DNA of 43,630 bases, from positions 1-43,630 of the forward strand of contig QVQE01000095.1 in assembly GCA_003584865.1 (NCBI GenBank), written 5' to 3'. The notes beneath the pieces were generated by a model. The model did no database searches. It worked only from the letters and a program-made list of their open reading frames with translations, and was not told where the DNA came from. Of the stretch, positions 1 through 43,630 are shown piece after piece. The translations under genes were made by a program, and so were the position numbers. The stretch is from Methylococcales bacterium (GTDB lineage: Bacteria > Pseudomonadota > Gammaproteobacteria > Methylococcales > Methylomonadaceae). Numbering within the stretch: position 1 is the stretch's first letter; every line of letters begins with the position of its first letter.

Positions 1-98
1 CGTTTATCTTTAAAGTCACTGGCCGTTTTTTAATGGCTACGGTAGCTTGTTGTTAATTTTTTATTGACATCAAAAGTGTCAACTACTTTTAGGCCGCT

Positions 99-719
99 AT
101 GAAGGATGCCGAGAATCTTATGAGAAAATTAAAGGTCGTAACAACCTTTATCAAGCTGTCACCTGTTGATAAAGCCTCATTTTGTCATAACGTTATTGTT
201 AAAATGACAAACAATCCTCTGTTTACCGATCCTGATGTTTCTTTAGCGGAAGCGTTAGATGCCTTAATCGCTTTTGACGCAGCTATATTAGCGTCTAAAG
301 ACGGTGGACATACGCCTATTTCCATCAGGAATGATTGTGAAAAAGTGGTTAATGCCAAATTCAGTATTCTAGCAAAATATGTTGATAGAATGGCTGATGG
401 CGATGAAACTACTATCTTGAGTAGTGGTTTTGCGGAGTGTAAGCAACCCAGCGTTCCTGCTAGAGAAGCGTTTACGGTCACTGATGGCGTCTACCCCGGT
501 AGTATCCACGGAAGATGTAATCCCACCGACAATGCAGGTGCTTATGTGTGGCAGATTCGTGTGGCCGGAACTACTGTATGGGTGACTCATAATACCACTC
601 AAAGCAGTGTCGATATTTTCGATTTAATAATAGGCACTGTCTATGAGCTTCAAGTGGGTTCTGTTACAAAAGATGGACTACAGCCATTTAGTGCAGTGGT
701 GTCAAAGTTAGTGGTTTAA
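99..719 (+). CDS. hypothetical protein with C-terminal fibronectin type III-like domain
   Basis: 206 aa ORF; C-terminus (NAGAYVWQIRVAGTTVWVTHNTTQSSVDIFDLIIGTVYELQVGSVTKDGLQPFSAVVSKLVV) has FN3-like strand pattern. Confidence 0.65.
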   Translation: MKDAENLMRKLKVVTTFIKLSPVDKASFCHNVIVKMTNNPLFTDPDVSLAEALDALIAFDAAILASKDGGHTPISIRNDCEKVVNAKFSILAKYVDRMADGDETTILSSGFAECKQPSVPAREAFTVTDGVYPGSIHGRCNPTDNAGAYVWQIRVAGTTVWVTHNTTQSSVDIFDLIIGTVYELQVGSVTKDGLQPFSAVVSKLVV

Positions 720-857
720 GTCAGACTTTAACCACTGATTTAGTCAATTAGTACAATTGACAATAGGGTTATCTACTCATTGGGGTGGATAACCCTGTCT
801 TAAAGTTTAAATAGAACATTGCTAATAACTAACAGTGCCTATGCCTTAAACAGGGGC

Positions 858-3122
858 TTAATTCCAATGCACACGAATCCCCGCATAGCCGGTTGCAGGA
901 GCGCCGGGGCCTTGAAATTGGGTGGGGTTATTGTTATTAAAAAAGTTTTGTCCCAATTGGCTAAAAGATACGTAGTGGTTATCAAAGATATTTTTTCCCA
1001 TGGCAAAGAACTCAACATGTTTATTAATAATGTAGCGCGTATTGAGGTTAACAATTGCATAATCAGGGATTTGTGGGCTACTGTTAGTGTCATCACCCCG
1101 TGAATATTGGCTGGATACATATTGTAAATCGCCACCTAAGAAAAAGTTATGAAATAGTTCATATTCAGAGCCGAATTTAAGCGTATTGGCTGGAATGCTG
1201 GGGATTTTATTGCCAGCAATAACAGATTCAGCTCCCAGGCCATTAAATAACTGGGCATTGGACTGATAGGTGGCATCTACAAAGCCGTAACTCATATACC
1301 AGTTTAGACTCTCTAAGGCTAAACCACTTAAGCCCATTTCGATGCCTTGGCGTTTGGTTTTGCCGACATTACTAAAATAGCCGCGCGTAGTGTCCACATT
1401 TAAGAACAGAATGTCGTTAGTATTGATAGTTTCATAAAAGGACAGATTCCACTTTAGAGCTGCACTGAATTTACCGCGTAAGCCTGTTTCTAAAGTATGT
1501 GATACTACTGGTTTTAAAGGGGGGTCTGATAAAAAGCTATTCGGGAGTGTACAAGGCGCATTCGGATCAGCGCAGGTTAATTCTACAGGAGTGGGCGCCC
1601 TAAAGCCTTCATTGTAATTAAAGTAAGTAGTAAACTCTTGTAATGGTGTTTTAAGGGAGAATGCATCTAAGGGATTAAAGGTTAAGCCGGCTGAAGGGTT
1701 GAGACGTTCAAATGTATTGTTGCCGTTAATGGCATCCCCCATTTTATCAAGGGTTTGTACGTGTGCTTGCATCCAGTTAGCCGAGGCATTGAGATGTAGC
1801 CAGTCAAACACTGAGAAGGTGTCAGTAGCAAAAACATTGGAGTAAGTGTTTTCACCGTTGATATTGACTGTAGTCGTTAGCGGTTGGTTGGCGACCTCAT
1901 AAAACGTCGGCGTAAAATCGGCATTCTGCGTACCAATCGTATACCCTGTTTTGGCATAATTATAACCCCCACCGAAAACAAATTGATTCTCGTGTTTTAA
2001 GACTTTGTAATCAGAGGTTAATTGTAGATTCACACCAGTGCCGTTTTGTTTAGCTCTGGCGGCTTGAAAGGTGGCCGGAGAAAATCCACCCTCAAGACAA
2101 TCGGCATAAGTGTCGCAGTTACCGCCGGAGCTTCCGGTATTTGAATTGAGGCTGTAGCTGTTATTATTCCGGTTATAGGTGGTTCCGCTTAATTTTAATT
2201 GATCAGTTAGCCAATGGTTGCCTTTCAGGTTAAAGAAGTAGAGCGTGTTTTTAGTGACATCCGGTGCAGTATAGATGGCGCTCCAATGTTGTTGCAGTGC
2301 GTCTTGTGGCACAGGTCCTACGCCTTGAAGTTTGTTATCCGCAAAGGTAAACGATAAATCAATATCGGTTTTATCATTCTCCCAGCCTATTTTACCAAAG
2401 CTTTGATTCACGCTGGATGGAGAATAAGGCCGCCAGCCTTGATCATCAAAAATATTACCTGCAAAATACCAATCAAACTGCTCATGAGAGCCGCCAACCT
2501 CAGCCTGATAATTTTGGCGTCCGTAAGAACCGCCACTGGCTTGAGCATTAAAACCAGGATGACTTCTGCCGCTCTTGGTTCTGAGCGATAAGGCGCCACC
2601 CAAGGTATTTAAGCCAAATAAGGGGTTTGAGCCAGGCATCATTTCCATGCTGGATATTGCAATTTGAGGAATTAGGTCCCAATTGATGGTATCTCCAAAA
2701 GCTTCATTAACCCGTACCCCATCCTGATACACTGAAATCCCGATAGGTGCTCCTAAAACGGGAGAAGCACTAAAGCCTCGATAAGTAATATCGGGTTGAT
2801 AAGGGTTGTTTTGCGTGTCGTTGATATTAACGCTTTGCATTTGACGATTCATAAAGTCAGGTAAAGAAGTCGCCTCGTGACGGTTAAGGGTCTCGTCTTC
2901 GATTGATTGAACATTACCCGATATCTTCTTTAATTTTAGACCGCTCGAACCAACGGGAGTGGTGCTAACCACTTCAATTTCAGGAAGTTCAAATACATCA
3001 ACAGGGGATGTTTGGTTCGAGGTATTTTCAGTCTCAGCTTCAGCAGCAGTATTAATAGGGCTGGTTAAAATAAGCGGCAAAGCTGCCAACAACCATTGTT
3101 TGCGAAAGAGAAAATACGTCAT
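858..3122 (-). CDS. TonB-dependent outer membrane receptor
   Basis: 754 aa with plug domain (DITYRGFSASPVLGAPIGISVYQDGVRVNEAFGDTINWDLIP) and C-terminal beta-barrel ending in aromatic residue (GIRVHWN); signal-like N-terminus. Confidence 0.9.
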   Translation of the reverse strand: MTYFLFRKQWLLAALPLILTSPINTAAEAETENTSNQTSPVDVFELPEIEVVSTTPVGSSGLKLKKISGNVQSIEDETLNRHEATSLPDFMNRQMQSVNINDTQNNPYQPDITYRGFSASPVLGAPIGISVYQDGVRVNEAFGDTINWDLIPQIAISSMEMMPGSNPLFGLNTLGGALSLRTKSGRSHPGFNAQASGGSYGRQNYQAEVGGSHEQFDWYFAGNIFDDQGWRPYSPSSVNQSFGKIGWENDKTDIDLSFTFADNKLQGVGPVPQDALQQHWSAIYTAPDVTKNTLYFFNLKGNHWLTDQLKLSGTTYNRNNNSYSLNSNTGSSGGNCDTYADCLEGGFSPATFQAARAKQNGTGVNLQLTSDYKVLKHENQFVFGGGYNYAKTGYTIGTQNADFTPTFYEVANQPLTTTVNINGENTYSNVFATDTFSVFDWLHLNASANWMQAHVQTLDKMGDAINGNNTFERLNPSAGLTFNPLDAFSLKTPLQEFTTYFNYNEGFRAPTPVELTCADPNAPCTLPNSFLSDPPLKPVVSHTLETGLRGKFSAALKWNLSFYETINTNDILFLNVDTTRGYFSNVGKTKRQGIEMGLSGLALESLNWYMSYGFVDATYQSNAQLFNGLGAESVIAGNKIPSIPANTLKFGSEYELFHNFFLGGDLQYVSSQYSRGDDTNSSPQIPDYAIVNLNTRYIINKHVEFFAMGKNIFDNHYVSFSQLGQNFFNNNNPTQFQGPGAPATGYAGIRVHWN

Positions 3123-3178
3123 GAAAGTCCTGTCATTAAGCCAAGTTTACGATTGTGTGCAGTATAGTGTGTTTAGAC

Positions 3179-3193
3179 TAGGAAAATTTCCTA
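3179..3193. promoter_or_regulatory. 15-nt palindrome TAGGAAA-A-TTTCCTA in divergent intergenic region (possible operator)
   Basis: exact inverted repeat read in sequence between divergent genes. Confidence 0.4.
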
Positions 3194-3281
3194 AAATAGC
3201 TCAATCCGTCTAAGAACTGTATAGGATAATATAATCCGTTACCCTTATTATCCTTTCAATACGTCGTTTCAATTTTTACTA

Positions 3282-6200
3282 ATGCTGAGTACCTTAGTTC
3301 GCTTTTCTATCCGCTTTTACGGTATTGTTATTGCCTTGGCTATGATTATTTTACTGTATGGCAGTTATCGTTTTACCACCGCCGGTTTGGATATTTTTCC
3401 TGAGTTTGCTCCCAAGCGGGTGATTATTCAGACCGAAGCGCCCGGATTATCCGCAGAACAGGTAGAGGTACTGGTGACTCGCCAGATTGAAACCGCGATT
3501 AGTGGTTTAGTCGGTATGGAGTCGGTGCGCTCTGAATCTATTCAGGGCTTATCCATTATAACGGCGACATTTAAAGAGCAGACTGATATCTATAGAAACC
3601 GGCAGTTAATCAGTGAGCGTCTAGGCATTTCTTTAGCTAACTTACCTTTGGGAATTACGCCCGTTGCTATTCCCTTATCATCCTCTTCAGCAACCGTATT
3701 GACGATAGGCTTAAACTCGGACACTAAAGATTTAATGGCGTTACGGAGTTTAGTGGATTGGACGGTGGTACCGCGTTTATTGGCCATTCCAGGCGTGGCA
3801 GATGTTAATGTATTTGGAGGGGAGGTTGGGCAGTTACAAATTCAGCTTGATCCCATTCAAATGCAGCGCTTTAATTTAGCGCTTAATGACGTGATTGAGG
3901 CCGCTACCCGAGCCAGTGTGATACAGGGCGGTGGTTTTATTGAAAACAAAAACCAACGCATTACTTTACAAGTCACCGGACAACCGAACTCACCTGAACA
4001 ATTCGCAAAAATTATTGTGCAGCGTGAGCAAGGCCGGAATATTACCCTGGGGGAGGTCTCTACGATTCGTTATGCACCTGAACCACCGATCAGTGCGGCA
4101 CAAATTAAGGGTAAACAAGGAATCGTTTTAATGGTTATCGGGCAGTATGGCGCCAATACCTTGACGGTTTCGAGACAGGTTGAGCAAATGCTACAGGAGT
4201 TTGATCCAGTCTTTAAAAATGAGGCGATTACTTTCTATGAGCATTTGTTTCGTCCGGCGGATTATATCGAACGGTCCATTGCTAATTTGTCAGGGCATTT
4301 GTTGCTAGGGGGGTTATTTGTACTGATTGTGTTATATCTGTTTTTGTTTAACTTTCGCACCGCTTTTATTTCAGCCTTGGCGATTCCGGTGTCCTTAATG
4401 GGCGCGGTGATTGTGTTATTGGAAACCGGGGTGCATCTGAATATCATGGTGCTGGGTGGTTTAGCCATTGCCTTGGGTGAGGTGGTTGATGATGCGATCA
4501 TTGATACTGAGAATATATTCAGGCGGTTACGCGAGAACCGTTTACTAGGGGTGCCTTTGTCTGTTACTAACGTGGTTTATACGGCTTCATTAGAAGTACG
4601 TAGTTCGGTGGTTTACGCCAGTTTTATTGTGGCTTTGGTATTTGTACCCTTACTAACCCTGAATGGCGTTGCGGGACGACTATTTGCTCCACTGGGGTAT
4701 TCGTACATTTTGGCTATTTTAATCTCTCTTTTGGTTGCATTAACGTTAACTCCGGCGCTGTGTTTTTTGTTATTGGGGCGGCCCTTTGACCAGCGTAATG
4801 AACCGCCGTTGATTACAGTTATCAAGCCCATTTATCAGCACTTACTGATATTTGTTTTTAAGTATTTTAAGGGCTTAATCCTGGGTTGTTTAGTGGTCTG
4901 TTTATTCGGAGTCATGACCTTTTTCAGACTGGATAGTAAGTTTTTGCCAGAACTGCGAGAAGGGCACTATATTATTCATACCACCAGTCTTCCGGGCACG
5001 TCCTTACAGGAGTCGTTGCGAATAGGTAGCCAATTGACTCAGCAGTTTCTGGCTATTCCAGGTGTTCAATCCGTCTCTCAATGGGCAGGTCGAGCAGAGC
5101 GGGGGGCAGATACTTACGGTAGTCATTACAGTGAGTATGAAGTTAGACTTGAGCCTTTATCAGGTGAGCAGCAGCAACAGATATTTGAGCAGTTAAGAGA
5201 AATTCTGGCGCATTTTCCCGGTATTGGTTTTGAAGCCAATACCTTTTTGACAGAAAGAATCGATGAAACCATTTCTGGCTATACGGCTCCTGTGGTTGTT
5301 AATCTGTATGGAAATGATTTAAATGTGCTGGATGCTCAGGCACACGTATTGGCTCAGGTAATGAGAGACATTCCGGGGGCGACCGATATTCAGTTACGAT
5401 CACCGCCGGCGACACCGTTATTGCAGATTCATTTAGATCTGGATCAGCTTAACTTTTGGGGGATTATGCCGACAGAAGTGGTTAATGCGGTACAAATAGC
5501 CTACGAAACACGGGTCGTGGGTAAACATATTCAGGGTAAAAAGATTATCAATATTGCGGTTGCGTTAGCACCTGAATTAAGGCAGCAACCTGATACAATA
5601 GGGCAATTGCCGATTAGGGCACAGGACGGTTCCTTAGTTAGATTAGAGCAGGTTGCAGAGATACGTCATACGGCCAGTCGGTATAATATATTGCATCAAG
5701 GCGCTCAACGTCGGCAAGCGGTAACCTGTCATGTGCTGAATCGGGATATGGATAGTTTTATGGCTGAGCTTAAAGCCCGTGTGCTTAAAGACATTCCGGT
5801 GTCGGCGGATAGTTATCCCGAGTTTACGGGGGCAGCAATAGAACAGGCACAGGCTCGGAATGAGTTGATTCTTCATTCTTTGTTGGCGGGGGCGGGTGTG
5901 TTGATTTTTATCTACATGGCGATTGGTAGTGTGCGGAATACCTTGTTGACACTGGTTAACTTTCCTTTTGCTCTGATGGGTGGGGTTGCTGCGGTGCTGT
6001 TGACCAATGCGACCTTATCAGTAGGCTCTGTGGTTGGCTTTGTCACTTTATTTGGCATTACGGTGCGTAATAGTATTATGCTATTGTCACACTATCGGCA
6101 TTTAGTGGAAACTGAAGGGCTGCATTGGGATATCAATACGGTTATATTGGGTGCTCAGGAGCGCTTGCCTTCTATTTTAATGACCGCCTTGGTGACGGCT

Positions 6201-6368
6201 CTAGCGATGTTTCCGATTGCGTTTAATAGTGATAATCCGGGGCGTGAAATTATGGGGCCAATGGCAGCCATTATTATCGGTGGCTTGGTGAGTTCGACGC
6301 TATTAAACTTATTGCTGTTGCCCAGCATGTTGTTACGCTATGGGTACTTTAATAATGATCAGGAATAA
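3282..6368 (+). CDS. efflux RND transporter permease, CusA/CzcA-like heavy-metal family
   Basis: 1028 aa; RND architecture, GEVVDDAIIDTENIFRRLRENR motif, two large periplasmic loops. Confidence 0.9.
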   Translation: MLSTLVRFSIRFYGIVIALAMIILLYGSYRFTTAGLDIFPEFAPKRVIIQTEAPGLSAEQVEVLVTRQIETAISGLVGMESVRSESIQGLSIITATFKEQTDIYRNRQLISERLGISLANLPLGITPVAIPLSSSSATVLTIGLNSDTKDLMALRSLVDWTVVPRLLAIPGVADVNVFGGEVGQLQIQLDPIQMQRFNLALNDVIEAATRASVIQGGGFIENKNQRITLQVTGQPNSPEQFAKIIVQREQGRNITLGEVSTIRYAPEPPISAAQIKGKQGIVLMVIGQYGANTLTVSRQVEQMLQEFDPVFKNEAITFYEHLFRPADYIERSIANLSGHLLLGGLFVLIVLYLFLFNFRTAFISALAIPVSLMGAVIVLLETGVHLNIMVLGGLAIALGEVVDDAIIDTENIFRRLRENRLLGVPLSVTNVVYTASLEVRSSVVYASFIVALVFVPLLTLNGVAGRLFAPLGYSYILAILISLLVALTLTPALCFLLLGRPFDQRNEPPLITVIKPIYQHLLIFVFKYFKGLILGCLVVCLFGVMTFFRLDSKFLPELREGHYIIHTTSLPGTSLQESLRIGSQLTQQFLAIPGVQSVSQWAGRAERGADTYGSHYSEYEVRLEPLSGEQQQQIFEQLREILAHFPGIGFEANTFLTERIDETISGYTAPVVVNLYGNDLNVLDAQAHVLAQVMRDIPGATDIQLRSPPATPLLQIHLDLDQLNFWGIMPTEVVNAVQIAYETRVVGKHIQGKKIINIAVALAPELRQQPDTIGQLPIRAQDGSLVRLEQVAEIRHTASRYNILHQGAQRRQAVTCHVLNRDMDSFMAELKARVLKDIPVSADSYPEFTGAAIEQAQARNELILHSLLAGAGVLIFIYMAIGSVRNTLLTLVNFPFALMGGVAAVLLTNATLSVGSVVGFVTLFGITVRNSIMLLSHYRHLVETEGLHWDINTVILGAQERLPSILMTALVTALAMFPIAFNSDNPGREIMGPMAAIIIGGLVSSTLLNLLLLPSMLLRYGYFNNDQE

Positions 6369-6477
6369 CCTATTGCCTGGAAGTTGCTCTGGGTATGCTG
6401 TATATGCAGTACCGTCGTATTTTTGAATGCGTTTATGTTGTCTATTTTTTAATTATTTTATTCTTATGGAGTTACCC

Positions 6478-6852
6478 ATGAAACAGATCTTAAAAGCACT
6501 ATTGATTATAGCTACCCTGTTCTTGTTCACGTCTTCTTTTGCAACGGCGGCATCCAATAATTATCCCGCTAAATGGGGTATCAAGTTAGGTAATGGGTTT
6601 GCCAATTCTCTGACAGGTATCGCAGAAATCCCTAAAAGCATCATCATAACTAATCGTACTGACGGTCCGGCTTACGCGGCAACAGCTGGATTTATGACGG
6701 GTTTGTTGCACATGGTTGGGCGGACTTTATGTGGTACGTTTGATATTGTGACCTTTATGATTCCTACAAAACCCATCGTTCGTCCTGATCTTGTCTGGCA
6801 AAAATATAACAAGGAAACCAGTTATCGTGCTTCTTGGGAGTTATTACCTTAA
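6478..6852 (+). CDS. exosortase system-associated protein, TIGR04073-like
   Basis: small secreted protein with signal peptide; KLGNGFANSLTGIAEIPKSIIITNRTDGPAYAATAGFMTGLLHMVGRTLCGTFDIVTFMIPTKPIVRPD resembles that family; start moved to ATG 6478. Confidence 0.65.
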   Translation: MKQILKALLIIATLFLFTSSFATAASNNYPAKWGIKLGNGFANSLTGIAEIPKSIIITNRTDGPAYAATAGFMTGLLHMVGRTLCGTFDIVTFMIPTKPIVRPDLVWQKYNKETSYRASWELLP

Positions 6853-6889
6853 GCGGTCTGGATGTGTCTGGATAGCGTTTTATAACACA

Positions 6890-6920
6890 AAAAAAGGGTG
6901 TCTTTACGACACCCTTTTTT
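6890..6920. terminator. bidirectional intrinsic terminator between convergent genes
   Basis: aaaaaagggtgtc-tttac-gacaccctttttt, A-tract and T-tract flanking stem. Confidence 0.85.
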
Positions 6921-6971
6921 ATTTCAACAACAATAACAACGTTTAGTCGTTAAATGTCCTGAACCCTATCA

Positions 6972-7640
6972 TTAATTTCTACCGTTGAAGGCACCTAATA
7001 TTTGCAACAGGCTTAGGAATAAATTGTAGATAGACACATAAAGCGAAATAGTCGCAAGGATGTAGTTAGTTTCGCCCCCATTAACGATTTGACTGGTTTG
7101 AAACAGGATCATGCCTGACATCAGTAAGATAAACATCGCTGATACAGCCAGTGATAGTGCAGGAATAGAGAAAACGATAGCACCGATTCCGGCTAAAAAT
7201 GCAACCAAAACGCCAACCATCAGAAAGCCACCCATATAACTAAAGTCTTTACGGGTAGTTAAGGCATAGCCAGAAAGACCTAGAAAAATGGTGCCTGTTC
7301 CACCTAAAGCCATTATGATAAGCTCATGCCCATTGCTGAAGGCATTGACATACATCGATAAAATGGGGCCGAGTGTTAAGCCCATAAAACCGGTTAATGC
7401 GAAAACAAACAGTAAGCCTAAAGCACTGTTGCTGAATTTAGCGGTTAAGAAAAACAGGCCGTAAAAGCCGACTAAGGTAGCCATCATGCCGAAAGGAGGC
7501 AGATTAAAGTACATAGCAGCACCCGCAGTTACGGCACTGAACATCAAGGTCATTGATAATAGCAGGTAAGTATTTTTTAAGACTTTATTAGTCGCCAGAA
7601 TACCCGATTCTTGACGTGATATAGCAGTATTTACTTTCAT
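6972..7640 (-). CDS. Bax inhibitor-1/YccA family membrane protein
   Basis: multi-TM protein; FALTGFMGLTLGPILSMY motif typical of BI-1/YccA. Confidence 0.88.
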   Translation of the reverse strand: MKVNTAISRQESGILATNKVLKNTYLLLSMTLMFSAVTAGAAMYFNLPPFGMMATLVGFYGLFFLTAKFSNSALGLLFVFALTGFMGLTLGPILSMYVNAFSNGHELIIMALGGTGTIFLGLSGYALTTRKDFSYMGGFLMVGVLVAFLAGIGAIVFSIPALSLAVSAMFILLMSGMILFQTSQIVNGGETNYILATISLYVSIYNLFLSLLQILGAFNGRN

Positions 7641-7913
7641 TTTAGTTAGATTCCTTAAGTGAATAATTAACAAAATTTGTTCTGGTTCGGGATAAGCCTT
7701 ACTATTTATTATCTATCCCATAGATAAGCACAGCATTAACAATATACACAGACAATCTAATTTTACAAGAGTTTCAATGATGACGCAGGAAAACTTAAGT
7801 AGACTACTTTAGATGACGCAGTGTAGTTTTCAAAGGTGTTAGGGTGATTAGTAAGGTTTCCTGTGATCAATTCGAACAGTATAATTCAATTTTTTATAAC
7901 GAGAAAAGACGGT

Positions 7914-9563
7914 ATGAGTGAAGGTTTTCGCGGTTTTTTAAATAAAGAGCGTACGGTTGCCGCTCCGGGCTTTAACCGTTGGTTGGTACCTCCAGCGGCT
8001 TTGGCTATTCATTTGTGTATTGGCATGGCCTATGGCTTTTCGGTGTTTTGGTTGCCTCTGTCAAAAGCTTTGGGTGTTAAAGAAAGTATTGCCTGTGGGC
8101 CTGAGGTTGGCTTTTTTCAAGAACTCTTTGTGACCACGTGTGACTGGAAAATCTCTACCCTGGGCTGGATGTATACCCTGTTTTTTGTATTCTTAGGCTC
8201 CTCGGCTGCATTATGGGGTGGATGGTTAGAGCATGTCGGGCCACGTAAAGCCGCAGTTATTAGCGCTTTGTGCTGGTGTGGAGGCATGTTACTGTCAGCT
8301 CTGGGAATTTATTGGCATCAATTCTGGATCATGTTGCTGGGGTCGGGGGTTATTGGTGGCATAGGCTTAGGCTTGGGTTATATTTCTCCGGTATCAACAT
8401 TGATTAAGTGGTTTCCTGATCGTCGAGGCATGGCAACCGGTATGGCTATTATGGGCTTTGGTGGTGGAGCAATGATTGGCTCACCCTTGGCAACAGGGTT
8501 GATGAAATATTTTGCAACACCCACCGATGTCGGTGTTATGCAGACCTTTATGGTGATGGCAGGCATCTATTTCTTTTTTATGATGTCAGGTGCGTTAAGT
8601 TATCGGATTCCGGTTTCTGGATGGAAACCGCTGGGCTGGGTGCCCTCTACGGCTAAAAAGTCCAACCGTATGATTACAGAGCATCACGTTCATGTCAGTA
8701 ATATCTTCAAGATTAAACAATTCTGGCTGTTATGGGGGGTGTTATGCATGAATGTGAGTGCTGGAATCGGTGTGATTGGTATGTCATCCCCGATGTTACA
8801 AGAAGTTTTTGGTGGGCAGTTGATTGGGATCGCTAAAACCTATAATGAACTGGATAAGACGCAACTGGCGGCTATTGCCTCGGTGGCTGCGGGCTTTACG
8901 GCGCTACTTAGCTTATTTAATATTGGTGGACGGTTCTTCTGGGCAAGTTTATCCGACGGGTTGGGTCGTAAAACCACCTTCTTCATCTTTTTTATATTAG
9001 GCTGTTCGTTGTATTTTAGTGTTCCTACATTTGCTGGCTCTGGTAACAAACTGCTGTTTGTGTCTGCCTTTTGCGTGATCCTCAGTATGTATGGTGGGGG
9101 ATTTGCAACGGTTCCAGCCTATTTGGCGGATTTATTTGGTACGCAAATGGTCGGGGCTATTCACGGTCGCTTACTGACTGCATGGGCAACAGCGGGTATT
9201 TTAGGGCCAGTGATTGTTAATTATATGCGGGATTATCAATTAGGTTTAGGCTTGCCACGTGAGCAGGTTTATAACCAGACCATGATGATTCTGGCGGGCT
9301 TATTGTTAGTCGGGTTAATCTGTAACTTGTTAATCCGTCCAGTTGCCGATAAATGGTTTATGACAGCCAGTGAATTGGCTGATGAAAAACGCCATGCCAA
9401 AGAACATGTTATTGAGGAAGAAGTCGTGGGTTATGGTGAGGTGAGTGTGACTGAAACACCCACGCCCATTATTTTAGTCTGGTTAGCGTGGTCAATGGTT
9501 GCGGTGGCTTTGGGTTGGGGGATTTATAACACCTTAATCAACGCGGCCAAGTTCTTTAATTAA
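7914..9563 (+). CDS. OFA (oxalate/formate antiporter-like) family MFS transporter with C-terminal extra TM segment
   Basis: 12-TM MFS; FNRWLVPPAALAIHLCIGMAYGFSVFWLPL and GMATGMAIMGFGGGAMIGSPLA motifs. Confidence 0.88.
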   Translation: MSEGFRGFLNKERTVAAPGFNRWLVPPAALAIHLCIGMAYGFSVFWLPLSKALGVKESIACGPEVGFFQELFVTTCDWKISTLGWMYTLFFVFLGSSAALWGGWLEHVGPRKAAVISALCWCGGMLLSALGIYWHQFWIMLLGSGVIGGIGLGLGYISPVSTLIKWFPDRRGMATGMAIMGFGGGAMIGSPLATGLMKYFATPTDVGVMQTFMVMAGIYFFFMMSGALSYRIPVSGWKPLGWVPSTAKKSNRMITEHHVHVSNIFKIKQFWLLWGVLCMNVSAGIGVIGMSSPMLQEVFGGQLIGIAKTYNELDKTQLAAIASVAAGFTALLSLFNIGGRFFWASLSDGLGRKTTFFIFFILGCSLYFSVPTFAGSGNKLLFVSAFCVILSMYGGGFATVPAYLADLFGTQMVGAIHGRLLTAWATAGILGPVIVNYMRDYQLGLGLPREQVYNQTMMILAGLLLVGLICNLLIRPVADKWFMTASELADEKRHAKEHVIEEEVVGYGEVSVTETPTPIILVWLAWSMVAVALGWGIYNTLINAAKFFN

Positions 9564-9772
9564 GAAGGATGTTTCCAACCAAGCCTTGATATTGATGGAA
9601 TGATGTTTATAGTGGTAACACCTTATTCATCATTCCCCAAACTAAACAAAATCAACAGCTTTTACACTTGCATTGATGATAAAATCAGGTGAAAGCCACT
9701 CATTAATACCTTAAATCAACACAAACAGAGCTTGTTGCAATAGTCATTTGTGTAATCAATTGGAGTAAAGCC

Positions 9773-9999
9773 ATGACCACAATTACCCTAGATGACGCAT
9801 TAATCAATGAAGTTATTGCTGCAAGTCATGCTCAAAATGCCCAAGAAGCACTTATAAAAATAATAACCTTCTCTTACAGCAGCATAAACAAAAACCTGCG
9901 TTTTTCGAGCAACTCTGTTTGGCTGATGAGTCTTTAGATGATGAGCTAGCCTTATTGTTTGAACGAAACAAAGATACAGGTAGAGATATCGGATTATGA
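9773..9999 (+). pseudogene. frameshifted VapB-type antitoxin remnant
   Basis: MTTITLDDALINEVIAASHAQNAQEALIKI... continues after a frame change as LQQHKQKPAFFEQLCLADESLDDELALLFERNKDTGRDIGL*; last codons overlap the downstream ATG. Confidence 0.75.
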
Positions 10000-10097
10000 A
10001 TTATCTAATTGATACCTGTGTATTATCCGAGTGCGTTAAAAAAACACCTAACCCTTTATTGCTGCAACAGCCTCCTAAATTAATTCTTCATATCTAA
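9996..10097 (+). pseudogene. truncated VapC-type PIN-domain toxin
   Basis: MNYLIDTCVLSECVKKTPNPLLLQQPPKLILHI*; first PIN acidic motif present, remainder missing. Confidence 0.75.
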
Positions 10098-10230
10098 AGT
10101 GTGCAAAGATTAATTTTATCAGATTTACTCCCGGGAGGTCATACAAACTCCCAGCATCAATATTTACTATCCGTGTCTGCTGACAGACTAGCTTTTGTGC
10201 ACTATCTTAGTGTCGCGGATTTAGATTTAC

Positions 10231-10353
10231 CCATCACCCACGTGGGCTTTCGTTTTTGCCTGAGGTCCATCAAGCCAGGTCAGGAAAAGGCTTAGCTCGG
10301 CGGGATCGCCGGGCAGTGCGACCGGAGGGAGCTTTAGTCATTTAAAGCAGGCG
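10231..10353 (+). repeat. orphan FGE-gene 3' tail (third copy of the constant VR end, hairpin and 3' flank)
   Basis: cgtgggctttcgtttttgcctgaggtccatcaag...gctcggcgggatcgccgggc...tcatttaaagcaggcg closely matches 18143-18261. Confidence 0.85.
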
Positions 10354-10491
10354 CTTTGTTTTATAAGCGTTTTCTACAAAAGATCTTAACTTAATAACAG
10401 AGGTGTAGAGATCAATAACATTCAGTTAAGGGAATTTAGTATGCAGCGGAAATAAAATGATTGAGCAGCACTCACCATTAAATTACACTAA

Positions 10492-11067
10492 GTGAAACTT
10501 AATGATGACTATAATCCCATGCAACCTCTACGACGTTTAATGCAAAACCTGGATAAATTGGCGAATGCTGAACATTATCTTTTCACACCTGATGATTTAA
10601 GGGCGCTTTTACCTGATTTAACCGATTCTGCTTTTAATACTCTTTTATGCCGTGTTAGTAAAGACCAACACTTAACCAGACTGTGTCGAGGACTCTATTT
10701 TTTTGAAAAAGTCGCGCCTATTTCTGGACTTTTATTATTTCATGCTGCCGCAAGATTACGCGCTGACTGCTTAAATTATATTAGTTTAGAAACGGTACTA
10801 AGTGATGCTGGGGTTATTTCTCAAATACCCATTAATCATATTACTGTTATGTCATCAGGACGTAGCAGTGTGATTTCTTGTGGTCGATGGGGAACCATTG
10901 AGTTTGTGCGTACCCGTCAAAAGCCTCAAGATTTAGAAAAGCTGATTTATTATGATGCCCGTTGCAAGTTATGGCGAGCGACCGTGCCACAAGCCCTGCG
11001 TGATATGCGAGTGACACATCGTAATACTGACTTAATAGATTGGAGTGTAGCTAATGAGTTTGTTTGA
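10492..11067 (+). CDS. abiEi: AbiEi-like antitoxin of type IV toxin-antitoxin system
   Basis: 191 aa, wHTH-like N-terminus, CRGLYFFEK and YISLETVLSDAGVISQIP motifs; overlaps AbiEii start; GTG start. Confidence 0.82.
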   Translation: MKLNDDYNPMQPLRRLMQNLDKLANAEHYLFTPDDLRALLPDLTDSAFNTLLCRVSKDQHLTRLCRGLYFFEKVAPISGLLLFHAAARLRADCLNYISLETVLSDAGVISQIPINHITVMSSGRSSVISCGRWGTIEFVRTRQKPQDLEKLIYYDARCKLWRATVPQALRDMRVTHRNTDLIDWSVANEFV

Positions 11068-11950
11068 TCAATTGGTCGATGAAGCCTTACAAAATAGACG
11101 AGAATTAAATTCTTTACGTGTAGTTGTCGAAAAAGAATTGTTGCATCATGATATTTTGCGCGTGTTAAGTGAGTCTGGCTTATTGAGTCGACTCACTTTT
11201 ATTGGCGGGACTTGTTTACGTGCGTGTTATGGCTCAAACCGACTGAGTGAAGACTTGGACTTTACGGGAGGAACTGACTTTAAGCGAGATAGATTAATAA
11301 CTATGGCCGAAAGTCTGGTTACGAACATGATGACTAAATACGGTCTAGAAATTCAGGTAAGTGAACCTACACGAGAAAGTGGTAACGTAGATACTTGGAA
11401 ACTAAAAGTACAGACTCGCCCAGATAGAAAAGATTTACCAGCCCAACGTATTAATATCGACGTGTGCGCTATACCCAGTTATCAACCACACCCCATGCTG
11501 TTATTAAACCCTTATGGCGTTGAAATGGGTACGAGTGGTTTAATTTTACAAGTTGAGAGTAGAGAGGAAATTTTTACTGATAAGCTGTGCGCCTTTGCAC
11601 TTCGTCCAAACCGAATTAAAAACCGTGATTTATGGGATATAGCCTGGTTACATCAACAAGGTGTTAGACCACAAATGGATTTACTGGCAAAAAAACTGAT
11701 AGACCATAAAACGGACACACTACAGTTTGTAAACTTATTTGAAATACGGTCTGCGACACTTAAAAATGATCCCAAGGTAGCACTAGAGTTTAAAAAAGAA
11801 ATGAGACGTTTCTTACCGGCGGATTTAGTGACTCAAACCGCTGATCAACCCGTATTTTGGGGCGTTATGAGCCAAATTATTCATAACTTCTCTTTGCAAA
11901 TTCGACAGCATTTTTTGAATTCTGATTCTATCGATGCCTTTAAAATGTGA
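11054..11950 (+). CDS. abiEii: AbiEii/AbiGii nucleotidyltransferase toxin
   Basis: LTFIGGTCLRACYGSNRLSEDLDFTGG NTase motif; DKLCAFALRPNRIKNRDLWDIAWL motif. Confidence 0.92.
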   Translation: MSLFDQLVDEALQNRRELNSLRVVVEKELLHHDILRVLSESGLLSRLTFIGGTCLRACYGSNRLSEDLDFTGGTDFKRDRLITMAESLVTNMMTKYGLEIQVSEPTRESGNVDTWKLKVQTRPDRKDLPAQRINIDVCAIPSYQPHPMLLLNPYGVEMGTSGLILQVESREEIFTDKLCAFALRPNRIKNRDLWDIAWLHQQGVRPQMDLLAKKLIDHKTDTLQFVNLFEIRSATLKNDPKVALEFKKEMRRFLPADLVTQTADQPVFWGVMSQIIHNFSLQIRQHFLNSDSIDAFKM

Positions 11951-12061
11951 ATAGAACTACAACTGAGTTTGTGGTTTTACTAACCAAGCAATATTTAGTG
12001 TCGCGGGTTTAGATTTACGTTAGAATTTCAAACGATTTATTAACCGTAAGAGCGCCTGTGA

Positions 12062-13399
12062 ATGACTTCAGAAACCAGCACTAAACGATTTCGTATTGCC
12101 TTTTCCTTTGCAGGAGAAAAGCGGGAGTTTGTCAAAGCTACCGCACAGATTTTGGCTAAGCGATTTGGTGAAGATAAGATTTTGTATGACAAATTTCATA
12201 TAGCGGAGTTTGCTGATGCAGATCTTGGTTTTATTCTGCCTGATCTATACAAAAACGATACCGACTTAATTGTTGCTGTATTTTGTCGCGATTATGAGAA
12301 AAAGCAGTGGTGCGGCTTGGAGTGGCGAGCTGTCTTCTCAATGATTAAAGAAAACCAGTCAAAAAAAGTTCTGCTTAGTCGTTTTGATCTGATGGATGGC
12401 AAAGGCTTATTTGGGCTTGCTGGTTTTATCGATTTAGACGATGAAAGACCTGAACAATTTGCCGCCCTGATTCTTCAACGTCTCGCTATTAATGAAAGAA
12501 AGCCCAAAGATCACTATACAAAGGATTGCACTGAAACAACTCAAGTGGGTGTAATTGATGTTACTCAAGATTCCTATGAAAGCCATAAGAATCTTGCTTT
12601 AGAGTTATTAGAAAATTCTGAATCCTATCTGACTGAATTGAAAGCACTTATGAAATGTGCAGATGCAACTGAAATTATAAATCGCTTTAGTCAGTGTAAG
12701 CCTGAAGATGTTAATGCTTTGTTTCTAGTTTCCCGTAAAGCCTTGAACAAAGTTCGTTTTGCTGATTTAAATGAGTCTGACAAACACGATGTAATTGAAG
12801 CGGTTACGGCTTTGTATCTGCTTGCTGCACTGCGTTTGGTTGATGTTGCATCAGCACAAAGTGGTTATGTTGTATTAGTACCCAGTAATGAACGCATATT
12901 ATGTGCGATTATTGCAACTGCGTTATTTGGAGGTAGTTTAAAAGTATTGCCAGATTACGATACACACCTTCCTGTCCCAGAGTATGCTTTTGAGATTAAT
13001 GTTCCAGCGGCTGGCGATTACGTGACAGAGAGTTTTGAACGAGCCATGTATGTTTCGATATTTAAAAATAATCGAAAAGTCGATCTCAGTGCACTTGATT
13101 CGCAGAAACTGAGTCAAGATGAAATCAGTGATTTGAATGCCAGATTAGAATCTTTACGCGATGTTCATGAGCAAAATTTATGTTTGGTAGTGACTGGAAA
13201 TACCATCTCAGCGGATAATGCTGTTCCAATTTCAAACACATATAAAGTACCAACATTTTTTCAGTCGGATGATACCGCCACCGTTGTATTGGGCATGCCT
13301 TATCAAGACTTGACCGCGAAAATCAAACAATTCTGGCAGGATCTTAATGAGCTTCGAAGTAAACACTTATCCCAATCATCTATTACAGGAGTGCAGTAG
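12062..13399 (+). CDS. TIR-domain protein with unassigned C-terminal domain
   Basis: N-terminal FRIAFSFAGEKREFVKATAQIL...LYDKFHIAEFADADLGFILPDLYKNDTDLIVAVFCRDYEKKQWCGLEWRAV matches TIR_2-like pattern including WCxxE. Confidence 0.85.
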   Translation: MTSETSTKRFRIAFSFAGEKREFVKATAQILAKRFGEDKILYDKFHIAEFADADLGFILPDLYKNDTDLIVAVFCRDYEKKQWCGLEWRAVFSMIKENQSKKVLLSRFDLMDGKGLFGLAGFIDLDDERPEQFAALILQRLAINERKPKDHYTKDCTETTQVGVIDVTQDSYESHKNLALELLENSESYLTELKALMKCADATEIINRFSQCKPEDVNALFLVSRKALNKVRFADLNESDKHDVIEAVTALYLLAALRLVDVASAQSGYVVLVPSNERILCAIIATALFGGSLKVLPDYDTHLPVPEYAFEINVPAAGDYVTESFERAMYVSIFKNNRKVDLSALDSQKLSQDEISDLNARLESLRDVHEQNLCLVVTGNTISADNAVPISNTYKVPTFFQSDDTATVVLGMPYQDLTAKIKQFWQDLNELRSKHLSQSSITGVQ

Positions 13400-14380
13400 A
13401 TGCTCCCACCCACTATGAAAACCATTAACCCGTTTATCGATTTAATACCAGAAACAACTGAGACATTAACGCCCAGCAACCGCTTTCCAGCTGCCGGTCA
13501 CCTATGGAGCAAGCCGGAAATTGATGCCCTGATTTTTGCCTTTGCTGCTCGACGACCCTTATTAGTCCGTGGTGAAGCAGGGAGTGGTAAGAGTCAAATA
13601 GCGCGAGCGGCGGCACAGCACCTGAAAACAAATGAACCCTTGGTTGAAGTGATTCATCCACGCTTTGAAGCACTGGATTTATTATACCGCGTTGATGTCG
13701 TTGAGCGTTTGGCAGATGCACAAATCCAGGATCTTGACAAAACCAATGAACGGTATGTTAAGCGTGGACGGCTTTGGGAAGCACTGGCGCAGATGGACAA
13801 AGACCCAGACTGTATTCCGGTACTTCTGATTGACGAAATCGATAAAGCCGATGCCGATCTACCCAATGCCTTGTTGGATGTGTTGGGTAACCGCAGTTTT
13901 GACGTACCCCCTTTAAACAATCGCACGATTCATGCACCCGATCAACGCTGGCCGTTGATTATTATTACCACCAACGAAGAGCGCGAATTGCCACCCGCTT
14001 TTATTCGTCGCTGTGCTGTACTTAATCTCAATCCACCAAAGGATGATAAGCCGTTTATTGAGTGGTTGATTCAGCGGGGCAAGGTGCATAACCATTTGAT
14101 TATTGAAGAAGCGGCTCGCCAAACAGCCGCCGAACAGGTTCTGGAAGATCGTAAAGCTGCGGAACAGGCGGGCTATCCCAAAGTGGGCTTGGCTGAATAT
14201 ATAGATTTGCTCACCGCGCTGCATGAACTGATGCAGACAAGAAGCGGCAAAGCGCCTCATAAAAGTCAACTAGACTGGTTGAATCAAATAAGCCCTTATG
14301 CCTTGGTCAAACACGCGGAACAAAATCAGGGGCGTTCCCCGGTGATACCCTCAGCGGCTACCCCGTCAGAGGCTGATTAA
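13400..14380 (+). CDS. MoxR-like AAA+ ATPase
   Basis: Walker A GEAGSGKS, Walker B VLLIDEIDKADADLPNALLDVL, sensor ITTNEERELPPAFIRRC. Confidence 0.9.
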   Translation: MLPPTMKTINPFIDLIPETTETLTPSNRFPAAGHLWSKPEIDALIFAFAARRPLLVRGEAGSGKSQIARAAAQHLKTNEPLVEVIHPRFEALDLLYRVDVVERLADAQIQDLDKTNERYVKRGRLWEALAQMDKDPDCIPVLLIDEIDKADADLPNALLDVLGNRSFDVPPLNNRTIHAPDQRWPLIIITTNEERELPPAFIRRCAVLNLNPPKDDKPFIEWLIQRGKVHNHLIIEEAARQTAAEQVLEDRKAAEQAGYPKVGLAEYIDLLTALHELMQTRSGKAPHKSQLDWLNQISPYALVKHAEQNQGRSPVIPSAATPSEAD

Positions 14381-14382
14381 GC

Positions 14383-17340
14383 TTGAAACCTTTTGCACCT
14401 TCATCAGCCAACGGTCAAGTTGGTAGAGCCGATTTACTGCGTCTGCTTGCGATAGCGCCGCGCACGGAGCTGTGGCTCGATGACGATGGGGTGCATCAAT
14501 TCGGTTATCAGTATCGCCCCCTGTCGAACGAGCCGAAAGAGCCCGATAATGGTGTCTTACCTCCACCTCCTGAGCCGATTATCTCAACCAGTCATTTCAA
14601 ACTGCCATTACAGATGCCGTTCGTTAATCTGGTTGTAGATCGGCAAGCACGCGAACAAAGAACGCAAACAGAATCCTCAAGCCCAACCGCTGCCGTTTAT
14701 GAACCCATTACCGAAGCCGATGCCAAATCGCCTTCAAAAATAAGGTTGGTCAACTATGAAGACCTGGTACCCAAAGCCCGCTTGTTACCTGCGCTTAAAC
14801 ACTATTTGTCAAGTAACCGCTTGGCAGGTATGGATGTGCAGCGTTTGGTAAAACAAATAGCTCTACAACAACTGCCCCGCTATTTGCCGCGTTGCCACGT
14901 TAAAAGTTGGCATCCTCAATGGCTAGTGGTTTTAGATTTTGCTAAACGACTGTGGCCTTATCGACAAGACATGCATGCATTAGCCGAGAATTTGCTTAAA
15001 GCCTGTGGTCAATCCGGTGTGTCTATTCGTATTATCAACCACGGGCCTTTGCAGAACTGGACTGATTGGGTAGAAGAACAGCAGGGTCGTGGGGTGTTGC
15101 CAAGCAAACACACTTGGCGTATGCCGGTTGTCAATACGCCGGTTTTGCTGGTCAGCGATTTAGGTTTACTGGAAGGCCGGGACTCAAGCACGCATCAGGC
15201 CTGGCAAGACTTTATCCGGCAACTGACGCAAGCGCAAATCAAGCCACTGGCACTGTTACCTTTGGCAGCGGAGCAACTCGATGCCGGGCTGCCTAAGAAG
15301 CTAACCTTATTGCGTTGGAGTCCCGATGCCCGCATTCATCCAGAACGTGCAATGGGTAATGGCTTGAACGTTCCCGACGGTTTGGACGATTTATTGGCGA
15401 TGGCTGCCGTTACCCGTCGGGTCGATCCGCCGTTGTTACGGGCTCTGCGACGTTTAAATCCAAAAGCGCCGCTCAATGCTGGACTTGAAGGTGCGTTTTG
15501 GTGTCATGCCGATGTTGAAGCGGGTTCTGCTGCCCATATACGCCATGCCGTACAAGCCAAACATCAGGCGCATTTTTCCGAGCACTTACAGGAGTGCCAT
15601 ATAGAATTGGAGCGACTGCGTTATTTGCATCACGCGCATTTACGCGCAGTGTTGAATCATGAAGAAACACTTTTGTGGTATGCGCACGCTAAATTGGACG
15701 GGGTGCAAGTTTCTGAAGAAACCCAAGAACGACTACAGAAGGCAGATACCTTTATGCGTCAACTGGCCGCTACCTTGAAACAACCGGACGGTTTGCAAAA
15801 AGGGGGGGTATGGTGGAGCGTGGCGCAGGAAATTGTGCAACGCGCTGATAATCAGATGGGTAAGGATTTCATAGAGTTGCTGGCGCCACTGGTGCAGGTG
15901 ATTGCTGAAGTGCGCGGCGTTTGGCAACAGCCGCCTGACTGGGTAGACCCAATCGATCTTGTTAGTGATGACCGTAAACGTCAATCCTGCTGGCTAGTGA
16001 ACGATCCAGTCACCTGTAGTATTGTGCTACAGTCTACCCCTCCAGAACGTAACCAAATTGCTTTGTCTGAGCCAATTACTATCGATCAAGGTGGTTTACG
16101 CATCGAAAGCACTGGATCAAGAATCTTGCTCTTAATGGCTCACTTGCCTTTTCGCGTATGCGGATTGCAGGAGCAGACGTTGATTAAGCTAATTAGTAGT
16201 CAAGAAGTTTTAACGTTGGCCAGTGTAAAAAGACCACGTGGAGCGGCTGCCTGGGGTTGGAAAGTGCCACATTCAGAAATTTGGGTGAGGTCTGCACCGA
16301 TTTGTGGGCAAGGATACGAATGGAGTGCTTCTGGCAATCCAAGCGACCAGTTACTCAAAATAGTTTTAACAGAAAACGGCCAATACCAATTGGTGGAGAA
16401 TCAACTAAGTAGTCAGATCAAACTTTTGGACATTCATCCTAGTTATATTTCATACGATTATGAAAATACGGCTTCCAGGGTACGATTCGTTCTGGATGAG
16501 TACGGTGTTCGAGCTGATTTGAGTGTGATTACTGCACCTGATGAACTCATTCAAACCTTACGCTGGATCGACCCCGGCACTTTCTGGATGGGCTCTCCAG
16601 AGGATGAGCTGGAACGATACGATAATGAAGGACCTCGTCACGAAGTCACCATTAGTCGTGGCTTCTGGCTGGCAGATTCTGCTTGTACTCAAGCCTTATG
16701 GCAAGCGGTAATGGGCAACAATCCCAGTCGTTTTAAAGATGATCCCCAGCAACCAGTGGAGCAAGTCAGTTGGCACGATGTTCAAGCGTTTTTACAGCGA
16801 CTACAAGAATTGTTGCCGGGTTGCCAAGTCGATTTACCTAGCGAAGCCGAATGGGAATATGCGTGCCGTGCAGGAACTCAGTCGCCATTCAGTTTCGGTA
16901 CCAACATTAACCCGCAGCAAGTTAATTACTATGGCGAAAATCCTTATCCCGGTGGCGAGAAAGGTGAATACCTCGCAAAGACCGTACCGGTAAAAAGCCT
17001 GCCTGCCAATCCTTGGGGATTGTATGAAATGCACGGCAACGTATATGAGTGGTGTAAAGATGGTCAACGGACTTATGATGAGCAAGCTCAAATCGATCCA
17101 CTGGGGCCAATGACTGGCGATGATAATCCCCGGTGCCTTCGCGGCGGTTCTTGGGACGGCTACGCCAGGTGGGCGCGTTCGGCCTTCCGCAGCGCCTACC
17201 AGCCCGACGATGCCATCAACGACGTGGGCTTTCGTTTTTGCCTGAGGTCCATCGAGTCAGGTCAGGTAACAGGAAGCCCGGCGGGCAGGGCGACCGGAGG
17301 GAGCCCAGACCAGGGGCGGAAGGGTGTCAAGTCGAAATGA
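14383..17340 (+). CDS. large protein: vWA-like N-terminal/middle region fused to C-terminal FGE-sulfatase (SUMF1/C-type-lectin fold) domain with variable 3' end
   Basis: 985 aa, TTG start 2 bp after the ATPase gene; WLVVLDFAKRLWPYRQDMHALAENLLKAC...PVLLVSDLGLLEG Rossmann-like; C-terminal WIDPGTFWMGSPEDE...GNVYEW...GGSW...VGFRFCLRS. Confidence 0.85.
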   Translation: MKPFAPSSANGQVGRADLLRLLAIAPRTELWLDDDGVHQFGYQYRPLSNEPKEPDNGVLPPPPEPIISTSHFKLPLQMPFVNLVVDRQAREQRTQTESSSPTAAVYEPITEADAKSPSKIRLVNYEDLVPKARLLPALKHYLSSNRLAGMDVQRLVKQIALQQLPRYLPRCHVKSWHPQWLVVLDFAKRLWPYRQDMHALAENLLKACGQSGVSIRIINHGPLQNWTDWVEEQQGRGVLPSKHTWRMPVVNTPVLLVSDLGLLEGRDSSTHQAWQDFIRQLTQAQIKPLALLPLAAEQLDAGLPKKLTLLRWSPDARIHPERAMGNGLNVPDGLDDLLAMAAVTRRVDPPLLRALRRLNPKAPLNAGLEGAFWCHADVEAGSAAHIRHAVQAKHQAHFSEHLQECHIELERLRYLHHAHLRAVLNHEETLLWYAHAKLDGVQVSEETQERLQKADTFMRQLAATLKQPDGLQKGGVWWSVAQEIVQRADNQMGKDFIELLAPLVQVIAEVRGVWQQPPDWVDPIDLVSDDRKRQSCWLVNDPVTCSIVLQSTPPERNQIALSEPITIDQGGLRIESTGSRILLLMAHLPFRVCGLQEQTLIKLISSQEVLTLASVKRPRGAAAWGWKVPHSEIWVRSAPICGQGYEWSASGNPSDQLLKIVLTENGQYQLVENQLSSQIKLLDIHPSYISYDYENTASRVRFVLDEYGVRADLSVITAPDELIQTLRWIDPGTFWMGSPEDELERYDNEGPRHEVTISRGFWLADSACTQALWQAVMGNNPSRFKDDPQQPVEQVSWHDVQAFLQRLQELLPGCQVDLPSEAEWEYACRAGTQSPFSFGTNINPQQVNYYGENPYPGGEKGEYLAKTVPVKSLPANPWGLYEMHGNVYEWCKDGQRTYDEQAQIDPLGPMTGDDNPRCLRGGSWDGYARWARSAFRSAYQPDDAINDVGFRFCLRSIESGQVTGSPAGRATGGSPDQGRKGVKSK
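17155..17223 (+). other. variable segment of putative DGR variable repeat, VR1
   Basis: 23 codons differing from VR2 at 17 positions, all at codon positions 1/2, flanked by identical constant blocks. Confidence 0.85.
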
Positions 17341-18245
17341 ACACAAGCTCCCGTTTCCCCAACCCGTTTCCACCCCCCTTCGCTCATGCTTGGGGCGATG
17401 ATGAATTTGGACTTTGGGCTGAGTTTAGGCTTGAGGTACCTAACGGTGAGTCAGTGGTACAAAACTTCCGCTGGATAGAGCCTGGCACTTTCTGGATGGG
17501 TTCGCCGGAGGATGAGCCAGAACGATTCAAAAATGAAGGACCACGTCACGAGGTAACTATTAATCAAGGTTTCTGGCTGGCCGATTCTGCTTGTACTCAG
17601 GCCTTATGGCAGGCGGTAATGGACAATAATCCCAGTAGTTTTAAAGATGATCCCCAACAGCCAGTGGAGAATGTCAGTTGGCATAACGTGCAAGCGTTTT
17701 TAAAGCGCCTGCAAGAACGGTTGCAAAGTTTGTTGCCAGGTTGCCAAGTCGATTTGCCCAGCGAAGCCGAATGGGAATATGCGTGCCGTGCGGGTACGAC
17801 TACGCCGTTTAGTTTCGGCGCCAACATTAACCCGCAGCAAGTTAACTATGACGGTAACTATCCTTATTTCGGAGACGAGAAGGGTGAATTCCGTAAAAAG
17901 ACCGTACCGGTCAAAAGCCTGCCTGCCAATCCTTGGGGATTGTATGAAATGCACGGTAATGTCTGGGAGTGGTGTAAGGAGGGTCAACGGACTTATGACG
18001 AACAAGTGCAAATCGATCCACTGGGGCCAATGACAGGCGATGATATTCCCCGGTGCCTTCGCGGCGGTTCTTGGATCGACTACGCCAGGTGGGCGCGTTC
18101 GTCCAACCGCTACGCCCTCCAGCCCGTCAGTGCCAGCGACCTCGTGGGCTTTCGTTTTTGCCTGAGGTCCATCAAGTCAGGTCAGGTCAGGAAAAGGCTT
18201 AGCCCGGCGGGATCGCCGGGCAGGGGCGACCGGAGGGAGCCTTAG
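17337..18245 (+). CDS. FGE-sulfatase (C-type-lectin fold) domain protein with variable 3' end
   Basis: 302 aa; MNTSSRFPNPFPPPFAHAWGDDEFGLWAEF...WIEPGTFWMGSPEDE...GNVWEW...GGSWIDYARWARSSNRYALQPVSASDLVGFRFCLRS; ATGA overlap with upstream stop. The track start at 17133 overlaps VR1 out of frame and is unlikely. Confidence 0.9.
   Translation: MNTSSRFPNPFPPPFAHAWGDDEFGLWAEFRLEVPNGESVVQNFRWIEPGTFWMGSPEDEPERFKNEGPRHEVTINQGFWLADSACTQALWQAVMDNNPSSFKDDPQQPVENVSWHNVQAFLKRLQERLQSLLPGCQVDLPSEAEWEYACRAGTTTPFSFGANINPQQVNYDGNYPYFGDEKGEFRKKTVPVKSLPANPWGLYEMHGNVWEWCKEGQRTYDEQVQIDPLGPMTGDDIPRCLRGGSWIDYARWARSSNRYALQPVSASDLVGFRFCLRSIKSGQVRKRLSPAGSPGRGDRREP
18075..18143 (+). other. variable segment of putative DGR variable repeat, VR2
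   Basis: same-length 23-codon variable segment as VR1, identical constant flanks. Confidence 0.85.
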
Positions 18246-18261
18246 TCATTTAAAGCAGGCG
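18143..18261 (+). repeat. constant FGE 3' tail + hairpin + 3' flank (repeat copy 3)
   Basis: close match to 10241-10353; related shorter copy at 17222-17305. Confidence 0.85.
18202..18221 (+). other. perfect 8-bp stem, 4-nt loop hairpin downstream of VR2
   Basis: GCCCGGCG-GGAT-CGCCGGGC; compensating wobble version GCTCGGCG-GGAT-CGCCGGGC at 10295-10314. Confidence 0.85.
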
Positions 18262-18362
18262 GAATAAGTGCATTGCGGTTGGGTGCTTGGTGTTTTTAAG
18301 TGATACAATGAAAGTCATTTTAAATTTAGTTAATATCCTAAAGCTGATAAGGGAAACAAATC

Positions 18363-18557
18363 ATGCCAGCCATTAGTATGTTCTACGGTATCATTATGGT
18401 GCAAGCATGGATCGAAATTCATCGAGAAGATCTACTGGCTGACTGGGAATTAGCGGTCAATGGGCAAGCGCATTTTTCGGTTCATCCCCACGAGTGTGTG
18501 GGGAACACACGCCGTTCGCTGAGTGCCATAGCAATGAAAAAAATCAGTAGAGGGTGA
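18363..18557 (+). pseudogene. internally deleted DUF4160-type protein remnant
   Basis: MPAISMFYGIIM (DUF4160 start) joined directly to VQAWIEIHREDLLADWELAVNGQ (DUF4160 C-terminus); the central His-rich segment is absent. Confidence 0.65.
18478..18508 (+). CRISPR. single type I-E CRISPR-repeat-like sequence (no array)
   Basis: CGGTTCATCCCCACGAGTGTGTGGGGAACAC resembles I-E consensus CGGTT(C/T)ATCCCC..GTGTGGGGAACAC with a TG duplication; no second copy within spacer distance. Confidence 0.55.
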
Positions 18558-18674
18558 GATTGTTGTTTCGCCGTGCTATGCGTTTAACAGGGATGTTTTT
18601 CTGGTTAGAAAAAGAGTATTATTCGGACTCTTTAAAGATAACAACACATATTATAAAATTATTGAGGGGGAACT

Positions 18675-18881
18675 ATGGGCGGTGTACTCGAATTGTTTGT
18701 ATTCATGGTGATTATTGCAACAGCAGCATTTGCGCCGTTGGGCTATTTCATTTACAAATATACGAATAAAAATGCTCAGCCATTTGGCGATACTGAACCG
18801 CATGGCGATAGTCATTCTTTTGTGAATGATATGGCTGAAACAGTGATTCATTTTGTTAAAAGCAAGCTGGGCAAAAAATAA
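18675..18881 (+). CDS. small single-TM hypothetical protein
   Basis: 68 aa, preceded by gagggggaact RBS-like sequence. Confidence 0.6.
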   Translation: MGGVLELFVFMVIIATAAFAPLGYFIYKYTNKNAQPFGDTEPHGDSHSFVNDMAETVIHFVKSKLGKK

Positions 18882-18924
18882 ACAGGGAAGTACGTTTTAT
18901 TTTTAAGTCATGCAAGTGGGGGGA

Positions 18925-18964
18925 GCTGTAAGTCGGATTAGTTGTTCTTAATCGGACTTACAGC
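18925..18964. terminator. long inverted repeat between convergent genes, likely bidirectional terminator
   Basis: GCTGTAAGTCGGATTA-gttgttct-TAATCGGACTTACAGC, 16-bp stem with one mismatch. Confidence 0.6.
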
Positions 18965-18970
18965 GCTTCA

Positions 18971-19714
18971 TTAGACCCCACACGTCTGGCAAGCCGGATT
19001 TTTTCTTAGCTTCATTGTTCTCCATTCCATGGTTAAGCCGTCTAGCAGTAATAATCGGCCTGTTAACAGTTCACCCGTACCTAAAATTAATTTGATCGTC
19101 TCTAAAGCCTGAATGCTACCAATGATGCCAGTAATGGGCGCGATAACGCCATTCGTTGCGCAGTTTTGTAGTTCTTCACCGTCACTATTGTAGAGGCAGT
19201 TGTAGCAAGGGCTGTTGTTTTGACCGGGCGTAAAAACCGATACCTGACCTTCGAAGCGTATTGCCGCACCCGAAACAAGCGCGGTTTGATATTTCACACA
19301 GGCCTTATTAATGGCAAAACGGGTACTGAAATTATCACTACAGTCCAGCACTACATCTGCTTTTTCAACCGCTAAGGCCAATGTTTCACCCAGCAGTTTT
19401 TGTTTAACGGCTATCACTTTAACATCTGGATTTAATTTATTCAGTGTTTGCTGGGTTGAAATTACTTTATCAATCCCAATATCGGGGGTGTGATGAGCGA
19501 TTTGCCGCTGTAAATTGGATAAATCAACTACATCATTATCATAAATAGTGATGTTGCCGATGCCCGATGCTGCTAGATACATAGCCGCTGGGGAGCCTAA
19601 ACCGCCGGCACCGACAATTAACACTTTAGCGGCAAGCAGTTTTTGTTGACCCTCAATATCACATTGGGGCAGCATGATTTGACGGCTGTAGCGGAGTAAT
19701 TGGTTGTCATTCAT
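18971..19714 (-). CDS. moeB: HesA/MoeB/ThiF family molybdopterin-synthase adenylyltransferase
   Basis: GAGGLGSPAAMYLAASGIGNITIYDNDVVDLSNLQRQI; CxxC-type Zn motifs (PCYNC, CQTCG). Confidence 0.88.
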   Translation of the reverse strand: MNDNQLLRYSRQIMLPQCDIEGQQKLLAAKVLIVGAGGLGSPAAMYLAASGIGNITIYDNDVVDLSNLQRQIAHHTPDIGIDKVISTQQTLNKLNPDVKVIAVKQKLLGETLALAVEKADVVLDCSDNFSTRFAINKACVKYQTALVSGAAIRFEGQVSVFTPGQNNSPCYNCLYNSDGEELQNCATNGVIAPITGIIGSIQALETIKLILGTGELLTGRLLLLDGLTMEWRTMKLRKNPACQTCGV

Positions 19715-19760
19715 AAGTCACGTTATTTATGTAAAGTAGGTAGAGATAATGCCAAAGAAC

Positions 19761-19788
19761 TTGACAGACTGCAAAAGATCATTATCAT
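19761..19788 (+). promoter_or_regulatory. sigma70-like promoter of groESL
   Basis: TTGACA (19761-19766), 16-nt spacer, TATCAT (19783-19788). Confidence 0.6.
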
Positions 19789-19814
19789 TAGCACTCATTA
19801 CAGGTGAGTGCTAA
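19788..19814. promoter_or_regulatory. CIRCE element (HrcA operator)
   Basis: TTAGCACTC-ATTACAGGT-GAGTGCTAA, exact match to TTAGCACTC-N9-GAGTGCTAA. Confidence 0.97.
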
Positions 19815-19852
19815 TAAAACATTCCCGTTATTTTAAATACTAGGAGATATAA

Positions 19853-20140
19853 ATGAGTATACGTCCGTTACATGATAGAGTGATAGTCAAACGTTTTGAA
19901 GAAGAAACTAAAACAGCTGGCGGTATCGTATTACCGGGTTCAGCTGCTGAAAAGCCAAGCCAGGGTAAAGTATTGGCAGTCGGTAATGGTAAACCATTAG
20001 ACAATGGCACCGTACGCGCTTTAGAAGTTAAAGTAGGCGATACTGTATTGTTTGGTAAATATTCAGGTAATGAAGTTAAAGTGGATGGTGACGACCTTAT
20101 CGTTATGCGTGAAGAAGACATTCTGGGCATCATTGAGTAA
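19853..20140 (+). CDS. groES: co-chaperonin GroES
   Basis: [44 protein letters not shown]. Confidence 0.97.
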
Positions 20141-20162
20141 GCCCTTAGTCTTAATCCTTTAG

Positions 20163-21839
<1,677 letters not shown>

Positions 21840-21885
21840 TGTAATCATGTGTCTTAAAGCCTGATTGCTTTAAGTCATACCAATA

Positions 21886-21922
21886 AAAGCCTCGGCTGTT
21901 TTAAACAGTCGGGGCTTTTTTA
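21886..21922 (+). terminator. intrinsic terminator of groESL
   Basis: aaaagcctcggctg-ttttaaa-cagtcggggctttttt. Confidence 0.85.
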
Positions 21923-22155
21923 TGTCCAAGCTACCAGAGAATTTAAGTCGTTCACTGACTATACCGGTTGTGTCACAACACAGTGGATAATTTTATTAAG
22001 CTGTCAACATAAATTATACCGTAGGGGCTGACTTTACCCCCTGCTCATCAATACCATAATAATGATTACAATCGAAATCAAGATTTGTGTGTAACTAGAG
22101 GGGCATCTAAAGTTGGTAGCCCCGGTTTTTTTAGTCATTGCCACAAAGGTTCAGC

Positions 22156-22824
22156 TTAAAATGAATCCCAACTACTCTTGCGTCGCCCACCCAGCTTATT
22201 TAGAATAGAACCCAATAAAACACCCGCAAGCGATAACATGCCGCCGTATAAAAACCAATCTTGATTATCCGTATTTTTCAAGGCCTGATTTTCAAGTTTA
22301 AACTGTTGTAGGTCTCTCTCAACACTCACTACACGTTGTTGAAGTTCATCGCGCTCATTTTTTAATTGGATTGAACTGGCGGCGGTTTTTTTTAACTCGC
22401 TAAGTTCTCTGGTCAATTGATCTCGTTCAGCTAATAAGGCTTTTTCTAAGGACGATTCGGGGGCTATGGTTTCGTTAAGATTATTGAGATCAGTGCTCAG
22501 TGTAGCGTTATCAGGTTGTAGTTGACCGACCGTTTTATCCGTACTATCTTTAACGCCTGTGGTGGGGGCTTTAGTCGTGGTGGAGCGTGATTTAATGTAA
22601 CCTTCCGTTCCGTCACTAAGACGCACCTTAATAGAATCTGGGTTTCCTTTTTTTTCAATAACCTTTAGCGGTGTACCAGTTGATAGCACTTTTAATGCTT
22701 TGCCATTAGGGGTAGGGGCGTTTTTTAACGTTACATTCTGATTATCATTAACATAGAGTGTTTCAGCATTGACTGAACCTAATGTCAATATCAAGATAAA
22801 AAAAGAACTGAGTAATTTCTTCAC
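22156..22824 (-). CDS. TIGR04211-like SH3 domain-containing periplasmic protein
   Basis: signal peptide, SH3-like domain, coiled coil, C-terminal TM. Confidence 0.85.
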   Translation of the reverse strand: MKKLLSSFFILILTLGSVNAETLYVNDNQNVTLKNAPTPNGKALKVLSTGTPLKVIEKKGNPDSIKVRLSDGTEGYIKSRSTTTKAPTTGVKDSTDKTVGQLQPDNATLSTDLNNLNETIAPESSLEKALLAERDQLTRELSELKKTAASSIQLKNERDELQQRVVSVERDLQQFKLENQALKNTDNQDWFLYGGMLSLAGVLLGSILNKLGGRRKSSWDSF

Positions 22825-22876
22825 GGATAGGGGTAGTAAAAATAGTTAGTTAGTGGCGTGGGATTTAAGGTTCTTT

Positions 22877-23776
22877 CTAGCAAAGAAGAAATTCAAGTAA
22901 AGCTTTTTGGGCATGTAAACGATTTTCAGCCTCAGGAAAAACAACACTTTGAGAACCATCAATCACCTCAGACGTAACTTCTTCGCCACGGTGAGCCGGA
23001 AGACAGTGCATAAAGAGTGCGTCACTTTGGGCAGCACTCATGATAGCCGAGTTAATCTGATAATCTCTAAAGGCTAATTCCCGAATGGCTTGCTCATCTT
23101 CCTGACCCATACTCGTCCAAACATCGGTAGCAATTAGAGCACTATCTTTTGCGGCTTCTATAGCAGAATCAAAAAGCTTAACGTGCTTACCTGCGGTTTC
23201 AATATAAGCTTGTTGCGGAAAATAGCCGGGGGGGCAGGCAATATTTAAAGTAAAATCCAGTTGCATAGCCGCATGGATATAGGAATTGCACATATTATTG
23301 CCGTCACCTATCCAGGCCACTGTTTTACCTTTAATATCGCCTCGATATTCAAAAAAAGTCTGCATATCTGCGAGTAACTGGCAAGGATGTTGCTCATCAG
23401 TTAAACCATTAATAACCGGTACGCTTGAGTGCTGAGCAAAAGTAGTGACTGTTTCGTGCTTATTGGTTCTTAGCATGATGCAGTCGACCATACTTGAAAT
23501 AACTTTGGCACTGTCCTGTAAGGGTTCACCTCGACCTAATTGAGTATCCCGGGGTGATAAAAATAAAGCGCTACCACCAAAATGAACCATCCCTGCTTCA
23601 AAAGAGATACGGGTACGTGTTGAGGATTTTTCAAATATCATAGCCAATATCTGGCCTTTCAAGGGCTGATAATTCGGGTCACGCTTATTTTTAAGTTCGA
23701 TAGCTCTAGTGATTATTTGTTTTAATTCTTCACTCGATAAGTCAAGTAGGCTAGTGAAATGTCTAGGTTTCATCAT
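22877..23776 (-). CDS. argF: ornithine carbamoyltransferase
   Basis: [28 protein letters not shown] motifs. Confidence 0.96.
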
Positions 23777-23784
23777 GGTGTTAT

Positions 23785-24966
23785 TTAAGCAGTTTGTCCT
23801 GTGTAGTCATTAATAATGGCTGTCAATGTGTTAATAAGTAGTTGGATTTGCTCGTTGTCGATAATTAATGGCGGTAACAAACGGATCGTCGTTTCGTTTG
23901 TTACGTTAATTAATAGCTGTTTTTCTAGGGCTAGTTTGACTAACTCTGTACAGGGTTTATCAAACTCAATGCCTATCATGAGTCCTTTATTACGAATATT
24001 AACAATATGTTTATTATTGTTAAGGCTAGCGGTAAAACCAGCATGAATGGCATCACCTTTTGTTTGTGCCGCCTCAATCAGATTTTCTTTATCCAGGGTC
24101 GCTAATACCGCTAAAGCAGCGCTACAGGCTAAAGGATTGCCACCAAAGGTTGAGCCGTGGGCACCAGCAGTCAGTAATTCAGCCGCTTTTCCTCTAGCAA
24201 GGCAAGCACCAATAGGAACGCCATTGCCCAAGGCTTTAGCCAGTGTACAGACATCAGGAAGAATCGCGTTGTGTTGAAAAGCCAGAAACTTACCGGTTCG
24301 ACCGATGCCACACTGGATTTCATCGAGCATCATCAGAATTTCATGCTGATCACACAGGCCTCTTAGTTTGTTAAGATAATCAGAGGCCGGAATATTGACG
24401 CCACCTTCACCCTGTATCGGTTCAACCAGGACAGCGACTATATTTTTATTGCTTTCAAGCGCGAGTTCTATAGCGCTTATGTCGTTGTAAGGGACTCTGA
24501 CGAAACCTTCAACCAAGGGGGCAAAGCCTTGTTGCACTTTGCTATTGCCGGTCGCGCTTAAGGTGGCTAAAGTACGGCCATGAAAACTTTTTTCCATGAC
24601 AATAATTGCTGGATTTTCAATACCTTTTGAGTGACCGTATTTACGCGCTAATTTAATGGCGGCTTCATTGGCTTCTGCGCCTGAGTTACAGAAAAAGACA
24701 TTATCCATGCCGGCTTTTTCTGTTAGTTTGTCGGCCAGTAATTCTTGATTGGCAATGGTATAGAGATTGGAGGTATGTAACAGTTTTCCGCTTTGCGTGC
24801 AGATGGCTTCATGCACGGCTGGATGGGCGTGCCCTAAATTACACACGGCGATACCGGATAACGCATCCAGATACCGTTTGTTATTTTCATCGAATAACCA
24901 CATACCTTCGCCCCGTTCAAAAGTGACGGGTAAACGTCCGTATGTTGGCATTATATGGCTAGTCAT
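23785..24966 (-). CDS. argD: acetylornithine/succinyldiaminopimelate-type aminotransferase
   Basis: class III PLP aminotransferase; [20 protein letters not shown]; adjacent to argF. Confidence 0.94.
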
Positions 24967-25141
24967 GATTCTTGCCTGCAATCAATAAAACAAATAGTAA
25001 TCTGCTACCTGTTAAAAAAATAGTCGATTATAAGATTCAATTTACTAACAGGCAAGTGATGGATGATAAGATTTGCTTTTTTAAATAGCACAATGTTGAT
25101 AGAATTGGGCTAAATTTAATTTAATTGAGTGATTATCCAAT

Positions 25142-25465
25142 ATGAGCGTTATAGAAAGAATTAAAGAACAACTTGAAAGTAACCCGGTTATTTTGTACAT
25201 GAAAGGCACGCCCGACTTTCCACAGTGTGGCTTTTCTGGTCAGACAGTTCAGGTACTGGAAGCCTGTCACGCAAAATATGCTTCGGTTAATATTTTTGAA
25301 GAACCTGAGTTGCGTGAAGCGCTTAAAGCGTATTCACACTGGCCGACCTATCCTCAACTCTATATTAAAGGTGAGTTAGTGGGTGGTTGTGACATCGTTA
25401 TTGATTTGTATAAAAAAGGTAAATTAGTGGATCTATTAACTGCGGTGGGTGGTATCGCAGAGTAA
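25142..25465 (+). CDS. grxD: monothiol glutaredoxin, Grx4 family
   Basis: MKGTPDFPQCGFSGQTVQVL (CGFS active site). Confidence 0.96.
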   Translation: MSVIERIKEQLESNPVILYMKGTPDFPQCGFSGQTVQVLEACHAKYASVNIFEEPELREALKAYSHWPTYPQLYIKGELVGGCDIVIDLYKKGKLVDLLTAVGGIAE

Positions 25466-25474
25466 TAGAGCTTA

Positions 25475-25545
25475 TACGGATGACTGGAGATGTTTCGGAG
25501 CCTGATTGTTTTATCCGAAAAGGGTCTTTGTCATCCGTAAGTTTT
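25475..25545. terminator. nested inverted repeats between convergent grxD and rnt
   Basis: TACGGATGAC...GTCATCCGTA outer arms (25475-25484/25530-25539) and TTTCGGA...TCCGAAA inner arms, T-run after. Confidence 0.5.
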
Positions 25546-25551
25546 TGGCTG

Positions 25552-26175
25552 TTAGTGATCCATTTCTGCCAGTTTTTTCCAGCGGTTAACAATCAGGCAA
25601 AACAGTTCGGCAGTTTTTTCTGCATCATATAAGGCAGAATGTGCTTTATCGTTATCCCATTCTAAACCGGCGGTTTGGGCAATCTTGGCTAGTACGGTCT
25701 GTTGATAAGCTAACCCCCCCAGTGTTGCTGTATCGAAAGTACTAAACGGGTGAAACGGACTACGTTTTGATTGTGTTCGATGAATCGCTGCGTTTAAAAA
25801 GGCAATGTCAAAAGCCGGATTATGCCCCACCAATATGGCTCTTGTGCAATTGTTCCGCTTTACGGCCTGTTTGATGGGTTTAAAGAGCATGTCCAGCGCC
25901 TCTTTTTCTTCAATAGCCATCCGAAAAGGATGGTACGGATCTATCCCATTAAATTTAAGGGCAGCCGGGTCTAGTTCAGCGTTTTTAAAAGGAACCACAT
26001 GTGTGGTATAGCGCTCGGTAATTTCCAGTTCATTGAGACTATTATATTCTACAATAACCGCAGCAATTTCCAATAAAGCATTCTTTTTGGGATTAAAGCC
26101 GGCGGTTTCTATATCGATAACGACCGGAAGATAGCCTCTGAAGCGTTGATTTAAAGGAATTGCAGGTGTGTCCAT
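25552..26175 (-). CDS. rnt: ribonuclease T
   Basis: DEDDh exonuclease; LPVVIDIETAGFNPKKNALLEIAAV, HNPAFDIAFLNAA, HSALYDAEKTAELF. Confidence 0.93.
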   Translation of the reverse strand: MDTPAIPLNQRFRGYLPVVIDIETAGFNPKKNALLEIAAVIVEYNSLNELEITERYTTHVVPFKNAELDPAALKFNGIDPYHPFRMAIEEKEALDMLFKPIKQAVKRNNCTRAILVGHNPAFDIAFLNAAIHRTQSKRSPFHPFSTFDTATLGGLAYQQTVLAKIAQTAGLEWDNDKAHSALYDAEKTAELFCLIVNRWKKLAEMDH

Positions 26176-26258
26176 TTGTTTGTTTATATCCTTGGATGAT
26201 CGAAAAGGTAGAGCATCTTACGCTTAAAATGATTAAAGAGCGGTAATATTTTTATTGA

Positions 26259-27290
26259 TTACTGTAACTTCCAATTGAGTTCTTCACCCGCTTTAATTGG
26301 GGTAATCGGTGTTTCGCTGTCTCCATAACTTAAAGGCACTGTCCAGTTTGTTCTATTTAAAGTTATGGTTGAGGTATTTCTGGGTAAGCGATAAAAGTCA
26401 GCACCATAAAAGCTGGCGAACCCTTCCAGTTTATCAAGTGCGTCTGCTTGTTCAAAGGCTTCCGCATAAAGCTCTATCGCTGCATGAGCGCTAAAACAAC
26501 CGGCACAACCGCAGGTTGTTTCTTTTAATGAAGTTAAATGAGGGGCGCTATCGGTACCTAAAAAGAACTTTGGATTACCACTGGTTGCTGCGGCAACGAG
26601 TGCTAGACGATGACGTTCTCGTTTAAGTATGGGTAAGCAATAATAATGGGGGCGTATACCGCCTGCGAGTAGGGCATTCCTGTTATACAAAAGATGTTGT
26701 GGGGTAATCGTTGCGGCAATGTTTTTGCCTGATGCCTGAACAAAATCTACCGCTTCAGAAGTAGTTAGGTGTTCAAGAACAATACGTAAGCCAGGGAAGT
26801 TAGTGGTTATTTGAGTTAAACTGGTATCAACAAACTCACGTTCTCTATCAAAAATATCACAATCTTCACGCGTCACTTCACCGTGGATTAATAAAGGGAT
26901 GTCTTGCTTTTCGAGTTCTGCCAGCAAAGGATAAATCGCTTTAATATCAGAAACACCCGCGTCTGAGTTAGTGGTAGCACCGGCTGGGTATAATTTAAAA
27001 GCATAAACATGAGCCGATGCTGCGGCTTTCTTTATCTCAGAAAGTGGCGTAGCAGCGGTCAGGTATAAGGTCATTAACGGCGTAAAGTTTTTACTATCGG
27101 GGATAGCCTGTAAAATCTCTTCCCGATAAGTCAATGCTTGCTCAACTGTCGTTACTGGCGGCTTAAGATTCGGCATAATAATCGCACGTGCGAATTGCTT
27201 GGCTGTATGAGGTAAGACGGTTTTTAAAATAGCATTATTACGCACATGTAAATGCCAGTCATCGGGGCGAGTTAGTGTTAATGTTTTCAT
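26259..27290 (-). CDS. pyrC: dihydroorotase
   Basis: RPDDWHLHVRN, LLIHGEVT, FFLGTDSAPH. Confidence 0.95.
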   Translation of the reverse strand: MKTLTLTRPDDWHLHVRNNAILKTVLPHTAKQFARAIIMPNLKPPVTTVEQALTYREEILQAIPDSKNFTPLMTLYLTAATPLSEIKKAAASAHVYAFKLYPAGATTNSDAGVSDIKAIYPLLAELEKQDIPLLIHGEVTREDCDIFDREREFVDTSLTQITTNFPGLRIVLEHLTTSEAVDFVQASGKNIAATITPQHLLYNRNALLAGGIRPHYYCLPILKRERHRLALVAAATSGNPKFFLGTDSAPHLTSLKETTCGCAGCFSAHAAIELYAEAFEQADALDKLEGFASFYGADFYRLPRNTSTITLNRTNWTVPLSYGDSETPITPIKAGEELNWKLQ

Positions 27291-27398
27291 TGTTAGCGCT
27301 GAATCTGTAAAATAAACAGTTATTCTATAGTAAGTACTTGGAAAAACTAAATACAGTCCTTATAGTAGTTATTATTTTTAGTTGTTGTCGGAGTGGTA

Positions 27399-27668
27399 AT
27401 GCCAATTTACGAATATCAATGTCAATCTTGTGGTCATGAACATGAAGCTTTACAAAAGCTGGGTGCAGACCCTTTAGTGATCTGCCCTGCTTGCACGAAG
27501 CCGGAATTAATGAAAAAGATTTCAGCCGCTGGTTTTAGATTAAAAGGCAATGGCTGGTATGAAACTGATTTTAAGAGTGGCGCAAAGAAAAATGTAGCAG
27601 GCGAGGCTTCAGTGCCTTGCACACCTAAAGTAAGTAGCTGCCCAGCGAGTGGTTGCAAAAGCGATTAA
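27399..27668 (+). CDS. FmdB family zinc ribbon protein
   Basis: MPIYEYQCQSCGHEHEALQK...CPACTKPELMKKISAAGFRLKGNGWYETDFK. Confidence 0.93.
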   Translation: MPIYEYQCQSCGHEHEALQKLGADPLVICPACTKPELMKKISAAGFRLKGNGWYETDFKSGAKKNVAGEASVPCTPKVSSCPASGCKSD

Positions 27669-27762
27669 AAGTTAAAGTGTAAAAGCAGGATTGGAAATTG
27701 ATCTTGCTTTACACACCTCATTTGATTAAATAAACAATTTTTTAAATATACAGGGAATATCT

Positions 27763-29556
27763 ATGCGTACTCACAAGTGCGGAGAATTAAATACACAACA
27801 GTTAGGCGAAACTGTATCAATTTGTGGTTGGGTGCATAGACGCCGTGATCATGGTGGCGTTATCTTTATTGACCTTAGAGACCGTGCTGGTTTGGTGCAG
27901 GTTGTGGTTGATCCCGACGTAGAAGATACATTTGCTATTGCTGAGCATGTCCGCAGTGAATATGTATTAAAAATTACGGGTATTGTGCGTGATCGTCCAG
28001 AAGGGACAGTCAATAAAAACATGCATTCGGGAGCCATTGAGATTTTAGCTAAAGATATTGAAGTCTTAAATGAATCAGAAACGCCGCCTTTCCCAGTAGA
28101 AAGTGACATAGAAGTTAACGAAGAACTTCGCTTACGTTACCGTTACATTGATTTGCGTCGTGTTGCGATGCAAGAAAAAATGAAAGTACGTCGTGATGTC
28201 ACCCGTATTTTAAGAAACTTCCTGGATGATAACGAGTTTTTTGAAATTGAAACACCTTACTTAACTAAAGCGACCCCAGAAGGCGCACGTGATTACATAG
28301 TACCCAGTCGTACACACGAGAATTCATTCTTTGCTTTGCCACAATCGCCACAATTGTATAAACAAATGTTGATGATTGCGGGTATGGATCGTTATTATCA
28401 AGTAGTTCGCTGCTTCCGTGATGAAGACTTACGTGCCGATAGACAGCCTGAATTTACCCAGTTAGATATCGAAACATCCTTTATGGATGAGCACGAAATC
28501 ATGAACATCATGGAAGAAATGATTCGTCAGTTATTTGCGAAAGTGATTGATGTTGATTTGGGAGCAGAATTCCCACGGATGAGTTATCAGGAAGCGATTT
28601 CTCGTTATGGTATTGATCGCCCTGATTTACGTATCCCTTTAGAGTTGGTTGATATTGCTGACGACATGAAGGCTGTTGACTTTAAAGTCTTCTCTGCACC
28701 AGCGAATGATCCTAAAGGTCGTGTTGTCGCTATGCGTGTACCTAATGCGGGCGATTTAAGCCGTAAAGAGATTGATGATTTAACCAAATACGTCAGTATT
28801 TATGGTGCTCGAGGCTTGGCTTACATTAAAGTTAATGATCTGTCTGCAGGTCTTGATGGCTTGCAATCACCGATTGTTAAATTTGCCCCTAAAGAAGTTT
28901 GGGATAACGTATTAGCTAAAACAGGCGCACAAACGGGTGATTTAATCTTCTTTGGTGCGGACAAAGCCAGTATTGTTAACGAAGCCATGGGTGCATTGCG
29001 TGTTAAATTGGGTCATGACCTTAATTTATTACAAGGTGAATGGAAACCTGTTTGGGTGGTTGATTTCCCAATGTTTGATTGGGATGAAAAAGCCGGTCGC
29101 TTTAATGCAATTCATCATCCATTTACTGCGCCTAGCTGTTCAGTTGAAGACCTGGTTGCAAATCCAGGTGCCGCGTTATCACGCGCTTACGATTTAGTTT
29201 TAAACGGCACTGAAGTGGGTGGTGGTTCTATCCGTATTAACCGTACCTCAATGCAACAAACGGTGTTTGAGATTTTAGGTATTGGTGAAGAAGAAGCCAG
29301 AGAGAAGTTCGGCTTCCTGTTAGACGCCTTAAAATACGGTGCGCCTCCACACGGTGGTTTAGCCTTTGGTTTAGATCGTTTAGTGATGTTGATGACCGGT
29401 TCAACTTCTATTCGTGATGTGATTGCGTTCCCTAAAACTCAATCAGCCGCGTGTCCATTAGTAAGTGCGCCTGCTGTCGTCACTGATGAACAATTGAAAG
29501 AGTTAGGTATTCGTTTAATTAAACCAGCTGGCAAAGAAAAACCTAAGCAAGACTAA
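27763..29556 (+). CDS. aspS: aspartate--tRNA ligase
   Basis: [10 protein letters not shown]...[27 protein letters not shown]; class II motifs. Confidence 0.98.
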
Positions 29557-29571
29557 ATGAGTGGTAAATAA

Positions 29572-30669
29572 ATGACTTCAACTCCTTTTCCCATCCAGGA
29601 TTATGCCTTACTCGATGATGAAGAATGCGATGCCCGCATTATTTCAGCAAAAGCCAAGCTAGGTAAGCGTTGTGTGGTCTTAGGACATCATTATCAACGC
29701 GACGAAGTATTTAAACATGCGGACTTTTCTGGAGACTCCTTAAAGTTATCCAGAGATGCAGCACAATCAGAAGCTGAGTATATCGTCTTTTGTGGTGTGC
29801 ATTTTATGGCAGAGGTTGCAGATATCTTATCTCGCCCTGAACAGATTGCTATCTTGCCTGATTTGGCGGCGGGTTGTTCTATGGCTGATATGGCTAATCT
29901 GATCAAAGTGCAGAAATGCTGGAAAGAGTTAGCTGAAATCATTGATGTTGAAAATGAAGTGACACCGGTCACTTATATCAACTCTGCAGCTGACCTGAAA
30001 GCATTTTGTGGTGAACATGATGGTATTGTTTGTACTTCTTCCAATGCCCAAAAGATATTAGAATGGAGTTTTGCAAAACGCCCTAAGGTCTTGTTTTTTC
30101 CCGATCAACATTTAGGACGCAATACCGGTCATCGAATGGGCTTGCCCTTAGATGAAATGGTCGCCTGGGATTTTAATAAACCCAAGGGTGGCTTGACGGA
30201 TGAGCAAATTCGTAATGCCAGGATTATTCTCTGGAACGGTTATTGTTCGGTTCATCAGGTCTTTAAACCTGAGCACATTGATAGCTTTCTTGAGCGTTTT
30301 CCTGAAACTAAAGTTATTTCTCATCCAGAAGCCTGTTTTGAAGTCTGTGAGAAAGCCGAGTATGTGGGTTCAACAGAATACATTTTAAAAACGGTGCGTG
30401 AAGCAGAGCCAAACACCCGTTGGTTGGTTGCGACTGAATTAAATCTGGTTAATCGTTTACATGATGAGTGTAAAGGGCAGGGCAAGAATGTACATTTTAT
30501 GTCCCCTACCTTGTGTATGTGCTCAACCATGTTTAGAACAGATCCCCAGCATTTAGCCTGGGTACTTGAGAATCTGGCTGCAGGTCATGTTATTAATCGT
30601 ATCAGTGTTCCCGTTGAAGAAGCCCGCTTGGCTAAGCACGCTTTGGATAATATGTTAAATAACTCTTAA
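29572..30669 (+). CDS. nadA: quinolinate synthase A
   Basis: VVLGHHYQRDEV, FCGVHFMAEVADILSRPEQ; Fe-S cysteines. Confidence 0.95.
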   Translation: MTSTPFPIQDYALLDDEECDARIISAKAKLGKRCVVLGHHYQRDEVFKHADFSGDSLKLSRDAAQSEAEYIVFCGVHFMAEVADILSRPEQIAILPDLAAGCSMADMANLIKVQKCWKELAEIIDVENEVTPVTYINSAADLKAFCGEHDGIVCTSSNAQKILEWSFAKRPKVLFFPDQHLGRNTGHRMGLPLDEMVAWDFNKPKGGLTDEQIRNARIILWNGYCSVHQVFKPEHIDSFLERFPETKVISHPEACFEVCEKAEYVGSTEYILKTVREAEPNTRWLVATELNLVNRLHDECKGQGKNVHFMSPTLCMCSTMFRTDPQHLAWVLENLAAGHVINRISVPVEEARLAKHALDNMLNNS

Positions 30670-30699
30670 AATGTTGACTGGGATATTGCTGTTTAATGC

Positions 30700-31128
30700 T
30701 TACCGACTTGTTTCTCGGAAAAATTTCAGCAAATCCCAGCAACCCGTTGGATCATTTTTAAAGTTTTCCTCGATCAAGGTGCGCTCCGTGCGCTCCATAA
30801 ACCGACTAAATCCAGGAATCTCATGAATCTGTTTGTTGGTAAGATTGCGGAACGCCATTGACCACTCCCCAAATATAGTTTCGGAAGTCTGTTCAGCAAC
30901 CAGTACAACCATTCCATGATGACGTTGATCGTGGCTGATGATGTCGTACAATTGCTGCACAGCCGCTTCTTCACCTTCAAGAATCTGCATGAAATTTCCA
31001 TCGTTGTACAATAATATCCCCGTAATGTCTTTCTGAGCATTCTTTTCTCTAGACTTACTCAACAAGTCTATTAATTCGCTTTCGCTAAAAGGTTTGACAG
31101 CGGAGCTGACATAAACAAGATGAAACAT
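30700..31128 (-). CDS. stand-alone BLUF-domain blue-light photoreceptor
   Basis: LVYVSSA, ITGILLYNDGNFMQILEGE, GEWSMAF: conserved Tyr, Asn, Gln, Trp positions. Confidence 0.9.
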   Translation of the reverse strand: MFHLVYVSSAVKPFSESELIDLLSKSREKNAQKDITGILLYNDGNFMQILEGEEAAVQQLYDIISHDQRHHGMVVLVAEQTSETIFGEWSMAFRNLTNKQIHEIPGFSRFMERTERTLIEENFKNDPTGCWDLLKFFRETSR

Positions 31129-31313
31129 AATGAAACTCCTTGAAAAGGGCTAGGCGACTTTGATTCCACTTCGATGGGAAGATAAAGTAGTCAGTGTACA
31201 TCAAATTGTTTCTATTTTAAATTCTCGGGTAAACCTTGAGATGTAAAAAATAAAATATTTTAAAATTAATCAGTTAATTATTGCTGGTGTTCTAAAGCAG
31301 ATACTGACACTTT

Positions 31314-33374
31314 CTAGCTCTCCTCAACTAAACAGCTACGAACATACGGAGTTTCTGTTGACGGGAGTACTGGTTTTCCTTGCAGGTGTCGAAGACTGAT
31401 CCGTAACATATCAAAAACAATGATCCAAAGTAGGCTCACAAAGCAGATCGTAAGCCAGGCATCAAGTTGTAGGTTAAAGATTAATTGTGGGGCAATAGCA
31501 GCTTTGGCAGGGGGTAACAGGCCATTAGCAAGCTTGTCGGTCAAGTCGTTAGCAGCAGAAAAGAAACCTAGACGAACATCATCGCTACACACCTTTTGCC
31601 AAGCGGCTGTAGAGGTAATAGTAACCAACCAGAATAAAGGTATACCGGTTATCCAGGCATATTTTAGCTTGTCAGATTTAACTAATATCCCGGTTGCAAC
31701 CGATAAAGCGATAGCGGCCAGCATTTGATTCGCAATACCAAAGAGCGGCCATAAAATATTAACGCCACCATTGGGATCAATGACACCAATGTAAAGAAAA
31801 TAACCCCAACCTGCGACCACCACAAAACTGGTGAAAATCACTGACGGAGTCCAAGAAGTTTCAGCCATTTTTGGCCAGATATTACCGAGTATATCTTGAA
31901 GCATAAAACGCCCAACGCGCGTGCCTGCATCCAGAGTGGTGAGGATAAAAACGGCTTCAAACATAATGGCAAAGTGATACCAAATCGCCAATAAGCCTTC
32001 CCCAAAAGCACTGCCAAAAATACTCGCCATCCCGACAGCCAATGAAGGTGCGCCTCCGGTGCGTGCAAATAAGGTGGTTTCACCCATTTGCCGCGCTAAC
32101 GTTTGCATTTGTTCGACAGTCACCGGAAAACCCCAAGACGCTATTTTGGCAACAGCATCAACAGCCTCGGCACCGACTACACCTGTGGGGCTGTTAATCG
32201 CAAAAAACACCCCCGGATCAAGTACCGTAGCCGCGATCATTGCCATGATGGCAACAAAGGATTCCAGGAGCATACCGCCATAGCCTATCATGCAAATATC
32301 TTGTTCATTGCTGAGGAGCTTGGGGGTCGTGCCTGAAGCGATCAGTGAGTGAAATCCAGAAATAGAGCCACAAGCAATGGTGATAAAGACAAAGGGAAAT
32401 AATTTGCCGCTAAAAATAGGCCCTGTGCCGTCAATAAACTGAGTGATGGCCGGCATTTTTATATTGGGTTGCAATAGAATAATGGCAATGGCTAGCAAGG
32501 TAATGGTGCCAATCTTCATGTAGGTGGATAAATAATCGCGTGGCGCTAATAATAACCAAACGGGTAAAATGGCTGCTGCAAAACCATAGGCCATCACGTA
32601 CCAGGCTAACGTGAGTCCTTCTTGATCAAACAGTATTCGGAGCGTCTCCTGTCCATCAATAAAGCGCCCGCCGACAACGGACAGCAATAATAAGGTTACG
32701 CCAATGATCGAAGCTTCTAGTACTTGGCCAGGACGGATGTAGCGCATGTAAACGCCGATTATCATGGCAATCGGGATGGTCGCAGAGACTGTAAACGTGG
32801 CCCAAGGGCTGTGTTTCATGGCATTAACAACCACCAGACCCAGTACGGCAATAAGAATGATCATGATGGCAAAAGTGGCGGTTAAAGCGGCTGTTCCACC
32901 TAAGGGGCCTAATTCATCGCGTGCCATTTGGCCCAGACTTTTGGCATCCCGTCGGGTCGATAAAAATAAAATCACCATGTCTTGTACGCAGCCACCGATA
33001 ACGGCACCGAATAAGATCCAAAGTGTTCCGGGCAAATAGCCGAATTGTGCGGCCAGTGTGGGGCCTATTAAGGGGCCAGGTCCTGCGATAGCGGCGAAAT
33101 GATGCCCGAACACAATCCATTTGTTGGTGGGTACAAAGTCACGGCCATTATCCAGACGCTCTGCGGGCGTTGCTCGGGTTATATCAACCACTAAGACGGT
33201 GGAGGCGATCCATAAGGCATAGAAGCGATAGCCAATGGCGTAGATGCAAAGTGCAGCAGTGATAAGCCAGAGCGCACTGATCGATTCACCTCGATTAATT
33301 GCGATACCGCCAACCGCTAAAGCACCTATAACGGTGATAGATGACCAAAAGCATTTTTGTAGGATCTTATTCAT
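31314..33374 (-). CDS. cstA: carbon starvation protein A family (CstA/BtsT-like)
   Basis: DGRDFVPTNKWIVFGHHFAAIAGPGPLIGPTLAAQFGYLPGTLWILFGAVIGG. Confidence 0.95.
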   Translation of the reverse strand: MNKILQKCFWSSITVIGALAVGGIAINRGESISALWLITAALCIYAIGYRFYALWIASTVLVVDITRATPAERLDNGRDFVPTNKWIVFGHHFAAIAGPGPLIGPTLAAQFGYLPGTLWILFGAVIGGCVQDMVILFLSTRRDAKSLGQMARDELGPLGGTAALTATFAIMIILIAVLGLVVVNAMKHSPWATFTVSATIPIAMIIGVYMRYIRPGQVLEASIIGVTLLLLSVVGGRFIDGQETLRILFDQEGLTLAWYVMAYGFAAAILPVWLLLAPRDYLSTYMKIGTITLLAIAIILLQPNIKMPAITQFIDGTGPIFSGKLFPFVFITIACGSISGFHSLIASGTTPKLLSNEQDICMIGYGGMLLESFVAIMAMIAATVLDPGVFFAINSPTGVVGAEAVDAVAKIASWGFPVTVEQMQTLARQMGETTLFARTGGAPSLAVGMASIFGSAFGEGLLAIWYHFAIMFEAVFILTTLDAGTRVGRFMLQDILGNIWPKMAETSWTPSVIFTSFVVVAGWGYFLYIGVIDPNGGVNILWPLFGIANQMLAAIALSVATGILVKSDKLKYAWITGIPLFWLVTITSTAAWQKVCSDDVRLGFFSAANDLTDKLANGLLPPAKAAIAPQLIFNLQLDAWLTICFVSLLWIIVFDMLRISLRHLQGKPVLPSTETPYVRSCLVEES

Positions 33375-33377
33375 AAT

Positions 33378-33797
33378 TTAGTCGTTTAATGAAGTGAGTT
33401 GTTCTCTTACGCGGGTTATAGTGTCTGTGAGTTGATCTGCTGTATAAGGGATAGGCGCAAGTTTCCCCCAAACCGGAGTCGGCCAGGCTTTATCAGTTTG
33501 ATAACGAACGATGTGATGAAGGTGTAATTGCGGCACTAAGTTGCCTATCGAGGCAATATTCATTTTATCCGCTTCAAAGAGTGTCGCTAAGTTTTTAGCC
33601 AGATAATGTGATTCTTCTGTTAGCATAAGGCGTTCTGTTCTACTGAGCTGATACATTTCTGTCATGTCAATTAATTCAGGCACTAAAATAAACCAGGGAT
33701 ACTGGCTGTCGTTCATGATGAGTAATTGACAGAGATCAAATCGACCTACAGTGATGCAATCTTCTTGTAAACGTGGATGTAATTGAAATAATGTGTT
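33378..33797 (-). CDS. HIT-domain protein
   Basis: IGNLVPQLHLHHIVRYQTDKAWPTPVWGK. Confidence 0.88.
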   Translation of the reverse strand, partial: NTLFQLHPRLQEDCITVGRFDLCQLLIMNDSQYPWFILVPELIDMTEMYQLSRTERLMLTEESHYLAKNLATLFEADKMNIASIGNLVPQLHLHHIVRYQTDKAWPTPVWGKLAPIPYTADQLTDTITRVREQLTSLND

Positions 33798-33904
33798 CAT
33801 CTTTAATTGTATAGTCGTGACAGTCATGTTTTAGGATACTTAAAGTTTTCTCTAATTTAGCTTCTGTTTTAAAATATTACAACTATAAACGAGAGGATAT
33901 TTTT

Positions 33905-34951
33905 ATGTCTGCACAAATTATGACTTCTCTGGAGATACCGGAAGTACGAAAACTGACGGTTTCTTTTAGAGTATTGCTGAGTCTGTACGCCATTATTCCG
34001 TTATGTTTGCTAATACAACTGGTGGATATTGTTTATTTACAGGGTTATTTAAGAGAGAGTTTACCAACAAAACCTACGCACTTTTTATTATTCCAGATAT
34101 TATTTGGGACACCTCATATTCTTGCAAGCACGTTTGTACTGCTAGGCACTCGTGATTATTGGGTATTTTATCGCCGTAAATTGATTGCAATGACAGTTGC
34201 CATTGCAGTCTTTTTTGGAGTAGGTAGTTTGTTTATTCCGTACCAGGCTTTTTATGTGCTGGTAGCGGGATGGACAGTCTTCCATGTTTTAAAGCAGCAG
34301 CACGGTGTGGTGCGTGGCATCTGTCGATTGCCTAGTTGGGCATTTTATCTTTTGCTGGCATTAAGCGTGGCTGCTGGCTTGTTTATTTACATTGGGATTT
34401 TTCTTAAAAACAGTTTAGATGCTCAGCAAACAGAATGGATTAAACAAATTGCCTTGATATTATCTGTTGGATTAGTCTCAACTGGGTTATATTGTCAGCG
34501 CTATGTTTGTACTTTATTGGGACGTTGCTTTTTATGGGCAAATATTTTACTGGTGATCAGCAGTTTTTATTTTTATGTTCAGCAGTATTATTTTTTTGCC
34601 ATTTTAGTGCCCAGATTGGTGCATGATGCAACAGCCTATTTATTCTATATAACGCATGATTACAATAAGCATCATCAGTGTCCACAAAACTTTCTTTACC
34701 GTAGCGCGGCTCGATTGAAGCTCCATAGTTTCATTGTGTTGCCATTATTAACCTTTGCTTCAGCATTTGTGCTACAAGCTTATGGTGATCAGGCTGTTAG
34801 TGCAATAACAGCGTTCTTTTTTGGTGTTGAAGTTCGTAAGGTTATAACGTTAGGTTTATTGGGTTATCTGGCTTTAATGCACTATTACACCGAGTCATTT
34901 ACTTGGAAACAAGACTCCCCTTATCGGCATTTTATCGGATTTTCAAAATAA
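33905..34951 (+). CDS. polytopic membrane protein of unknown function with membrane histidines
   Basis: 348 aa; multiple TM helices; FGTPHILAS, VHDATAYLFYITHDYNKHH motifs. Confidence 0.6.
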   Translation: MSAQIMTSLEIPEVRKLTVSFRVLLSLYAIIPLCLLIQLVDIVYLQGYLRESLPTKPTHFLLFQILFGTPHILASTFVLLGTRDYWVFYRRKLIAMTVAIAVFFGVGSLFIPYQAFYVLVAGWTVFHVLKQQHGVVRGICRLPSWAFYLLLALSVAAGLFIYIGIFLKNSLDAQQTEWIKQIALILSVGLVSTGLYCQRYVCTLLGRCFLWANILLVISSFYFYVQQYYFFAILVPRLVHDATAYLFYITHDYNKHHQCPQNFLYRSAARLKLHSFIVLPLLTFASAFVLQAYGDQAVSAITAFFFGVEVRKVITLGLLGYLALMHYYTESFTWKQDSPYRHFIGFSK

Positions 34952-35052
34952 AAGTCGTAATTCATCAATAAGGAACTTAAAAGAACTTATCGGTTTTTAG
35001 TTAACCCAAGAATTAAAATCTGGAACAAAAAATGCTATGCATATCGCATAGA

Positions 35053-35088
35053 GCTTCATTCAACAACGAGTGGGTTGTTGAATGAAGC
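35053..35088 (+). other. perfect 15-bp stem hairpin in leader of the transglutaminase operon
   Basis: GCTTCATTCAACAAC-gagtgg-GTTGTTGAATGAAGC; preceded by CTATGC-atatc-GCATAG (35035-35051). Confidence 0.8.
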
Positions 35089-35120
35089 CAAACTACCATT
35101 AGGCAATAGGAAAAGAGATT

Positions 35121-38100
35121 ATGACCATACGCGTCGCCATTCGTCACAAAACGATTTACAACTTTGATAGGCCGGTATCTTTATCACCTCATGTCTTTCG
35201 TTTACGCCCTGCTGTGCATTGCCGAACCCCCATTAAAGCCTACGCTTTGCGGATTGAACCCAAGAATCATTTCATTAATTGGCAACAAGATCCCTTTGGT
35301 AATATTTTGGGTCGAGTGGTGTTCCCTGATAAATGCCAAAGATTGAGTGTTGAAGTTGAAGTGATTGCCGATATGACAGTCATTAATCCGTTTGATTTTT
35401 TTGTAGAGGATTACGCTGAAAACTTTCCATTTAAATATGATGAGATGACTCAAAAGGAGTTACAGCCTTATCTTGAAGTGACTGAAAATGGACCCTTATT
35501 AAAACAATGGGTTAAAGAATTCGATAAGACTGAGCGTTCAATCAATGATTTCCTGGTTGATATTAATCGCGCTATATTTCTGGCTATTAGTTATAACATT
35601 CGCATGGAAGTGGGCATCCAAAGCAGCGAAGAAACCTTAAAAATCCGTAGTGGGTCTTGTCGGGATTCGGCTTGGTTATTAGTGCAGGCTTTAAGACATT
35701 TAGGCTTGGCGGCACGTTTTGTGTCTGGTTATCTGGTGCAATTAACCTCTGATGTCAAGGCCTTGGATGGACCCTCTGGCCCTGAGCAGGATTTTACCGA
35801 TTTACATGCCTGGACAGAAGTGTATGTGCCCGGTGCTGGCTGGATTGGTTTAGATCCCACTTCGGGTTTATTGACGGGTGAAGGTCATATTCCATTGGCT
35901 TGTACACCCGATCCTGCCAGTGCTGCGCCGGTAACCGGAGGGACTGATAAATGTGAAGTTGAATTTGAGTTTAGTAACACAGTTGATCGTTTGCATGAAG
36001 ATCCACGCGTAACCAAGCCTTATACTGAAGAACAGTGGTATCACATTGATGCTTTGGGCAAGTTTGTTGATAAACGCCTGGAAGAAGATGATGTCAGACT
36101 GACGATGGGAGGCGAGCCTACCTTTGTTTCCGTTGATGACATGGAAGGCGATGAATGGAATACGCACGCTGATGGTGCAAATAAGCGTGAGCGTGCACAA
36201 CATTTGACCATGCGTTTGCGTGATGAATTTGCTAAAGGCGCAATGCTTCATTATGGCCAAGGTAAATGGTATCCCGGAGAACCACTTCCACGTTGGCAAT
36301 ACGGTATCTTTTGGCGTAAAGATGATGAGCCTATGTGGCGTAATCCTTCTTTGTTAGCTGATATTAATAAAGATTATGGTCATACGGTTAAGCAGGCTCA
36401 GAAATTTATTCATCAAATAGCGCAGCGATTAGGCGTGTCATCAAAGTATATTGTGACAGCCTTTGAAGATCGTTTTTATCATTTATGGCAGGAAGGGACT
36501 TTGCCAGATAATCTGGACTCCTTAAAGTATGATTTAAAGGATTCTATTGAGCGTAAAACCTTAACCAAGTTATTGGAAACAGGGTTAGACCAGCCAGTGG
36601 GCTTTACTTTGCCTATTAAATGGAACTGGTATGATCACGTCTGGAAAAGTGGTCCTTGGGAATTCAGACGCGGTGCCATGTTTTTAATTCCGGGTAATTC
36701 GCCGATGGGTATGCGCTTACCCTTAGCCAGTTTACCTTGGGTTGCACCGGATAAACGAGACAATCAAGAACCCCAAAGTTTGTTTGGTGAGTTACCTGAG
36801 TTAGGTGATTATTACGGTGAGGTGACGCGTAGATACAGTCATATCGAAGCTAAAGTTAATGAGCATCCTGAAATTATTGAACAGGAAGTAGGGGATAATA
36901 TCAACTCACAAGTTGAAGTGCCTCATACGGCAATGTGTGTTGAGGCTAGAAATGGTCGAATTCATATCTTTATGCCGCCGTTAACAACCCTTGAGCATTA
37001 TTTAGAGTTGGTCTCTGTTGTCGAAGCGACTGCAGAAAATTTGGCTATTCCAGTGGTGTTTGAAGGTTATGAGCCACCTAGAGATTATCGTGTTGAACGC
37101 CTGATGGTCACACCTGATCCGGGTGTTATTGAAGTCAATATTCATCCCTCAAAGACTTGGGATGAGCTCGTAGAAAAAACACATATTATCTATGAGCAGG
37201 CAAGACAATGCCGCTTAGGCACTGAAAAGTTTATGCAAGATGGCCGACATACAGGAACGGGGGGCGGTAACCATATTACTATGGGTGCTGAAATGCCTTC
37301 TGATAGTCCGATGTTACGTCGTCCTGATATATTGCGTAGCTTGATAACGTATTGGCAACACCATCCGGGCTTGTCTTATCTGTTTTCTGGTATGTTTATT
37401 GGACCCACCAGTCAGGCGCCACGTGTGGATGAAGGCCGTGATGAAAAGCTCTATGAACTGGAAATTGCCTTTCAACAAATGCCTGAAGGCGAAGTGCCAG
37501 CGCCTTGGTTGGTTGATAGATTATTGCGACATTTGTTGACGGATATTACCGGCAATACGCATCGGTCAGAGTTCTGTATTGATAAATTGTATTCGCCCGA
37601 TAGTTCTACCGGTCGTTTAGGTATTTTGGAGTTGCGTTCATTTGAAATGCCACCCCATGCGCAAATGTCGTTAGTGCAAGTCGTGTTGCTAAGATCATTG
37701 ATTGCCTGGTTCTGGCGTGAGCCTTACAAACATGATCTGGTCCGCTGGGGTACAGAGTTACATGATCGGTTTATGCTACCTCACTATGTACATGAAGATT
37801 TGCGTCAGGTAACAAAAGATTTACAGCGTGCTGGTTTTGCTTTTGATCTGGAATGGTTAGATCCCTTCTTTGAATTCAGATTCCCTCGTTACGGTAACAC
37901 CTTAATCGATGGTATGGATCTGGAATTACGTTTTGCCATTGAGCCTTGGCATGTGCTGGGTGAAGAAATGAGCAGTTCAGGTACGGCTCGTTATGTGGAT
38001 TCATCAGTGGAGCGTGTTCAGGTCTCAGTGACCGGCTTTACGGAAGGACGTTATATCATTGCCTGTAATGGGCGTCGTATTCCTATGCGTAGCACCGGTC

Positions 38101-38519
38101 GAAAAGGAGAGTATGTTGCAGGGGTTCGTTATAGAGCATGGCAACCACCTTCTGCATTACATCCAACGATTGCACCGCATACGCCCTTGGTTTTTGATGT
38201 GATTGATACCTGGAATGGTCATTCAGTGGGTGGCTGTACCTATTTTGTCGCTCATCCAGGCGGACGTAGTTATGATGATTTCCCAATTAATGATTACGCT
38301 GCAGAAACCCGACGGATGACGCGTTTCTGGGATTATGGACATACCCCTGGCGTTATTATTAGACCGCCTTTAGCCACTACGCGTGATATTGCTTCAGATG
38401 AGCCTTTCCTGAAGAACTTTAAAGCCAGTGATGAGTTACCTAGGGCAATGGCTCCGCCAGTTGAAGAATTGAGTAGGGAGTACCCATTTACTTTAGATTT
38501 GCGCCACTCTAATCGGTAG
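35121..38519 (+). CDS. transglutaminase-like protein with DUF2126 domain
   Basis: 1132 aa; SGSCRDSAWLLVQALRHLGLAARFVSGYL...DLHAWTEVYVPGAGWIGLDPTSGL; DUF2126-type C-terminal region (LRLTMGGEPTFVSVDD, GGGNHITMG). Confidence 0.92.
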   Translation: MTIRVAIRHKTIYNFDRPVSLSPHVFRLRPAVHCRTPIKAYALRIEPKNHFINWQQDPFGNILGRVVFPDKCQRLSVEVEVIADMTVINPFDFFVEDYAENFPFKYDEMTQKELQPYLEVTENGPLLKQWVKEFDKTERSINDFLVDINRAIFLAISYNIRMEVGIQSSEETLKIRSGSCRDSAWLLVQALRHLGLAARFVSGYLVQLTSDVKALDGPSGPEQDFTDLHAWTEVYVPGAGWIGLDPTSGLLTGEGHIPLACTPDPASAAPVTGGTDKCEVEFEFSNTVDRLHEDPRVTKPYTEEQWYHIDALGKFVDKRLEEDDVRLTMGGEPTFVSVDDMEGDEWNTHADGANKRERAQHLTMRLRDEFAKGAMLHYGQGKWYPGEPLPRWQYGIFWRKDDEPMWRNPSLLADINKDYGHTVKQAQKFIHQIAQRLGVSSKYIVTAFEDRFYHLWQEGTLPDNLDSLKYDLKDSIERKTLTKLLETGLDQPVGFTLPIKWNWYDHVWKSGPWEFRRGAMFLIPGNSPMGMRLPLASLPWVAPDKRDNQEPQSLFGELPELGDYYGEVTRRYSHIEAKVNEHPEIIEQEVGDNINSQVEVPHTAMCVEARNGRIHIFMPPLTTLEHYLELVSVVEATAENLAIPVVFEGYEPPRDYRVERLMVTPDPGVIEVNIHPSKTWDELVEKTHIIYEQARQCRLGTEKFMQDGRHTGTGGGNHITMGAEMPSDSPMLRRPDILRSLITYWQHHPGLSYLFSGMFIGPTSQAPRVDEGRDEKLYELEIAFQQMPEGEVPAPWLVDRLLRHLLTDITGNTHRSEFCIDKLYSPDSSTGRLGILELRSFEMPPHAQMSLVQVVLLRSLIAWFWREPYKHDLVRWGTELHDRFMLPHYVHEDLRQVTKDLQRAGFAFDLEWLDPFFEFRFPRYGNTLIDGMDLELRFAIEPWHVLGEEMSSSGTARYVDSSVERVQVSVTGFTEGRYIIACNGRRIPMRSTGRKGEYVAGVRYRAWQPPSALHPTIAPHTPLVFDVIDTWNGHSVGGCTYFVAHPGGRSYDDFPINDYAAETRRMTRFWDYGHTPGVIIRPPLATTRDIASDEPFLKNFKASDELPRAMAPPVEELSREYPFTLDLRHSNR

Positions 38520-38553
38520 ACATGAATAACAGATGACTAGGAGATGTATTTAA

Positions 38554-39861
38554 ATGAGCAATAAATTAAAATTACTGGCACCCGCCACATTAACACTTGA
38601 TGATAAGAGCTATTCATTGCCTACCTATATGGGTGTTGAGGGTGAAAAGGCTATAGACATAACCAAGTTACGGAGTGAAACAGGGTATGTGACTTTGGAT
38701 GATGGCTACGGCAATACGGGGGCTTGTGAGAGTGCGATCACGTATATTGATGGAGAAAAGGGCATACTTCGTTATCGTGGTTATCCTATAGAAGAGTTAG
38801 CTGAACATTCCCGATTTGTAGAGGTTGCTTATTTATTGCTCTATGGCGAGTTACCCACTGCTGATAAATTGCTGACTTTTTCTACACGTCTGAATGAATC
38901 TTCTATTATTCATGAGGATATGCATCATTTCTTCAACGGCTTTCCGCGTGGTTCGCATCCTATGGGGATTCTTACTACGATGGTTGCGTCGCTGTCGACT
39001 TTTTATCCGGTTCCTGATCGTCTGGATGAGGCGACAGAAATACAAATTGTGGCTAATCTGGTTTCTCAGGTACGGACGATTGCTGCGTTTTCGTACAAGA
39101 AATCGATTGGTGAGCCTTTGGTCTATCCGTCTATTAAGTACAAATATACCAGCAACTTTATGAATATGATGTTCTCTTCACCGGTGCGTGATTATCAGTT
39201 GGATGCCGATATTGTGCGTGCTATTGATATGGTTTTGATACTTCATGCGGATCATGAGCAAAATTGCAGTACTTCGTCTGTCAGGACGGCTGGCTCAAGT
39301 ATGGCTAATGTGTATGCGGTCATTACGGCTGGGATTGCTGCTCTTTGGGGGCCTCGTCATGGTGGGGCTAACCAGGAGGTGATTTCAATGCTTGAACAGA
39401 TTCATGCTGAGGGGGGTGATGGTACAGAGTTTATTAATCAGGCCAAAGACAAAAAGTCAGGAAAGCGTCTGATGGGCTTTGGTCATCGGGTTTATAAAAA
39501 CTTTGATCCTCGTGCTCAAGTTTTAAAGCAGCACTGTGATAAATTACTTAATAAGTCGGGTATTAATGATCCGTTATTGGATATTGCAAGACGTATCGAA
39601 GAAATAGCATTGAAAGACGAATATTTTATTTCTCGAAAATTGTACCCTAATGTAGACTTTTACTCGGGACTTATCCTCAGGGCCGCAGGTATTCCTACTA
39701 ACATGTTTACCGTTATTTTTGCGATTGGTAGAATGCCTGGTTGGTTAGCTCACTGGCGTGAAATGATTCATGGTGAGACTGTGACTATTTATCGGCCACG
39801 TCAAATATATACCGGTGAAAAAATTCGACACTATCAGGAAATAAGTCAAAGAACTGATTGA
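38554..39861 (+). CDS. gltA: citrate synthase
   Basis: RYRGYPIEELAEHS, ILHADHEQNCSTSSVR, LWGPRHGGANQEV, MGFGHRVYKNFDPRA. Confidence 0.97.
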   Translation: MSNKLKLLAPATLTLDDKSYSLPTYMGVEGEKAIDITKLRSETGYVTLDDGYGNTGACESAITYIDGEKGILRYRGYPIEELAEHSRFVEVAYLLLYGELPTADKLLTFSTRLNESSIIHEDMHHFFNGFPRGSHPMGILTTMVASLSTFYPVPDRLDEATEIQIVANLVSQVRTIAAFSYKKSIGEPLVYPSIKYKYTSNFMNMMFSSPVRDYQLDADIVRAIDMVLILHADHEQNCSTSSVRTAGSSMANVYAVITAGIAALWGPRHGGANQEVISMLEQIHAEGGDGTEFINQAKDKKSGKRLMGFGHRVYKNFDPRAQVLKQHCDKLLNKSGINDPLLDIARRIEEIALKDEYFISRKLYPNVDFYSGLILRAAGIPTNMFTVIFAIGRMPGWLAHWREMIHGETVTIYRPRQIYTGEKIRHYQEISQRTD

Positions 39862-39943
39862 TTTATAAATAAAGAAATCGTGAAGGAAGCCCCTGTACTT
39901 GGAGCAGTGACCTCGATAATGAATAAAGTATAAGGAAAAATAC

Positions 39944-42514
39944 GTGCGTAACCACACCAGTTCAGCCGACGATATTGGCGCACAGTATTACGCAACACAA
40001 CTGGGTATATATGATGAAATGTATGCCACAGAAAATAAAGCGTTACCCTATTGGGAACGCTTTATGGCTGCGCTTAATAGCATGGGAAGTGAAAAGCTTG
40101 AGCTGCGTCGCAGAGAAGCTCAACGTTTACTGCGTGAAAATGGCGTTACCTATAATGTGTATGGTGACTCACAGAACCTGACTAGGCCGTGGCGACTAGA
40201 CCCCGTTCCTTTACTGATCAGTAGTGAAGAATGGCTGGTTATTGAAGCGGGCTTAAAGCAACGCGCAGATCTATTAGATTTGATATTAAAAGATATCTAC
40301 GGTAAACAGAATTTACTAAAGAAAGGCTTGTTGCCAGCGGAGTTGGTATTTGGTCACGAAGGGTTCTTGCATTCGTGTGTGGGCACTTTGCACAATCAAA
40401 AGCGACATTTGACCATTTATTCAGCCAATCTTGCCCGCGGCCCGAATGGCATGATGTGGGTTTTAGATGATCGAACTCAAGCACCTTCTGGCTCTGGCTA
40501 CGCCTTGGAAAATCGTACCGTGATGGCGCGGGTTTTACCGGATATTTTTCGTGAAACGCAAGTTCATCGTCTATCGGGTTTTTTTAAGTCCTTACATAAG
40601 GGGCTTGTTGATATAGCGCCCAATAATAAAGAAGACCCGCGTATTGTTATCATGACCCCAGGGCCACTTAACGAGACCTATTTTGAACACGCTTACTTAG
40701 CGGCTTATTTAGGCTATACCTTGGTGCAAGGTGGTGATTTAACGGTGCGTGATGGTCGTGTCTGGCTTAAATCTTTGGCGGGTTTACAAGCGGTTGATGT
40801 TATTTTAAGACGTGTCGATGATTCTTTTTGTGATCCTTTAGAATTTCGTAGTGAATCAAAACTGGGTGTGGCGGGCTTGCTTGAGGTAGTTCGGCGAGGT
40901 AATGTTGCGATTGCTAATCCTTTTGGGAGTAGCGTTTTAGAAAATCCTGCTCTATTAGCCTTTTTACCTCGATTAGCCCGTTACTATTTGAATGAAGAGC
41001 TTAAATTACCTTCAATTGCAACTTGGTGGTGTGGGCAACGTCGAGAGCGTGAATTTGTTTTGCAGCATCTTGATAGTTTAGTGATTAAACCGATTAACCG
41101 TAGTATTGGTAATCAGACCGTGTTTGGTGGCAGCTTAAGTAGTAAAGAAAAAGACTATTTACGCGGTCAAATTTTAGCTAAACCGCATTTATTTATCGGT
41201 CAAGAGCGCGTCAGCTTTTCTACCTTACCGGCTTTTATCGACCATCAGATTGAACCACGTAATGCTGTTTTACGTAATTTTGTGGTTGCCTGTGGTGATA
41301 ATTATGAAGTGATGCCGGGTGGGTTAACACGGGTTGCTCGCCAAAAAGATAACTTTATCGTTTCAAATCAAGCGGGCGGCATCAGTAAAGATACTTGGGT
41401 ACTGGCTTCTGAACCCGATAAGCCGGTTAGTTTATGGACTCAACCTAAACGCCATCAACTCATTGATGCAGTCACTGAACCCTTAACCAGTCGTGCAGCG
41501 GATAATCTTTTCTGGGTAGGTCGACATCTTGAACGCACTGAAGCGGTTACTCGGCTGTTACGCTCTATTTTGGTTAATTTTAGAGTCTCCTCTGAATCTA
41601 AAGATCCGATTGATAATGAGTGTTTAAACGTTTTGTTGCGAACTCTGACACAAGTGACAGGTACTTATCCAGGATTTATCAATGGTGATGAAGCGCTGCT
41701 CAATAAGCCCGTACCCGAGTTGTTTTCGCTGGTTAAAGACGGTTATCGAAAAGGTTCTCTGACGGCTAATATTCAAGCCTTCTTTCAGGCGGCATTTAGC
41801 ATCCGTGATCTCTGGTCACAAGATACTTGGCGAAGTGTTGATAATATTCAGCGGCGCTGGCAGCAACGGGTTATTAGCAATGAAATTAATGTTGATCAAT
41901 TACCGAATCATTTAGATGATTTAATTACCGATATTGTTGCTTTTACGGGCTTAACCAGTGAAAGCATGACCCGAGAAGCCGCCTGGTTGATGATGGATAG
42001 TGGTCGTCGGTTAGAGCGTGCCTTAGCGCTTATCGCTTTAATGCGTTCTACGTTAGCGTTAAAGCATGGTGATGTTTTACAAAATCAGGTGCTTGAAGCG
42101 GTACTTGTATCAACGGATAGTTTAACCATTTATCAACGTCGTTATCGTTCTTATATTCAACTACCTTTAGTGCTGGAGTTATTGTTACTGGATGTGACTC
42201 ATCCAAGGTCTGTTGCTTATCAATTGCATCAGTTATCTATTCATATTAGTGCGTTACCTAGAGTGAATGTGACCAGTCAGTTAAGCAAAGAAGAACGTTT
42301 GATTCTAAAAGCGTACACTGATTTGCGATTGTGCAATGTATTTGAGTTAACCCAAGTGAGTGAAGACGAGGGGATTTATACAGAGTTTGAGAAGTTGCTT
42401 TCCAATACAACCGATTTGTTGTGGCAACTAGCCGAGAGTATTGCAGATGCTTATTTTAGTCATTCCCAAACTTCACAGTTACTCATACATAAAACGACTG
42501 AGGATGAACTTTGA
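39944..42514 (+). CDS. circularly permuted ATP-grasp + alpha-E (DUF403) domain protein
   Basis: 856 aa; GRPWRLDPVPLLIS-like start, SANLARGPNGMMWVLDDRTQAPSGSGYALENR, C-terminal ADNLFWVGRHLERTEAVTRLLR alpha-E motif. Confidence 0.93.
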   Translation: MRNHTSSADDIGAQYYATQLGIYDEMYATENKALPYWERFMAALNSMGSEKLELRRREAQRLLRENGVTYNVYGDSQNLTRPWRLDPVPLLISSEEWLVIEAGLKQRADLLDLILKDIYGKQNLLKKGLLPAELVFGHEGFLHSCVGTLHNQKRHLTIYSANLARGPNGMMWVLDDRTQAPSGSGYALENRTVMARVLPDIFRETQVHRLSGFFKSLHKGLVDIAPNNKEDPRIVIMTPGPLNETYFEHAYLAAYLGYTLVQGGDLTVRDGRVWLKSLAGLQAVDVILRRVDDSFCDPLEFRSESKLGVAGLLEVVRRGNVAIANPFGSSVLENPALLAFLPRLARYYLNEELKLPSIATWWCGQRREREFVLQHLDSLVIKPINRSIGNQTVFGGSLSSKEKDYLRGQILAKPHLFIGQERVSFSTLPAFIDHQIEPRNAVLRNFVVACGDNYEVMPGGLTRVARQKDNFIVSNQAGGISKDTWVLASEPDKPVSLWTQPKRHQLIDAVTEPLTSRAADNLFWVGRHLERTEAVTRLLRSILVNFRVSSESKDPIDNECLNVLLRTLTQVTGTYPGFINGDEALLNKPVPELFSLVKDGYRKGSLTANIQAFFQAAFSIRDLWSQDTWRSVDNIQRRWQQRVISNEINVDQLPNHLDDLITDIVAFTGLTSESMTREAAWLMMDSGRRLERALALIALMRSTLALKHGDVLQNQVLEAVLVSTDSLTIYQRRYRSYIQLPLVLELLLLDVTHPRSVAYQLHQLSIHISALPRVNVTSQLSKEERLILKAYTDLRLCNVFELTQVSEDEGIYTEFEKLLSNTTDLLWQLAESIADAYFSHSQTSQLLIHKTTEDEL

Positions 42515-43452
42515 AATACAGAATTACGCATAGCACGCTGTATCATTACAGTCAGCCGGTTGGCTTGTGCCAGAATGAAGCGCGACTACAACCCAGAAAC
42601 TTTTGGCGTCAACATTGCCATTCCAGTTATTTCGATATTATGCCTGACCCCATTGATTTTCAGGAGCGCCTAGATTTTTTTGGCAATCGGGTCGCTTATT
42701 TCGCTGTTCAAAAACCTCACACTAAATTGAATGTGACCGCTATCAGTGAAGTGACCATTTTTCCTAGACAAAATGTATTAGAACTCTTTAACCAGATAGC
42801 GTGGGAACCAGTTCGCAATATTTTACAGGGAATACCGCAACCGGGGCAGTCACAGTCACAAAGTCTGCAAAGCCAAGTGCTATGGCAAAACCAGGATTAT
42901 GCACAAGAGGTGTTTGATGCTAAGCAATATCTTCTGGATTCACCAATGGTTAGTGTTACGCCAGAACTGGCAGAATATGCACGAATTTCATTTCAAACTA
43001 ATCGACCCTTAGTTGATGTAGTCCATGATTTAATGGCGCGTATTTACCATGATTTTACTTATGATCCTACATTTACCACAATAGCGACACCGTTATCGGA
43101 TGTGCTGAATTTTCGGCGCGGTGTTTGTCAGGATTTTGCTCATTTAGCCATTGGCTGTTTGCGGGCTTATGGTATAGCCGCCCGATACATCAGTGGTTAT
43201 GTTGAAACCTTACCTGAACCGGGTAAACAGCGCTTAACGGGCGCTGATGCTTCGCATGCCTGGTTTTCTGTTTATATCCCTAATTCGGGTTGGCTAGATT
43301 TTGATCCAACAAATAATACCATTCCTCTTGATCAGCATATTACTTTAGCATGGGGGCGTGATTTTTCAGATGTAACACCCCTTAAAGGTATTGCTTTTGG
43401 TGGTGGTCAGCACGTCTTGTCCGTATCAGTCGATGTGTTAAGGATTGAGTAA
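42511..43452 (+). CDS. transglutaminase family protein
   Basis: RRGVCQDFAHLAIGCLRAYGIAARYISGYVET, DASHAWFSVYIPNSGWLDFDPTNN; overlaps preceding CDS by 4 bp. Confidence 0.94.
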   Translation: MKYRITHSTLYHYSQPVGLCQNEARLQPRNFWRQHCHSSYFDIMPDPIDFQERLDFFGNRVAYFAVQKPHTKLNVTAISEVTIFPRQNVLELFNQIAWEPVRNILQGIPQPGQSQSQSLQSQVLWQNQDYAQEVFDAKQYLLDSPMVSVTPELAEYARISFQTNRPLVDVVHDLMARIYHDFTYDPTFTTIATPLSDVLNFRRGVCQDFAHLAIGCLRAYGIAARYISGYVETLPEPGKQRLTGADASHAWFSVYIPNSGWLDFDPTNNTIPLDQHITLAWGRDFSDVTPLKGIAFGGGQHVLSVSVDVLRIE

Positions 43453-43544
43453 GTTTTACTATCTTCAATGCGGCGAGTTCGGCATCTACTTTCTTATTTT
43501 TAAATCGTTACAAACATCTTAATTTTTACTTTAATGGAGGTTAC

Positions 43545-43630
43545 ATGTCTACTATACATCTTATTGGCGGAGAAAAAGGCGGAGTAGGTAAATCGGTTGT
43601 TGCGCGATTGTTAGCGCAATATATGATTGA
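43545..43630 (+). CDS. ParA/CobQ-like P-loop ATPase, truncated by window end
   Basis: MSTIHLIGGEKGGVGKSVVARLLAQYMI: deviant Walker A KGGVGKS; ggagg RBS. Confidence 0.75.
   Translation, partial: MSTIHLIGGEKGGVGKSVVARLLAQYMI

Follow-up and report, generated by a model that had tools for sequence, protein, structure and literature searches.

An apparent deletion scar of a DGR-diversified conflict operon upstream of abiE in a Methylococcales genome

The segment at positions 10199-10353 is read as what remains of a second TIR/AAA/FGE operon copy, its first 32 nt joined to its last 123 nt, because a copy of the start of the operon leader (leader A) abuts an orphan VR tail. With a probability of roughly 0.85, the tail and leader A together are the scar of an internal deletion of that operon, located 5′ of abiE. 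The adjoining leader is the decisive feature, and it was absent from the initial annotation of this DNA. Our analysis supports the view that the orphan is no longer functional and derives from a DGR-diversified conflict operon; it is an ordinary yet unusually clear genomic fossil of a defence-type operon with RT-mutated sensor genes. The window, i.e., the whole 43,630-nt stretch that was analysed, is contig C6 of a 2.5-Mb MAG (G000; 197 contigs, 75% complete), and was compared with the sister genome G012 and with G033 and G017. The features from leader A onward are:

10199-10230, + strand: leader A, first 32 nt of the second operon copy (30/32 identical to leader B of G033)
10231-10264, + strand: 3′ end of a DGR VR including the IMH, variable codons ATC ACC CAC; in the alignment with the G012 TR (GCCAACAACAACGTGGGC, L026), three differences, all at TR adenines
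10265-10353, + strand: post-VR tail with VR-type junction GTCCATC, hairpin 1, hairpin 2 and the operon 3′ boundary AAAGCAGGCG
10492-11067, + strand: abiEi antitoxin (NF047376, 186 bits, above cut-off)
11054-11950, + strand: abiEii toxin, a nucleotidyltransferase (PF08843, 6e-33)
11988-12061, + strand: leader B of the surviving operon (in G017, L027:2533-2605, a single copy without abiE or orphan)
12062-13399, + strand: TIR-domain protein, first gene of the surviving operon (PF13676)
13400-14380, + strand: AAA ATPase, termed MoxR-like from its gene context (PF07728)
14383-17340, + strand: FGE1, a large protein with a C-terminal FGE-sulfatase domain and a VR (PF03781)
17337-18245, + strand: FGE2, the second DGR target gene (PF03781)

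Homology in the 123-nt orphan tail opens at CCATCACCCACGTGGGC (10231) and closes at AAAGCAGGCG (10353). The segment occurs three times in the window, as the orphan, at the end of FGE1 (17213 onward) and at the end of FGE2 (18133-18261), and a whole-genome search found just these three copies in the assembled genome. In that search the closest match of the orphan was the FGE2 tail (91% identity over 122 nt, E=9e-43), with the FGE1 tail at 81% identity (E=2e-20). The initial annotation had likewise described a match to the end of the second FGE gene with no FGE body in front of it, and both points hold, since the sequence to the left of the orphan bears no resemblance to FGE. It had further placed a hairpin in a shared post-stop flank; the match is real, but the hairpin lies inside the FGE2 frame (stop 18243-18245), leaving about 16 nt of the match beyond the stop codon. 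The orphan is not a functional target, as it has no ORF for an FGE or C-type-lectin domain ending in a VR; a 64-aa ORF at 10101-10295 passes through the leader sequence.

GC-rich hairpins of about 20 nt look REP-like, and the tail might accordingly be a generic dispersed intergenic repeat of the REP or MITE type, the case that the initial annotation had set against its own reading. In a scan of 237 genomes across the family, however, true copies of the tail were at FGE 3′ ends or in TRs, with the orphan lineage as the exception, and chance matches lay outside FGE genes; together with the three copies in the assembled genome, two of them at FGE gene ends, this refutes a dispersed repeat within the genomes searched and leaves it barely credible. 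FGE genes in Methylomonas lenta (L109) and in another Methylococcales MAG (L108) end in this same tail, with the VR end, the IMH, hairpin 1 (stem of 7-8 bp) and hairpin 2. In the alphaproteobacterial MAG GSL.Bin18 (L112, L113), FGE genes end in a version of the tail with the same 27-nt VR end and another stem sequence, GCCGGCCC-GGA-GGGCCGGC, which suggests that the structure of the stem, and not its sequence, has been kept. A mobile 3′ cassette, also proposed earlier, is not supported: FGE 3′ ends and TRs account for every copy of the tail found except that of the orphan lineage, the tail lacks terminal repeats belonging to it, and neither inverted repeats, target duplications nor a recombinase were found at 10231-10353, the sole flanking direct repeat being the operon leader. 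Searches of plasmid and phage collections with the region gave no match.

A DNA search of relatives identified an intact FGE1-HRDC-RT-TR-FGE2 unit in G012 (contig C282, L026), which provides a template for comparison:

L026:4556-7588, - strand: FGE1
L026:4047-4559: HRDC protein (PF00570)
L026:3017-4069: reverse transcriptase (PF00078)
L026, about 2886-3005: AAC-rich template repeat
L026:1787-2698: FGE2

The G012 TR ends GCC AAC AAC AAC GTG GGC TTT CGT TTT TGC CTG AGC TCG. Relative to this TR, the four FGE VRs of the window and G012 differ at 67 sites, 60 of which are template adenines (14/16 for window FGE1, 15/18 for window FGE2), a bias that we attribute to DGR mutagenesis. In the orphan the corresponding sequence is.CC ATC ACC CAC GTG GGC, with variable codons that the initial annotation had read correctly, and all three of its differences from the TR are at adenines. 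This gives P of about 0.005 over the 35-nt overlap and 0.12 counting the 11-nt variable part only; the adenine-site test on the orphan alone has little power because only about 11 variable bases are left. The orphan 3′ junction, CTGAGGTCCATC, is common to all VRs, and CTGAGCTCGATG stands in its place in the G012 and M. lenta TRs, so that the junction base is the G of a VR versus the C of a TR. Because its differences are confined to adenines and its junction is of the VR type, the orphan is a diversified target and not a template, and can be taken, on its sequence, as the end of a diversified VR. The junction rules out a template repeat.

Hairpin 1 of the orphan (10295-10314) has an 8-bp stem with one T-G pair and a GGAT loop, and hairpin 2 lies at about 10316-10332 (core CCGGAGGG). 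In the BPP-1 DGR target site, the IMH is followed by a hairpin/cruciform needed for efficient homing (PMC3240598). As in BPP-1, the VR end in the orphan is followed by a GC-rich hairpin with a stem of 7-10 bp and a 4-nt loop; unlike BPP-1, the loop is GGAT and not the phage consensus GRNA, a second hairpin is adjacent, and the rest of the VR is absent. Since most intact relatives share GGAT, the loop is a family difference from the phage consensus and not a defect of the orphan. The hairpins are kept in other genera and are weaker in the orphan, with a single-strand DNA fold of -10.5 versus -16.3 kcal/mol for the FGE2 tail, and the substitutions relative to the FGE2 tail fall in the stems. In addition, a 5-nt deletion brings the orphan frame to an earlier stop (10293-10295), and in the orphans of G012 and G033 GGCATT replaces the GGCTTT of other FGE tails of this type. 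The weaker stems, the alteration of an invariant codon in two genomes and the early stop mark the orphan as decaying. That it might instead serve as a template repeat, or as a distant DGR target that is still active, is extremely unlikely: its junction is VR-type and not TR-type, only 34 nt of TR homology is left, the assembled genome has no full-length DGR RT, the G012 and G033 copies carry GGCATT and not the invariant GGCTTT despite the intact RT and TR of G012, and there is no FGE reading frame to diversify.

Compared to the G012 unit, the surviving operon of the window lacks HRDC, RT and TR, which have been deleted from between FGE1 and FGE2 (17300-17345), and the window thus contains no complete DGR (RT plus TR). 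Because HRDC-RT-TR is gone, the two remaining FGE targets probably no longer diversify, barring an RT that acts in trans from another locus. The sole RVT_1 match in the 75% complete assembly is on a group II-intron-like contig (C196), so that no RT for FGE1 and FGE2 is assembled; no full-length DGR RT was found in the assembled genome, which is missing 25% of the total. A 109-aa DGR-RT-like fragment (46%, residues 15-123) lies 3′ of another FGE gene in G000 (C95:4745-5071, L077); it belongs to another locus, possibly a second decayed DGR. G017 has the same operon, with one leader and without abiE or the orphan, and has also lost HRDC-RT-TR (L027:7840-8110): the start of HRDC is fused to post-TR sequence at the 10-mer TTTTGCCTGA, the deletion lying between two TTTTGCCTGA copies (10-nt microhomology). 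Because the G017 and window deletions are independent events in the same DGR, its loss recurs in these genomes.

Leader A (GCACTATCTTAGTGTCGCGGATTTAGATTTAC) directly abuts the left edge of the orphan and copies the start of the leader of the TIR operon. Its last 24 nt are matched at 18 or more of 24 positions at two places in the window, with no third. The left edge of the operon is thereby joined straight to its right edge, in the correct order and orientation, and the breakpoint is inside the VR, about 11 nt 5′ of the invariant block, with no clear microhomology. The identical junction of leader A and tail is present in G012 and G033, which are separate public MAGs; this speaks against an assembly artefact, as the three genomes sharing the scar were assembled separately. 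G012 and G033 also carry abiE at 99.6% identity, whereas other flanking DNA of G012 is mostly 83-96% identical, except for one 3-kb block near 100%. Given one junction in separate MAGs, and abiE so conserved between diverged flanks, the scar is most likely real, of single origin, and spread or exchanged along with abiE.

Alternatively, a tail-abiE segment from another broken DGR operon could have inserted into the leader, duplicating about 32 nt. The leader copies would then be the direct repeats on either side of tail-abiE, and the G017 site indeed has one leader and no insert. Several points speak against this: target duplications of 32 nt are uncommon, 2-3 positions differ between the leader copies, the insert must have begun exactly within a VR, neither terminal repeats nor an integrase are present, and the plasmid and phage collections searched contain no such element. 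We consider insertion unlikely; the tail would be a fossil target in that case as well, because its source must still be a broken DGR target. The breakpoint inside the VR, the lack of evident microhomology and the adenine mutations in the retained bases would also fit a deletion made by the DGR itself, in which aborted homing yields about 30 nt of cDNA from the IMH that is joined to the leader rather than to the VR, removing the operon; we rate this route as very unlikely.

The earlier suggestion of a fossil third DGR target is borne out by the adenine-only differences from the TR, the VR-type junction, the DGR hairpins and the fused operon leader, observed together with the tail identity, the weakened stems and the scar in three genomes. 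In the internal deletion that we favour, two copies of a module (leader, TIR or alternative first gene, AAA ATPase, FGE1, HRDC, DGR RT, TR, FGE2 and tail) would once have stood in tandem with abiE between them. In the upstream copy, the deletion would have started at leader base 33 and stopped about 11 bases short of the invariant GTGGGC in the FGE2 VR, so that leader A became joined to the end of the VR. What remains of that VR would have been diversified by the DGR before this loss, and would keep the IMH and hairpin that formerly directed cDNA homing; it would now encode no target, decay, and travel with abiE. That copy A was complete, stood in tandem and was lost in a single deletion is what we infer, and the leader match on which the deletion reading draws is short (32 nt). 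No genome with an intact FGE2 tail followed by this abiE was found, and the ancestor is for that reason a reconstruction; a relative with an intact FGE gene at the exact spot of the orphan, another check proposed in the initial annotation, was not found either.

On a second G033 contig (L049), the 3′ end of abiE is followed by a leader and a different first gene. Because abiE is paired there with another first gene, there is more than one version of the abiE-leader-operon unit; this is consistent with several units, and could also reflect a strain mixture in the MAG. The abiE homologues of G019 and G034 (77%) have unrelated surroundings and no FGE operon. The flank before abiE in the window is CTTTGTTTTATAAGCG. 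A consensus promoter/terminator scan of 9960-12120 gave no excess of promoters over shuffles, so that a regulatory role for leader A and the tail is unsupported, and Rfam and tRNA scans of the window gave no matches.

Treponema denticola has DGR target genes that are truncated or ‘suspicious’, as well as target remnants that lack an RT (PMC4891356). As there, targets remain after loss of RT and TR, and target genes are truncated; unlike there, the operon body is wholly gone with leader and VR tail fused, and the target is the FGE-type domain of a TIR/AAA operon. The DGR-diversified conflict systems of Thiohalocapsa PB-PSB1 (PMC10907252) share duplicated DGR loci, conflict-system targets, loss of RT or TR and a dynamic structure, but their RT/TR was replaced by MITE-like arrays and IS elements, whereas the deletions here are clean. 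What sets the orphan scar apart from published DGR decay is that it retains exactly the two edges of the operon. The operon also resembles MoxR-vWA-centric ternary conflict systems with DGR-associated FGS domains (PMC7159879), which combine a MoxR-type AAA ATPase, an FGE/FGS protein and a DGR in gammaproteobacteria and have TIR among their effectors; that class is marked by vWA and VMAP-C (or equivalent) components next to the MoxR ATPase. Pfam searches of the window operon gave TIR, AAA and FGE-sulfatase only, and the operon is a candidate member. DGR-diversified conflict operons of methanotrophs thus undergo duplication and loss by clean deletion, and apparently pass between species. The VR-IMH-hairpin tail is a usable marker of vanished DGR operons, and a search for gene-less tails would count past losses; for annotation, an isolated VR tail should not be taken for a remote target.

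Left of the scar, a vapBC-like pair (9773-10102) is broken in the window and intact in G012:

9773-9937, + strand: vapB-like antitoxin gene, frameshifted relative to a 75-aa G012 protein (L024:9752-9979)
9997-10097, + strand: 5′ stub of a vapC-like PIN-domain gene, intact in G012 (L024:9976-10422, PF01850)

A deletion in the window has removed the remainder of vapC and an adjacent 225-aa gene that G012 retains, with about 42 nt in place of about 1.1 kb. Further upstream, about 3 kb (4599-7598) is near 100% identical to G012 between flanks of 83-95%, reflecting either recent between-species recombination or bin mixing. At its left edge (1-110) the window carries the end of an insertion sequence, with GGCATCCTTCAT at the terminus. 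An element of the same type probably interrupts the TIR gene in G012 (L024:13183-13292 and the upper end of L026), with an 8-bp duplication, AGCGGGAG, and so probably links contigs C183 and C282; the link is not certain because identity to the window falls off abruptly at that very point. The sequence at 10103-10198, which separates the vapC stub from leader A, has weak (about 75%), multi-copy, dispersed similarity in G023 and G029.

Follow-up and report, generated by a model that had tools for sequence, protein, structure and literature searches.

A putative TIR-MoxR-vWA-FGE conflict operon in a Methylococcales genome, with DGR variable repeats and a deleted diversifying cassette

The window, which is the whole stretch of DNA analysed (43,630 nucleotides), is an entire contig from a 2.5 Mb Methylococcales assembly that is 75% complete, and the closest named relative of the operon locus is an uncultured Methylococcaceae MAG. 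The operon consists of four genes on the forward strand (+). The effector gene (12062-13399, +) is an ORF of 445 aa encoding a TIR protein, and the gene for a MoxR-type AAA+ ATPase of 326 aa (13400-14380, +) starts right behind its TAG. After a 2-nt gap follows the gene for target 1 (14383-17340, +), a vWA-FGE protein of 985 aa with a TTG start, which overlaps by ATGA with the gene for target 2 (17337-18245, +), a short FGE protein of 302 aa. All of these ORFs and junctions were found where an earlier note, made by reading this DNA, had placed four co-directional genes that abut or overlap; the automatic ORF listing gave the target 2 ORF an over-long GTG start at 17133. A promoter scan returned fewer sites than were obtained in shuffles.

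Directly upstream of the operon lies an AbiEi/AbiEii type IV toxin-antitoxin pair (10492-11950), which is present at 99% identity in genome G218 (L184) and absent at the same place in genome G238 (L049). The TIR-MoxR part of the operon is likewise 99% identical to G218, a third genome. Upstream of the AbiE pair, a truncated third copy of the variable repeat (VR) was located at 10231-10353 (+), with matches of 57, 47, and 36 nt at 88-97%; it corresponds to the 3' end of an FGE target plus its downstream flank and was not listed in the earlier note. The direct repeats at 10231-10353 and 18133-18261 enclose the entire operon together with the AbiE pair, which suggests that there was once a tandem copy here or that copies recombined.

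The TIR, MoxR, and FGE identities proposed previously were borne out by Pfam models scoring over cut-off. The TIR domain spans residues 12-136 of the effector (TIR_2, 30.7 bits, 4.7e-07; cut-off 28) and contains the WCxxE motif as WCGLE, the glutamate of which (residue 87) we take to be the catalytic glutamate of TIR domains. The ATPase matched AAA_5 (46.6 bits; cut-off 22) and carries Walker A (GEAGSGKS, residue 58), Walker B (LLIDEID, residue 142), sensor 1 (TTNEE, residue 190), and the RR finger region (FIRRC, residue 201); it is conserved across 19 aligned loci. FGE/C-type-lectin domains were assigned to residues 728-952 of target 1 (16564-17238, +; FGE-sulfatase, 147 bits) and residues 46-274 of target 2 (17472-18158, +; FGE-sulfatase, 146 bits). 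In Pfam searches of the four operon proteins, iSTAND, FtsH, and propeller domains did not score over cut-off, and bpMoxR reached 16.4 bits (cut-off 27).

The N-terminal 720 aa of target 1 matched no convincing Pfam model, and it was in this protein that a vWA-like region had been proposed. Nineteen relatives were aligned to the extension, which was compared by both structure and profile. The AlphaFold model of residues 118-505 had a pLDDT of 83, and the best Foldseek match of the extension was chain G of the NorQD complex (prob 0.99, E 1.3e-3), closely followed by the vWA domain of an adhesin. The NorQD complex is a MoxR-vWA pair. VIA-align gave Z values of 8.2 for vWA domains and 7.8 for the next unrelated folds, and structure on its own was therefore not decisive. 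Profile comparison settles the identity better: hhalign of the extension against the vWA of VMAP systems from the genus Streptomyces scored 43.1 (shuffle maximum 27.4), and the alignment was collinear over 144 columns that include the strand-1 aspartate and the SD motif, while comparison with CoxE-type vWA proteins scored 31.5 versus 28.7. These sequence and model comparisons support a vWA-like domain at residues about 174-320 (14902-15342, +), homologous to that of VMAP ternary systems; a helical region is also present in the extension. The absence of a vWA fold, named in advance as grounds for giving up the idea, was thus not what was found. The MIDAS serines are missing from the domain. A phosphoribosyltransferase fold was weighed for residues 120-400 (VIA Z up to 7.8) and not retained, since the two vWA aspartate motifs line up in register with those of VMAP-vWA and CoxE vWA. 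When PDB sequences were searched with the profile of the vWA region, only weak matches to HIV capsid came up, and these were taken as chance.

Variable repeats were delimited by comparison with the TR of a sister genome, a 119-base sequence from locus L048 in G166 in which 25/119 positions are adenine. VR1 (17128-17246, +), at the 3' end of target 1, differs from this TR at 14 positions, 13 of them TR adenines (Fisher p 8e-10), and VR2 (18048-18166, +), at the 3' end of target 2, differs at 15, again with 13 on TR adenines (Fisher p 6e-9). Both VRs of G166 differ from their own TR at adenines only (12/12 and 16/16). On these comparisons, the FGE tails of targets 1 and 2 are true DGR variable repeats that were diversified in the past. 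Outside the VR, target 2 of the window and that of G166 show 0/767 differences, and within VR2 18/119 positions differ, 16 of the 18 at TR adenines; in the vWA region of target 1, 148/2168 positions differ. The identity of target 2 outside its VR, set beside the divergence of target 1, therefore points to a probable recent exchange of target 2 between the two lineages, after which its VR was probably rewritten in one lineage or both. The hairpin 3' of VR2 (18202-18221, +) has the shape that DGR homing needs in phage BPP-1 (PMC3240598). It consists of a GC-rich 8-bp stem and a 4-nt loop, GGAT, which matches the consensus GRNA only in part, and the hairpin downstream of VR1 (17276-17286, +) is a broken remnant of what is an intact 7-bp stem in the G166 orthologue. 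Both hairpins are intact in G166, and no perfect VR hairpin was found in G238.

In the sister locus of G166 (L048, on a contig shared with L068), an accessory protein, a reverse transcriptase (RT), and the TR lie between the two FGE genes, and in both G166 and G182 this DGR cassette sits at the junction of targets 1 and 2. The G166 accessory protein has 170 aa and an HRDC domain; HRDC was found (Pfam 2.2e-17) in the accessory proteins of L048 (4047-4559) and L051 (10265-10777), whereas the prototype accessory protein of BPP-1 is four-helix. Neither RT nor TR is present in the window. The source assembly gave no RVT_1 match, and its sole RT is a truncated one on contig C95; because this assembly is 75% complete, an RT elsewhere in the genome is possible. 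A deletion scar was identified at 17330-17345 (+), the flanks of which align to L068 at 5393 and at 7310, positions that bracket the cassette. The missing piece (accessory HRDC protein, RT, and TR) is about 1.9 kb in orthologues and is flanked on both sides by the motif ATGAA. By this alignment, deletion of the cassette created the ATGA overlap of targets 1 and 2. A different deletion was read from the junction in G238 (L049), where the accessory gene is joined to the TR 3' end at a common TTTTGCCTGA and RT and TR are gone. The cassette is present in L048/L068, L051, L059, L070, L075, and L078, and its separate deletion in the window and in L049 indicates that it was lost at least twice among close relatives. 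As the cassette has been deleted, the sensor repertoire at the window locus is probably frozen, unless an RT acts from elsewhere. The earlier proposal of DGR-diversified FGE domains therefore stands as regards adenine-specific VRs, judged against the sister TR, and has to be amended in that RT and TR have been deleted at the locus.

Loss of the RT, the broken VR1 hairpin, and the truncated RT at the genome's other DGR on C95 could also be taken as signs of a decaying locus whose operon is heading to pseudogenes, as could the independent cassette deletion in G238, where the TIR domain is lost as well. Such decay is unlikely, however, since the operon is collinear over about 6.2 kb with all four genes intact and their catalytic motifs retained, target 2 is a copy of that of G166 outside the VR, the TIR-MoxR part is nearly unchanged relative to G218, and related loci have commonly lost the diversifier and kept the operon. 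The G238 effector gene without a TIR domain (L049, 2605-3873) keeps its upstream region and start codon.

The distribution of the system was surveyed by gene neighbourhood. The target 1 extension was found in 37 of the 301 genomes of the order searched; in a sample of the class, searched at a stricter threshold, the vWA domain was uncommon (8/369 genomes). MoxR lies directly upstream in 22 of 23 vWA-FGE loci, a set that was found without MoxR as query and that includes the window and the paralogous loci L014 and L015. Because of this proportion, the association of MoxR with vWA-FGE is more than chance, and the gene set was seen to recur in other genomes, a point on which the earlier reading had been made to depend. 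The order effector-MoxR-vWA.FGE-FGE occurs in Methylococcaceae and, as became evident on scanning named genomes with MoxR, in Accumulibacter, Nitrosomonas, Lysobacterales, Deltaproteobacteria, Planctomycetes, and Verrucomicrobia; the scan added a tubeworm endosymbiont as well. Generic CoxE-type loci (L085 onward), picked up because MoxR was the query, were set aside.

The slot before MoxR was occupied by TIR/SEFIR domains at 21 loci, trypsin-like domains at 5 (with weak scores), metallophosphatase at 4, and PRTase-CE and SIR2 at 1 each; the remaining effector-slot genes were unrecognised or interrupted. For a small number of the TIR and metallophosphatase loci, the assignment rests on a score below cut-off or on the second gene upstream. 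The SIR2-like domain was found in an Isosphaeraceae genome (L078, 5875-7851). Judged from these loci, TIR is one of several exchangeable effectors and not a fixed partner; TIR itself was correctly named before, and its replacement by other domains qualifies the claim. In L082 and L083, TIR-MoxR-vWA occurs without FGE on the vWA protein, and TIR-MoxR-vWA therefore looks like an older core to which FGE and DGR were added.

The contents of the effector slot also bear on whether the operon is anti-phage at all. Variable lectin domains can bind any ligand, two lectin proteins are encoded in most loci, and the ligand is not indicated by sequence, all of which would be compatible with a DGR-tuned system for self/non-self or surface recognition (kin recognition, adhesion) in which TIR is a signalling scaffold; two FGE proteins without an RT could do something other than sense invaders. 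Several of the slot domains are, however, typical of suicide effectors in conflict systems, and with TIR/SEFIR, SIR2, PRTase-CE, trypsin-like, and metallophosphatase domains in the slot and an AbiE toxin-antitoxin pair adjoining the operon, a purely recognition role is quite unlikely.

Effectors with four different enzyme domains have in common a C-terminal domain of about 230 residues. Using jackhmmer with two seeds, 15 of the 33 collected effectors were joined by this domain; the C-terminal domains of the window type, L070, and L074 were not linked to it by this method. In hhalign, the window-type C-terminal region matched the common domain with prob 81.5 and a score of 43.7 (block-shuffle maximum 36.1), and the same pair in the reverse direction gave prob 37.9 and a score of 34.7. 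Residues about 200-435 of the window effector are thus probably a divergent copy of the common domain, a tie that is only moderate because profile comparison is the sole link. Identity of the common domain with VMAP-C was rejected, the hhalign score of 9-13 being at the level of shuffles. VMAP-C had no Pfam match in the third component of the operon and 0 matches in the window's own genome, while the same search was positive in 17 of 21 genomes of the genus Streptomyces. The view that the system is MoxR-vWA.FGE-FGE alone, with the TIR gene an unrelated gene next to it, could appeal to the variation of effector type between loci and to the transposase next upstream of MoxR in L058. It is very improbable, given that in most loci, the FGE-less L082 and L083 among them, MoxR is abutted by an effector gene, TIR/SEFIR or other, and that one C-terminal domain is common to effectors of four enzyme types.

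We consider it probable that the locus is a MoxR-vWA-centred conflict (immune) operon composed of an exchangeable effector, MoxR, vWA-FGE, and a short FGE protein, with a sensor repertoire that is frozen here. In such an operon, the diversified lectin tails would bind a ligand of an invader and the vWA part would present the ligand-bound state to the MoxR ring. ATP-driven remodelling by MoxR would then release or activate the effector by way of its C-terminal domain, whereupon the TIR domain would consume NAD+ or make a signal and the infected cell would be stopped. The roles of MoxR-vWA pairs and of TIR effectors are established and underlie this sense-transmit-kill scheme, which largely agrees with the one given in the earlier note. 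We infer the coupling role of the C-terminal domain because it is common to different effectors, and the anti-phage function is presumed. A sensor role for DGR targets has been proposed by Dore et al. (PMC10907252), and Kaur et al. proposed that vWA captures a peptide and MoxR releases an altered peptide (PMC7159879).

Whether this gene combination had been described was left undecided in the earlier note. In its layout, it matches the clade 5A variation and DGR 8 of Thiohalocapsa PB-PSB1 (Dore et al. 2024, PMC10907252) and hence is not a new kind of system. As in the clade 5A layout, MoxR lies directly upstream of an extended and a short lectin target, the second target being short and lectin-only there too, and the effectors adjacent to those loci include TIR. 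The clade 5A extension was reported to lack a predicted domain, in place of vWA (PMC10907252); the window operon differs in having a vWA-like domain in the extension and in missing the RT. The variation is in turn related to the ternary MoxR-vWA systems described by Kaur et al. 2020 (PMC7159879), and the arrangement that defines these, a MoxR AAA+ adjacent to a vWA protein, is present here. VMAP-type systems have a homologous vWA, MoxR, and a gene order identical to that of the window operon (third component, MoxR, vWA in the genus Streptomyces), a vWA-FGE fusion in DGR-linked examples, and, likewise as here, an enzyme domain N-terminal in the third component; the window third component is unlike theirs in being without VMAP-C. 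Thoeris and other TIR phage defences have a TIR effector with the conserved glutamate motif, as here, but the window operon contains no Thoeris partner gene and the gating partner would be MoxR-vWA. In NorQ-NorD, RavA-ViaA, and CoxE-type pairs, MoxR AAA+ is also next to a vWA partner; those are metal-insertion/assembly chaperones without lectin tails or effectors, and the window vWA is without MIDAS serines.

What appears new is the vWA assignment of the extension, which gives the N-terminal extension of loci resembling clade 5A an identity, together with the swapping of effectors before a common non-VMAP-C domain and the repeated deletion of the cassette. We tentatively suggest a further MoxR-vWA immune class, in which a non-VMAP-C coupling domain is combined with interchangeable killing enzymes and DGR-diversified lectin sensors, and in which repeated loss of the cassette leaves fixed repertoires. 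DGR-tuned immune sensors, if true, would give bacteria a counterpart of mutating receptor repertoires. The loci form a compact test set, with one MoxR-vWA core, natural effector swaps, members with and without RT, and two sister target 2 alleles that differ solely in the variable repeat. Through these contrasts of allele, RT, and effector, the question of whether the variable repeat sets what the system detects becomes directly testable.

The same genome contains two paralogous effector-MoxR-vWA.FGE-FGE operons, L014 (C72) and L015 (C46), both with TIR effectors and without an adjacent RT. A DGR-like locus on C95 (L013, 1354-5092) comprises a 976-aa nSTAND1-FGE target, a 116-aa ORF, and the truncated RT, whose frame stops after about 125 residues. 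A 31-aa remnant of the DGR accessory gene has been kept in L014.
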